Assembly (NCBI GenBank): GCA_945910005.1
Contig: OX246739.1
Coordinates: 36,590,608 to 36,654,607, forward strand
DNA from: Isoperla grammatica
Taxonomy: Eukaryota > Arthropoda > Insecta > Plecoptera > Perlodidae
Direction of reading: 5' to 3'
DNA length: 64,000 bases
This document shows, in pieces, positions 1 through 64,000 of the stretch. The notes below the pieces were generated by a model. The model was not told the DNA's origin, ran no database searches, and worked only from the letters and a program-made list of their open reading frames with translations. The translations under genes and the position numbers were made by a program. Positions within the stretch are counted from its first letter, which is position 1. Every line of letters begins with the position of its first letter.

Positions 1-1090
1 ATATCTACTCGACCGGAGCTATGCGATATACAAGTAATGAACAAACTGTTTTATATATATACACTTTCTTCAATGTTTGTCAATAAAGCATCGTTATGGA
101 TTCATGTCTCACATTTCTGCGGCACGTTCATTAAGACGCGGACTGATTATGGGTGATATGATGAGGGATGATGTGGTGAGGACTGAGGGGTGATGCGGTG
201 AGTGGTGGTGATACGGATACCTGAATACAGATGTTGAATTATTATTATCCATAACCGACCGAGAAGTTATTTGTCAACTGAACCCATTTCTATCTGCGTA
301 TACTACAAAAAATGTGCTTCAAATTTAAAATTACTGTAATACATGTAATAATAATTATATTTGTATACATTAGTATTTAGTAGATCAAACTTCGTTATTG
401 CGGTGGAAGCCAAGTGTATGTATTGGTAATATAATAATCGCCTCTTAAGTCGATTGGTTAAATTATCGTTTCACTATTATGAAATAGATGCAATTACATA
501 TAATAATAATTATTATTATTATTAATTATTATCATCATAATTATTAATAATAAAAATAAATAAAAATATAAAAATAAAAATAATAATAATATATATATGA
601 GATTGGGCCCCCTCCCCTCAAAGCAATCGTACCATGCCCTGACTGCAACTTGCCCCCCCCCCCCTCCTCGCCCCTTCACTCACGTTTCATCGCTCTTTAA
701 CCGAGTTAATTAGATTTCGTCATTGTCAATGATATTATTTTGTTGTTATTGTTTTCGTTGTAAACTATTCCCCCAACTCAGCGCTGAAAGGGTTGTTTGA
801 TGTCCGTTAACTGAATTACTAATCACCGTATACCCGTGAGACGAATCCTAAAGTACGCTTATAATTTAGTTAATTTCCTCAGTACTCATGAATACACAGG
901 TAGGCCTAGGTCTGTAATTATTTTATACTGACAAACGAAGTTTGTGTCGTTTCGTTTGAGGAAGTTCGTACAAAGGGGGAGTTGTTATTTTACTTTAAGA
1001 GCGTTTAAAATATAAATTGAGCTGAAAATAACGTTAAAGCACCATCGCTAGATGCGCGGGCGGTTCAGCGTATTTAACTTCAATTAGGAG
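1..1090. other. Intergenic, no gene seen
   Basis: AT-rich sequence without a credible coding exon. It includes a G-rich GATG/GGTG-type simple stretch around 150-215, an AAT/ATT low-complexity run at about 500-598 and a C tract at about 651-664. Confidence 0.6.
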
Positions 1091-1154
1091 TTGGTTGTCT
1101 GTCCTACGTCACTTGGCCGGGGCTCGGGGCGGCCTACTTCTTGCATTGATGTTG

Positions 1155-1440
1155 TGTCGACCTCACATCCGCATCTTCATGTGCGCTGTTTCAACGAACA
1201 TCAACAGATTCCTGACGTTCTTTCACACATTCGTAAACGCAGTATTTCTCTTAGTAGAGTGCACAAGCCTCAGTCATGTCCGCTGTCTCAGGTATCCAAC
1301 CCAAGGCCGTAAATTATCCTTAATTAGAAATAAAAATATGGTAGTAACTATTAAAGTAGAAAATTAACTTGGTTATTTGGTAAGCATGAGTCAAGTTACG
1401 TTGATGAAACTTTACTTGTGCACAACCCTTTACACTGACG
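1155..1440 (+). repeat. Dispersed repeat, copy A (homologous to 17330-17660)
   Basis: This stretch is a diverged duplicate of sequence at about 17330-17660. Shared landmarks in the same order are CTGTTTnAACGAA, ATCnACAGATT, TTTCACACATTCGT, GTAGAGTnCACAAGC, a GGTnCTAAATTA-like stretch, GAAAAnTAAnTTGG and GGnTATTTnnGTAAGCA, ending in ACTTTAC. The homology runs past any reading frame, so it looks like a dispersed repeat or segmental remnant. One + frame here reads LSHIR...RVHK, matching the equivalent frame in copy B, which suggests the ancestor may have been coding. I do not recognise the family. Confidence 0.6.
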
Positions 1441-2220
1441 AGATACTCGTTAGTAATAACTCAAACGAATGCTCAAACCAATTTCGTTATAACGGATGGG
1501 TTTAATCTTTGTTTACTTTGATTGTTCCCTCGTTCTTTTGAATATCAATCCCGATTGTAATATCTAATATGTCATTTAATTTTGAAAAAATTCCCTATTT
1601 GCGTTATTCTGTTATGTTGTTCGAATAATTGAAACTGAAAGTACTCTTTCATAACTCAGATATGCCTAAACTTTAACTTTCAAAATTAGCTAAGGTATCA
1701 TCCATCTTAATTGGTTGATTAAGTCCAAGGTAACTCTGCATGTCGTACTAGGTGGTTGTCATACGACCGTTTTGTACTGTACGTCGATAAACAATAAACA
1801 AAAACAAAAATACATTTTTCTAGAACACATATTGTATATTTGTCAAACTACACGATTTATAAAATTAGCACGCGTATGTGCGTTTGGTAGAAATGTGAAT
1901 TTACCCCCCCCCCCCCCCACCCCCCTTCTCCTTTCCGCTTAGCTTTGTCAATGCTCATGTGCCCGTCACCTGTCATCAGGTGCGTTATTACAAATGGGAT
2001 CATCACATCACGTGTTCAACCCCCTCGCCCCACCCCCCTCCCCCGTCAAACACGCACAATTACGTACACGCACATAGGTACCGACATTTGCACAATCCAT
2101 CTCAAATTGTACTCGTCGTAGTTCGAATCGATCACGGGAAAAGCGTCAGTGTTCACTTCTATATAATCTTATTCAAGAAGTTTCACAACTTTTGTTAGTA
2201 GAATTGATTATAACGTTTTC

Positions 2221-2221
<1 letters not shown>
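1441..2221. other. Intergenic, no gene seen
   Basis: No coding exon is recognised. There is a C tract at about 1904-1925 and further C-rich sequence at 2020-2045. The short ORFs here are translations of low-complexity DNA. Confidence 0.5.
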
Positions 2222-2252
<31 letters not shown>

Positions 2253-2263
2253 AAAAAAAAAAA
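2222..2263. repeat. (C)21(A)21 homopolymer junction
   Basis: Twenty-one C residues are followed directly by twenty-one A residues with no interruption. Such a block is prone to slippage and to sequencing error, so the lengths should be taken as approximate. Confidence 0.9.
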
Positions 2264-2861
2264 TACTTCCCAGTATAATGACTACCGATACACTCCGATC
2301 CGCATTAATGATAATTGTATATCTATTCCTTTCTGAACGCTGAAATACCAGCCAGCTAGCCCCTTACAAAAACAGAGATTTCGGCCTCCCGTATTATTCC
2401 AACGCTGTCACAGTCCTCAATGATTTCAAGAATAGAAACTTCGATTTTTTCTGGCTAAATACACAGTAGGCCTACACGATCTCCGTCATGATTATTTGAA
2501 TCAGAAAACACTCTCGATAACGTTAATTACAGAACGGGGATTTGTAGTCGACAGTTTCCTTCATTTATCAAGACTGGTTATACCAGTTACTCTTTGATAG
2601 CGAATTGGTCACTGGAGGTTTGTCGCGAATTCAACTTTGTGTGTCCATGTGTTCCGTCTTTCGTTCGTGTCATGTTTTTAAAAATGAAAATGATGCTCTG
2701 GTAGAGTGTTATAAAAAACTACGAAAAACATATTGCGCTGTGACGAAGCGAGGTAGTTTTAAAACAGTTAATTATTAAATTCAAATGGATATCTATTGGC
2801 AAAACACACTTTCGTGGGTGGATTTGTCAGAAATGTAAAAAAAAAAACCTTGAGTCGGAAT

Positions 2862-3062
2862 CTAGCCCAGGTCTTCCACTTGCCCACTTGACTCCTTTTT
2901 TCTATTAATTTTATTATTTATTATTTTTATGACTCCATCCTCCACTACTTTGACCACAACTGTACCAGTGGGCTGTATTCCACATACTCCTGCCAGAACA
3001 GCTAAGTCACCACCGTCCATCTGTTTACCATTGATCGTTACCCCCGCCATTAATTCCTCCAT
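2862..3062 (-). other. Possible coding exon, unknown protein
   Basis: A 66-codon minus-strand frame starts with ATG directly after a TTACCAG splice-acceptor-like sequence. Residues about 1-44 (MEELMAGVTINGKQ... to VVVKVVEDGV) have ordinary protein composition; the remainder becomes Lys/Asn-rich, as expected of translated AT-rich intron. I do not recognise the family, and no partner exon was identified. It may be chance. Comparison with related genomes or a transcript would settle it. Confidence 0.15.
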
Positions 3063-4280
3063 CTGGTAAGCATTGATCCTCCAGCAGCCGTCACCATCAC
3101 ACCACTAGAGATGTTTATTACACACGAACACTCCACACTGGACACAGCGAGATAACGAAGGTCAAACAGATCGTGTGACCCTTTACATTCAAATCCATAA
3201 GTCATTCAACTCACTAGCTTGTAATAATAGCGTTACTACATCTTGGATAACATGGCTGTCCGCTCCACATGATACATAACATAACATGTTGTTTATTTCG
3301 GATGAAGACTGAACACGAGTTTGTATGTTGAGTACTTTTTTTATTTTGTAAGCAGCGGTTCTGTGAGAAACTGTACAAGTATTTTATTACCCTATGAACT
3401 ACTCTGTTGAATATACTGACCTAATGAGATATACACGTGTATTGTACTTTTTGTTTATTCATCTGTGACAATCGACAGTTAAATCTATCCCCGTTCAACG
3501 TGTGTGCATTGCGATGGCGTAGATAAAAAAATGATTCTAATTCTAAACAAAATAAGCCATGGAATATATTTTATTAATTTACATTTATTTATTTGTTTAA
3601 TTGAAGTATGAATGTGATGATCAATGAACATCCATGGACAGTTGTCTATGAGTCTTGTGGTGATGACATTTGTGAGTTAGCATCGAAATCTGCTCACTTA
3701 TGAACACGTGGGAATAGTTTTAGTTTTGTGTCTTTTAACTTGTGTTCTGTTTTATTTCTTTGTGTTGTTTTGTTTACTTCCGTGTATCGTCCTTCAGTAT
3801 TCATCTATGTCAGACGACGCAGCAAACTTTTTAAATGTTCCCCTCACAAACTTTCTATAAGACGTCTCGAAACATCGTCAGGGTTGTCCAGATCAAGGCG
3901 TCACAGTTGATTGAACTCTAGCGGCGTCGCGACGCCAACACAAACACAATAAATAAGAGAGGATTTGTCTTGTCGGCGACCGCACGCCGCGCTGCTGTCT
4001 GTTTGATTTCGAGATTTAGATAAGTGATCGCTGACGTTTAGCAGGAGACTCTCCCTCATGGAGGGGCGTGATCGGCTAAGTCTAACGGATGTCGGTGTGA
4101 ACCTAGCTCCGACACGAGGAGCTGTGTATACATGGCTTCAAGGTGACTAGAGAATAGATCTAGCTTGAACGCGGATAGCGGTTTGAAGCTAGCGTCAACC
4201 CGATCTTAGGATGAGAAACTAGTTTCAACACAGCTAGCGAAGTGTGCCTAGCTACAATGTGGCTATTGACTAGCAAATAA
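3063..4280. other. Intergenic, no gene seen
   Basis: No exon is recognised. A CpG-bearing patch at about 3960-4080 could be regulatory, but nothing in it is diagnostic. Confidence 0.4.
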
Positions 4281-4289
4281 ATTTAGATT

Positions 4290-5260
4290 TAACACGTTTA
4301 GGAGTGAGAACGTCTCATCGATGATGCTAGCAAATTAAACTAGCTACAACACGTTGGGTAGTGAGAACTAAGCTTCCATGCGGCCAGGTAAAGCAACTAA
4401 CTTCAACACGTTCAGTAGTGAGAACGTAGCATCAACTTTCTGTTTCAATGCCACTGCAGTGGTGTAGTGGTGCGTATACGGGCGTATACGCCGTATACGC
4501 ACTGCTCCGTCTAAAAAACTTTCGTATACACACTGGTTTTGGTTATGATACGAGTGATACGCAATGATACGGTCGTAACATGCCTCGAATGACGGACACA
4601 TTATTCACGATTGTCAGCTTTTCGCCATTGATAAAATTGTGCTCTCTGGCACTGGCATTTAATTAGCACAAGGCCTCAAATCCTCTAAGACCACCCTTGG
4701 ATCTGGGAGTCGTGATATTCAATTTTAAGTCCCGCGTCCCGCCAATACACCAAGTGGGATACAATTGTCTCGCTTGGTAAAAATATTGCGGTGTCAATTA
4801 TCAACAGCCTATCAACAGATATACCTCCTATACGGGCCACGGGCACGGGCGGCGTGTGTGTTGCCAAACCACTTCCCAAGCCCCAAAACGTATTCCTGAA
4901 CAATTCTCGTCAGTGTTCCAATTATTTGGTGATTTTCTGGTTTTGCACTACAAAAACTGCAGTATTTCGGGATTGCATTCAGTCCGGTATTGGTATCTAA
5001 AACTCTCAAAACACACTCTAAAAATTCTGTTTTTTTTTAATCGCCTGCGGTGCCATTGTTGGGGGGCTCTTTCCCCCAAACCCCCCCCCCCCCTATGTTC
5101 TTTTGTCTGAAAAAATGTGTCCCTCCAGCTTCCCACTGAAGCGTATACGTACTGGTAAATTTGGCACTACACCACTGTGCCACTGTGAATATATAATGTA
5201 CGAATCTGTAGTGTCAACGCCATCAGTAGTGAAAACTTAGCTTCTAAAGAGGCAGCAATG
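4290..5260. repeat. Degenerate minisatellite interrupted by a hAT element
   Basis: Loosely repeated blocks resemble CTAnCTnCAACACGTTnAG followed by TAGTGAGAACGTAGC. GAGTGAGAAC or TAGTGAGAAC occurs at about 4303, 4358 and 4423, and AGTAGTGAAAAC recurs at about 5225, beyond the inserted transposon. Unit spacing is about 55-65 bp, and the copies are too diverged for an exact period. Confidence 0.5.
4457..5177. mobile_element. Non-autonomous hAT element, 721 bp, with 8-bp TSD
   Basis: The terminal inverted repeats begin CAGTGGTGTAGTG on both ends, the CAGTGGnGTAG form common in hAT elements. They are flanked by a perfect 8-bp target duplication, TGCCACTG (4449-4456 and 5178-5185). Subterminal GTATACG motifs cluster near the left end (4472-4500) and recur at about 5143. 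A strong G/C hairpin lies near the right end (about 5055-5092). No transposase is seen, and the ORFs inside are short and unrecognisable. The element sits in a degenerate minisatellite. The intact duplication suggests a fairly recent insertion. Confidence 0.9.
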
Positions 5261-6030
5261 TGAGCTTATAGTTTCTCTATGGGAAGTTGTGTAAGCCAAG
5301 TTTCAACACCAGTAATGCTTTGATTCTAAGTTCATCATCACTGTCAATGTCAAAACTTCCAAACTTGGTACTTCAGCGTGAATATACCTTCGTCGCGGTT
5401 AAGGTGAAACCTAGTATAGTGGGTGGTTAACTTGCTAGAAGTGTGAGCTGGGCTTTAAATTACAACACCGGTAACAGTGTAAAATAAAACTAGTAAGAAC
5501 AAGGGTTGATGAATGTTTAAGAATTTTTCCCCTCGTCCGGTCTTGGAAGTTTAAGTTTATGTAAATGGGAGAGGAACCCCGTCGTGAATCATGTGTTGTC
5601 ACCGCTGCACCTGTGAACTGTTGTCTGCTTGCAGCGAGCTCAACATGTCAACAGAGTTTATGTAAAGTATAAACTCGGTGACAAAGGCAGCTGAAGATCT
5701 CGGAAGGGAAAAGAAAAGAATTGTAATTATCTTCTCGATCCCCCCATCACTCGTTTTGTTTTACCGAGTTAGTTAAACAAATAAAGTTTACAGCAGTTCC
5801 TGTCAAGTATTGTTTTGTCGTTTATTTAGTATTACTGCAAGAGCAACTCAGTAAATCTGAGGTTTAACGTTCATTCATTTAGCCACATCCATGCAGTGTG
5901 CTGCAAGAAAAATAGATTTTGTACAACCGAGGACTTAGTATTTTCTTTTTATAATGGAAATAAAAGAACAATTATAGGGATAATCTAAACAACTAATAAA
6001 TTTGGCATATTATAATAAGCCTAACAAGCC
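5261..6030. other. Intergenic, no gene seen
   Basis: No exon, RNA gene or clear repeat was recognised. Confidence 0.5.
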
Positions 6031-6033
6031 TAA

Positions 6034-6180
6034 GGTTCAGTCTTACAATGTCCCAATAACTACTTATTCGTCGAATAGCTTGTTGTCTCCATGGCAACGA
6101 CCAATCAAAACTCTTGAAATCCTCCAAATAGCTTAATTGCTACAAATAACTTTCCTATTGGGAGATTGTAAGACTGGCCC
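6034..6180. mobile_element. Short MITE, about 147 bp
   Basis: The ends are inverted repeats: GGTTCAGTCTTACAATGTCC on the left, and on the right the reverse complement reads GGGCCAGTCTTACAATCTCC, both followed by CAATA. The flanks are TAA (left) and TTA (right). That fits either a PIF/Harbinger-type TWA target with one substitution or a TA target. It has no coding content. Confidence 0.7.
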
Positions 6181-6183
6181 TTA

Positions 6184-7460
6184 GCCTAAGCCAAAGCCTA
6201 ACAATTCCACTTCCCAATACTTTCAGTTGTAACGACGCCATTTGGAAGTTTGCAGACTTCGCGATCTATGAATCTCCGACACCAATAATGACGTTACTTT
6301 CTAACTAAGTATGAACAACTTTGAGCGGCAGAGCCTCAGACTGGACCCATGGCAGGACGTATATTATGGCACGAGGGACAGATTCATGCTTTGGGGTGCG
6401 AATTAACCGGTCCAACGTTGTATCCTGTATGACCTTTCGGTGACACTTGCCACGCTTCATGGCGCTTCTGCTGTTCCTGATTAATACGATCCATGCATTG
6501 TTGAAACTGGGCATTCAAACTGCCTCAATACTAAACTAATTCGACTGAGCAGTTCTGTGCTCAAGCCGAATAGATTGTAGAGTCTATATTGACACTAACG
6601 AAACGCGTGTCCCTATTCATCTAAATCTAATCTATTAATCTAAATCTATTCATGTGCGGAATACATACAATAAATTAAGAATATTTCTGGTTATTTGTTG
6701 TACCAAATTACTGACGATGTTTATTTACTTAATTTAATTCAACATTCATTTTATTCCAACTGTTACATCCGTTACATCGTGCATACAAATACAGATCATA
6801 CAAATACAAAATACTAATTATGCGTGTATAATACAAATGTATTATACAATCCAACCAAATATAGGCCTACCAACTGTAGGCCTATATTATATAAATTCAA
6901 AATTCATTTTCCCAATTTCGAAAATATTTTCAGTCATGAAAGTAAGCTAAAAGTATGTGTGCTATTCTGCAATGTTTCAAATGTTCATACATCTAGCAAG
7001 CTAGCTGTACACACACTACACCCCTGTACTTGCGTCTACTTGCAATAGCCAGATGTGTTTTCATCACAACCATTCTTTGCCATCTTGCTTACCAAACGCA
7101 GCTCTCACCACATCACACAGACACACACACTCCAGCTTAATGAAACGCGCGTCCATGGGACTTTGTAAACGCTCTCAAAAAGAAGAATCGTTTTTAATTA
7201 AAACAAATATTTTTCGCGTAATATTTCATTGCAGGACTCGTAGCGCGGGCGGCTTTACCTGCTTTTTAATTTTGTTTCTTGCCATGAGGTTTTAAAATGC
7301 GTAGGCCTATCGGGCTCAAAGGATTTCGTCCCTAATCCCACCAACCCTCCAAAGCGCACTCGACAGACTTTTAGGCTGATTTATTATTTAACGACCTACA
7401 CACAATTTGGTCCATATTTAAACAGAACATATTAGGTGTATAACACCACCACATTACCGT
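6184..7460. other. Intergenic, no gene seen
   Basis: Nothing coding is supported. TAGGCCTA words occur at about 6862, 6877 and 7302. Confidence 0.5.
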
Positions 7461-7855
7461 AATCTGGAGAGACACTTCGGCGCAACCAAACTGCAGAATG
7501 GCTTGGCCTGATAACAGTGACGTAGTTTGTAGAGGTGGTGTAGACTGGCAGAGTACGGTCTACGTGTGGGTAGACTAGTGGACGGGTAACTTGTGTAGAC
7601 TTAGACTGGTATCATGGACTGGTATAATCTGGAGAGACACTTCGGCGCAACCAAACTGCAGAATGGCTTGGCCTGATAACAGTGACGTAGTTTGTAGAGG
7701 TGGTGTAGACTGGCAGAGTACGGTCTACGTGTGGGTAGACTAGTGGACGGGTAACTTGTGTAGACTTAGACTGGTATCATGGACTGGTATAATCTGGAGA
7801 GACACTTCGGCGCAACCAAACTGCAGAATGGCTTGGCCTGATAACAGTGACGTAG
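7461..7855. repeat. 165-bp tandem repeat, 2.4 copies
   Basis: Units start at 7461, 7626 and 7791 (AATCTGGAGAGACACTTCGG each time), giving an exact 165-bp period. Copies 1 and 2 look identical by eye, so the duplication is young. The third copy follows the unit for about 65 bp and then diverges. The unit contains several GTAGAC and ACTGGTA words that also make up the degenerate array to the right. Confidence 0.95.
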
Positions 7856-8400
7856 ATTGTAGACGTAGAGTGTAGACTGGCAGAGTAGATGGACTAGTAG
7901 ACGTGTAGACTAGTAGACTGGTATAGGATGTAAACTGGTAGGGTGGTGTAGATGCCTAGAGACGCAAAGATTGTAAAGTTTACTGTACACTGGAAGAGTT
8001 GTGTGGATTGTTTTAGTGTAGACTGACAGATCTGTATTCTGTAGGTAGACAGTTAAATGGTGTTGTGTAGACTAGTAGAGTGTTGTAGACTGGCAGATCT
8101 GTATTCTGTAGGTAGACAGTAGACAGTTAAATTGTGTAGACTATAGTAGAGTGTTGTAGACTGGTAGAACTTAAGACTGGTAGTGGTCTAGAACGGCGTA
8201 GATTGTATTTTGTTACCATTAAAGTTGTGTAGGCTGTTTGAGTGAGACGTGAGACTGGAAAGGTGTAGAATGGTTATGCGATGTCGACTGGTAAATGAAG
8301 AAGACTAGTAGAGCAGTAGAATGTTGACTGGTAGAGAGTGCAGACAGGTAGAGTGGTGCAGGTTGCAGACTAGACTTGTAGAGTAGACAGATACGAATAT
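7856..8400. repeat. Degenerate GTAGACTGG-rich array
   Basis: The region is densely filled with variants of TGTAGACTGGTAGAGT. It includes a longer internal duplication (CAGATCTGTATTCTGTAGG at about 8027 and 8095). It is continuous with the 165-bp repeats and is probably the older part of the same expanding minisatellite. Confidence 0.8.
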
Positions 8401-10249
8401 TGTACAGTGAAAGAGAACCACCCCAGGCTAGCTAACCGTGTGATAAGACTTTACTAATTACAGTTACACGAACGGCTACCGAGGTCTTCAATTCACACTG
8501 CGAGCGGTCAACCCCTAACTTACGCACTTTAGCTGAGTGTTCACAGTTCACAACCGTGGCAGGTAACAATGTACGTGTAGCTGTGCTGAACAACCCTGAG
8601 CCGATACCAACATACAACGGAATAAATGCCCGCGTCGAGGCACTATTTATTCTACCCCGTATAGTAGAGTTCATTCCATTACTACTACTAGTTTGTGGAC
8701 TTGAATTTTTAATCGCGCCTTCTAACGAAAAACCGCTCAGAGCTGCGTCGCTGTTTCACTCTTCTTAATACCTTTAACTATTCCGTGCACGACGTGTTTA
8801 CCTGGTATATTATCTGAACGCCGCTTCACAAAGTTTGTGTTTCCCCGTCAACACGTTGAGAATGTTAAAAAGCAAATACTTTGTTTGTTGGTTTTGCGAT
8901 GGTCTTATTGTTACTCTACACATTCATGACTACTGACTCATTGGGTGATCGCACTTCTAAATGAAATAATTTAGTTAAATTGCACATTGCTAGTGACCGA
9001 TAGGTTTATATTTCGAGGAGTGAAGAACTACTCATTCAATTGCAATGTATATGTTCTAAAACCATATATATATATTGTGTGCTATGTGTGTAAGTCAAAT
9101 ATGTCAATAATTATTATATGATTTCTAATTTGTTCACAATTTAAAGGTAAATAATATAATTTCTTGATGCCATTTTAACTACAGTTATAATAGAACTTCA
9201 AGATACTGTTACTTTATGTCTTAGGTAAATGGAATCAAAAGAAGTTAAAAGCTAAAACGCCAACGAACGAACACTTTGAATGTTATTACGCAACTCCTAC
9301 GTACATGAACTTACTATATTCTCGAGTAGGTCTCTCATCCATTCTGAGATGAAGTTGCCGAATGTGCAAAAGCGGTAAAAGCTAGAGCACTTTTATGAAG
9401 TGGCCTCGGTCAATATTTAAAAATATTTTTTTAATTACTCCTATTTCCAGGATAATTCAACCCACATGAACGTAATCCACAACATTAATATTAGTGGCTT
9501 TGATTCTATTTGTAACACAATTTCTAACCAAATGGAGTATAATTTTTAGTTATTAGTTTTAAATTAAGATCAAGTTCAGTTTTAGTTTGTATTGAATACA
9601 CGATTTCGAGGATGAAACTGAAGGTAACTAAATATATCCTTTAGATAGTAACATAATTTCGAGTTGAATAGCAATATGATGGCAATCGAATACACCTATA
9701 TAATACCATGTTCTGTCGGCTCCATATCACTAGAAACAAGACACCTTTTGACCGTCCGTTCCTGATAGTGATAGTGGCGCTCCCAGCAATCCGCACGGCC
9801 TTTGAACGAAACTCAAGTGTGACGGGGGTGAAGGATTCCCTGAAAGCATATCCCCAAAGTAGAAAGTTCATGTACACCGAAATTGTATGGCAACATTTCG
9901 TTTGATGGTGTTTCAACGCACGTGTATTCGTTGTGCCTCTTGGGTGTGTTGTCAAAACTCAAAAGGGTGGGTGTGTGTGTGTGTTGAGTGTGGCGTCCAA
10001 TAAGCACATACCAATAAGTATTCGCGGGTCAAGTGGTCAGCGTGACGTTGCCCTCGCGCGAAAACATGGGCCTCCCGTCGAAACTCTCGTGGAAAGGCTC
10101 GAAAGGATGCGGAATCCAATAGCGAGAGTCGGGCGAAGCGTTCCGCAGATTCCGAGCTCAAATTCAAAGATAAGAATTAAATTGAGAGACGTCGCGACGC
10201 TGTGAGGGAGATTGAGACGGATGGTGGAAGGGAGGCAAGTAGGTCAAGT
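8401..10249. other. Intergenic, no gene seen
   Basis: No convincing exon. ORFs of 60-104 codons on both strands overlap one another and have no recognisable domains. Confidence 0.5.
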
Positions 10250-10417
10250 TACGTCACAATAGTAATTGTACCGGGGTATGATAAAGCCACGCCCCTTTGC
10301 ACGCACATAAGTTAATCTGCCGTATCGGCTGCGTGTAAGATTGAGTTCTCCACGAGGTAGATGAAATAAGGTGTTTTAGGTGGTTAGCTTTCTATCAGGA
10401 AAACAGGAATCGGGAAA
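10030..10417 (+). promoter_or_regulatory. CpG-rich candidate promoter
   Basis: CpG dinucleotides are unusually frequent at about 10030-10200 compared with the flanks. Further right are a GTTACGTCAC element (CRE-like, about 10249) and GCCACGCCCCTTT (SP/KLF-type GC box, about 10289). It lies just upstream of the ATG at 10418. The promoter role is inferred from composition and position only. Confidence 0.35.
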
Positions 10418-10677
10418 ATGGGAAGTTGTTGCAAAGAGGTAATGAAATATACTGTTCTATTTTACGTGTGTTCTTATATTTCTTGTTCTAAGTAATCTGT
10501 AATGATTTAAATAATGAACACTTGGAAATGCGTTCATTTATACATCCGTTACCACTTTTCAAATATAAATATTTTATGTGTGTTTGTTTGCAGGCTGCGA
10601 TGAAAAATAATGTTTGCATAGAGCCATTTCCCGTTAACCCCATTATCCTAACGATGTTAACAAGGATATTGAAGTGA
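10418..10677 (+). CDS. Possible two-exon gene start, N-terminus MGSCCKE
   Basis: An ATG in good context (GAAAATGG) opens a seven-codon exon, MGSCCKE, at 10418-10438. It ends at a donor, GAG|GTAATG. A plausible acceptor, TTTGTTTGCAG, precedes 10594. Phase-0 joining gives a second piece of 27 codons (beginning AAMKNNVC) that stops at TGA 10675-10677, for a total of 34 residues. The Met-Gly-Ser-Cys-Cys start is a classic N-myristoylation plus dual-palmitoylation signal, as in several membrane-anchored adaptors, so the first exon may belong to a longer protein whose later exons lie elsewhere. A CpG-rich segment lies upstream. I cannot assign a family, and the second exon could be wrong or could be a short alternative end. 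Chance is possible. Confidence 0.3.
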
Positions 10678-11274
10678 ATAGCATACCAGCTTATAAGACA
10701 TTTACATCCATGCCTCTATATAATTTTATTTTCATGCAGTACCATTGCAAAATTCATATTTTTATTTTTACAAACAATACAAATATATTTTCTTCTAGTG
10801 ATGAAACCATGTTTAATTCAAAATGCCAGTTTATACAGACAATAGGACACACATTCAAACTCTTTCTATTTACTATACATAATTCTTCCTTGAGCTATAT
10901 TCAGGAGATGTGACTGCGTGGACAGTTAGTCAAACGCACGCAGTAACGCGCAGATCGCGACCAACGGAAGCGGACATCCAATCCAACATGGCCGTCACGA
11001 ATGGCCGCCGCTACCATTTAGTGTTGACCAATTTGAAATACAATCGACCGTTTACGGAGCCACCGATGCGAGGGAGATTGTCTCTCTGTTGTGTTATCAG
11101 CAATGTCAAACAAATGTCTCTCGTGGTTAGAAGGCAATGTGTTTGACATGGCCTTATGCTAATATCTTAGCGCAGCTGGCATTGCAGAACCTATGCCCCA
11201 CACTACAGAAATGTATCTCGAAACAAGCATGGAGATACATTTATGGATGTGCATGGAAACGTTTATAATGGTTT
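10678..11274. other. Intergenic or intron, no gene seen
   Basis: No recognisable exon. An ORF at 10910-11146 is CpG-bearing but resembles nothing known to me. Confidence 0.4.
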
Positions 11275-11281
11275 GTTCATA

Positions 11282-11712
11282 TTTATTTTTATTTATTTAT
11301 TTTATTGTAATTAAGGCCAGTGTATAGTGCACTTAATGCCCTCTTTAGCCTGATGAGTGATAATTGATGAATGATGATGAGGAAGGGAGGAGGGGAAGCC
11401 TAGTACCGGCATGTAGCCTACTCCTGTCGAAAAGTACCAAGGGGACCATCGCCTTTACGTCCCATCCGAAAGGACGGTGTAACTTTGATCAGTCATATAG
11501 GTTCCTCCACTAACCTGGACTGCCGAGCAGTTGACGAGAAGAACGAAGCTGTTACACAGGCTTATCGAACCCTCCAATCTGCTCAAAACAACGGTAACTA
11601 GTGTTTCAGAGGCGAGTGGTCACCCATCCACCTCCTGACTTAGCCCGAGGTTGCCTAACTTCGGTGCTCGTATGGGAACTGGCTAAGCGACCGCGGCTAA
11701 ACCGTTGGCTCA
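11282..11712 (-). mobile_element. 5S-rRNA-derived SINE (SINE3 type), full-length copy
   Basis: Read on the minus strand, the element begins GCCAACGG and contains GAAGTTAGGCAACCTCGGGC, then GGTGGATGGGTGACC. These correspond to box A, the intermediate element and box C of the 5S rRNA internal promoter. A family-specific body follows, then an A-rich tail (AATAAAATAAATAAATAAAAA, on the + strand at about 11283-11310). A 7-bp GTTCATA occurs on both sides (11275-11281 and 11713-11719) and is the likely target duplication. Transcription would be by RNA polymerase III from the internal promoter. Two partial copies occur at 24808-25078 and 25317-25524. Confidence 0.85.
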
Positions 11713-12331
11713 GTTCATACAAACTTATGCGTTTTTCCTTGAGTGCGTAGAAAATTATTAACCCAAGAGGTATAGAACAACCAACAACTGAATAATCAAT
11801 ACAACAATAAAATATTCTATAGCGAAGATTGAGTTATTTGAAACAAATTTGTTCATGGGAATTAAACTCGGCGAACGAATGTGAAAATGTCTGGTTTCAG
11901 TTCAGACGTATCTGCTTTTCAGTTGAGAAAATTTCAAAATAACGATTTTCATTTCAGCTATGATACAGACTATTTAAAATAACTGGTTTCAGTTTGGGTA
12001 AATAAAGAAACATTTTTATTTCGGTTCTTCTCAGAATCTCGACAAGCCATCGCACCACGATGACTGTCGCTCCTCAGCCCTAAACCTACAATCCAAATTC
12101 TTGGCACATCCCGGACTTCCGAGCGTTTCTTTCAACAGTGTTTGAAATAAACTCTTCTAATTGCAACCTTGCTACGGGCGGCGCCTAACAGCTAACTCTG
12201 TGCACGTGTGCTTGGAAATAGCAACAGAGTGACTTGACTAACTGACTGTAGGGAGTGAACGCCCGCCATGGACGCGTGCAGGCGACACGTGGCGCCGGTA
12301 CGCCACTGTGTTCATTCACTCGACGGAAGCT

Positions 12332-12403
12332 GTTCAGACTTGAGGTTCAGACTTGAGGTTCAGACTTGAGGTTCAGACTTTAGGTTCAGACTTGAGGTTC
12401 AGA
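12332..12403. repeat. 13-bp tandem repeat, about 5.5 copies
   Basis: The unit GTTCAGACTTGAG is repeated head to tail. One copy differs (TTTAG for TTGAG). Confidence 0.9.
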
Positions 12404-14482
12404 GTGTGTTGTCTTGATGTTGATGTGGACAAAATGTTTCTTATGATGGATGTTGTAACTTGTAAGGTTTTTGTTTCTAAATATTGTTCCGAAATATTGA
12501 CTTGATGACATTTAAACAAAGGTTACTGTTTAAAATAAATTATAAAACGTTATGTTTGTTTCTTTTAGATAATGGATTATAATCAAGACAGGTTAGTTCA
12601 AATTTGTTATACAATCTCATCATTTGATGTATTTACTCATGCACATTCGCATAATTAATAATTGTAAGATGTTGATTTTTTGGCCTTTTATTGAATTTTA
12701 CTGAAATTTACTGAAAACGTAATTTGTTATCATTCATATTAAGTTTTATTTAGATAAGATAAAATTTATCGATTACGTTTTGAATTTAATCTAGATAAAG
12801 CAAAACATTGTTACTGAATGGGAAGATTCGTTAGTTATTTGAGTTTTAATCCAATCTCTGTACATAATATAAAAATAAGTCTAATCGAGATGGATTAAAC
12901 CTCAACACGTAATCGCCCTATCCAAATAACAGATCAAAGTGCTTCTATAGCTTCTAGATGGTTCTAGATGATTCTAGATGGTAGCCGTGAGGTGAGGTTA
13001 TGGTCGTAACCCGCAAGATTCAGAACTGGGTTCGAACAAATGCGTCGCCATATCTCCCCTCTCCCTCCCACCCACGCACATGGAAACCGCTTTGTCAAAA
13101 CTAATTGACTTTTATGGCAGCCACTTTAATTCTTATACACATTTTTATAAAACCCGCAACGCGCTGGCTTTATTTGCATTTGTTTTGCAAACGCGACAGA
13201 GAAATAATTGGCTTAACTAATCAAACAATATTGTTGAATGCTACATCCTAAACCTGCTTTTTGTGACCATGCGGCCGGCGTGGGCTACAAATTTTAATTA
13301 GAGTTTTATAAAACGTGTAGTTTTGACATTTTGTTTAATTCGTCCAAAGTGTTGGGCTGCGTAGGCGGAGTGTTTTGTGCAAACTCGTCCAGTGTTGGCA
13401 GCGGAACGGGTTTGAAGTGAGCGCTACTCATGTACTGGTCAAGTGCTCAAAGTGATATAATCGAAGGACGTTACGTTCTTTAGTATCTTGAGTTCACACC
13501 TTTCCTTTTAAAACTAGCAAGTCAAGATTGTGACTTAGATACGTTTTTACGATCAACATTCTCAACTGAAATCAGAAAGTCAACGTGGGATGTCGTCTTA
13601 CCTGTCATTTTGCGATATTCTCCATTTTATTATATACACGCAAAATAGAGATTGTTACATTTCAATATGATCTAATGACTAACAATGTTAATCTGTATGT
13701 TATTATTCTCAAGTATTGTCATACAATAATATCTGTAATCACTTTATACGATCTACATGTTCTGTTTTTACGACGTGTTCCATAACATGTTATTAATAAT
13801 TATGTACCCGTGCATATGAGTCGGTTTACACTTTTCATCGCAGACAGGCGTATGGACAATTGAACTACACTGGTTTATTATAGTCTTGCTTGGATAATTT
13901 AAACAGAGCTGTGCTCTGTTCTCCGGTATGTAATTATATTCAAAGCAATTCTAGTTTACCTTTAAGCTTAATTCCTTTTTGTGTTACTATTCGCGAATAC
14001 CGTACCGTACTTATTTAAACCTTATAGGGCCGGTGTTATTTGAATGTCTAGTTATTTATTTACCCTTCAGATAACTATTGTTTTTACTTTTTACCATAGC
14101 AAGCGTCAATGCAAATTCACCACCATGCCCTGAATGAACTGGGAGTTAAATTTACTTGACACTTGCTCATTGAAATACCGGACACTGGTGAAACTGTCGA
14201 AAAAATATAAACCTTCAACAGGCGAAGAGGAAGGCGCATAACCCATGACTATACGGTGACAAGAAGTAGTAAATAATCATTTATTTAGCAAGTTTGCCGT
14301 AACAGTCTTTTGCATAATATAATTCGTAGTAGTACATGAACGTGTAGTAACGAATGTAAAATACGAACTATTAGAACGACGACGAAGGCGACAAAGGTAC
14401 CGGCGGTGTCTGTTCACATAATCTCCACGGACCTTTGTCTCCGCGCTCGGAATTTATAACCTCAAACAGCAATCTGAAGACT

Positions 14483-14510
14483 GAAGAAGAAGAAGAATAA
14501 GAAGAAGAAG
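14483..14510. repeat. (GAA)n microsatellite
   Basis: A GAA-rich run with one ATAA interruption. Confidence 0.8.
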
Positions 14511-14865
14511 CAGCTTGCATGATATCACGAAAAAAAACGATTGTCAAATAGAAACAAACGCCGTATATCAACGGCTACAGTCGTCCTCCCCACGCCGCCA
14601 AACAAATCACAGTAATAATTCAATTCACCAGCCGATTGTATTGTTTAGGTGGACAAGATTCCCAATAAGGTTAGACGCCACTAACCAGCCAGTTCTCTGA
14701 CTGCCGAGATCGCAACACGAGATGGAGATATGGATCTGTGGAGCAGTCGTGGAGATATTTAGTCACGTGACCTGGGAGCTAATTATTGTTTGTGGAGGAA
14801 AAAGCTGCCGGTATGAGCTGATCGTGTATGCACGTCGCACGCGTATTCGGCGTGCGCGCGGTGGT

Positions 14866-14887
14866 GCAGTTGCAGTTGCAGTTGCAG
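14866..14887. repeat. (GTTGCA)n short tandem repeat
   Basis: About 3.5 copies of a GTTGCA hexamer. Confidence 0.8.
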
Positions 14888-15799
14888 TGGTCGTGAGGAA
14901 CACTGTATACCGGCCGCCAGTATTGTATTGAAGCCATGCGCAAGTCACGTTTTGATCATAGTTAAATTGAAGGGTGATTCTGGGAGAAGTTACCATAATA
15001 AGGATGATTACATGAAAGCAGCGCTACCACGCGGAGCGGCTCTACATTTTTTGTTTTTTGTTAAACTTATGAGTCGATAAAGAAGTTTTTCCGTTGAATA
15101 TTTTTTTGTTGACATTTTAAGAGCCAACCAACTAATATTAGAGCCACAACGCTAATGTGTCGTCAATAAAAACTCCTCTTAACCGTAGGTTACTAGAATT
15201 TGGTTCAAAGATGTTACACAACATTAAAAATGTAACTAATGATCCGTCTGGTGTGAAGTGTAGAACATATTGTAATTAGTAGGGTTGTTATTTAGTACAG
15301 GGTTGTTACTGTGGTTCACTTAGTTTTAAGCCAAGTCTGTCGTGTAACTACGTTAGTACACATTCAGTGTAATATGTAATATTGAGCTACACGCTTAAGC
15401 CTACAGCAATTATTGTGTTGGTTCGATTACATTTATGACTACACGGCTAAAAATTGAAGTAGTAGAACTAGAGAATTATTGTAATAGAGCTTTGTATTCC
15501 ATAAAGCACCAGCTAATCCCCTAAGTTTGAGCAGCCCAGTGTTTTTCTGTATATCTGGTTGTATACAATTGTGTTTTGCAGGTTTTACAAACAATAAGAC
15601 CCCACTTCAACCCAACAATGACAAAGACTAGAACTGTTTTTATACCTCAAGTGCTTGAAGACAATACATATCTTTCCAGACTCCAAAAGAATTCTTCCCC
15701 TATCTGCACACTTCAGCCAAACTTTTTCTGAGTCTGGACACACTAAATGGAATACATAGGACTCAAAAAGTCTTTCACATCTTCACCCGCCTCACAAAC

Positions 15800-15877
15800 T
15801 TGCTCTGCATCATCTTGATACAAACACGTCTAGCCTCCTTGCTCTGCATCATCTTGACACAAACACGTCTAGCCTAT
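15800..15877. repeat. 39-bp tandem duplication
   Basis: Two copies of a 39-bp unit starting TTGCTCTGCATCATCTTGA, with a single T/C difference in the shared core (GATACAAAC versus GACACAAAC). Confidence 0.85.
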
Positions 15878-17276
15878 GTTAAGCGCACCAATAGCGTTAT
15901 TAGCGTATTGAGCGAGAAGCATCCATCAGGAAAAGATTAGCCATTAACCTAGTTATTAGTTTCCAAGGTCACTCAGCTTCCCCATTACACATGTTACCGC
16001 CATGTGTAATTACATCCCCCATGTTGGTATCGCTGGCAGCAATGATCCACGGCGCATTATCGTAACAACGGGGACAATAATTTCGTCTCTCCAGCCAGGA
16101 TTAAACCAAGGTCATGCGAGTAATCGAGCTGGAAGCGTTCCAGTAGCGAGCGCTAGCTAGAGCTAGATAGCGTGCTCGGTGCTCGGAGCCAAGTCGTCTC
16201 ACTAATAAATCCGCCCGATCTCATCAAGGCCTCTGTTGTTTATCTACGTGGTGCCAAGGGTCAACAGTCTGTTCTTTTAGGTTGCACTTCCTACACTCGC
16301 CGAGCTGGGATTGAAACTGGAGCGAGTCTACTTGTCAGAGTATTCTTTTACTGCGAGGTGATATACACACGTGGTGAACGGTGCACGCAAGGCGGATAAC
16401 ACTTGTTGTTACGCTTTGCGTGACTGCCACCCACTTCTACTTCTGGAACTTCTTCTGGAAAGAGTGTTATCTATAGTCTGCTGTTATGTTGTTATGCCAA
16501 GTTGGCATCGAACGTTCCAAATAAGTGCCGCAATTACTAATTTGGGTACCTCGTTTTATTACATCGATCAACCCTTATCGTCCTACATAAGTATATATCT
16601 TCTCTTTCTCTCGTTTGACATTTCTGGAGACGATTTCAACACCCGACATGAAGGCCATCTCGCTGTCAACATATTGCACCAATCAGTGTTGATAAAAGTG
16701 TCACTTCTGTTGGTCAAAAGTTGGAAACTAAACTTGTTCTAAAGTTGTAACCGTCTCAGTCGCAATGCGGCCTAACCGCCCACCGGAATTCATGCCCAGT
16801 GGATTGTGAAATTCAGACCTCTGATTGGACATCAGAAGCAGATTCTCCTTTGCGGCTCAAGATGTTCTTCAGTGACCGTAGCCACTCCAATTAGCGGACG
16901 AGGGAGCCCTCGAGAACTCGAGACGGACGCTGATTGGCTCACGTGGCTAGCGCGCACTTTTCGAATGCATTCAAACGAATCATCTACTTGTTATTGATCT
17001 CGGTCGCATTGTTCGATTGCTCGTGGGTTGTGAGTACTCGGTTGCTTCGAGTGGCTCCTCAAGCCGGGATGATTCTAAGGTGGACCCTTGCGTCATAGCC
17101 CCATCGCGCTCCATGTATAAGCAGTGCACTATAATAGCACAGAATACATGAGATAGCTAATAATTGGAGTAGGACAGGTCCAGGGTATTTTTGCCATTCG
17201 AGTGAGACTGTATAACCTCATTGTTGAGTGTGTCGTCGTTAAACACAGATAAACAATAACATATAGTACTATGTAG

Positions 17277-17537
17277 AATTGTATTGGCGGTGTCTTACTC
17301 TATGCTGACGTAACAACTGAGTGTAGGAAGAGGCTACATAACTTCAACGAAACTAGTCTCATGATCCGACCAGATCCTGTTTCATGCACACTGTTTGAAC
17401 GAAATCGACAGATTACTACTGGCGATCTTTCACACATTCGTGAAGGCGATCCGCTTTGTAGAGTACACAAGCAGCGTAATAAGTCACACAGACTGTGTTT
17501 GGAATTTCCAGGCAACCAATTTACGGTCCTAAATTAA
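17277..17537 (+). pseudogene. Dispersed repeat, copy B, with an open coding-like frame
   Basis: A + frame without an ATG near its start stays open for about 86 codons and ends TAA at 17535-17537. Its C-terminal half contains LFERNRQITTGDLSHIREGD, then RVHKQRNKSHR and CLEFPGN. The equivalent frame in copy A (about 1185-1312) retains LSHIR and RVHK. Nucleotide homology continues past the stop to about 17660, so the unit is larger than the ORF. The residue pattern looks protein-like, but I know no family that matches. It could be a remnant of a transposon protein or of an old duplicated exon. Confidence 0.35.
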
Positions 17538-19060
17538 TAAACTAATGGAGCTGTTTCAAGTAGATGGTAGCAATTAGGAAGTAGAAAAGTAAGTTGGCAC
17601 TACTGGACTTGGCTATTTCCGTAAGCAGGACACTAGTTGGTGATGTTGGGACAACTTTACATGGAACTTTACATGGACAACAGTTTGGTTGATTGTAGTC
17701 CATCAAGTTGATTGCGGACTGCAGGAGCGGCGATTTGAGCTCAAGGAAGGGAGGGGGGGGGGGAAGTGGGGCAACCTGTGTTGTACTTGTTGTGGTTTGA
17801 CCTGTTGGTTATATATTGTCCTCAACCCCTCCCGCCTTCTCACCACACACATCCCTTAGCATGCATCGAGGGTGACCGGTAGTTGCTCAACCAAAGTGTG
17901 TCGTGTCGCCTGAGGCTTGGTCTAGTTAGCATAAGCTCAATTCAATTCAATTCAATTCAATTCAATTCAAGAGCATTTAATTCTCAGTTCTTTAGTACAG
18001 TATTGGAAAAACAGTATATGTTTATAAGAAATGAGAAGCCCACAGAAGGCAAGTCTTGAGTGTGGGCAGAACATAGGTTAGAGACATAAAAAAATACAGT
18101 GCAAGATGGCAGAACTAAAGTGATTTCAATGTAAGATTTGTGCAGATTTGTTGATCGGTCTGATTGTTTGTGTAGTTTCATCACTCATAGTTTCATCCCT
18201 CGTGTTATACCGATTGGCGTCATCGCATAAATATGAGACGTAAAGTTAGATATCGTTCATAACAAGAGGTTCTTTATTCTATAGCCATATAGCTCATAGA
18301 TCATGTTTAATTTCTGGACAACCAAGGCCAACTAAAAAACGTGGATTTGTTCAAAGGGTCAGAGACTCTTCATTAATTTCTTGACGTCAGTTTTAGCCGA
18401 GAGATGAAGTTTCGTCGTATCGATTACAGCTTCCACGCAGTACACACGTCTGAGATGATATAATATATTGGTGGGTATCAAACTGGTTGAATCGGTTCAC
18501 AATATAATGAGTGGAATGACAAACATTTCTTATTCATAAATTTCGGTTAAGTTATTGTCCTGTGGAGTGCGTAGAAAGGTAACAACTGTCCAAGAGGTAT
18601 AGCATTCGATACTCACTATAATGCACTTTTGTAAAAAGACATCAAAAACAAATTTTTGAATACAATTTTAGAAAGTATGCGTTCATGTAGGTAATGTTGA
18701 AAAGAAAGCTTTTTTGTCTAGGCTATTAATAACATTTATGTTCCATACTTGAGGTTTCTGAATTTTATTAACATGGCAGCCATCATATTTCAAACATTCA
18801 CCATTCAGCCCATACTTCGAAATATATCTTGCCGATATAATTGAACAGACACACTAAAACAAAATGTCACAGTTTCTGAGATATCGGTAGTAAAAGTAAA
18901 AACCGATATTTAACGACGACATTGCAAAGGCCAGTTCGTAGAAGTTGTCACAGGAATCCACTGGAAGTTATTTCGAAAAGTGGTTTGCTGTGCTATAAGT
19001 TGTTCGGAGCAGCCATACAAAGTCTTAGACGAAGTTAAATAAAATAAAAAACAATGGTAT
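17538..19060. other. Intergenic, no gene seen
   Basis: Contains a G tract at about 17751-17761 and a TTCAA array, with no supported gene. Copy B homology continues to about 17660. Confidence 0.5.
17941..17970. repeat. (TTCAA)6 microsatellite
   Basis: Six perfect TTCAA units. Confidence 0.95.
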
Positions 19061-19063
19061 TTT

Positions 19064-19316
19064 CAAAAGACCATTTTCAAAATTATAATCTAGGACCCTT
19101 AGGTACAGTCACAGGTACAGTATTAGATAGAGTTTCACGGTCCTCTAAATTTTTTATGACAACACTGCACAACAATAAAAACTAGTTTTCAAATGTTTCG
19201 TCAAAATTAATTTCTCATTGTTGTGCATTGTTGTCATTGAAGATTTCGAGGACTGTGATAAACTCTATCTAAGTAAGTAGTAATTGCCTAGATCAACTTT
19301 AAAAATGGTCTTTTTT
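19064..19316. mobile_element. Foldback MITE with arms of about 100 bp
   Basis: The left arm contains AAAGACCATTTT, then ATCTAGG, TTAGATAGAGTTT, CGGTCCTC and GCACAACAATA. It is matched on the right by the reverse complement in the same order: AAAGACCATTTTT, ATCTAGG, TTAGATAGAGTTT, AGTCCTCGAAAT and GCACAACAATG. The arms are separated by about 25 bp, so the transcript could fold into a long hairpin. No coding capacity is present, and the exact ends and target duplication were not resolved. Confidence 0.75.
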
Positions 19317-22300
19317 AAGTTGTTTGTCACTTTAAAACATGTAAACGTATTTTGTCGTCTCACTATTGGTGAGAAATGCATTGCGTAGACACGTTACAAA
19401 GTTTGGTTGCTATCTTGCTTATTATACGTGCCAATGAGTCAAACAAACTACAATGGAAGATTTGTGCGCGAGAGTTCAACACAATGGCCATGTCGTCTTG
19501 CAAGTAATTACGCCCTGGGCCCAATAATGTCTTATCTAGAGGCTCAAGGGTCTTATTAGTTTACTTGCGACATCTTCCCTGCTCGATGTTTACTTGGGTC
19601 CCTCGCAACGTTTGCTTTGCCACTTGGTTGGTTGCAGAGGTCAAATGCCCGGTCGGTCTACGGTGGGGATACTTACTCAACATTCCGCAATATTGGCACG
19701 GAGACCGAAAATATCTTTACACCATTATGAGAGCATAATATTGACGCAACCAACCGTATTTAAAATATCGTTATTTTTAGACACTATTACGAGAACACTC
19801 ACGCATTGACCAGTTGGTTTCGACAATGTTACAAACTTTGATATGTTTTCTTTCCCGCTTTAGAAAATTAATGTAAATATATTGCAAATAATTAAATGTG
19901 TTGTGGCGTTAATTAATTTTCAACACATTTACATTTATTCTAGAAACAAATTGAATTTGAAATGTGCTCATGTGAGCGACGTAATCCACAAAAACGCTTT
20001 ACTTTTTTTCGTCTTTGTGTGATAAGCTGATTGATATTGCTCTGTCCTGACGTCATGACCTATTTTTCCGGCGTGATGATTTGTGTTATGTTAAGCTTGC
20101 TTTGATTACTAAAATTTTATTAAAAAATATTAAAATAACTTTTAACACTCGCTAATATAGTCACGAACTCTAAAAAAAAAGTGATGATTATTCCCTATGT
20201 GACCTGCGAAATGAACGCTATTGGTGCGCGTGCGCAGTATAGCTTAGCTTGTCGTGGTCTCTGTGTGACGTATCCCGGTTGAGCCCAGCTGCCGCATGTC
20301 GTACATTTAATTTATCTCCACGTTTTTGACAGAACGGGCCCAAGTAAATAATGCATGTCCTATACGTCTACCCAGGTGATAAATCAAATGTTTTTTGTTC
20401 TTGTAGTGCGTGCAAGCTGCACCAAGTGTGGATAATGAGGTGTGAAGCGTGGTCCATTAAAAGAGAAAACCAACCAACCAACCCTTTGAGCTACGCTGTC
20501 TGAAATCGTAACGTCTTATGACTAAGTTATGAGGAGATTTTCCATTTCCACGTTGGATGATTCTTTGCGACGGGTTGTGAGTTGTTAGCAAACAATATAT
20601 CACATCTTTCTATCCAACACAGACAGCGAGGATACCGTAGAGCTAATATTGCTGTCTTAGGATGGTGGGATATATAGGAAGGAACAACAGAAGAATATTT
20701 TTATAATGACTCATTCTCCGTAGGACAACGCAACACCTAGGAAAAAATTAAAAAATTAAAACAAAAATAAATAAAAATTACAAATACTAGTTCTTGGCAT
20801 ACACACTGCATAGAACGGCTGAATATTTTCAGAATTGTGTTAGCCTAATTCATAAAACCAAGCTGAAAATTATTTAACACGCAAACTTCTATTGTACTAC
20901 CACATAGCATGCCCTGCCACCGGCTTGTATCCATACTGGGTCATTCAACCAATATATGCAATCCACTCTCGACTAATAAATCTGCATCGGATCCTAGAGT
21001 CATTATTTTAATTTAAAAATACAAAAATTAGTGAATAAGCTTCACACTTCGGACGCGTCAAGAGAGTTGTACGCGAATAAATCGGTTCATCGTTCACTTC
21101 ACCCGTGTTTTTCTCTGCCTAATCACGGTGTTATTACACTGCTCATTTAAAACAATTACACCCAATTAGGTACACACTGCGCTGCAAGATAAACGGTATC
21201 TTCATGACGCGTGTTAGGGTTGAAACCTGTAATTTGGCATGTATACGGTGTGTGCTGCTCTGCTGGTCCTACTGTGTTTTTACTACAATTTACCCTGTCG
21301 AGGGGTGATGGAGATGAAAATATAATTTATCTTGTGTATGCGCGCCATGTGTAAATGATCGGTAATTATAGTTAATGTTACAAAATTAAAGGAAAACAAA
21401 AGCAATAAAATGGTGCGTGAAGGGGGGAGAATGGGGGAGGTCCCTCTGCAGAAGGCTACTATACATATTTGTACTTTTATGTTTTACGTTTAGAAAAAGA
21501 TTATTATAATTTTTATAGATTTAAATGCATTTGTCTTCGCACGGTTCACAAACGTGCATGTGGGAACGGTTAGCGAAGAATCTTGTAAATGTCGGCATTG
21601 ACGGCTATTTGACACAACTCACCATTAGCAACATTCAAATCCGAACTGATGTAAACAAACGGAAAAAATAATAAATCTCAAAACTCAAATGCGTAATCAG
21701 CATCAGCATGATTGGGATATTCTAGCGATTTTAGTTCCCTTAAAATTTTGAAATTATCAGTCCAATTTGCGCAGCAACTATTTCAAACATAAAATTCGCA
21801 TCTTACTATAGGGCTGCCACCCCCCGTTAGAACTGTCTTGCACCCGGTCTTGCCCCCTCAGAAAACAACTTATAAGACGCTATGAAACAAGTGTGGACGG
21901 GTTGGGGCTTATTTGGGCGGCGTGGGAATCGAACCGGGGACCGCCCCACTCAGCTGTATTAAAAGATGCGAGCAATATCCGGCGAGCGATGAAAGGCTTA
22001 GCGGACCGCAGACGAGCCCTATAGCTGCCACACACACACACAACCATGCAGTCCAACTAAACTGGTGAGAAGCGTCAGCTGAAAGGGGCATCCATATTAA
22101 TGCGCATGCGTGGGAAGTGGTGTGATGGCGACATTGTCGAAAACATTCCCTTGATTGAATTGAATTTAATATTGATGATGTTAAATGCATCGCATTTAGC
22201 CGTTTGCGTGAAAGATTAAAGAAGTGGCGAGGGCAAAAAATAAAAGCTCCACGCGAGTCGAGCGCGGTTGATGTATGCGTCATTGGTTGGACGACCGCCG

Positions 22301-22584
22301 GACAGCGGAACTACTATAGACAGACGCGACTATTTATTCGGATGTCGCCAGGACCAGTGACGTCATGAGTGGTACGTGTCATCTCACCGCAGGATGCAGC
22401 AACTGAGTTTTCATATACCCAAAACCTCAATTCACTTGATGCGAAACCGATTTTTGTATAAATCGATCGGTACACCGGCAAAATTTGGTATTAAAAAAAC
22501 TATTTTCTCATTAGTCGAGTCGGTAAAGTGGTTCCACACATCCTTGTAATTGCTGACGTTATTGAATATGAGTTAGTGGAGCCA
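19317..22584. other. Intergenic, no gene seen
   Basis: No supported exon. A (CCAA)-type run at about 20470-20483 following GTGGTCCATTAAAAG resembles a retroposon tail. At about 21915-21945 the minus strand contains CCCCGGTTCGATTCCC, a perfect pol III B-box-like sequence, but no complete tRNA fold was found. Confidence 0.45.
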
Positions 22585-22592
22585 ATCAGCGG

Positions 22593-23314
22593 TAAGGTGA
22601 CCATACGTCCCGGATTTCCCGGGACAGTCCCGTTTTTTTACACTCTGTCCCGGCGTCCCGAAGACTTTTTAAAAAGCACTTAAATGTCCCGGAATTGTGA
22701 TACACGTTTTTAATGTCCCGGAAATTATCGATGCGGCAAGTATTAGAACAAAATGCGTGATATATCGAGTTACTTGTGATGGCAGCTGAACACGTAGCTT
22801 ACCGGTACCATATCAGCTGACCGGCCTACCCTACCCCTACCACCTACCGTCTCGGCTTTGACTCGCCGCCTCCCAAAGGGTTTTGACTTGTTGTATTTGG
22901 CGAGTCATTTGTCTCCTTTGAACTTTGATACTGTGTGTGTTTGTTTGTGCTGCGACAATGCCGCCTCCAAAACGGAAGTGTTAATTTAACAGTGAGTTAC
23001 AAAAAGACTTCTCATGTTTAAAGCAATTGCGGGCAAATGACGATTCCGACGTTCATTGCAGTCAGTGTCAATCCACATTTTCTATCGCGCACGGAGGACG
23101 ATCAAACATTAAAGAGCATCTTAAAAGTAAAATAGCATCAAAAATCAACTCACTCTAAACTCATTCTAAAACGCTTAAAACCACAAAAAAAAACACTTTT
23201 TTCAAAAAATTTCCTGCGGCGCTGTTGTGGGGGGCGTCCCCCCCACACCCCCCATTGTTGTCGCCGAAAGTTGTGTTTGTCCCGGAATTTCGATTTGTAA
23301 ATATGGTCACCTTA
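22593..23314 (+). mobile_element. hAT-type element, 722 bp, internally deleted, with 8-bp TSD
   Basis: Terminal repeats begin TAAGGTGACCATA at both ends (right end TATGGTCACCTTA). They are flanked by a perfect 8-bp duplication, ATCAGCGG (22585-22592 and 23315-23322). The left end continues with GTCCCGG repeats (CGTCCCGG, CAGTCCCG, TGTCCCGG), a subterminal motif. The interior keeps a decayed exon encoding a BED-type zinc finger, supporting assignment to hAT. A G/C hairpin near the right end (about 23225-23258) closely resembles one in the hAT element at 4457-5177. Confidence 0.9.
22958..23158 (+). pseudogene. Decayed hAT transposase N-terminus (BED zinc finger)
   Basis: An ATG at 22958 is followed after eight codons (MPPPKRKC) by a TAA at 22982-22984. 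The same frame then stays open to TAA 23156-23158 and reads a BED-type finger: paired cysteines in CSQC, the signature FSIAHGGRSNI, then the first histidine in KEHLKS. In hAT transposases and their domesticated ZBED relatives this domain binds the terminal repeats. The internal stop and the absence of any catalytic or dimerisation region mark it as a remnant. It lies within a 722-bp element with intact ends, so the element would need transposase from elsewhere. Confidence 0.8.
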
Positions 23315-23322
23315 ATCAGCGG

Positions 23323-24754
23323 TTGTCTTTTTCAAATATTGACATTTGATTGGTCAATGCCTCACTCATCTATGACGTCAGCGTCCTCAAGATTCTTGTA
23401 TCACTCTAAGTTTCTGTTACCAAAATTGGTTTTCTCACTAGTCTGTTATGAAAACACATTTTTCCACAAGCCCGGTTTGTACGTTGCAATATACTGGTAG
23501 AACGCATGAATTTCTCACTAGCCCAGTCCATTGCCATTAAAACTGATAAGGTTTTAAGCCCTTTTAACTTTTAAATAAGGTTTTCTGTCTGGTAGGCGAA
23601 TTGGTTTGAGTAAACATCACAAAACAACCACGCTTTTAAATACCCTGCTTGAGTTTAAATCGTGAAAAGCGTATCCTGGTGTTGATTAAATCTCACTGTC
23701 AATACTTTGTAATTGTTTTTGTGCTGCTTGATTGACTGTTAACTCACACCTCACCGCCACCAGGAGATAAATAATGCATCGGTTTAGAGCTCTCTGCTGC
23801 CGAGCATTATGTAACTGAGATAATCAGGTTAATAGATCCATGCATTATTAGTTATTTTATTCAACAAGTGGTTTTGTGAAGAAGAATTCCAGATATTCCA
23901 GCGAAATTCCTCGATACGTACGTAAAGGAACTCCAGGAATATTTGTTTTGTGTTTTGGTTGTGATATTAACCATATAGGCTAAACCATTAAAACTGATAA
24001 AACTTAAAATGCCATAGGGGAGCACATTTTGCAATAATTGATGCACAAATTGCGTATATATATAATAATAACATGGTTAAATCGTGTATTCATAAATGCA
24101 AATACGTACATATCGTATTAATAATTAATGTGAACAAAATATTCCCACTGAAAAACCGTGCCTATTGGAAACCACGTAGCATATAATAAAAGCCCTCACT
24201 GAAATCAGTTCTTGTAGTCGTATTCATTTTATTTGTTTGTTTTAAGCACTAAAACAAGTACTGTGCACCGTATCCGAATAAGTCGTGGTTACGTCAATGG
24301 TGCATAGGCCTACTTCACTCGAAATAAAAATAAAATAATTAAGTGACATTTAAACTAATACTACACAAATGAATTTATACACCTTCCCTCAAGTATAGAA
24401 AGCAGTTCTTTCCCAGTCCACTTACAAATGAAAGTAAGTGCCTAAAAACTGTAACTTTTACTGTTCGTATTTCCTCTCAAGGAAAAGAATCCAAATGAAA
24501 CTATACATTGTTTCTAGCCAACTCTGCTTCGCGTGCGCACAATACTGTCTGACGCAGAAGTCGCGAGCTGCCACCGAAACGCTTTCGTGGGAATCAGGCA
24601 TTGCCTTTATACAGACTTGCCTAAACCCGGTATAACTTACTCCATACGTGACAGGGATAGTGAAGCATTGCAGGTTCTGTCACGAGTCTCGATTGAAAAG
24701 AACTGAAAGTGGGTAAAATGACATTGCTGTGATTGTAAAAAATACTATCAGTAT
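23323..24754. other. Intergenic, no gene seen
   Basis: No supported coding exon or repeat. Confidence 0.5.
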
Positions 24755-24806
24755 TATTATCATTATCACTATCATCACCATCATCATCATCATCATCATC
24801 ATCATA
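24755..24806. repeat. (ATC)n microsatellite
   Basis: An imperfect start followed by about a dozen perfect ATC units. A SINE inserted at its right end. Confidence 0.9.
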
Positions 24807-24807
24807 C

Positions 24808-25078
24808 TTTACTTTACTTTATTGTAATTAAAGCCAGTGTAGGGCACAACGCCTGATGCGCTTTAGCCTGATGAGTGATTGATGAATGATAATGAGGAAG
24901 GGAGGAGGAGAAGCCTGGTACCGGCACGTAGCCTACTCCTGTTGAAAAGTACCAAAGGGACCATCGGCTTTACGTCCCAATCGAAAGGACTGTGTAACTT
25001 TGACTAATCATATAGATTCCTCCACTAACTTGGACTGACGAGCAGTTGACGAGAAGAACGAAGCTGTTACACAAGCTT
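24808..25078 (-). mobile_element. 5S-derived SINE, 5'-truncated copy
   Basis: The body matches the minus-strand SINE at 11282-11712, with most positions identical between TATTGTAATTAA and GAACGAAGCTGTTACAC. It lacks the 5S-like head, so it is 5' truncated, as is typical of target-primed reverse transcription. The flanks carry CATCATCATAC on both sides (ending at 24807, and 25079-25089). This fits insertion into the adjacent ATC microsatellite, although a duplication inside a repeat is ambiguous. Confidence 0.85.
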
Positions 25079-25316
25079 CATCATCATACAGATTTCCAAG
25101 TTTTATGGATAATTCATACAGCCCAAAATGTGTGCTATAGTATTAGTTTCGTCATACACCACACAATAGCGAACACAAATAACAGTTTGAACAGGTTTGA
25201 CCTTTGGCCCCAGTAACTCAATATTGGCAAGAACACTGACCGATATGTAAAGTTGCGTTAGTTACTCGGTTCCAAAATGCAATTGTATTAGTCAATATGA
25301 TTATATTTGGACTATA

Positions 25317-25524
25317 CACCGAGGTTAAGCAACCTCGGGCTAGGTCAGGAGGAGGATTGGTGACCGCTCTCCTCCGAAACTCTAGGTACGTTGGTTAGAG
25401 CAGATTGGAGGGTTCGAAAGCTTGTGGTAACAGCTTCGTTCTTCTCGTCAACCAATAATCAGTCATCAGGCTAAACAGGGCACTGTGCCCTACACTGACC
25501 TTAACTACAATAAAATAAATAAAA
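25317..25524 (+). mobile_element. 5S-derived SINE, internally deleted, opposite orientation
   Basis: On the + strand it starts CACCGAGGTTAAGCAACCTC, continues with the box C-like GGATTGGTGACC and then the body, and ends in an ACAATAAAATAAATAAAA tail. Compared with the full copy it lacks the first ~45 bp and about 155 bp of body between CTTCTCGTCAAC and TCATCAGGCTAAA. It faces the 24808-25078 copy head to head across about 240 bp. Confidence 0.8.
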
Positions 25525-25694
25525 TGTATCTTGATGGAAATCTTGGTATTGTGTATTTCAAATCTTCATGGTCGTTATTGTTAGTGTTACTATTATGCTA
25601 TTTTATTAGATGCGTAAATAGCTACGAGATAATTGTAATTTTAATTATTATTATACTATATAATTAAAACACTAAAGCTTTCATGGCCAGGGTT

Positions 25695-25720
25695 TATGTC
25701 AATAAAATTTTATTGACATA
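25695..25720. other. 26-bp perfect palindrome containing AATAAA on both strands
   Basis: TATGTCAATAAAA is followed immediately by its exact reverse complement. Each strand therefore carries an AATAAA poly(A)-signal hexamer. A (TA)n run follows. Confidence 0.85.
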
Positions 25721-25734
25721 TATATATATATATT

Positions 25735-28700
25735 CCACCCACTATTCTTCATAACTTTTATTTCCCATATAAGACAAAGTAAATAACTTGCGTTTGATAC
25801 TTCAGTATGTAGGCTATGTTAGTAAAGCATATCACGTAAACATATCTGTATATGAATGTTGAAGTGAGATGCTGCGGAACAAAGCTAATATTTCTCCTTA
25901 CCGCATTGAGGCTAGATATTGGCCGTACACGAGACGGTGTTATAACAATGCACGTATTTCTACTTTATTTCCTCCCATGGATTTATTTATTTATAGCCAT
26001 TGTATTATGCATCTCTGTGCATCGCATTTGCCAATATGTGGTGTTACTTTATAGCACTGCATTGTAATTGACCTCAATTTATGTGTACAGAAAAATCGGG
26101 AACTTTCTATAACAGTTATATTTATGTGTGTTTGCTAATAATGTTGGATAACACGTAGGAGCACGTGAGCTTGGTATTTGTTACATATTGTAGTGTACAG
26201 TTTTAGTATACCTGAACATTATGTACAAATATTGCGTAATCACGTTTTAAGTCAATCATTTCTTGGATCTTGAAAATCAGTGCTTGAATGTCGCAACATT
26301 ACTAAACATTTGATAGTATGTGTGAATTTTAAATGGTACATGAAGGTATCGAGAATAAAAAGTGAAAAGCAATGTGTACAGCACTATAATATACAGCAGC
26401 AAAAATGTTTTTTTTTTTTATTCGACCAAAGGTTATTAAATCAGCGGTGCTAATCTTTTTGAATTAAAACCATACACGTGAAATATTGCCATGCGCTTCA
26501 TCATGTGAAAGGCTGAATAATTACTATATTGTTAATTTTTAGCATAGCCCACATAAACAATGTAAATTTCTTTTTCCCGTACATCACAAATCATGCACCC
26601 ATCACTCATTGGCCTATTTAAGCATATCTATGTGTGTACATTTTTATTTTATTATAATTTATATATGCATACGTGCAATCCCCATTCGGGATATAATTTT
26701 ATGACAATTTCTATTGCATCATATATTATACTTATTCTGTTCTAGACTATAGTGTGAAGATCTACTGACTGACAAGTGTTCAGTGAGTATTGAGAAGGCG
26801 ATCTCTTCGAAAAGTCATATGACAACACTGGCTTTTATGCGTTTAGGCCCTACAAAACTTTTGTAATACCCACATGGTATGTGCATGTGATAAACACTCG
26901 ACACAGCTTTAGTAAAGATAATAGTTTTCTTTTTTTTTTACATATTTAACAGTCGGTTTTCGGAAATACACACGTCAACATGATGGACGACCATGTTGGG
27001 TCCATCGACGTTTCGTCGGAAGAGCGTCCTGTACATCTTCAGTGCTAACTTCGCTATACTCGTATACACTGAACGCCGTGCACACTGCGTACACTGAACG
27101 CAGTGCGCACTAAACACAGTGCACACCAGAGGATTGTCGGGCCTATACACGCTCTAAGGTTTCCCCGTGGTATTAACGAACATATTCCCTATTTGATTTA
27201 TGTCTATCATTCATTGCTCATTTACCGCCCCTCCCCCTCCCCCGCCCCCCCTCCTCGTCAATAAAGGGTTGCTCTGACTCCCACACACAATTCACTCATT
27301 CACGGAAATTATGATGCAGCTCAGGAAATTGAGTTATGTTAGTAATTGACAAATGATTATTGCAGGAATGCGCTGGGTTTCAATTAAAATAGTGAAATCT
27401 CTAAAGGATTATCTGGCGGCCCTGAAGGACAGTCCACTTCAAAACATTGTTCACAAACAAACAGTAAACACTGGAATGTGTATTATGTATATTTAAGAAA
27501 CACTGTATTGTATGGATTACGGAAATATATATTTTCTGTTTTATTTTCGACCATACCCAGACAGCCTAAGGACTTGTTTACAGCATGCATAACCTAGCTG
27601 CTCGTAAACACCCTCAGTAATGATGGTATGATTTCGTAATTAAAGTGATTCTGAACGACTTCTTCCATGTTACAAGGTGGCTAAAAATACTCGGTACACA
27701 ATGTGGACAACATGCAATATGATTTGCAGTGAGCTATTCTTAGCAACTAGAGAGAAACAAGTGCCTACAATTACAAATCATAACGTCATAATTTCGCTCT
27801 CACAATATTGGCCTTACAGTGAACTTATTGTTATAAAACCAGATTCTACTTTTATCTCGTATAATTTGCAAATATGTATGCGTCTTGATTCGCGTGTACA
27901 TCTGTAAGGTTAGGACATGGAGAACGCTAATTTGAAGCTACACCAAAAGATGGCACCACTATTGTTTCAAATTAAATTCTGTTTTCTCCGTTCTATTTGT
28001 GTTACCTTTGTCAACAATCTCTAGAATACATATATACTATATGACTTGACTTCTCAAACCTTCTTTTAAAAATAAATGTTTTTTTTCATACCATTACTCA
28101 ATCAATGCGTTCATAAATAAACCAACGTGTCATTGTTACTCATTACTCGGAACGATAGGAAAATCCACGCTAAGACGTATATTCTTTAAAAACGAAGGAA
28201 CATTTAAAGATAAAAGCCTCACTTTGAATAGCCAAGAATAGAAATGTCCTAATTGACGATTTGCTCTCCGAAAACACCCCCCCATTATTTAAAAAACACG
28301 TCACCTGGGAGATTCGTTCCATTTCGTTCAGAGATCGGTTTTGAATTATGTGCGAAACGTTTCAATTTCTTATCTTCTTTAGCTTGTGGTAGCGACGTAG
28401 CGTGAATACATTACCATAGGTTAGCTCTGCAATGTGGCCTGATAGCATTATAATAGAGACGACTGAGGAAATGGACCGTGATAACGCAAACCTAACTCGC
28501 GTTGCATTCAAATTTAGGACAATATGCCCTAGGTATGCATATCTACACCGCACGTCATGTTGGAATAGTAATGGACAAATATTTTTATCGAAGTCGCACA
28601 AATTCAGGTCACCGACTTGATTACGGTTTACTCCAACATGGAAAATGTTTTCTGGTGTTATTTTTGTAAGGTTGAATGCGAGTTAGTGAGTTCTTTTGAT

Positions 28701-28917
28701 CTAAACGTTCCGTTGGGTGTATAATTAAAGTCGTCTAACGCTTGAATGATGTTAGATCCCATATTATGTGTTAATAGGACATTCCAGACATGTTCTTCAA
28801 ATTATTTCGTGTGTTACATCACGATCGCAATTAACAATATTACAGCTCTACAGAAAACCTTTTATTATTCGTTTGAAATTATGTGACGGGCTGTCTTTTT
28901 CCTTTACCTTCTATCAC
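25735..28917. other. Intergenic, no gene seen
   Basis: AT-rich, no supported exon. A short G/C-rich repeated block (about 27055-27125) is listed separately. Confidence 0.5.
27055..27125. repeat. Approximate 25-bp repeat, about 2.7 copies
   Basis: Blocks resembling CGTATACACTGAACGCAGTG and CACACT recur in succession (GTATACACTGAACGCCGTGC, GCGTACACTGAACGCAGTGC, then a partial AACACAGTGCACAC). Confidence 0.7.
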
Positions 28918-29165
28918 TGCCTCACTTGTTTGAGATATATCTTCATGCCACTATGTCCTCGACTGTCAGGTGTTGTTGGAGCTTTATACCACTGCTTCAA
29001 ATATTGTCGTTACTTTATGCCATTACTTCACGTGATGTCGGTCCTACATGCCACTACTTCACGTGTTGTCGCAACTTCATACCACTCCTTCAAATATTGT
29101 CGTGACACTACTGCACGTATTGTCGTTACTTCATGCCATTACTTCACGTGTTGTCGATACTTCCA
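28918..29165. repeat. 31-bp degenerate minisatellite, about 7 copies
   Basis: The unit is approximately CCACTACTTCACGTGTTGTC followed by GTTACTTCATG (31 bp), with variants such as CCACTGCTTCAAATATTGTC. Because 31 is not a multiple of three, the long frame across it is a by-product of low stop density. CACGTG (E-box) occurs in several units. Confidence 0.8.
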
Positions 29166-29419
29166 CGAAGAGCTCGTCAATAACGCGAGTACAGATATTA
29201 ATGTTGCTGTTTGTGACGTCATCTGTAGTCATGCGGGCTGTCCACTTGATGTTCCTCATTGTCTTGCACGTACGTCTGGCATCACGTCACGTCACGTACA
29301 TCTGGCATCACTTCAGCACCCCCCAAGAGTCTCGAAAGCTCGAAATGGTAATTACTTGTTGAGGTATTGTTGGTTGTTTGGTATCCAAGATGTGATGTAC
29401 GCATCGTCGGCCTGGTAGA

Positions 29420-30720
29420 AGACAATCGCTTGCACTAAAAACGCAACAATGTCCATTGTCTCCAGTCTAGACCGCACCGGGATAGACCAGATCAAATACC
29501 AACCCGTGGTGGCGCGTTTTTTCCCTCCCATCTTCAAACTTTCAATCCTTTTGTTTGATGGGAACCGAGTCTTGAATGGCGGCCGTGAAATTATAGATAA
29601 TTACCGTATTATAATGATATGGGGTGAACCCCCTCTTCCTGGGATCGTATATTATCGCAGGAAGTTTTAGGTCACGTACGATTTAAGAGTAAACACCTTT
29701 GAATGGTTTATAACTCGCGGTCAACGGAGCTGAAAATAGGGATATCGTTTATTTCACTTATACGCTTGCTGCGTAGCCGGGTGTAGCGTACTGTACTGTA
29801 TTGTACTGAACCCGCCCGAGGGTACTGTGGTACTGGCGTGTTGGTGCGGGCGCACTTACTCGTTGGCGAATACAACATTTCATAATCTCAAACATTTTTT
29901 CCACATAAGCTAAAAACGTTATTTAAAATTTAAAACCGGGAAATTTAATTCTCATTTGGCTTCATTTTTGTATTAATATTGTTACGTGTATGCGTTTTGT
30001 AACATTATACAAATGTATTAAAAAAATCCCTAGAAAAATTGGGAAGTTCGGACACAACCGACCACCCAGTGCTCATCGACTTATTTCATAGAAACATTCC
30101 AATCTGTTCAGTCCAATCTCTCGTACGATTCATCAACATAAAATGCATAGTAATAACTGGATGACCTTTGTTCGTCAGTATCTTGTAACTCATGCTGTCT
30201 TGTATTTACTCGTCAAAGTACTCAATGTTTTTTACTTTGTAAAAATCATTTTTTTGCCACATATCCAGTTTCAAATGAATTTTTCTAATTCCAGTGTGGT
30301 TGGTCGCGTTCTGTTAGAGGTTAATAGTAAACTACATGGTCCATGCGATCCAAGTTTTTTTTTGACATAGAGATGTCATCTAGCGTTTTACTTTCGTCAT
30401 CTTATTAATCACCCATGCATTGTCTCGATTAGCGTCGTACTCATTGCCAAGCCCAAATATCATCATCATCGATGCTAGAATGGCATTGGACGGTATAGCG
30501 AAGACCGTCCTTCGGAGATGTCCGTTCAAACTCGTGTTCGAACACTCGGTTTCCTCGCGAGATAAATTACAAAAATTCCAGATCGTTTCCTTTCAAACGA
30601 TTTGACCAACACAATCGACTCCGTGCCGCTGCAGCCGTCTCTAATAATGCAGCTAGCCTTGCATCGCATACTAGCGCATGCGCACAACGAGCGACGACGA
30701 GAAGAAAAAACATAGCGAAA
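29420..30720. other. Intergenic, no gene seen
   Basis: No supported exon. A short TACTG-rich patch lies at about 29790-29835. Confidence 0.5.
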
Positions 30721-30734
30721 TATAAATCATTTAA

Positions 30735-31175
30735 AGGTAAATAAATAAATAAATAAATAAATTCACATTTAGAGTCTACCCACTCAGTAACTAAACTGAT
30801 TTGCAGTGGGGGACTTTAATTTGTTAAAGTGACTAAACCAACCCTATAGGCTTCGAACACCATCGACGAGTGAGCGATAACCAATCAAAGATCGATATTT
30901 CAATTACGGAACATATGAATCAGTGATTGGACAGTGCGAACACCTGCGGACAATAATGCCAGAATCAACAAGGCCGATTCAGAACAACTTTGAATTTATT
31001 GAGTGCTTCGTTGCTAGGACGGCTCCAAAGTCACCGTTTACTTATTCCTAAGCCAAGAAGTGGTGGAATTGAATCCACATTAGAAGTTAAAAAACTTCTG
31101 CCTGGAGCGGGAATTGAACCCGGGACCTTCTGCATTGGAAGCAGGGATGCTATAACCACTGGACCAACGAGCCAC
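30735..31175 (-). mobile_element. tRNA-like SINE
   Basis: The minus strand starts with a tRNA-like head (about 31175 down to 31097). It has an A box, TGGTCCAGTGG; a B box, GGTTCAATTCC; a CTGC/GCAG anticodon-stem remnant with loop TTCCAAT; and a terminal CTCCAGGC. A non-tRNA body follows and ends in CAAATCAGTTTAGTTACTGA, then (ATTT)n at 30735-30760. A second, shorter and more diverged copy is at 57597-57862, sharing both head and tail. The long body and AT-rich tail argue against a working tRNA gene. Confidence 0.7.
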
Positions 31176-33163
31176 CTTTTTAAGCCTATTTTTAAAGTAT
31201 TAATTTAAGTGTCTGGCTTTAGCTCGTGTCCATATGTTTTACTTAAATTCTTTTGAGTTTAATATTAACCTATAGTTACCTCTAGTTAGGTAACTTCAGT
31301 TTGTTTAATTCCTTTACTGCATGGTTCAACTGAATTTCGTGAATGGTTGTGTAAATATTTTCTTGTGCAATATTTGGAACTTCATCTGGTAGAGGCTTTG
31401 CTAAAAAAAAAAGTCGGCTCTTGTACTTCCATCGTGCGATAGGCTATTTGCAAACAACGAATATCCAAAATTCTTTGATAATAATTTGTTTACTACATCC
31501 GGGAAATGTTTCGCCTATTTTTATTTCTACTATAATATTAGACTGTGTATTTGTAATAATATGTGTTGAATATTGGGAAACTATTAATTATGAAATCGTA
31601 CAGACGACTTTAACGGTTGTGTTTAAAATAGGTACTATATTCAACAATCGAATAATACCAAAGTTAGCTCTCCCAATTACCTACGTCCCCTCAAGGTTTC
31701 TTCTATCACAAGGTGAGGTCCTAAAGGGTTTTAAAAACATAAAATTATACGTTAATACGCGATTATCACGCGACCGTGATCCGTGGAGTGGAAACCACGA
31801 TTAATGAATTAATTACTCCGAAGATGAAGTTACTATAGAACCAAACGCAGGGGCCAGCGTTTGTGGATACCTCATATACCCCAGTGTTTACATCTCTGAA
31901 AGAACGGCTCATGCAGCGAAGACGGATCGTGGGTGTTCCAACTCGGGTTAAGATACAATTAATCACAATCACTGAGGTGAGCGGCATTAACGGGTGGAGC
32001 TCATAACTGTCACTGCTTGAGAGTAGAGGTAGATCAGCTTGCAGCCCTGTCAGAGGGTAGACTGTAAGCTAGGGTTCCCTAGGCTCGGACAGTCTGCGCT
32101 GGGAATACAGAACATCCAAATGTGGCCCATGCATTCGGATATATACAGTGACATTTCGTAATTATAGAACGTAGAGTAACAGACAGTGAAGATATAATAC
32201 CTCACTCTAACATGCTAATATTTTGTTTTCTTGTGTGTTTTGTTTGGCTCTTGAGGTGTAAGTACAATTTTACCAAAAGTATTTGCGTGTACAAAATGTT
32301 CATACATAATGTGCAGTATCGCCAATAAAGTGACAATGTGGAATATGTCACGTTGCAGAACACTGGGAGGCATATGAAGTAAATTTGTAAGTTGACAAGT
32401 AGTTGTAAAAAACACATCCAGAATATACAATGACAAATCAACAGTTACAAATGAAAAAATGCACCTTGCATAACTGTCCGCCTCTGTCAGCTTATCAACC
32501 TCAGTGGGTGGACTGGACTTCGCAATTGTCTCCAGGGCAACTTACAGTTGCAGTAATTATAACCCTTGCAGTGTTGCAATTACCTTTGCCATGCACGTAC
32601 AATATCCGACTGATTTATTTGCCGTATGCATACTATTTATCTAATTTAAATGAAATTAATTAAATTTCTGTGCATGTTCCGTTTGTTTGCATAGTTGTAC
32701 TTGTTTCTCAGCCAGCCGGCGCCCAGCAAGAGGTTTATATAATACGTAGTGCACGCGTGAATCATGTATAGGTATAATATTAACCCTTGATTTAGCGCGA
32801 CAAGAAACGACGCCGACGCGTTTATCGAGACGCACGCGAGCACGAAAGACGCTGAACACTGCACGAGCTGGCGTCCCGACGTTTCATGCGTCATTTAACG
32901 GGGAATATAGTTCCAATAATAAAACCGCGCGAATTAAACTTTTTTCATGGTAATATCTTCGAGCGAATGTCTGCATGCACTGGATTGAACAAGTGCAACG
33001 AGAGGCGAATGGCAAAGGGGGGGTCGAACTCGTTAGCTAAGAAGGTTTTTTGTTGATATTTTTAGAATTGTCAAGATACTGAAAATGTGATGCATAATTG
33101 GGATTTAGTTTTGTAACATGCTAACCAATGGATACACAAATTTAAGAAATGTTGTCACCATAG

Positions 33164-33194
33164 TTAATTAATTAATTAATTAATTAATTAATTA
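33164..33194. repeat. (TTAA)n microsatellite
   Basis: About eight perfect TTAA units. Confidence 0.95.
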
Positions 33195-34982
33195 CATATC
33201 ACATTTGAAAGTTTTGAAATGTATTGTGTAGCTGATGCAAAATCAAATCCTGGGTATCTATCACTTTTCCAATATGTTCAATGGTTCTTAAGATATCCAT
33301 AAAATACCGTTAATGTTGCGTTGAAAACTTTCTGTAAACTGAAATTGTGTAATCACTATGGTTAGGGTATTTTCATTACAAAATACAAATTGTGGATAGA
33401 AAACGATATGTCAACCGTGCTGGTTAACTAATTCATATGCATCATTTAGTTCTTCGGACATCGTATCCCTCATTGCACATTTTTCGGTGTTGTGAAGAGT
33501 ACCTTAATTGGGATTACTAAAGGTACTTTACCTCCGCTAAGTTTCAATATTGTAAGTTGGAACTGTCCGACAGTTAATAACGAATTAGTGATCGAATAAT
33601 GCTATACTCCTACCGGTTCAGTGGAGTAATGAATTCACAATTTGTTTTTTAATATTTTAACAATGTAAAATAAAATATATTTTACTACTGAAGAACTGAA
33701 CTGTCAGCTTTAATTACAGTTATTAATATTGAAAAAACCATCCCAGTGTTTTTCTGTTATTGGACTACATTTGCGTATCCCCACCAATCAAAGGACGACA
33801 ACAATGAAGTTACATAGCGAATGATTGCTGGCCTAAACTAAATAACCGTATTCCCCTTTATTTGCAACTATTGCCGGAAACAATACACCCTTGTCAATTA
33901 AAGGTAAAACGATGCGAGACGCGAATAAGGTATGTGCAAGAATTATAAACTAGATATATATACACAGAAAATCGAGGACAAAGCATATGAATGTTGTTTC
34001 AATGAACTACATGACACAAACGAGAAATATATTAGCGGTATATATCATATATACATTAGCTTGTCACTGCGTTTGACATTTACCTCCCGTATTATAAAAT
34101 GGTTGGCCCAATTATGTAGAGGTAATAATTAATAATTATATGATGGGAAGAAAATGTGGGATAATGTATGTTGTTTTGACACACAAAAACTTGTTTTTTT
34201 AAAACCATGCTTAGCGCAGCATATCTTGAAACATTCGTCGACTTCCGGCGGGTATAAAGAACTAATACGGACCAGACCTTGATATACTTGATGACCGTTT
34301 TCCTGAACAAATGCACCAGACACCGTTTTAATATTAGTTTAACGATTATGACTTCTTGTGGGGATGAAGCCAAAGACCTCTCATATTCCCAGCCCTATGA
34401 TAAGAAAGATTAAAAGCTAATGGAGATTATGTCGGCGTTACTCCAAGCACACATTTTAAACGTAAATAATAATTAAGTTGATTACTCGTAAAAATGAGTC
34501 GGTATTATAAAATTATTTTATGTTTAATTTTATGACCGAGCGTTCTAGTTGTCTCAGATTATTCATGTTTTTCACGATGGGTCCGACGTATGGGGGGGGG
34601 GGGGACTCTTGAGACCTTCCAGACCTCACCGCACCGCAGCGCTGTTTGTTGTATCAATACGCGATTATTTGCGTTCCTTTCAGCCCGGCGTTATGTTTAC
34701 CTGTGCTGCTAATTGAGCAGACCACTTCTAAGGTCAGGTGCACCGGGCGGGTCCGCTAACAAATCACGCGTCTAACTACCTATCGGATTATCACGGAGAG
34801 AAATAATCAAAGGAAGGCCGGTCACACAACCAATTAACTTTTAATTTTTAAACCGTCTTTTAGGCAACGTTATTCGAAACGGTGTGTCTATGTTCACACC
34901 CTTGACTGTATACAATTAAAAAACACGTCGGCGGCGGTAGACAGAAACATAAAGTTTAAGAAAACTACTTCGTCGAGATTAT

Positions 34983-35087
34983 AATTTGATTGCGTGATCA
35001 ATTTACCGTATTGGTAAAACGACAAAATCTTTCAAAAAAGGTATTTTTTAATAATTTGATTACGTGATCACTTTACCGTATTGGTTA
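34983..35087. repeat. Direct repeat, 35 bp, spaced about 70 bp
   Basis: TAATTTGATTnCGTGATCA followed by nTTTACCGTATTGGT occurs at 34983 and again at about 35053. Confidence 0.8.
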
Positions 35088-38000
35088 ATTTAAATTTGAA
35101 AAATAAATCTTTTAAGATGAAAGTTTAACATTAATCACTTGGGGAATGTAATCCTATTACGTGCGAGGTCAAGGGTCATGTGACGTCATCGTCTTGGGCG
35201 TCGCGTGCTATAACTCAGCCCCAAGATGGTAGAATCCTTCCTGCGGTCGCCCCCCCCCCCCCACCCCCCTCCCCTCTAACCGCAGACCACCGCTCGTAAT
35301 TGCATGATTGGTATACCTGAGCCCTACTCTGTGATATATGTTCTCTGGTTGGACGCCTGTATTGTTATTTCATTATTTAAATAATAGTGTGGAACGTGGT
35401 TCATTATTTTAAAAGTGAAATATCGATTTGAAAGAGTGCGTGAGGCGAAATGCGTTGTTTATTGAAAAAGTATCGCAGATTAGAATGTTTCGTAATGGAT
35501 TGAATCACAAATCAAGTAGATGTCGCTCAGGGCGTGAACGCATTGAAATAACCTGTTATTGCAATCTTATGCGCTGTTATTGTCTAGAAACATCACTTCC
35601 TCGAGTGTCAGTCAAGTGTTATACTTCCACTGCAGAAGTCCCGGATTACCGGGCTTGGAATAGCATTTTCATATTTTTTTTCTGAAGAGGGGAGACTACA
35701 GGTATATTAACTTGTATACCCTTAAAAAACAGAAGTTATCGTAGGAATCCTATTTGAATCGTCCCTAATTTTACCAACGTACCGAGTAGGCAAATATGCA
35801 CAATTAATCTGAACGTATATATTTGTTAGCGAAATATTTACAACTCAAGTCGTGAACTTACTTCGAAGTTATCAACCAGTACGTGGTGTGACATCATATT
35901 AGCTTAACATATTATCGTTGATGCTTTCTTGAATAAGAATATTAATCTGTGTATGCATATTTCACACGATTTTGACTAAGAAGTATATTCTTGTAACTCG
36001 TTTCCTTTAAACAAAACGATAACATGTTATTTTTTCAATTTATCCACTTAGAAGGAACAAATATTTCTAAATTTAACGCAGAACGCACTGATCACTGTTG
36101 CTTTTTCCACGAACATAAAGTTTAAACTTGTCTTATCGAAACTCTTCATGGCGGCATCACGTAAAAAGACGCCATTCACTTCACGTCACGTTGTTTAATC
36201 AACTCCAACGACGCGTTATCATTCCTCGAACTCTCGCTTGATCAACGACGCGTTTACGTCGCGACGCTCGTCTTTACGCCGTCGTAAACGGTTCTATTAC
36301 GCCAGCCAGGAATGTGAGTCTCAGTCGCAGGTGAAATTGTCCCACATTAAAAGATCAAACAATAAAATTTCATGCGTCTGTTTACGACGTTTTGAAAGAT
36401 GTGACTTTTATAGACGAACATTCGGACGTAAAAAGTAAATTTTATTTCCCCCCCCCCCCCCTCCGAAAGACGAATAAGAAAAAAAACAGTTCTCCCTTTT
36501 TTGCCACTTTGGTTTTTGTGTGTGCGTTAGTTCTGAAGTTGTAAATAGAAGTACCATTGTGTAAGTCACGCTTCTGGTTGGGGTAACCTACGAGTTGGTA
36601 TAGTGTTTGTTGCACACAACACACACGCGGATTTTGGGAGCATTCTGCAAGGAAACGCTACTACACGACGTAAAAACGTTATAACCTCTTATTAGTAATA
36701 ATATTCATTCGTAGGAATGTGGTTGTGTAATGTGTAGGTTTCTCATCAATTCATCTTGGTGGTAATGCCTTTGCCTTTATAATTTTATTACCGGAAAAAG
36801 AAAAGCGCTCAACGTTAGGGATTAACTTTTGGAATATATTATCGAGCTTTTTCGAGTATGCAGTTTTGTGCGTACAATCATGGTCGAGTTTGAACTTCCC
36901 GAGTTCATACTATTCAAGTATTATTTCACTATTCACTAAAATGTGTTTGGGTGAGCAAAATATTTTGTAAAATACTATAAATAATACATGGAATAATTAT
37001 GTATTTTAATGATGCATACAATACTTCGAAAAATGTATTTCAATACAAAATACGAAATTAAAATCTTTTTCCTATACATGTATTTCCGATACTGCCCACC
37101 TCTCGAGGGAGTTCCTTGGATGCTGGACCGTCCGTTGTTGATACTCCTTCGCTTCAACTCTCCTAATAAGGAAGCGCGGAATGTATCGTCTCGATGTGAC
37201 TCATTGCTCTGTGACTATCGTGAGACGGTGTTCCACAGTAGTAGGTGCCCAACAGGTAGGCCAAGGATGATGAGAGTACGAGCAAAGCAACCCACGGGTA
37301 CGCACTATAGGAGTGTCCGGGGACAACTTGCTGGCGTAATCCCGGGAGAAAATACTGAATAATGTCATTGATTTGTTGTTTTAAAAATAAAAAGTCAATG
37401 AAACGAACTTACCAACGAACCGATACAACTCGACGAATAATTCACGACAAAACAATAAAGGAATGCAAGTGCGATGGTCGGATTATGCCCAATCACTGAT
37501 TGGCTCAGTCTGCAACGACCATTGTTCGCCAGCTCCGTCTGTTTCCATCATGTCTGTGCCGGTATTAATGAGCAAATCAGGCAATATTTATCTATACTGC
37601 GGGGACACAATGGCACCTGTTCTGCTTTCATCTGGATACATAATAAAACATCAATTCTCCAACGAACAATGATGCAGGCAGTGATTACGGTTTAATAATG
37701 ACGAAAAATATAGTATACAAAGTTGAAATGAATGCAAATTTATTATAAACACTAAATTAGTTGCATCTCATGAATAGTTGAATAGCCAACACGAAGCTTT
37801 CTTGAGAGCTGAATGTAATCTGGCTGCATGGGCTTCGCTGCCTGACTCAGTCAGCTGGATGTCGGACAAATATCGTTATTTGACTGAAGTCTTTTGATAA
37901 GGTTAACGTGACTGCTATTGTAGTTAATTTAATGAATGTAACTGATTGCGTATCCACTGTGGTTATAATGTTTTGCGTGCGTATAATTGCTAATTGTTGA

Positions 38001-38958
38001 TTGTTAGCATTGATGTTATAGATTGCATACATTGTGAGTTCTGACTAATGGTTTGAACTCTCTATTGAATATCTATACCGTTATTACTAACACGTTTGTA
38101 GAAATAAATAACTAATAAAATATCTAATAACAGTTTCGTTAGCTGTTGTTAGTAAAAACGTATTCTGAGACCACCTTTGTCTTCTGCAGCCTGCTTCGCA
38201 ACGTGCAGTAACGAAATCGCAGTAATAATATTCCACGATAAAGATATTCTGTTACATTTGCCCTATCTTTTGAATGACAACCAATTGAAGGAATGCTGAT
38301 GTTTGATTCTGTAACCTGGGGACGAACAATCGTCTATTTTTTTGTGGTGAAATGTATAGGATCGTGAGGGGCTTATATTATCATTGTGCGTCCCGCAGTC
38401 CAAGTCTTTCATTGATTCTAAGTCCCAGTGATATCACGTTCCATGTGTGCACAGTGAAATCGCACAATCTTGTTACAAAGCTGGCATAAGCTTCACTGTG
38501 AATATTATAAAACATTAGATCCGACGTTTGTATTGCGCGGCCATAAGTTCGTGTCCCATCCATTGTTCCATTTGTGTTCATTGTGCGGCATTGTTATTGT
38601 TGGTCTTTTTAGAAAATAGTTTGTGCATATCTGAGAGTTTATGACATTTTGGTATAGGGTTACTTAGGCCCGGTTGTACTGTACAATCTCGGGATATCTA
38701 TTTATGCTTCATATAGAAACTGGGTTTCGTAAGGCAAATCCACGAATATGAAGCTTAGAACTACACTGAAAAAAGTATTCGGAGAATTTTACAAGCATGT
38801 GCTTGGCGTTTTTTGTGCCTAACACATGACTGTTAATATAATGTCCATGCTACTTGTAAAATCAATAGTCAGAATGTGATTTAACAAACAAAATCGTGAA
38901 TGACCATGGACATAAACGATGTGAAACCCCTACATTGTGCATGCAAAATTGTATAATA

Positions 38959-40312
38959 GTGCCAGAATCTGAGGGATATTATCTTGTAAATAAGCAAAGC
39001 AGGTGGGGTTGTAAAATTACAAACCTTCGACTGAATATTGCATATAAATTGCCGCTAATTTTCTTGACCTCAGTACTTGTATCATTACAGAACAGTGCCC
39101 GAATCTGAGGGATATTATCTTGTAAATAAGCAAAGCAGGTAGGCTTGTAAAATTACAAACCTACAACTGAATATTGCATGTAAATTGCCGCTAATTTTCT
39201 TGACCTCAGTACTTGTATCATTACAGAACAGTGCCCGAATCTGAGGAATATTATCTTGTAAATAAGCAAAGCAGGTAGGCTTGTAAAATTACAAACCTAC
39301 AACTGAATATTGCATGTAAATTGCCGCTAATTTTCTTGACCTCAGTAGTTGTATCATTACAGAACAGTGCCCGAATCTGAGGGATATTACCTTGTTAATA
39401 AGCAAAGCAGGTAGGCTTGTAAAATTACAAACCTACAACTGAATATTGCATATAAATTGCCGATAATTTTCTTGACCTCAGTACTTGTATCATCACAGAA
39501 TAGTGCCCGAATCTGAGGGATATTATCTTGTAAATAAGCAAAGCAGGTAGGCTTGTAAAATTACAAACCTTCAACTGTATATTGCATGTAAATTGCCGCT
39601 AATTTTCTTGACCTCAGGACTTGTATCATTACAGAACAGTGCCCGAATCTGAGGGATATTATCTTGTAAATAAGCAAAGCAGGTAGGCTTGTAAAATTAC
39701 AAATCTTCAACTGAATATTGCATATAAATTGCTACTAATTTTCTTGACCTCAGTACTTGTATAATTACAGAATAGTGCCCGAATCTGAGGGAAACTATCT
39801 TGTTAATAAGCAAAGCAGGTAGGCTTGTAAAATTACAAATTTACAACTGAATATTGCACGTAAATTGCCGCTAATTTTCTTGACCTCAGTACTTGTATCA
39901 TTACAGAACAGTGCCCGAATCTGAGGGATATTATCTTGTAAATAAGCAAAGCAGGTAGGCTTGTAAAATTACAAACCGACAACTGAATATTGCATGTAAA
40001 TTGCCGCTAATTTTCTTGACCTCAGTACTTGTATCATTACAGAATAGTGCCCGAATCTGAGGGATATTATCTTGTAAATAAGCAAAGCAGGTAGGCTTGT
40101 AAAATTACAAATTTACAACTGAATATTGCACGTAAGTTGCCGCTAATTTTCTTGACCTCAGAACTTGTATCATTACAGAACAGTGCCCGAATCTGAGGGA
40201 TATTATCTTGTAAATAAGCAAAGCAGGTAGGCTTGTAAAATTACAAACCTACAACTGAATATTGCACGTAAATTGCCGCTTATTTTCTTGACTTTAGTAT
40301 TTCAAAGCAGGT
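38959..40312. repeat. 136-bp satellite, ten copies, hairpin in each monomer
   Basis: The word GTGCCnGAATCTGAGG recurs at 38959, 39095, 39231, 39367, 39503, 39639, 39775, 39911, 40047 and 40183: ten units at exactly 136 bp with no length variation. The last unit fades at about 40310. Each monomer contains an inverted repeat, GTAGGCTTGTAA AA TTACAAACCTAC (12-bp arms, one mismatch). The left arm is nearly invariant, whereas the right arm varies (CCTAC, CTTC, TTTAC, CCGAC). No reading frame runs through. Confidence 0.97.
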
Positions 40313-41833
40313 GGGCTGTTACTTACTCGCTTACTTACTGAATGTTCAGGAAAGGCATATCTTCAAACATTTTCTTGCGTGATATAAAACCAGACAACTG
40401 GTGTCATTGTTTTGTTAACCATAAACACAGAATGTTACTTTTTTTGTATTACAGAATACAGATACACTTATGGCAGATGAATCTGTCTTCTTACAGGAAA
40501 GGTGGGAATTCTAGTTCAGTTATTTTACCCTAGAATACTCTTGTAGGCCTACTCCTCTTTTGTAAATCAGTGTCATTACTGAATAGGATACACATTAAAT
40601 ACGTTTTAAAAAAACATTGTGGAGAGAGGGTATACTAATAGTAAATTGTGCAGGTCTGGTTAGGGGTTACCTATTTAAGGATTGATTTATTGGGTCAGTT
40701 TGGATTGTTGTTGGGTGTGTTGTGTGTGGCTTGGTGAATGCAATATTTATGTTTAAAGTGTATAGAATATAACATAGATATTGTCGTTGTACCACAATAA
40801 GCAAAAATAAAGAACAAAATTAATATAGGACAGTGTTCAAGCATATATTTATGTTTGTGAAGATTTTTATGGCCTGTAGGTAAATAAACTAGATTGTTTG
40901 GTAATTATGCCATTGCCATGCGTATTTTATTATTGATGTGTTGACCGAAACCCCTAGTTTATTTGTATGCATGATGTGTATTTGTATGTGTTGTCATATT
41001 CTTGTTCTTTCTTTGTGAACCATGTTTTTGTTACATGTGACGCTCTGCCCTGTTGACGTTACAATGATAAATAAATATAAGTATGTGCATTGTCAACACA
41101 AACTAAATCCAGGCAAAAGTCATTAAAACAAACGGCATTATTAGCAATATAACAAACTGATGTTTACTGACCTACAACTTGTTATACATACAATATGATA
41201 CCATTTATGACAAAATAATCTTTAGAAAAAGTAAAATGTTACTTTCTTGGAATTGGTTGTTAATTACTTTTGACTGTAATGTAAACCTTGATAGTATTGA
41301 GGTGTTATATAGTAGTACAATAATCATAAAATGAAAATATCATCTATGCATGTATTCAATATAGCCAAAAATGAAATGAAAATATATGAAAGCTTATAAT
41401 TTAATCCATTTATACTACCGGTCCTGAAAAGATATTATCTGAAGTAACAGTATAGTTAATTGCTTCAGATTTTGCCTGAAAATTATATAGTAATATGCAT
41501 TGTGAAATCAGTGGAACAATTATCGGTTATTGGAGGGATTAACAAATAAGGGGTTGAGCTCATTTACATATAGAAAATAAATAGCAAAAATATTTCATTT
41601 CTCAAGTTTTATTAAATGATTAGTCAAAAACTATAATATTTCTCATTTTAAAGGGTAAATCTCCACATAGATAACTAATTTGATGTATCACACACAGAGA
41701 AAAATATAATATAAGTTTAGATAACAAACAAAAAGTACATTAAGAACACTTTAACAACAGTTTAATTACATCAACCTAAATCTGCATCTAAATAATCTTA
41801 TCAGAGATCTGTATCAAAAATCTCAGAACCTGA
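40313..41833. other. Intergenic, no gene seen
   Basis: AT-rich, no supported exon or repeat. Confidence 0.5.
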
Positions 41834-41995
41834 CAGGAACCACAAGGAACAATAACCCAGATTGCGGACACTGTAATTAACGAACCAAACGCTGTAGCCA
41901 CGGAATTCGATAAGTATTTTTTGTCTGTAGGTAATAACCTGCTAAAAATTCCCATTAGTTACAATTTGTTACGTGTAACAGGAACTAGCTAATGT
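41834..41995 (+). pseudogene. Possible non-LTR retrotransposon fragment
   Basis: The + frame reads TVINEPNAVATEFDKYFLSVG followed by NNLL. This resembles the segment that precedes the reverse transcriptase domain in many CR1/L2/jockey-type LINEs, where the usual pattern is 'I.dp..IAn.FN.yF..vG..L'. The frame is short, is bounded by stops, and no RT motif was seen downstream. It lies next to the outer hAT element, whose insertion begins at 42019. The identification rests on one motif. Confidence 0.4.
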
Positions 41996-43200
41996 CAATA
42001 GTGATCAATGGTAACACGCAGGGTTGGCATTATACGCGTATAAAAGGTTTTATACATACGTACGTATAAAACTATGTATAATACAGTATAAAAACGTATA
42101 AAAACGTTTAAAACGTATAAAACTAGTTTAGCCTTCAAATTGTGATGTTTCACTAAAGACGAACGCACCACACCATATTATAAGTAAGAAATGAAACATT
42201 CACAGAATAAAGATATCTAAAATACAAGTGGAGCTTATTAATAGAAGCATTTGTTTTTTGCACGTCGCGATAACGCGAAAGTCTACACTTAAAGTTAGAT
42301 TGTTAAAATTTGAAGCTTTCTCGACATGATGGTTCAGCTTAAGCTGTTTTTAAATAACGACAAAACGCGTGTTTTGTTTGGCTAAAACAACAAACAACGC
42401 GAAAAGTGGCTTTAATAGCGATAAAAACCACGAAAAACGCGCAAATTAAGAATATTATTGGTGCCAAAAACTGATAATCTAATTAAATTTTTGATTTTTC
42501 ATAAATCAAAACGTACAAAATACACGTCGATCAACCTAAAGTTGTATAAATTAATATAATATTCGGTCTAGCTACTGTGTGTACAATAAAATACAATTTT
42601 TCTTGGGGGCTCGTTAAGTGTAAATTGAAACTTGGCCTATGTACGTGGGCATTGCTGACCAGTGGGATTCTGACCATGAACGCGCGAGGCACGCTGGCGG
42701 TGTTGGTGTTTTCTTTTTCAATTTTACTTGTTTGTAATTGAAAATGGAAAAAAAAATAAAAACATAGGCCCTATAACACCACATTATATATTTTTTTTAA
42801 GAATTTTGTAAAAAAATAAACCCATTTTGAAATGTCTCTACCTATAAGTTTACTGAGTAGGCTTACTGTGTAAGCAACAGGAATAAAATGTTATTCTAAT
42901 ATAATCAAAGCTTTTGTCAAAAGTTAATGTAACTTCGAGTACGACTATCTCATTGACTATCTCATTAATGGCTATAAGTAGAGACGTTTGTTTTTCGGAA
43001 TCCGCGATAAAACGAAATCCATTATTTGTGGTGTAAGAACTTTTTTTAAGACAGAATGTCGGCATGTTGGCCATGAAGGATAAGGAATCAAATCGCGAAA
43101 TAACACCATATTATTTTAATAACGCGAATTGAGTGTTGAAATAGCGAAATAACACCATTCCCTTACAAAAATTTTTAGTAGTCAAAGATGAGTTAAAACA

Positions 43201-43500
43201 TTGCCAAATGGTCGTTCAATCACCAAAACATAGTCAACGATGTGTTGCAGACCTTTTGGTTGCTATCTTACACATCTCCAAATGATAGTTAAAAGAATCC
43301 ATCACCAAAACATTGTCAACACATCGCAGGAACACAATCAGCTAGGTCGCAGAATCATAGTCAAAAGGTAGTTAAACGTATCCATCATCAAAACGTCGCC
43401 AACACATCGCAGGAACACAATCAGCTACGTTGCAGAAACATAGTCGAAAGGTAGTTAAACATCCATCATCAAAACGTCGCTGAAACATCGTAAATTGCTA
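43201..43500. repeat. Subterminal repeat array, about 83-bp period
   Basis: ACATCGCAGGAACACAATCAG occurs at 43321 and 43404. A related ACATCG occurs at 43485 and earlier degenerate versions at 43201-43300. Each unit includes CATAGTCnAAAGGTAGTTAAAC and CATCATCAAAACGTCGC. Such arrays commonly act as transposase binding sites near transposon ends; that role is inferred here. Confidence 0.75.
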
Positions 43501-43719
43501 GTCAGCTATCTTGAAATTTGAAATTGCCCGCGTCACCGAGGGGCAACAGCCAACTGCCATTTTCGACTGTGGTGAAGTGTGGTTTGGAAGTGGATGCGAC
43601 GGCAGACAAATTCCGGTAAGTACAGTGGTAATGATTAATATTTACGCATAAAGTGATCTAGGACAAAGTTAATGAACGGTAAACGTATAATATCGCGCGT
43701 ATTGTCGTTATGCCTTGGC

Positions 43720-44950
43720 TGTAGATGCAAGTTTCAATGCCCTAGTCCTAGGCCTACCATAACCTCACTTTAGGCGTAATTTAAATGCATCTAGGTCCTA
43801 GATCTCACAAATACCATAGCATACCACACACTTGATAGGCTAGGCCTCGTTCAACAAGCATATGCCTGCCTCATATAAGGTCCTTTGTATAATAAATACC
43901 CACCCAAGTAAGCTAGATAGGCTAGCCTAGACTCCTAGGGCCGTAGCCTAGGCCTAGGCCTAGGCATTGTGTTTAAAATTAAACACAATGGCCTAGGCTA
44001 GCATTATCAGCTTCACAATAAATACGAATGGGCTTATTTTATTGTGCAATGTAGGCCTACAGAAAAAACTCAGAATAAAGACTACAGTAGCCTACAATAG
44101 GCCTAGGCCTATTCCTAAGCTGGGCCTACAATATCTGGCAACTACATTCTGTAACAATAGGCCTAGCAGGAAATGCTGCAGTGCACAATAAAGTAATAGA
44201 ATCCTAATAACACACTTATTAAATATTATCATCGTAAATAGCAGGCAGACCCATGTAAATTCTGATTCCAGCCAACTCCGGTAATGGGAACAACATACTG
44301 CATCGAGTCGTACAACACATAAACAAATTTTATCGTTTACAGGTTGCCGAACTTTGCCGTTACAGTTAGGCGTAGGTCTATCGTTATAGTGGCCATGTTA
44401 CTGTGGACCGAGCTGTATGGCCTGCCTAAGAATAGGATTATCCTACCAGTAATCAATTGCCTGGAGTCAACATTGCCATACAGCATAATTGCTAGCCATA
44501 GGCTAATTCAGTTAAATTGTTGAATATTGGCCTAGTAGGCCTGGGCTATGAAACTGTTAAGTGTGTATTGTAGGGTAGAGACCCAACCGCAGCGGCTGTT
44601 TTCCACTGCTTTGTACCGCTAGGCCTAGTCGGTTAGTAGGCTAATAAGCAGAACGTAAATGCATGACGATTACAGCACACGATAGTAGGCCTACTCACAT
44701 GTATGAATCTGTGATTTGTGCTTGCGATTGATTACATCTGCTACTAGGCTAGCCGACTAGCATAAGTTACTGTACGAAGCAGTAGACAAACAGCCACTGG
44801 CATTGAGACTCGAGGGACTACCCTAAAATACACACTTGACAATGAATTCCTTTAACTAGGCTAATGAAAATATTGATATGGCATCATTTGGTAATTCTAC
44901 CATTCTATAGGCCTCTAGTAGGCCTACAGAAGATGGCCGAACCTGTCATT
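43720..44950. repeat. TAGGCCTA-rich region
   Basis: The palindromic core AGGCCT occurs more than a dozen times here, including an uninterrupted run (CCTAGGCCTAGGCCTAGG at about 43940). The density is far higher than elsewhere in the window. No ORF covers it. Confidence 0.75.
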
Positions 44951-45856
44951 TGGTTTAATGGTAGTGGGATGTCGATGGCAAGTTTGCCACTTCAACATTG
45001 TGAAGTGAAGACCATGTTTCAATTGACTGTTTTACCAACTGGGCGTTGGTAAAAAAATCCCGTAAAATAAGTACATATGTACTTTTTTTAGGCACGGCTA
45101 TGCCTAAACAAGAGTCTAGCCAATCATATCGAAAGAGTCTACACAGTAATAGCAGACCTGGGTAGCAACATAACGGACGTTGGCCCTAACGCATTACTGT
45201 AACGTAGTCACTTGTGTCAGTAACATGGCAGTAATAGCACAAGACTCAATTCTAAAAATAGCCGTGTAGCCGTGTTTTGTTTCGGACAAACATTGAATAT
45301 GCACCAATCAAAGAGAGATACGACGATGCAGTTGCCTAGCAACACATTGTTTGTCCGCATGTGATGTCACAATCTCCTCAATTGAGGCTTGTGCTATAGC
45401 CTATCATTACAAAATTCTCAAAAGTAACAGAAAAGATAACTACAATTTGCTTATTGCCAGATTCCTTGTGGCATCCCCCCAAACATTCATCCCATTAATA
45501 AGAATACAAAATGTTGCAGTTTTACAAATGTTGCATTTGTTGTAAATTTCAATGCAGCTCCTGCTAAAATCAATGTGAATTGTTATTTTTTTTCAGAGTC
45601 AGTGGAACTACATGGCCACTAAACTGTGCCCGACGACAAACGTAACAACCAAAATAACTTCTCAGTATTGACCAAGAAAATTGTGCTTTGACATTGACTT
45701 AACAATGTATACAGGCTGTCCTGTCACAAAAAAGATTTAGGTTGGAATTCATAGTCGGCCCCTACACCTAGGGGCGCCCATTGTTACCAAGGTAACAGTT
45801 GTTTGCATGTTATTTCCCATAAACAAAACAAATCCATAGCAACAATTCCAACCTTA

Positions 45857-46581
45857 GGGCCGGTTTTTCAATCAGTTTTGTAATCAGTGATTAGATCAAC
45901 CAGAGCTATTACCAACTTGAGAATGCTGTGATACTGTTAGTAACCAATTATCAAACGTCTCCTAATTACTCTTATCAAACTGATAGAATTCTTATTCCAG
46001 CGACTTTAAATTCGTATGTAAACCACATTGTATAAAAGTTCAAATCAGCAATATCATACTATTTATATACAAACTAATAAATAGCTATAATTTATATTGG
46101 TCAACATGTGTATTATGATGCAATAGTGTTTTGTTCAGGTAAAAAAACACACCTTTCAACAGTGATTTGAAAGAATTTGGTACAGACAGATCATTGTTGT
46201 CTAAACACTGGATGGACCATCGATTTACCAAAGGCTGGTTAGGTACTTCCACGGCCTCTTTTAGGTTGCATAATTTAATATCTTTGTGAGCTTGACAAAA
46301 GACTTCACTCATCTCAAGCAATAATAGCCAACCAGGAAAACATATACATACACTATTTTATTTCCTATTTATCAAACATGCAGGCTTATGAATTCAATAA
46401 ATTAAAACTGAGTTGTGCTTTTTAAAAATTGTTATCATATAGGCCTACAAAATTAGTTTGAACTAAAAAAAAAAACATTTTTTAATATGTTTGGGTTGCA
46501 TCTACATTTTACATTGACAATGTTGGTAAAAGCCTTGGTTACCCTAACCACTGATTAAAAAACTGATTGAAAAACCGGCCC
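45857..46581. mobile_element. PIF/Harbinger-type element, 725 bp
   Basis: Inverted repeats of about 38 bp start GGGCCGGTTTTTCAATCAGT at both ends and differ at about two positions. They are flanked by a TTA duplication (45854-45856 and 46582-46584), the TWA target typical of PIF/Harbinger. One minus-strand ORF (46085-46321) lies inside, and no DDE nuclease was recognised. It is nested within the 5.0-kb element. Confidence 0.88.
46085..46321 (-). CDS. Hypothetical ORF inside the PIF/Harbinger-type element
   Basis: The 78-codon frame begins MLEMSEVFCQAHKDIKLCNL and includes NRWSIQCLDNNDLSVP. Composition is ordinary and there are no low-complexity runs, but I recognise neither a DDE nuclease nor the Myb/SANT partner protein usual in PIF/Harbinger elements. 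It may be a decayed fragment of one of those, captured host sequence, or chance. It is entirely inside the element ends and has no obvious splice partners. Confidence 0.2.
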   Translation of the reverse strand: MLEMSEVFCQAHKDIKLCNLKEAVEVPNQPLVNRWSIQCLDNNDLSVPNSFKSLLKGVFFYLNKTLLHHNTHVDQYKL

Positions 46582-47703
46582 TTAGTGATAATACTATCAC
46601 AAAATCTTTTTTAATTAACAAGGCATGTTTCTCATGTTTAGATACTTGATTTAATTAATTGTAATTAACCATAAGGAAGGTTCTCAATGTAAGAGACAAA
46701 GATAAAAACAACAATAATTAACAAATGACAATAACTATAAGAATGCGCATTGCAAACATTTTTCTAATTTCCCTAGCTAATTATATTTCCCAACAAAGTT
46801 GTGCAGTGTGCGTTGCTGAGATTTTTCGTTGTCATTTCTTCAAGTGTTTTTTATTTTAAACGCAGTCCACCACTGTTACTCATACTTATTGACAGAAATA
46901 GAAATGTAATTTCTGCCTCATACTTGTTAGATCGCGTTTAAATGAGTATATTCATGACCGAACAAAACTTAACTATAATATAGCCACCTCACATTTTGTC
47001 GGTAGGCCTACTATGTTTCAGAAAAATATTCTTTTCGAGTAACTTTAGTGTAACTTTTCCAATACTTCAGATCGCCATAAAGTGAAAATATTCCTGACCA
47101 GACAAAACTTAGTTAAAATATAGCTATCTCACATTTTGCCACCATTTTGTATCAGAAATAATTTTTCAGTAACCGTGGTGTAACTTTGTAACTTTTTGAA
47201 CGATTTTGCCACAAAACTATACACTTTCAATCCACATCAAAGCTTGTGGATGGTCCAAATTTCAGCTTGATCAGATTCTCCGTTCGACTGCTATCGCGAG
47301 ACATAAAAACAAACACTAACACAAAAACTGAACGAGTGCCATAAAAGTACTATTAGAACGCTCGCTTAATAATATATTCATCGACTTCTTCTGTTAGGTT
47401 CAATTGGGTTTATTTTATTTGTTTGTAGTAATAGAGAAATTATATTAAGGTCTTTAGAAAAGCACAAAATGATTTGAAATTTTGACCTATTATTGTAACT
47501 GCTTTCATTGTGCAATTATAATTCCAGTTGTAGCCTACTGTATTTTAAAATAAAATTACAATATGAACGTAAGTATTCAATTATTTGCTGCATTAATTAT
47601 TTTACAAGATCACTACAATCACTTTCCAGTATGGTCCTGATCCTGGCAACCTTTTGATGAGGTAGGCTTTCTGACAAAAAAACAGAGGAACTAGGCTTCT
47701 TTG

Positions 47704-47774
47704 CTTGGCTCTATAAAATTCACAGGTCAGTAGTAATTAATTACTATCTTAAGAATAAATTATATAGAGCCAAG
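47704..47774. other. Hairpin with CTTGGCTCTATA arms
   Basis: CTTGGCTCTATAAAATT on the left pairs with AATTATATAGAGCCAAG on the right across about 35 bp. It lies inside the nested 5.0-kb element. Confidence 0.7.
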
Positions 47775-48789
47775 CACCAGCCACGCACCCGTAGTTTTTT
47801 CATCATTGTCAGAAGGTCGCTATTTAGTAGTTAAATGGTTGCCAATTGGTATCATAATGGTAGTTGGAACACATTCAGCTATGTTTTAACTATTGAATGA
47901 CTACCTTTTGGCAGTGCTTTAAATATTCAGGAATGTTTTTTTCATTCAACTATGTTTCGACTAGGTAATGACTATTATTTGGCGATGTTTGGAGGTCACC
48001 ATTTAGTAGTTGAAAGGTAGTCAAAACATATCCAGATATGCTCCAGATATGCTTTGACACTGCGTATTAGTAAGAAAAAACGAGTATTCGGTTGTGTGTC
48101 AAAGACTAGTCAAAGAATAGTCAAAGAATAGTCTTAAAAACCTAGTCGACTAGGTTTTGACTACTAAAAATTTTTGTAAGGGTTTTCAGCATTTTTAACT
48201 ATTTACAGTAAAAATTGCACATTTTACGTAATAATTACTACTTTTGACCCGTAGTCGGTAAAACAGTTTAGTTTACCAACCACATTTTGGCCGATGGAAA
48301 AGTGATTTGCAGCGTTGCTGGTAGATAGCGTTGCTCAAAATAAAGCGGTGTGAAGCGAGTGAAAATTTTCGTTGCTTTGAAACTTCATGATTTCTCCATT
48401 TCCATTATAAAAATAACACCGAAATAACACCACATTTTGGTTTAGAATAAAACGATTTTTTTTTTTAAATAAAACCATTTTCAAACACCTCTAGCTATAA
48501 GTATATTATGATACTTTTTACATAGTGTATCTTAGTAGCTAGAGCGTACAAATGTGGAGCATAAATAGGCAATGCTATATTAATTTGTTACATATTATAC
48601 ATGTGCTCCAGGGCCTTTCTGAGTTTTATATGTTTTATACACGTATAAAACCGCCTGTTTTATACGTGTATATTATACAGTATAATACGTACGTATTATA
48701 CTGGTTTCATACGAAACGTATTATACTCTGCCAACCCTGGAAACACGTAACCAACTGTTGCCGTAACAAATGGTTATCAATTGGAACCG

Positions 48790-49112
48790 TAACCAATGGC
48801 CTGCAAGGGAGCTATTACCTTTTTGGGCAGTACATAGGTAATCCCAGGGTTCCTCCCACAGGCTCTACCTGTGAGTTGCCTCTATGAGAGCTATTACCTT
48901 TCTGGGCAGTCCTGAGGATTTACTAGGGTTGTAACTCCTGCACACTGCTTTTAGTGTCTCACTCCATGTTAAAAGTACCGGTATAGGAGAAAGGTAGTAC
49001 CCAGGCGAGCTCTTTCCTCCCATAAAAGTAGCCCCAGGGTAATTCTCAGGAGGGAAAAATGTTTGTTGGGTTGTATTGTGACTATACTGCTAATAAAGAA
49101 TAAGAATAAGAG
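48790..49112 (+). other. Possible retroposon 3' end
   Basis: Two related blocks (GAGCTATTACCTTTTTGGGCAG and GAGCTATTACCTTTCTGGGCAG) lie about 95 bp apart. The segment ends in CTGCTAATAAAGAATAAGAATAAG, which resembles the tail of a LINE or SINE. No coding sequence was recognised. Confidence 0.35.
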
Positions 49113-49156
49113 ATTAGCCAGCAACACGCCTTTTTACAATCCAAATTTCACCTATT

Positions 49157-49180
49157 GCAGGGGTCGGGAACCTGCGGCTC
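49157..49180. mobile_element. Solo hAT-like terminus
   Basis: CAGGGGTCGGGAACCTGCGG matches the CAGGGGTCGGnAACCTnCGGC terminus common in hAT families. No matching right end was found nearby, so only a decayed or truncated copy is present. Confidence 0.45.
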
Positions 49181-49617
49181 CTGATGTGATTGGGTTGATG
49201 GATTGGAATGCAGCTTTACCAATCCGTACTTTTAAACTCATTATATTTTTTCAAGAATGTGATGAGCTTCAGGTTTATCTGCGGTGGGTTCCTTTGTTTT
49301 GCGCCACGCTTAACTCTGTTGCCTTCCGGCTCGATCAACAATATTTGCCTGGAAAAGATAAAGAGGTAGTAGTACTGTATTGTTAAAAGGTAGTAAAAAT
49401 ACAATGATGAATTAGGTACTGCAAAGAATTAGCTCATTAAATAATACAATATTGATGCAAGCATTAAAAAATAAAATGTTTCGAGTATTCCAAATTCCAA
49501 TTATTTTAGTTTTAATTCTAATAGATTTCTAAGTGGCAATTAGGATACTAAACGATCATTGATTATTAATGAAGCTACATGCTAAAATATGATTCAATAT
49601 CATTCTGAAAAAATAAA

Positions 49618-49742
49618 AAAAAATAATTTTATTTATTTATTGGGGTTTAACAACGAACTTAACCATTAGGTCATAAGACATCAGCCCCTTTGTCGCCTCT
49701 TACGAAAGGCAGACCTAACTTAGACCTATTCTTTCCCGGGGC
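49618..49742 (-). mobile_element. SINE/LINE 3' end
   Basis: The minus strand ends with ATGGTTAAGTTCGTTGTTAA, ACCCCAATAAATAAATAAAA, a form seen at the 3' ends of LINE/SINE pairs. The upstream part reads GCCCCGGGAAAGAATAGG. No promoter-like head is visible, so the copy is probably 5' truncated. Confidence 0.5.
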
Positions 49743-50283
49743 AAAACAATTGTTATTCAATAATTTATTTTCTCTTTAGATAGATTATCATATCTGTCAA
49801 CCAATGCATTATTTAGAAGTAGACTATTAGTATAGATAGACCACTAGCAATGGCTGGTATAATTAAACGTTTAACATTTAAACGGGCGCACGTCTTATTT
49901 TCTATTTCACATTTTTGCTTTTACATGTCTTTTGAATGGGAATGTGTTATATATGTATAGGCTACAGGTTATGTTGATAAGACGCCAATCGGCTGGAATA
50001 GTATAATGTAGGGATAGGATCGAACAGCTTACCTTTGTGTAAGATGACAAATTTTAGGAGTTGAAAGTAAACATTGAAGACACATAATACAAAAGTGATG
50101 GGACGTTTCGCTGTTGTTAAGTTAAGCTGTGTGTTAAGCTGTTGGATCCTATCTCTACATTATACTATGTATATACTAGGCTACAATAATAATATTGAAT
50201 TGGGTGTATCCAGGAGCACAAAAGCTCACCAAAATATTTGTTTATGTGCCGAAAATACGAATTATTTTCGAATGTAGGTATTG

Positions 50284-50777
50284 TTAGAGGGGTAAAATTT
50301 CCGGAAAGGTATGACGGAAATTTTCCGGGGAAATTTCCAAAAAAGTTCCAAATCTAAAAAACATGCAAATTGCAAATATAACTAAGCAAATTTTATTTAA
50401 ATTTATTGTTACTAAATTATATACTAATTAACTTATTTGAGTTTCCCCATACTTTACTTAAAACAATTAATTTCATGTGGATGTGATCAGCCCAATCAGC
50501 CACATGATCTTGGAAACTATAGGGTTATGTTGCCCCAATTGAGTTGCAAAGCCACTGCCTTGTTCAAAAGCATTTATGCAGGAAATTTAAAACATTCGAA
50601 TAATAATAATATACAGATCAGCATTGTCCCAACATGGAGTCATGGTCCTAAACAGTAATAAAGTGCAAGGCAATGATGTGCACTGAATGCCCACCTTTTG
50701 CCCATCATTAAAAATATATTTCCGGAAAGATAAACTCAAGAAAATTTCCCGTGGAAATATTTCCGATTTACATCCCT
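50284..50777. mobile_element. hAT-type MITE, 494 bp, with 8-bp TSD
   Basis: A perfect 8-bp duplication, AGGTATTG (50276-50283 and 50778-50785), flanks the element. The right end, read inward, is AGGGATGTAAATCGG; the left is a degraded AGGGGTAAAAT. TTTCCGG/GGAAATTTTCC motifs crowd both subterminal regions. It has no coding capacity. Confidence 0.85.
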
Positions 50778-51106
50778 AGGTATTGTATTGTGTTAAGCCA
50801 TAAATGAAACAACTATAATATTTAATAAAACACATACTTTGCTTTTGTTAAAAAAACTTTCTTCATCTACATGTCATGTTGTCGTTTAAGCACGTTTAAT
50901 ATCCCAGTTTATGTGAATGCAATTTATGATTTATCCCACCTCTAATGACATACCACTTGATTTCATTAGAAATAGTAGGTTTCTTTTTTCTTATTCCTTA
51001 CTTACTCTAGTAAGACTCAGCCATTGATATGATTGAATAATTCACTACCACGATCTAAATGTCAGATCACCAGGATATCAGAATAGATATCTACCAGAAA
51101 CTTTAA

Positions 51107-51125
51107 ATCGATTTACATCCCTATA
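51107..51125. mobile_element. Solo terminus of the same hAT family
   Basis: AAATCGATTTACATCCCTA matches the right end of the 494-bp element (GATTTACATCCCT). No left partner was found. Confidence 0.4.
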
Positions 51126-51207
51126 GTGAAAATATTGCTTTTTTTACTTTAGGCCTACTCAAAATAGTTGGGTTTCAGTTATTTTGTGTCTGCTGTTTCC
51201 AACCTAC

Positions 51208-51370
51208 CTTTGTAAAAACTCCAATCCTGCGGCACCATCCGATGGATACTCCATGTTGAAGATAAAGTATGAGGCAATCATAAGAACCATCGCCTCATAG
51301 ATGGACAATGTGCCCCCAATCACATTGTTTTCCACCACCACATGTACCGCACATGTCTTGGGTAAACCAA
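51208..51370 (-). CDS. SAMD3-like gene, exon 6 (last one found)
   Basis: The exon runs from acceptor TTTCCAG to donor AAAG|GTAGGT, 163 bp, entering in phase 1 and leaving in phase 2. It encodes LPKTCAVHVVVENNVIGG, then LSIYEAMVLMIASYFIFNM and EYPSDGAAGLEFLQ. In the SAMD3-like family as I recall it, the equivalent segment is 'F.vc.eg......fl.al..lfa.yyvFNi.Y......tLEFiQR', so the match covers the whole exon. The family's final exon normally continues with a short conserved C-terminus (GxNP-type motif). I could not find it to the left, where several transposons intervene. The gene may be 3' truncated, or its last intron may be very long. Confidence 0.75.
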
Positions 51371-51917
51371 CTGGAAATATAGACCAAGAATAATATTATA
51401 TAAGTTACTACTTACATGCTCAGTACAACTGGACATACTAATTCAAAATGGAAAATAGAGGTTACAGCTCAGATGTGTTTGTAGTTTGTATTACACCCAG
51501 CATTTTATTTAGTTTATGAATTACAAAAACTAACAAAAAATAACTGTTGATAGCTATGGTAGAATGTATCAAATTAAACCACATTCTCAACCGGTTTAAA
51601 TAATTCGTCTGTTTACGTTACTCTGAAAGTTGAATGAAATCAGGCATCAATCAAGTAAGCTGTTTACTTTCCATCCAAAAGTGATGTGTGTGTATCCCAT
51701 TTAGCATCATTCTACGTGGCCTAGCAGGGAACTAATAATATGTATTTATAGCTTTCAATTTTTAAAATAGACTTTCAATTAAAATCCTTAGTAGATCATC
51801 CTAGAGATTGACTGCGACAATTACACTGGAACATGGTATACCTTTTTACTTCAACGGAACAAACTCAACGAGGTACAACAGAAATGGATAATAATGGCTA
51901 ATGCGACCGAGTTAAGA

Positions 51918-52283
51918 GAAAGGACTGCCGCCAATATTAAAACCGCGCAAAATTACAATTTTTTAATCATAACTCAATAATGCTACACCACATCAAAACA
52001 GTAAAAACACCTCTATTTGGGTTTTAAAAAACTGAATAATTCTTTAAAAAGCATCTGGATATCATAATTAGTACCGGTATGGGTGTTATTTGTACTTTAC
52101 TTAATTATACGAAGAAAATTCCAAATATCAACCCTGATAATTACATTAACACAAAATATTTTTTTCTTTCAAACCCAAATGGAGGCATGTTTTCACTTTT
52201 TCGATGTGGTTTAGCATTAATGAGATATGATTAAAAAACGTTAATTTTGCACGGTTTTAATATTGGCGGTAGTAATTCCTTTT
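51918..52283. mobile_element. Long-TIR foldback element, about 365 bp, in an intron
   Basis: Arms of about 100 bp are inverted repeats. The left reads CTGCCGCCAATATTAAAACC, and the right as reverse complement CTACCGCCAATATTAAAACC. The similarity runs on through a TTTTTTAATCATA stretch, a CACCACATC/AACCACATC match and CATTTGGGTTT-like ends. The central spacer is about 130 bp. It lies in the intron between SAMD3-like exons 5 and 6 and has no coding capacity. Confidence 0.8.
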
Positions 52284-53516
52284 AATGCAGACAAATAGTG
52301 CACAGTATAAGTCAGTAATCATAGCTCACTACGTAATTGCATGTTGAATTTCAATGACATGAATTTAAATAAATAAATAAATGTCAAATTGGAAAAAGTT
52401 GGGCCTTAAAGTAACATTATTTATATAGGAACAGATTTTGCAGGATCCTGCGTCATTGTAGAGCGTAACAAAAACCTCCGAGGTGCGTTGTACGATCATA
52501 CTTTATGCAGAGGATATATAGCCCGCGTCCAGAAATAATAATTAGTAGCACAATTGTCGCAATAATCGAGATCGCAATCGTAAACACCGAATCGGTAAAT
52601 CGTTGAAAATAATACCAGTCTATTAGACTCAAAAAAAGACCGCCTAAAAATGTATCTAAACTAAATCGCAATCATTGCTAATGGTATCGTAGTTGAGAAA
52701 GGTTGGTTATATTTTTTATTTTTCTACGAATGCTATTGCGATAACCGATGTGAGTAAGACAGAAAACACTGTTTGATGATTCCAAACACTACTATTTTGT
52801 CAAGACCCAAGAGGGTTGTGGATTAGACCTAGAACACCATGTTTTCACATTCTTCGCGGGTGTACTCGAATACACACTACTTTTACAGGAGGCCGTTATT
52901 GGGTGTATTCCCGATTACAACTATACAACTAGGATTGCAATACCTATTGCGATACTTGTGCGTAGGGCTTTACCAAAAATGGTACAACTACAATACTGGA
53001 CACTCGATGAAGTTAGCGGCGAATGAAAACCTAGAGGCAAGTTTTGACCCTACTCTTGAAAGCACCGTCTGGTGGAGGGAATCGCATATATGCGTACTAC
53101 TAAATTGGAATTTGCCGCAGTAGAGACAAACCTTGCCAGTAGGATCGCTGCTAAAAACGTTTGCCGCCGCAACAATGATAAAATTGGAAGGTGTCCCAGT
53201 AGGCAGTATTAAGTTAATCTTTTACAATATTTGGCTTTACATTTCTTATTTCTCAAGTTCTATACCTGGTTCAAAGGTTTCTATAACGTCCAAAAGGTTG
53301 GCAGCGGGATCCACGGTTTTTGTTTTTTTGTTGGCAGTGGTATCCACGGTTTTTGTTTTTTTTGTTTTTTGGCCATCTGAAATGAAATGTAGACATAAGC
53401 TTATGTTAGACATACATATTATAGGCATTATTATATTTCAAATAAAAGCTGAAATTTTGCAGATACTATAGAGTCAATAATGATTAAACACGTCTTAAAT
53501 AGTTAAAAAAAAATAA

Positions 53517-53637
53517 TGGCGTTTTCCAATGGCTGCGCTGGACCGTACTGGGTGTGCCTTTAGGAATTAAAACAACAATGCACAACAATAATATAAATGC
53601 ACCAGTGTGTACTGATGCAGCCCATTGGAAAACGGCA
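53517..53637. mobile_element. 121-bp MITE with TAA duplication, in an intron
   Basis: TGGCGTTTTCCAATGGCTGC on the left pairs with TGCCGTTTTCCAATGGGCTG (reverse complement) on the right. TAA flanks both ends (53514-53516 and 53638-53640), which fits a PIF/Harbinger-type MITE. Confidence 0.75.
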
Positions 53638-54679
53638 TAAGAGTGCCTACTAAAAACGTTACACTAATTAATAATCGTGAGACTGCAAATTTAAAATGCA
53701 TTATATTTCCTTCCCAAATATATAGGCTAACAATTTTTTAATCTAAACATTACGAAAAACTATTTATTGGGGAAATTCTGTGATCGGCGAAGATGCCTCC
53801 GGCAACTCACCCTGTCCCTCAAACCCCGCTTGCCTTGCATGCCACATAACTTGTGTTCCTCGTTACATACCGAACCCTCTCCGAAATTATTCCTACATCA
53901 CGCCACTGCTAGTGTGTATATGTATATATAAAAAAAGTTACACCATAGTTACTGGAAAATAATAAATATTTTTCTGAAACGAAATGGCGGCAAAATTTGA
54001 GGTGGCCATATTATAGTTCATTTTCGTACGGTCACGATAATTTAATTGCAATCTGATAAGTATTAGAGGCAGAAATTTCATTTGTATTGCTGTCTATAAG
54101 TAAAGTAACTATGGCAATGAAAAATGCACATGCACATCCGTTCTTATATTCAACAAAGTCGGGAAGTATAATAGCTTTGACAATTAAAAATATGTAAGCA
54201 TTGCACATTCAGGTTTTAAATTTTGTTTGTGGTTTTTAAGAACTTCTGGTTAGCATGTTCTTGGCTGTGCACATGCTCGCTTATCAACGCGTCACACAGA
54301 GCGTTTTCCTAGTTTTTAGATTCCTGTGACTATTTTCAATACAATAGGCCTACTAGTTTTTTGTGAACATTGTATTTGTGGGCAATGTATTTTAGAATAA
54401 GTACAGGGGTGGAAAGTGTGTGACTTTGTAGAACTCCAATGTTAAAAATCACGAAAATCGAGAACTTTGAAACAAGGTACAGTTTCTCGAAAACCAGCCC
54501 AGGAAGACCACTTTTTCTTGACGTATTGAAGTGAACCGTGACTACAAGTATACACAAATTTGGTAATTTTGAGTCGCAGCCGATTAACGCTTGAGCTACC
54601 TTAACTCATCTTTCTCACATATCTGATAAAAAGTAGTTTGTACACAAAAAGTAAAATACAATTATTGCTAAATACTTAC

Positions 54680-54749
54680 CCATCAGAGCAATGTATGGTG
54701 TTTTCGGAGCATCTGCATCGGCTTCTACCTCATCTACTGAGGTTGTTAC
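54680..54749 (-). CDS. SAMD3-like gene, exon 5
   Basis: A 70-bp exon between acceptor TTTGCAG and donor ATGG|GTAAGTATT enters in phase 0 and leaves in phase 1. It encodes VTTSVDEVEADADAPKTPY followed by IALM. The acidic linker then a short 'P.ia.mG' segment fits the loop between the helical and C-terminal parts of the family. It joins exons 4 and 6 without a frame break. Confidence 0.75.
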
Positions 54750-55166
54750 CTGCAAAGTAATGCATTCAGTTTTAAATTTAAAAATGAGTTTTTAGTACAA
54801 ATATATAAAATAATGTGGAAAAAACAAAACAGTAAGGTAATATGGTATAAAAGCAATAAGATCATTACCATAGTACAGTAATTTTAAAGATAGAAGAACA
54901 TAAGTGGTAGGGCCTACATAAGAGTATGTAATAAAATACATAATATAATTTATAATTATAACTCTTTGGTTTTAACGCAAACCCAATAAGTTCTGTAAGA
55001 TGAGTGTGTGCATCAATAAGGTGATATGAAGACCACTGGTCTAGACTCTAGAGGATTGGTGTATTTGGCATCTCAAGCAAATGTTGTCATTGATAGATAG
55101 TTACCTAAGCTGTTAAAACTCAACTTCTAATATAATATAAAAATGTTATTGAAAAAATAGACTCAC

Positions 55167-55451
55167 GTCATAGTGCCTAGTGTATGCCTCCTCATTTTGA
55201 TCCCAGAGGAAGCACAACACAAGAAACATGCCATATGCACTGTTTTGTGGCTCTTCAAATTGGCCACCAATGGTTTCCAGTATTTTTTTGGCTTCTGCCA
55301 CAGCACAACCCTTGTTTTTTTTCATTTTATCTTTTACTAAAGATTTCATGAATTGGTAGTAGGTATTGCCTTTTATTTTGAACTGTTCATTAGCTCTTGC
55401 CATCAAATTAAAACCCATCAGGCTTTCAAAATGCTGCATGAGGTACTCTCC
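55167..55451 (-). CDS. SAMD3-like gene, exon 4
   Basis: A 285-bp, 95-codon exon, phase 0 at both ends, with acceptor TATTTTCAG and donor GAC|GTGAGT. It encodes GEYLMQHFESLMGFNLM at its start and GMFLVLCFLWDQNEEAYTR near its end. In the family this follows directly after the 'RWPfLF' motif at the end of the previous exon (here RWPFLLQ|GEYLMQHFE), as 'WPYLF...L..HFE.L'. The segment is probably helical, and its biochemical role is not known to me. Confidence 0.8.
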
Positions 55452-55547
55452 CTGAAAATATAAAATCATCAAATAGGTATTAGGGTGTCTAAAGAGTAAA
55501 AAAGGGAAAACATCCACTTGGCAACATTACAAGTAAGGTTGCCCATC

Positions 55548-55938
<391 letters not shown>

Positions 55939-56008
55939 ACACACGTACAAACGTATTAGTTTAATGTTAAAAAGTATATTATTGACTTATTGTTATATAT
56001 TGCTTTAC

Positions 56009-56670
56009 CTGCAGTAGGAATGGCCATCGACCACGAAGATTCCTGACCAGCATTTTTGAATTGATGTCCATCCTTTGGCCTATGTATGTTAACTCCATGT
56101 AATTCTTCACCTTCCGTTTGTCATAATCTAACAGATCATGTTCTGCTAGAAGACTCTTCCTTTTGTCTTCAAGACTTGCCGCAGTTTCGTTGTTCGGCAA
56201 GTCTTCTGGTTGCCAATTTGGGCAACCGTACATTTGCTTTTTGGTAGGGCCTTTTGGTGTATTTTTATTTGTTGGCGCATCGATTAGGCCACCTTCATCT
56301 TCACCAAAGAGAGATGCTAATTTCCTCTTTTTGCTTAAAGAGTTAAGCCTGTTCAGATATGTTATTCTTAGTTCGAGTTGCCGTTTAAGGGAACTCCATC
56401 CACAACCTATGTTGTCCTTGAACGTGGCCGGATACTTTGTCACAATTTTGGAGGCCACTGCATTTAATATCTTTTCTTTCGGATATTTGGATATGTTATG
56501 AATGTCATCACAGAGCCTCCTGACCATCTCATTTCGAAGAGCCCCACTGCATGGGCGCTTTTCTTCCATGCATTTGAGAATTTGGTTCGGGAATTTGTGG
56601 TATGGTACCACATACAGGTCGATGGAGGTTGGTGTACCATTAACGTTCGATGACGTTGATGGTTGTGAAT
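56009..56670 (-). CDS. SAMD3-like gene, exon 3 (core domain)
   Basis: A 662-bp exon from acceptor TTTGTAG to donor CTGCAG|GTAAAG enters in phase 1 and leaves in phase 0. It begins with a Ser/Thr/Pro linker, then DLYVVPYHKFPNQILKCMEE. The core pattern 'R.eMVRrLcd.i......Yp......vA.kIv.KYPa.fkD.IG.Gw.SL..QL..Ri.ylnR' follows, typical of the SAMD3-like family recalled from fish and invertebrate proteomes. Next come a basic stretch (SKKRKLASLFG), a YGCPNWQPEDLP segment corresponding to the family's 'YGC..wqP..lP', a charged helical region (LEDKRKSLLAEHDLLDYDKR) and a terminal LRGRWPFLLQ. Agreement across the exon is strong. The molecular function of the family is unknown to me. Confidence 0.85.
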
Positions 56671-56697
56671 CTACAAATTAATAACACAGGTTAAATG

Positions 56698-57102
56698 TAG
56701 GGATGCACACGATAATCGATATTATCGTTCGATATTCGATATGCAATAAAATTTCGATAATCGATAATACAAATATTATCGAATGGTCTGATTTCTAAAA
56801 AAGCGGGTTCGTAAAGCATTATTTCGTTCTTCTCGGACCTTTCTAGTATTGAAATACTCAAAGATACTCCCAAAATACTAGGCCTCGGGCCTCGTAAAAT
56901 GTGATTATACTCTCAGCAGTGTCACGTCAGATGTGTCCACGTAATGTTGCCATATACTTATGTGCTCGATTAGGCAACATATCACTGAAACTGTAAAAGA
57001 TTACTTCAATTTTGTAAATTATTATCGTTCGATATTATCGATCGATAATGCAGTCATCTTTTCGATTGTCGATAGTTTTTATTTTATCGATGTTCATCCC
57101 TA
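56698..57102. mobile_element. hAT-type MITE, 405 bp, 27 bp from a splice acceptor
   Basis: TAGGGATG termini at both ends are flanked by a perfect 8-bp duplication, GTTAAATG (56690-56697 and 57103-57110). The subterminal DNA is packed with TCGATAAT/ATTATCGA words. It lies in the intron upstream of SAMD3-like exon 3, leaving only 27 intronic bases between its edge and the exon. Confidence 0.92.
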
Positions 57103-57379
57103 GTTAAATGTAATTACCAAAGTAGTGGTGGCAACCAATTAATCATTGACAAGCAGTTTCTAATTGTAAGTTTGTGTACTACAGTACTTTGTAGTACCTA
57201 TATGAGTTTCAATGGGCATTTCAAATTTCTTCAGACTTTCTTCCGAACCCAAGTGAGCCAAACGAGTGTAAAAACTCTAAAAAAATCTGATATGGAATAG
57301 TGCCTGTACTAATAAAGATGTATGTGTATTACATAATTATTAATTAATGGTAAAATAGTTCACTTTAATTTATGAAGGC

Positions 57380-57501
57380 TAAAGCGAGGTCCACAATAGC
57401 CCGGGAAGGAGCTTCCCGTTCCCGTTATTAGGCAATAATAAATCATAGCCAACTTTCCCGTTCCCGGAGCTCCTTCCCGGGCGATTGTCAACGCCGCTTT
57501 A
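57380..57501. mobile_element. Foldback MITE, about 122 bp
   Basis: TAAAGCGAGGTCCACAATAG on the left is matched by the reverse complement of the right end, TAAAGCGGCGTTGACAATCG. Both continue CCCGGGAAGGAGCT. It is nearly a single hairpin. The TA at each edge may be the target duplication. Confidence 0.8.
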
Positions 57502-57596
57502 AAAACTAAATCAATCAATATCGATCCCTATTACCAACAATTAAGTCGGTTAGGGGGTGAGATAATCTCACCCCATTCTTGGTAATAAAGCAATAA

Positions 57597-57862
57597 ATAA
57601 AAAAATATAAATGTATATTTGTTGCCTAGGCTTACCCAATCAGTAACAAAAATTGATTTGCATTGAGGGCCGTTATACAATTTATTATCTGTCTCGGTCC
57701 TAATACTTCTCCAAACTCACCATTTTACAATAGTGTGTCAGTATCATATTGATAGATTTATGTCGATGTTAGAAACAGAAAAACCCAGCTTGAACCGCAA
57801 ATTGAACCTTAGACCTTCTGTATTAGAAGCATGAATAAGCCCACATGGTTAACAAGCCCCAC
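57597..57862 (-). mobile_element. tRNA-like SINE, second diverged copy
   Basis: On the minus strand a tRNA-like head (about 57862-57786; B box GGTTCAATTTG) precedes a body ending CAAATCAATTTTTGTTACTG, then ATTGGGTAAGCC and an AT-rich tail. Head and tail both match the element at 30735-31175, but the body is shorter. Confidence 0.65.
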
Positions 57863-58130
57863 AAATTGACAAAAAATAATACTAAATGTAGGTATTTGTA
57901 TTTGTATTATTATTAAAACATCGACATATGCCGTAACTATTAATGTTAGTGAATAGTGATGTTTTGTGGCAGCAGGGTTGTATAATGATAATAATCTTTA
58001 ACTTAGTTACAATAATGTCAGGTTGAGTGAATGAGTGGGGGTTGTCTACCGATTTCTAGTATGATGATAAGATAATTTGATTAATTTTTGTTATAACAAA
58101 ATGTATGGGTAATATTTTGTGCCTAATTAC

Positions 58131-58217
58131 CAGGTGTTGAAGATGACAAACTTGGAGGCGTTTGTTGGCCTACTATGACCTTGTCCTTGGGGGTGGTGTA
58201 ACCATCCAGTACAGTTG
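58131..58217 (-). CDS. SAMD3-like gene, exon 2 (linker)
   Basis: An 87-bp exon with acceptor TTTCTAG and donor ACCTG|GTAATT, phase 1 in and out. It encodes TVLDGYTTPKDKVIVGQQ then TPPSLSSSTP. This is a Ser/Thr/Pro-rich linker between the SAM-like domain and the core domain, as expected of the family. The call rests on splice signals, phase and position, as the sequence itself is not conserved enough to identify. Confidence 0.65.
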
Positions 58218-58265
58218 CTAGAAAGCAAATTAAACAGTATTGTTTAGTAATCATTAGTGTGCTGT

Positions 58266-58425
58266 AGTCAAGTAACGGAAGTAACGCATTACTGTAACGA
58301 AATTACTTTTTCAGTAACGTGCGAGTAATCTTACAAAATTTTCAATGAATAACATAACGGAAAAGTAATTTCATTATAATTTGGTGTTAGTAAGCGTTAC
58401 TTTCGGCCATGCCCTATGCCCTTTA
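58266..58425. repeat. GTAACG-rich MITE-like sequence
   Basis: Multiple GTAACG/CGTTAC words (AAGTAACGGAAGTAACGCAT and later AAGCGTTACTTT) form imperfect inverted repeats. A related stretch (TAACGCATTACTGTAACG) occurs at about 45190-45207. Ends and target duplication were not resolved. Confidence 0.45.
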
Positions 58426-60525
58426 TTCAATCGGCCTGTATCCTGTATAAGGACAGCCAATTCGCTTATTTTTTAAATGCCAAATAAAATATGATATTAA
58501 AATTCATAAATGTCTAAAACTACACCTAAACAGAGCTTAAATTACCTCTCTTAATGAGCCTTTTCAAACTCCTTAAAATTTCCTCCTCTTTCCTCTGATA
58601 ACGTAAAATCAAAAGGAGACAAATGTTAATTTTAAAACTAATTTTTGAAAGTAATTTAATTAATTTTTCCATAAGAATTAACGTAGTTTAATTTTTGGAT
58701 AAGTAACTTTACATATCAATAGGGCACTTTCCTCAGAGATAAATATTGCTCATAGTACCTAAAAATGATAGATCCTTATTAACAAATAACTTGGATATAA
58801 TGTTTATGTCTGAGAAATGTATAGTTCCAATTCTATTAGCATTTAAAGTTTGACATTTTTTCCTGCATTGTGAAACGGTCCGTGACGTAAAACGTTGGCA
58901 AACAACACATTTTATTAATGAATTTATTGAAGTTCTTTGGAATTTACAACTATCTCACGTGTTAGAACAGCACTTCATTGTTGTCGATGTTCAGATGTTT
59001 TATTTTAAAACCACAATATTTTCAAATATTTTTTAAAAGTAGCCTACCGTATTGCAATTATTGAACATTACCGCATAAATTATTGTTCACAAGTTATTAT
59101 TGAACATTTTAGAAACAAATTTGATATGAAACATGCTATTGTGAGTGAAATTATTAGCAAAACAGCATTTCTTGATATGATTGGGTGGTTGTGATCCTAA
59201 CGTTTAACGTAATTCCCCGTTTTTTCCGCCAAAACGATGTGTGAAAGTTTCGGGTGATTTTTATCAATGAAATCTATTCCAAAACGCACACATATTGATG
59301 TGATTCTATATAGAAAATGATATTCAACTAGATGGAACCATAAAAAATCAATCGAAAATTCCCTATGGTATTACATTTTGACTGAAGTAGTAAGCAATGT
59401 AGTTTCACTACTTTTAAAAAGTAATTTACCCAGGTCTGTTAACTACAGTATACCCACTAGGCATATAGCCATATTTTGGCTTAATCGTTACATTTTCGTT
59501 GCGTATATATTAAGAGGCATATTCCCTATCATAGATATAATTGCCACCAATAGTAAAAATTATATTATTGTTTTAAAACAAGTTTGAACCAATACTAATT
59601 TACTTAATTTGGTTGATTTGGTATGGCAATTTCGAAACGTTTAAACATGCATGACCTATAGAGCTAGACTACAGAGGTTTCGATTTCGAACGAACATGTA
59701 AAGTGACAAAAAGTAATTACTGGTAAGTTTTAATTTATATTAGGCATTGTTAACATTCAACAAAAAATATGAGCTTATTGTTTTCACATTAATACTTACC
59801 GTACTTAATACAAAAATTAATACTTTGTGTAACAGGGAATACAACTTTGAATTCAGGATATTCTGACACATTTTTGGCATATATTACTTCACTTAACCAA
59901 GATTAATGGAATATTTATATTTATGCATGGTAGGCCTACTATTGGAAAAATAAGTGGGCTCTTCTATCGTATAAATTATACTTTCAAATAATCATGCATA
60001 GGTTTTGAAAAACCTACAGCACGAATCTGTTTGACACAATGTTCAACTTATACCCACAAAATACAACAAACACAAGTTAGTTGAAATTATGTTTGTAATT
60101 ACTAATTTTATAAAAAAATTGGTTTGCAACACCAGTTTAAAAAGCGTTTAGAAATTAAAAGATTCAATTTAATATTAAATAATTTAATTTTGTTGCATGT
60201 AATTTTTGAACTAACTTTGTTTGCTAATTAATGATATTGATATATAAATAAGATGAAGACTAAACAAAATGGGATATCAAATTATGTTCATTGTTAGTAT
60301 CTGTGAATGACGACTTAGATGTGGCTCTGTAATAATCGTCGAAATTGTATTGACTAAAATTTACCCATTGCTTTGTTCAACTTTAAATGACCATTTAAAT
60401 ATTCATCATCATTACTTATTGATAATTAATATCAACTGGTGTGCCCAGCACATCAGAAATCTAATTAAAAATGCATAGAAACTAGTTGCACTGGGCTAGT
60501 ATGATTGATACTATGGCAGACTTAC

Positions 60526-60749
60526 GTTTGAACATCTTCTGTGCCTCTCTGATGATTATTCTTGCTTGAATTGGCTTCAACGTAGGTTGAAGATCCTCGC
60601 AAGTTACCAGTTCAAGGTGAGACATCTCGGTAACCCCGAGTGTCTCCACGAGAAGCTCCCGTAGCTCATCTCCCGTAGCTCATGTTTTATGTTATCAATA
60701 TTTTTTAAATGTTTTTTAAAAAACATTATCACCTCATCAGTACCGGTAT
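60526..60749 (-). CDS. SAMD3-like gene, exon 1 found (SAM-like domain, frame broken)
   Basis: A 224-bp exon runs from acceptor TTTTTTCAG to donor AAAC|GTAAGT. Its second half encodes LRELLVETLGVTEMSHLELV, then TCEDLQPTLKPIQARIII, a SAM-like helical pattern ('...lt.eDL.p.lkpiqaRkl...') that opens the SAMD3-like family. Its first half is open in a different frame (TGTDEVIMFFKKHLKNI). The two halves are separated by a perfect 14-bp tandem duplication (60656-60669 and 60670-60683), which shifts the frame and leads to a stop. Discounting 14 bp makes the exon phase 1 in and phase 1 out, matching exon 2. The exon therefore looks intact in ancestry and broken in this sequence. A start at the internal Met of TEMSHLE would escape the lesion but lose half the domain. 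Confidence 0.7.
60656..60683. repeat. 14-bp tandem duplication in the SAM-like exon
   Basis: CTCCCGTAGCTCAT occurs twice head to tail. It is frame-disrupting in the minus-strand exon that contains it. Confidence 0.95.
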
Positions 60750-61143
60750 CTGAAAAAAATGTAAGCACACATTTAATTTATCATAAAAGGGTACAACCAT
60801 TAAAGAAGTAACTAACATTCCATACACATAAAATATATAGATTTATACAGGTTTTCATGTAAACCATCTGAATCTTTTACTGTAAATGCCATATTAACCA
60901 TGGGTTGGATCTTTTATGACAAAACTCACATTTGAATTTGAAGTGCAAACAACATTTACATTCGTGTATGGTCTGTATCAAGCCCAAGTTGTTGAATTCT
61001 GGTGATTAGCCACACATGGGATGTTTGGCACTGTGATATGTTTTTGCCTTAAGAACGAAGCTGGTATAGCTCCACGTTAAAAAACACACAAAATGTTCAT
61101 ATTTTGATTATATCTCAAGAATGCACCTCAAAATCGAAAAATA

Positions 61144-61523
61144 TCTGAGTCAATGGCAGACTGTGGTTTGGTAAGCCCTAGAGACTGAATGATAAATGTA
61201 ACATATTATTATAATCAGCAGGGTAGTGGTTTCAGCAGGTGGCCAGTGCCAAGTCGAAAATTGTGCCCGTTACTGCAGGTACAAAATTGGTACTTATGGA
61301 TTCTTCTTTATAAATAATTAATACGTGTTTCACCATTTTGTGTATCACCAATGGTACAAAAACCACCACCAAACCACGTGAGCGAAGCCACGGCGGGTAC
61401 TACAGACTGCTAGTTAGTAATACAACTGCTATAGAAATAAAACCATACTGATTATAATGTTAGATACATTTACCATTTAGTCTGTATAGGGCTTACCAAA
61501 CCACAGCCCGCTGTTGACTCGGA
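61144..61523. mobile_element. MITE, 380 bp, TA duplication
   Basis: Inverted repeats of about 65 bp: TCTGAGTCAATGGCAGACTG on the left, TCCGAGTCAACAGCGGGCTG (reverse complement) on the right, both continuing TGGTTTGGTAAGCCCTA. TA flanks both edges (61142-61143 and 61524-61525), which suggests a Tc1/mariner-type non-autonomous element. It lies between the transposase-like ORF and the SAM-like exon. Confidence 0.8.
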
Positions 61524-61684
61524 TAAGAATAACTTAGCAAAAATGATTTGGCCGCATATAATTCAATAATTGAACGCTTCAAATCGACGACCAGACGAAC
61601 CAAACGTTGTACGGTATGCACCCATAGTAAAAAAGAAATAAAAACGATTAGAAAATATAAATTGAATAATAAAACTTTTTTTAC

Positions 61685-61729
61685 CTGCTCCTCCATGAAA
61701 TATTGTATGCTGCTGATGTCAAATGTCAT
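61685..61729 (-). other. Small ORF start overlapping the transposase stop
   Basis: The transposase-like frame ends in TGA at 61731-61729, and the A of that stop begins an ATG (TGATG). The new frame reads MTFDISSIQYFMEEQ and meets a good donor, CAG|GTAAAA, at 61685. It could be the first coding exon of the downstream gene, reached by splicing or reinitiation. However, this donor is phase 0, whereas the SAM-like exon needs phase 1, so at least one more exon would be required. It may also be chance. Confidence 0.25.
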
Positions 61730-64000
61730 CAGACGTCTATTTCATACCCTGGAGACGAAGACGTATCAAACGCAAATTTTGGTACTAACACTTCTCTTCC
61801 TTGGAAGTCATACAGCGGATAGTTTGTGTAGTCTGTTAGACTATTTGCTTGCATGACAATGACATTATTTTTGTCATGCACTTCGTATAGTTGGATGTTT
61901 GGTATTAACTCTCCATATGATGCTTTCATGATAAGGAAAAGGTCACCATTATCGTTCACCAGTATTAGAATGATCCTTCCTAGTGTTAGGCTCGATAGGT
62001 GGCATTCTACAATAACATATGTGTTGACTTTATACTGTATTCCTCTAAAGGTTGCTTTTGTTCCAACTTGCGAATCAATTTTTTCTAATCCATGAGTAGC
62101 GATAGCTAATTGGATGTCTTCGTCATATAAACTTTTAGCAGACAGGTAGCTAACGAAATTGTCACATACAGTGTTACAATCTGAAAATAAACCATTTATA
62201 CTGTATAGAGCTTGAAGGTACTGGTGTTTTGTTGCCAAGGTTTTGGTTATATTCTTGAAACATTTCGCTCGTTTTGCACACTCTACAAAGTATGAATGTT
62301 TAGATTCGAATCTTAAAGTAAACACTCTGATTAGCGGTCCGAACTGTAAGGCTAGTCGTGCATAATGGCTTAAAAAGTGGTGTTTTGGTCGTAGTTTGGT
62401 GCCCGGAAATAGAGCTTTTCTCGTTTCAAGATAACATCTTATTTGGTAATCCATGTAAGCCAATTGAGATTCTCCCGTTACTGGTGCAGTAACAAAGCGC
62501 ACTATCTCAATTAGCAAAAGAACCATTTGCCAAACGGGATCCTCCAAACCTACACTTTGTTCAACTTTGTGCCCTATTAAAAGTGGCAAAAATCTTAGGA
62601 AATTCCAGTTTTGAACTGCATGGCCCTTCAACCTATAACAGTTGTGCTTTATTTTTGAGGGTTTGTCGTGTGTATCTGGGCCCTGGAAACGAGTTTGGGC
62701 GATCCTTCTGTTGATGTATTCATATGTGAACGCCTTTTCTTCCTTGATGAAGTAGCTAAGGACCAACGGAATATCATATTGAATAACTCCTTCGAAGATG
62801 TCGTGGGCTAAACATGGGGGTAAACCTGACTCAACATTAAAATGTAGCAGTTGGTTTAAGAGCGCGTGTGACTTAATACCCTTTACATTGTTGGCTTTGG
62901 GATCCGTATTTAGAGAGTTCTGCCTTGCATATTCCGTGTTCGCTTCCTTAGTACGCGTATCTGCCACATTATTTCCGTTGTGGAAGGAGACTAGGTCTAT
63001 TTCGCAGTATCTGCAGAAATATGTAGCACCGAAACTCTCACACTGGCCTGCCATTGCGTGGCTCCCTAAATTATCCCCCAACACCGCTGATAGTATAACT
63101 GGCACATTTACTCCACTAGGACCGACACATATTCCATTTTCTTCTAGGTCCTGGAGATCCATCAACAGTCGCTTTAACACTTTTTCCTGAGTGAAGTATG
63201 TAAAGTCCGTTTGCTTGCAGAACATAATCAACTGCATTTGATCGATTTTAGACCTATTCCAAACGTGGAGATTCCCTATTGTATAGTAGAACGCAAGAAT
63301 TTTATGGAGTCCGCGTCCCGCCCCCAAGGGGTTAACAATCTCAAAAGCGTCTTGATACAAAATTAATTGTATGGCAGTTCTATCCTTACCAAGTACAGAG
63401 TGATTTTTGAAATGACTGCCATCTTTCAAATCGCGTAAGGTTCCATCTGGTGATCTGGAACGACAAGACGTGTTTTCTTCATACTGTTGCAAAACAGTGG
63501 GATCAGCAAGAAATTTGTGTAAAGTGTCACGTATAGGGACATAATGGTAATGTCTTTTCTGATTGTTTTCATTCAATCCTAAGCTTATTGCTTGAGGGGA
63601 AACAAATTCAAACAATTCTTGGTAAAGTTTGAATCTTGTATACATGGAACGGAGCTTGCTGTTAGGGCCATGCATACTAACCAACCCGTTGACAAATATA
63701 GTTTTCAGCCTTACTACATCGATAGTATTACCGCCATTATTTTCTAATGATGACAGTACATTCTTGAGCGTTAAATCGCTTGCCTGTTCTATGAGGGCAC
63801 GGTACTTCTCAAATATGACCTGAGTAGTTTTAGAAGATACATGATGTTTAGCCAAGAGGGTTAGATAAAACTCAGCCAACGATCTCTCCAACGTCTCGTC
63901 TTCGTTCATATTGGAAACATTATTTTCTATTTCCATATCATCTCTTGCATCGTCTACCGCAGCATTGCAATCATTATAATCAGGCATACAGTCATCGATG
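61729..64000 (-). CDS. CACTA/EnSpm (TNP2)-like transposase, 5' end beyond window
   Basis: A frame of at least 752 codons, uninterrupted, is open to the right edge; the ATG at 63987 is the first seen but may be internal. Motifs in order: an acidic N-terminus (about 1-35); LILYQDAFEIVNPLG (about 208-222), matching the 'L..DGFNPF' region of TNP2-type transposases with candidate catalytic Asp213; SAVLGDNLGSH (about 300-310) with candidate Asp305; a CxxC knuckle, FCRYCE (325/328); LPPCLAHDIFEGVIQYD (about 389-405); LKGHAVQNWNFLRFLPLLIG (about 453-472); and PKHHFLSHYARLALQFGPL followed by FESKHSYF (about 534-568), resembling the DUF4218 region of CACTA elements. I know similar animal proteins as 'uncharacterised', some with C2H2 fingers upstream, which would lie outside this window. 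The intact frame suggests a recent transposon copy or a domesticated gene. The SAMD3-like gene follows in the same orientation. Confidence 0.8.
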   Translation of the reverse strand, partial: IDDCMPDYNDCNAAVDDARDDMEIENNVSNMNEDETLERSLAEFYLTLLAKHHVSSKTTQVIFEKYRALIEQASDLTLKNVLSSLENNGGNTIDVVRLKTIFVNGLVSMHGPNSKLRSMYTRFKLYQELFEFVSPQAISLGLNENNQKRHYHYVPIRDTLHKFLADPTVLQQYEENTSCRSRSPDGTLRDLKDGSHFKNHSVLGKDRTAIQLILYQDAFEIVNPLGAGRGLHKILAFYYTIGNLHVWNRSKIDQMQLIMFCKQTDFTYFTQEKVLKRLLMDLQDLEENGICVGPSGVNVPVILSAVLGDNLGSHAMAGQCESFGATYFCRYCEIDLVSFHNGNNVADTRTKEANTEYARQNSLNTDPKANNVKGIKSHALLNQLLHFNVESGLPPCLAHDIFEGVIQYDIPLVLSYFIKEEKAFTYEYINRRIAQTRFQGPDTHDKPSKIKHNCYRLKGHAVQNWNFLRFLPLLIGHKVEQSVGLEDPVWQMVLLLIEIVRFVTAPVTGESQLAYMDYQIRCYLETRKALFPGTKLRPKHHFLSHYARLALQFGPLIRVFTLRFESKHSYFVECAKRAKCFKNITKTLATKHQYLQALYSINGLFSDCNTVCDNFVSYLSAKSLYDEDIQLAIATHGLEKIDSQVGTKATFRGIQYKVNTYVIVECHLSSLTLGRIILILVNDNGDLFLIMKASYGELIPNIQLYEVHDKNNVIVMQANSLTDYTNYPLYDFQGREVLVPKFAFDTSSSPGYEIDV

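Follow-up and report, generated by a model that had tools for sequence, protein, structure and literature searches.

Are a transposase gene and the SAM-like gene that follows it neighbours by accident, or are they the coding pair of one mobile element? Both lie in the window, a 64,000-nucleotide stretch of the Isoperla grammatica genome. The original prediction described an intact TNP2-like open reading frame (ORF) upstream of a co-oriented, multi-exon SAM-like gene and proposed a possible two-protein system. The tandem arrangement is confirmed, with both genes encoded by the minus strand: the transposase comes first and the SAM-like gene starts about 1 kb downstream of it. Our results support the reading of a possible two-protein system.

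The TNP2-like, CMC-type transposase ORF spans 61729..64000 on the minus strand and matches the transposase profile at E 2.6e-244. The frame is indeed intact, but the window holds only part of it. When sequence past 64000 is included, the complete open frame is 920 codons, or 909 counted from the first Met, and the N-terminal start, encoded outside the window, carries C2H2 zinc fingers. The transposase model resembles the RAG1/Transib fold. All 46 Foldseek matches in the PDB at E ≤ 0.001 are RAG1, lancelet RAG-like or Transib proteins, aligned at 9-13% identity. Across 73 aligned transposase rows, window included, the residue order is D, D, CxxC, HxxxxH, E. D217, D309, C329, H541, H545 and E565 are present in all 73 rows, C332 in 72, and H540 in 72 with one gap. 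Our initial reading of the model took E403 as the catalytic glutamate. We replaced it with E565 because CxxC and HxxxxH fall between D309 and E565, with RAG1-like spacing. Since D400 and E403 are equally invariant, the assignment of E565 as the catalytic glutamate rests on this spacing.

The SAM-like gene has seven exons (A-G), all on the minus strand. Exon A (60526..60749), the SAM-like N-terminal part, is supported by AG/GT flanks and a profile match, and exon B (58131..58217) by splice sites and phase only. Exon C (56009..56670), the most highly conserved, exon D (55167..55451) and exon F (51208..51370), which ends in ...LEFLQ at the donor AG/GTAGGT, are each supported by profile and splice phase. 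Exon E (54680..54749) is based on splice phase and order. A fish profile matched these exons in the correct order (C, E 3.8e-34; F, 1.4e-5; A, 0.0075; D, 0.075; E, 6.3). A fish tail profile did not find the last exon in the window; comparison with the sister families later located it. The gene does not stop at 51208, the edge of the span originally given: this seventh exon, G (49216..49348), is conserved in two sister families and ends in a TAA stop, so that the gene reaches 49216.

Exon A contains a perfect 14-bp tandem duplication (60656..60683, minus strand), recognised from the repeat and the frame reading, that shifts the frame. Downstream of it, 509 codons can be read without interruption through exon G. 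The transposase is the sole intact gene of the pair. Because its frame is open but the partner gene is frameshifted, the window copy is probably a decaying copy. We regard the SAM assignment of the partner protein, suggested by sequence profiles and a structural model, as weak. SAM_TNK matched the window protein at E 0.0034, below the cut-off, SAM profiles matched 8 of 32 fish members of the family at E ≤ 0.1, and the best SAM match of the model in Foldseek was 1ow5 (probability 0.72, E 3.2). The name 'SAMD3-like' is a provisional label.

We determined how frequently the two genes are linked across the host genome, where 59 of 350 candidate transposase loci were scored. At 44 of 57 loci, the 12 kb downstream contain a SAM-like match on the same strand. 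Of the remaining loci, one has the match upstream, none has it on the opposite strand and 12 have no match within 12 kb; four of these 12 have an open frame of at least 850 codons with no inner stop. In 2000 shifted placements, the count of linked loci averaged 0.63 and never exceeded 3. Contig C6 holds a 97% copy covering parts of the two window genes. In 6/6 copies examined (four of family F1 and, at length, two of the five of F2), the transposase is followed by SAM-like exons, and the main aligned blocks of the F1 and F2 copies are 97.2-99.97% identical. These data bear out the expectation of same-orientation linkage.

At five copies of the sister family F2, termini beginning CACTG enclose both genes. 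The right terminus, CACTGTAGAAAAATTATTGG, is exact at five places, and subtraction puts it 10,772 bp beyond the transposase match at each. The left terminus, beginning CACTGTGAAAAAAATATG, occurs at the same five copies and at two further places. The left ends include an additional one and a lone one. The five elements are 44,566-50,925 bp long and have the same two termini and differing flanks. Two of them sit on small contigs. A haplotig-only account of the copies on C7 and C231 was rejected because C1, C12 and C507 have identical ends. Tandem arrays (134 bp x 12.8 and 132 bp x 10.7) sit directly inside the two ends of the C7 copy, and in this one copy checked they have common motifs in inverted orientation. 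The only frames of at least 170 codons within its 45 kb belong to these two genes, a striking size for an element with two genes.

The original prediction had expected ends beginning CACT(A/G) with a 2-4 bp duplication. The CACTG ends were found at five copies, but a 3-bp target-site duplication was seen at 0/5 (one copy judged from two readable bases) and a 2-bp (TA) duplication at 1/5. Neither outcome named as contrary to the two-gene reading appeared: the families are not generally unlinked, and the five pairs of termini enclose both genes rather than one.

For the window copy itself there is a single candidate 3' terminus, CACTGAAAAAAGTATTCGGAG (38764..38784, plus strand). A 136-bp x 9.9 tandem array (38958..40299, no strand assigned) is, by analogy with F2, a candidate subterminal array. 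CACT(A/G) sites were paired with the upstream 10 kb at a threshold of 12 of 14 bases, which revealed no terminal repeats around the copy. The F2 terminus had 0 matches in the window at ≤3 mismatches; when 1 mismatch was allowed, the initial 11 bases alone had 2 matches vs 1.56 expected by chance. F1 termini were not found.

What kind of element is this? According to Kojima 2025 (PMC12730594), CACTA/EnSpm (CMC or CMCT) has D, D and E, and both C(2)C and H(3-4)H fall in the interval from the second D to the E. This signature is near-invariant in the 73 rows, including the window. Termini of the 5'-CAC..GTG-3' or CA..TG type were found at both ends of the five copies of F2, the only family to show them. 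Subterminal repeats at both ends are a further CACTA/EnSpm feature and are present in the C7 copy. No match to Pfam PF02992 (Transposase_21, tnp2) is listed for the window transposase; in an alignment of 20 transposase rows that includes the window, 5 match it at E ≤ 0.1 (best 0.00038), the window not being one of these five. The element is CACTA-like, rather than a proven CACTA/EnSpm member, because the 2-5 bp target-site duplication of that group was not established in F2.

Searching proteins directly with the spliced window SAM-like protein gave no match at E ≤ 0.001; it took a fused fish model to reach the family. Among 53 fish SAM-like gene models, 5 are fused, with transposase sequence N-terminal. 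No relative was confirmed among 112 pattern matches in viral contigs or 56 in bacterial and archaeal genomes. The literature searched, which did not extend to Repbase, yielded no report of a transposase/SAM-like pair.

We consider it likely that the two genes form the coding pair of a single lineage of large CACTA-like DNA transposons in animals. That a transposon merely inserted upstream of unrelated SAM-like genes has next to no probability. Both families are repetitive in the host genome, which is in its favour, but one arrangement at 44 loci against 0.63 expected, and F2 termini that enclose both genes, already contradict this reading. We also think it very improbable that segmental duplication spread the F1 and F2 blocks and that the CACTG ends are incidental. 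The missing 3-bp duplications, the length of the blocks (45-51 kb) and the extra and lone left ends are in its favour; however, common termini with differing flanks are not expected from duplication, and arrays with shared inverted motifs inside both ends of the C7 copy argue against it as well.

The SAM-like gene could instead be cargo, a host family that an ancestral element picked up and that has no role in transposition. We judge this unlikely. It would fit the 83 of 130 SAM-like loci without a listed transposase nearby, a count made with only 59 of 350 transposase candidates scored, and the 13 of 18 long-extension fish models without a transposase match. Against it, the pairing is retained between families whose transposases are just 36-39% identical, and also in fish, and exon C stays open, with no inner stop, in copies that include all five of F2.

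If the two genes do form a coding pair, the transposase might bind the ends or subterminal arrays with its zinc fingers and cut. The SAM-like protein, which alternative splicing of a shared transcription unit would perhaps produce, may oligomerise and act as a partner, assembling at the ends or regulating the element as TnpA does in maize Spm. A more speculative reading, which we think less likely than not, is that the SAM-like family supplies the second protein that has long been missing from deuterostome CACTA elements. It would be an ancient partner that co-evolves with a RAG1-fold transposase and, by polymerising on subterminal arrays, joins ends as much as 51 kb apart; some free-standing members in animals would have been domesticated from such elements. 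With a conserved, recognisable partner, its role could be tested in fish and other animals, and many 'uncharacterised' multi-copy genes would be explained as transposon genes.

Maize En/Spm, which encodes TnpA and TnpD, has subterminal repeats. PMC1636069 describes CACT-starting ends, two proteins, a partner downstream of the transposase and spliced variants. F2 resembles it in its CACT-starting ends, subterminal repeats and downstream partner gene, but differs in its length of 45-51 kb and in that no 3-bp duplication was found. SmTRC1 of Schistosoma mansoni, described in that paper (DeMarco 2006), is a relative of CACTA in an animal; a transposase ORF is followed by a second ORF in alternatively spliced messages, and the authors could find no relatives of its accessory protein in other animal or fungal elements. 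Our pair has the same gene order, but SmTRC1 ends begin CCC, unlike the CACTG of F2, with 2-bp duplications in 7/14 copies. Kolobok lineages also differ by accessory gene, as PMC9587614 reports, but belong to another transposase superfamily with other accessory proteins. The likeness to RAG1-RAG2/ProtoRAG and Transib lies in the modelled transposase fold and in residues that run D-D-C2-H2-E at near-equal spacing. ProtoRAG likewise holds two genes within one element. At 9-13% identity, and with another partner protein and other ends, this likeness is at the level of the fold. If the pairing is true, RAG1-RAG2 would be joined by a further case in which a RAG1-fold recombinase has a partner.

The transposase-like ORF lies on the minus strand at 61,729-64,000 and runs on beyond the window edge; its genome copy has a 920-codon open frame (909 counted from the first Met) with C2H2 fingers at the N-terminus. 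We reconstructed a seven-exon partner gene downstream of it on the same strand, comprising exons A (60,749-60,526), B (58,217-58,131), C (56,670-56,009), D (55,451-55,167), E (54,749-54,680), F (51,370-51,208) and G (49,348-49,216). AG precedes every exon, GT follows A to F, and G ends with a TAA stop. A perfect 14-bp tandem duplication within exon A (60,656-60,683) breaks the partner frame, and 509 codons are open directly after it as far as the stop. Therefore, the transposase frame of the window copy is intact and its partner gene is broken. Three short foldback, MITE-like inverted repeats lie within or beside the pair (61,142-61,525, 51,912-52,285 and 49,998-50,168), and an intron of the SAM-like gene carries a (CA)198 microsatellite (55,549-55,944).

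The window transposase protein had no match to Pfam tnp2 (PF02992), and 5 of 20 rows in an alignment that includes it matched tnp2 at E ≤ 0.1. We found 167 transposase relatives at E ≤ 0.001 (7,991 candidates scored). The 120 listed include fish, sea cucumber, feather star, Hydra, ticks, thrips, ant, wasp and tunicate proteins, and the closest among these listed matches is 56% identical. An AlphaFold model of the window transposase, from 73 aligned rows, had a mean pLDDT of 90.6 and a pTM of 0.89; when it was compared to the PDB with Foldseek, all 46 matches at E ≤ 0.001 were RAG1, lancelet RAG-like protein or Transib. D217, D309, C329, H541, H545 and E565 are invariant across the 73 rows, while C332 is altered in one row and H540 is gapped in one. 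Because D400 and E403 are equally invariant, we chose E565 as the putative third catalytic residue by ligand order and spacing. The window transposase spacings are 20 (D309-C329), 208 (C332-H540), 5 (H540-H545) and 20 (H545-E565), compared to about 19, 207, 5 and 20 in RAG1. Across the 73 rows the first spacing takes the values 20 or 21, the second ranges from 183 to 291, and the last two do not vary. Kojima 2025 (PMC12730594) identifies this zinc-ligand arrangement, C(2)C with H(3-4)H, as common to EnSpm, Transib and RAG1. One relative, the Hydra vulgaris protein P0097, has an N-terminal Herpes_teg_N domain (PF04843; E = 7.4e-10, above the cut-off), possibly another accessory domain of this transposase lineage.

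A protein search with the window partner as query found nothing. The transposase relative P0074, from Leuciscus chuanchicus, is a gene model into which a second domain has been fused, and a search with that domain found 53 proteins, of which 52 are named and all 52 are from fish. A profile of 33 of these 53 proteins matches five window exons, all on the minus strand and in the order of the gene (A, E = 0.0075; C, 3.8e-34; D, 0.075; E, 6.3; F, 1.4e-5), and exon G was identified by comparison with two sister families in the host genome. The N-terminal part of the partner is weakly SAM-like: it matches Pfam SAM_TNK at E = 0.0034, under the cut-off, and 8 of 32 fish members have a SAM match at E ≤ 0.1. 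A model of the zebrafish partner P0124 (mean pLDDT 79.2) gave no Foldseek match in the PDB at E ≤ 0.001 and a weak match to the SAM structure 1ow5 (probability 0.72, E = 3.2). The name SAMD3-like for the partner is a tentative label.

We searched the host genome (874 Mb, 603 contigs) for both genes. The transposase query gave at least 59 matches (59 of 350 candidates scored); 43 of these listed matches lack an inner stop, and 34 combine this with an open frame of 850 codons or more. With exon C as query there were at least 150 matches. Merging the listed matches left 57 transposase loci and 130 partner loci. At 44 of the 57 listed transposase loci a partner on the same strand lies no more than 12 kb downstream; at 1 it is upstream on the same strand, and at 0 it is on the opposite strand. 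The remaining 12 have none, four of them with a frame of at least 850 codons and no inner stop. When loci were shifted by 30 kb to 1 Mb in 2,000 trials, the mean was 0.63 and the maximum 3. With eight small contigs left out, 37 of 49 transposase loci have a downstream partner. These data bear out the original prediction that the genes are linked in the same orientation, and the pair is widespread in the host genome. A listed transposase is near at least 47 of the 130 partner loci, a lower bound because the transposase list is incomplete. SAM-like exons also cluster on contigs C1 (98.3-99.1 and 104.6-104.9 Mb) and C17 (7-21 Mb), most without a listed transposase nearby; these clusters may be element graveyards or free-standing genes.

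Six copies, belonging to two families, F1 and F2, were read at length: four from F1 (one truncated by a contig end) and two of the five F2 copies. The partner follows the transposase in all six. Identity over the main aligned blocks is 97.2-99.97% for F1 and 99.5-99.9% for F2. The two F2 copies diverge exactly past TTTTTCTACAGTG, the right end. This 20-base sequence has five perfect matches, one in every F2 copy, and always lies 10,772 bp beyond the transposase match, a distance obtained by subtraction; allowing 1-2 mismatches adds 10 places, compared to 3 with the reversed sequence as control. CACTGTGAAAAAAATATGTATAAATATACC, the left end, likewise matches perfectly in all five copies; it has two further perfect matches elsewhere, and its control gave 0. 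By eye, 14 of the first 17 bases agree between the two ends. The elements measure 44,566, 45,191, 49,443, 49,898 and 50,925 bp, with a partner match between transposase and right end in all five and different flanking sequences at each. The copy on contig C7 has arrays directly inside its ends (left, 134 bp, 12.8 copies; right, 132 bp, 10.7 copies) that have short motifs in common in inverted orientation. Over 9.1 kb upstream, the C7 copy and a third F2 copy share 99.6% identity. In F2 the pair sits inside a mobile-looking element.

The C7 copy (C7:35690299-35735489) spans 45 kb, of which roughly 30 kb precede the transposase, and its only frames of at least 170 codons are those of both genes. 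An additional left end lies 10 kb upstream of it (C7:35679937), and a lone one, without a listed transposase, lies at C2:24886483; these may be nested or non-autonomous copies. CTA precedes 4 of 7 F2 left ends and CAA precedes 2 of 7, a possible target preference.

The original prediction also anticipated shared ends with a short duplication. The F2 ends do enclose both genes in five copies, but a 3-bp target duplication was found at 0 of 5 (one judged from two readable bases) and a 2-bp duplication (TA) at 1 of 5, so the F2 copies do not qualify as canonical CACTA insertions. Two of the five come from small contigs, and a duplication could be masked where near-identical copies exchange sequence. 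The F2 terminus is absent from the window. A candidate end of the window copy, CACTGAAAAAAGTATTCGGAG at 38,764, stands outside a 136-bp array, at a distance of 194 bp, and ranks joint second of 255 CACT(A/G) sites scored against the F2 ends; CTA (38,761-38,763) also precedes it. Contig C6 carries a further copy of the pair, read as two stretches 4 kb apart, that includes parts of both window genes (97% identity over matched blocks). It breaks off at one point within the transposase frame and at another in a microsatellite, the (CA)198 repeat of the SAM-like intron.

In fish, 5 of 53 partner models contain transposase sequence, N-terminal in all five (Coilia grayii, Leuciscus chuanchicus, Amphiprion percula, Scomber scombrus and Poecilia latipinna), and the transposase part joined to the partner differs between them. 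As gene predictions, these models show adjacency and order, and they suggest that splicing may occur between transposase and partner. In 18 of the 53 one end is much extended, and 13 of these 18 lack a transposase match. The partner is absent from 119 other transposase relatives among the matches listed; many are on metagenome contigs so short that a spliced partner would hardly be detectable. A quick tree built from 110 proteins groups the window transposase with the database protein P0001 (support 100) and next with three others (support 100), far from the fish clade containing two of the fused models. Because the pairing spans this deep split, it is probably old; independent capture is a less likely alternative.

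Our data establish a RAG1-like transposase model, a linked partner and, in one family, common ends. The tandem pair first noted is real and in F2 lies inside common ends; the window partner frame is broken. We suggest that the fingers and transposase would recognize ends or arrays, that the catalytic residues would cut, and that the SAM-like protein may aid assembly or regulation of the complex. We found no report of a SAM-type or SAMD3-like transposon protein in the literature covered, which included PMC9004415, PMC9587614 and PMC12730594 but not Repbase, a likely place for entries on elements of this kind. DeMarco 2006 (PMC1636069) described an animal relative in which a second ORF comes after the transposase ORF, and reported finding no relatives of its accessory protein. 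The element described here is large and CACTA-like, and it carries a SAM-like partner whose role may resemble that of TnpA, which aids assembly or regulation of the complex in Spm.
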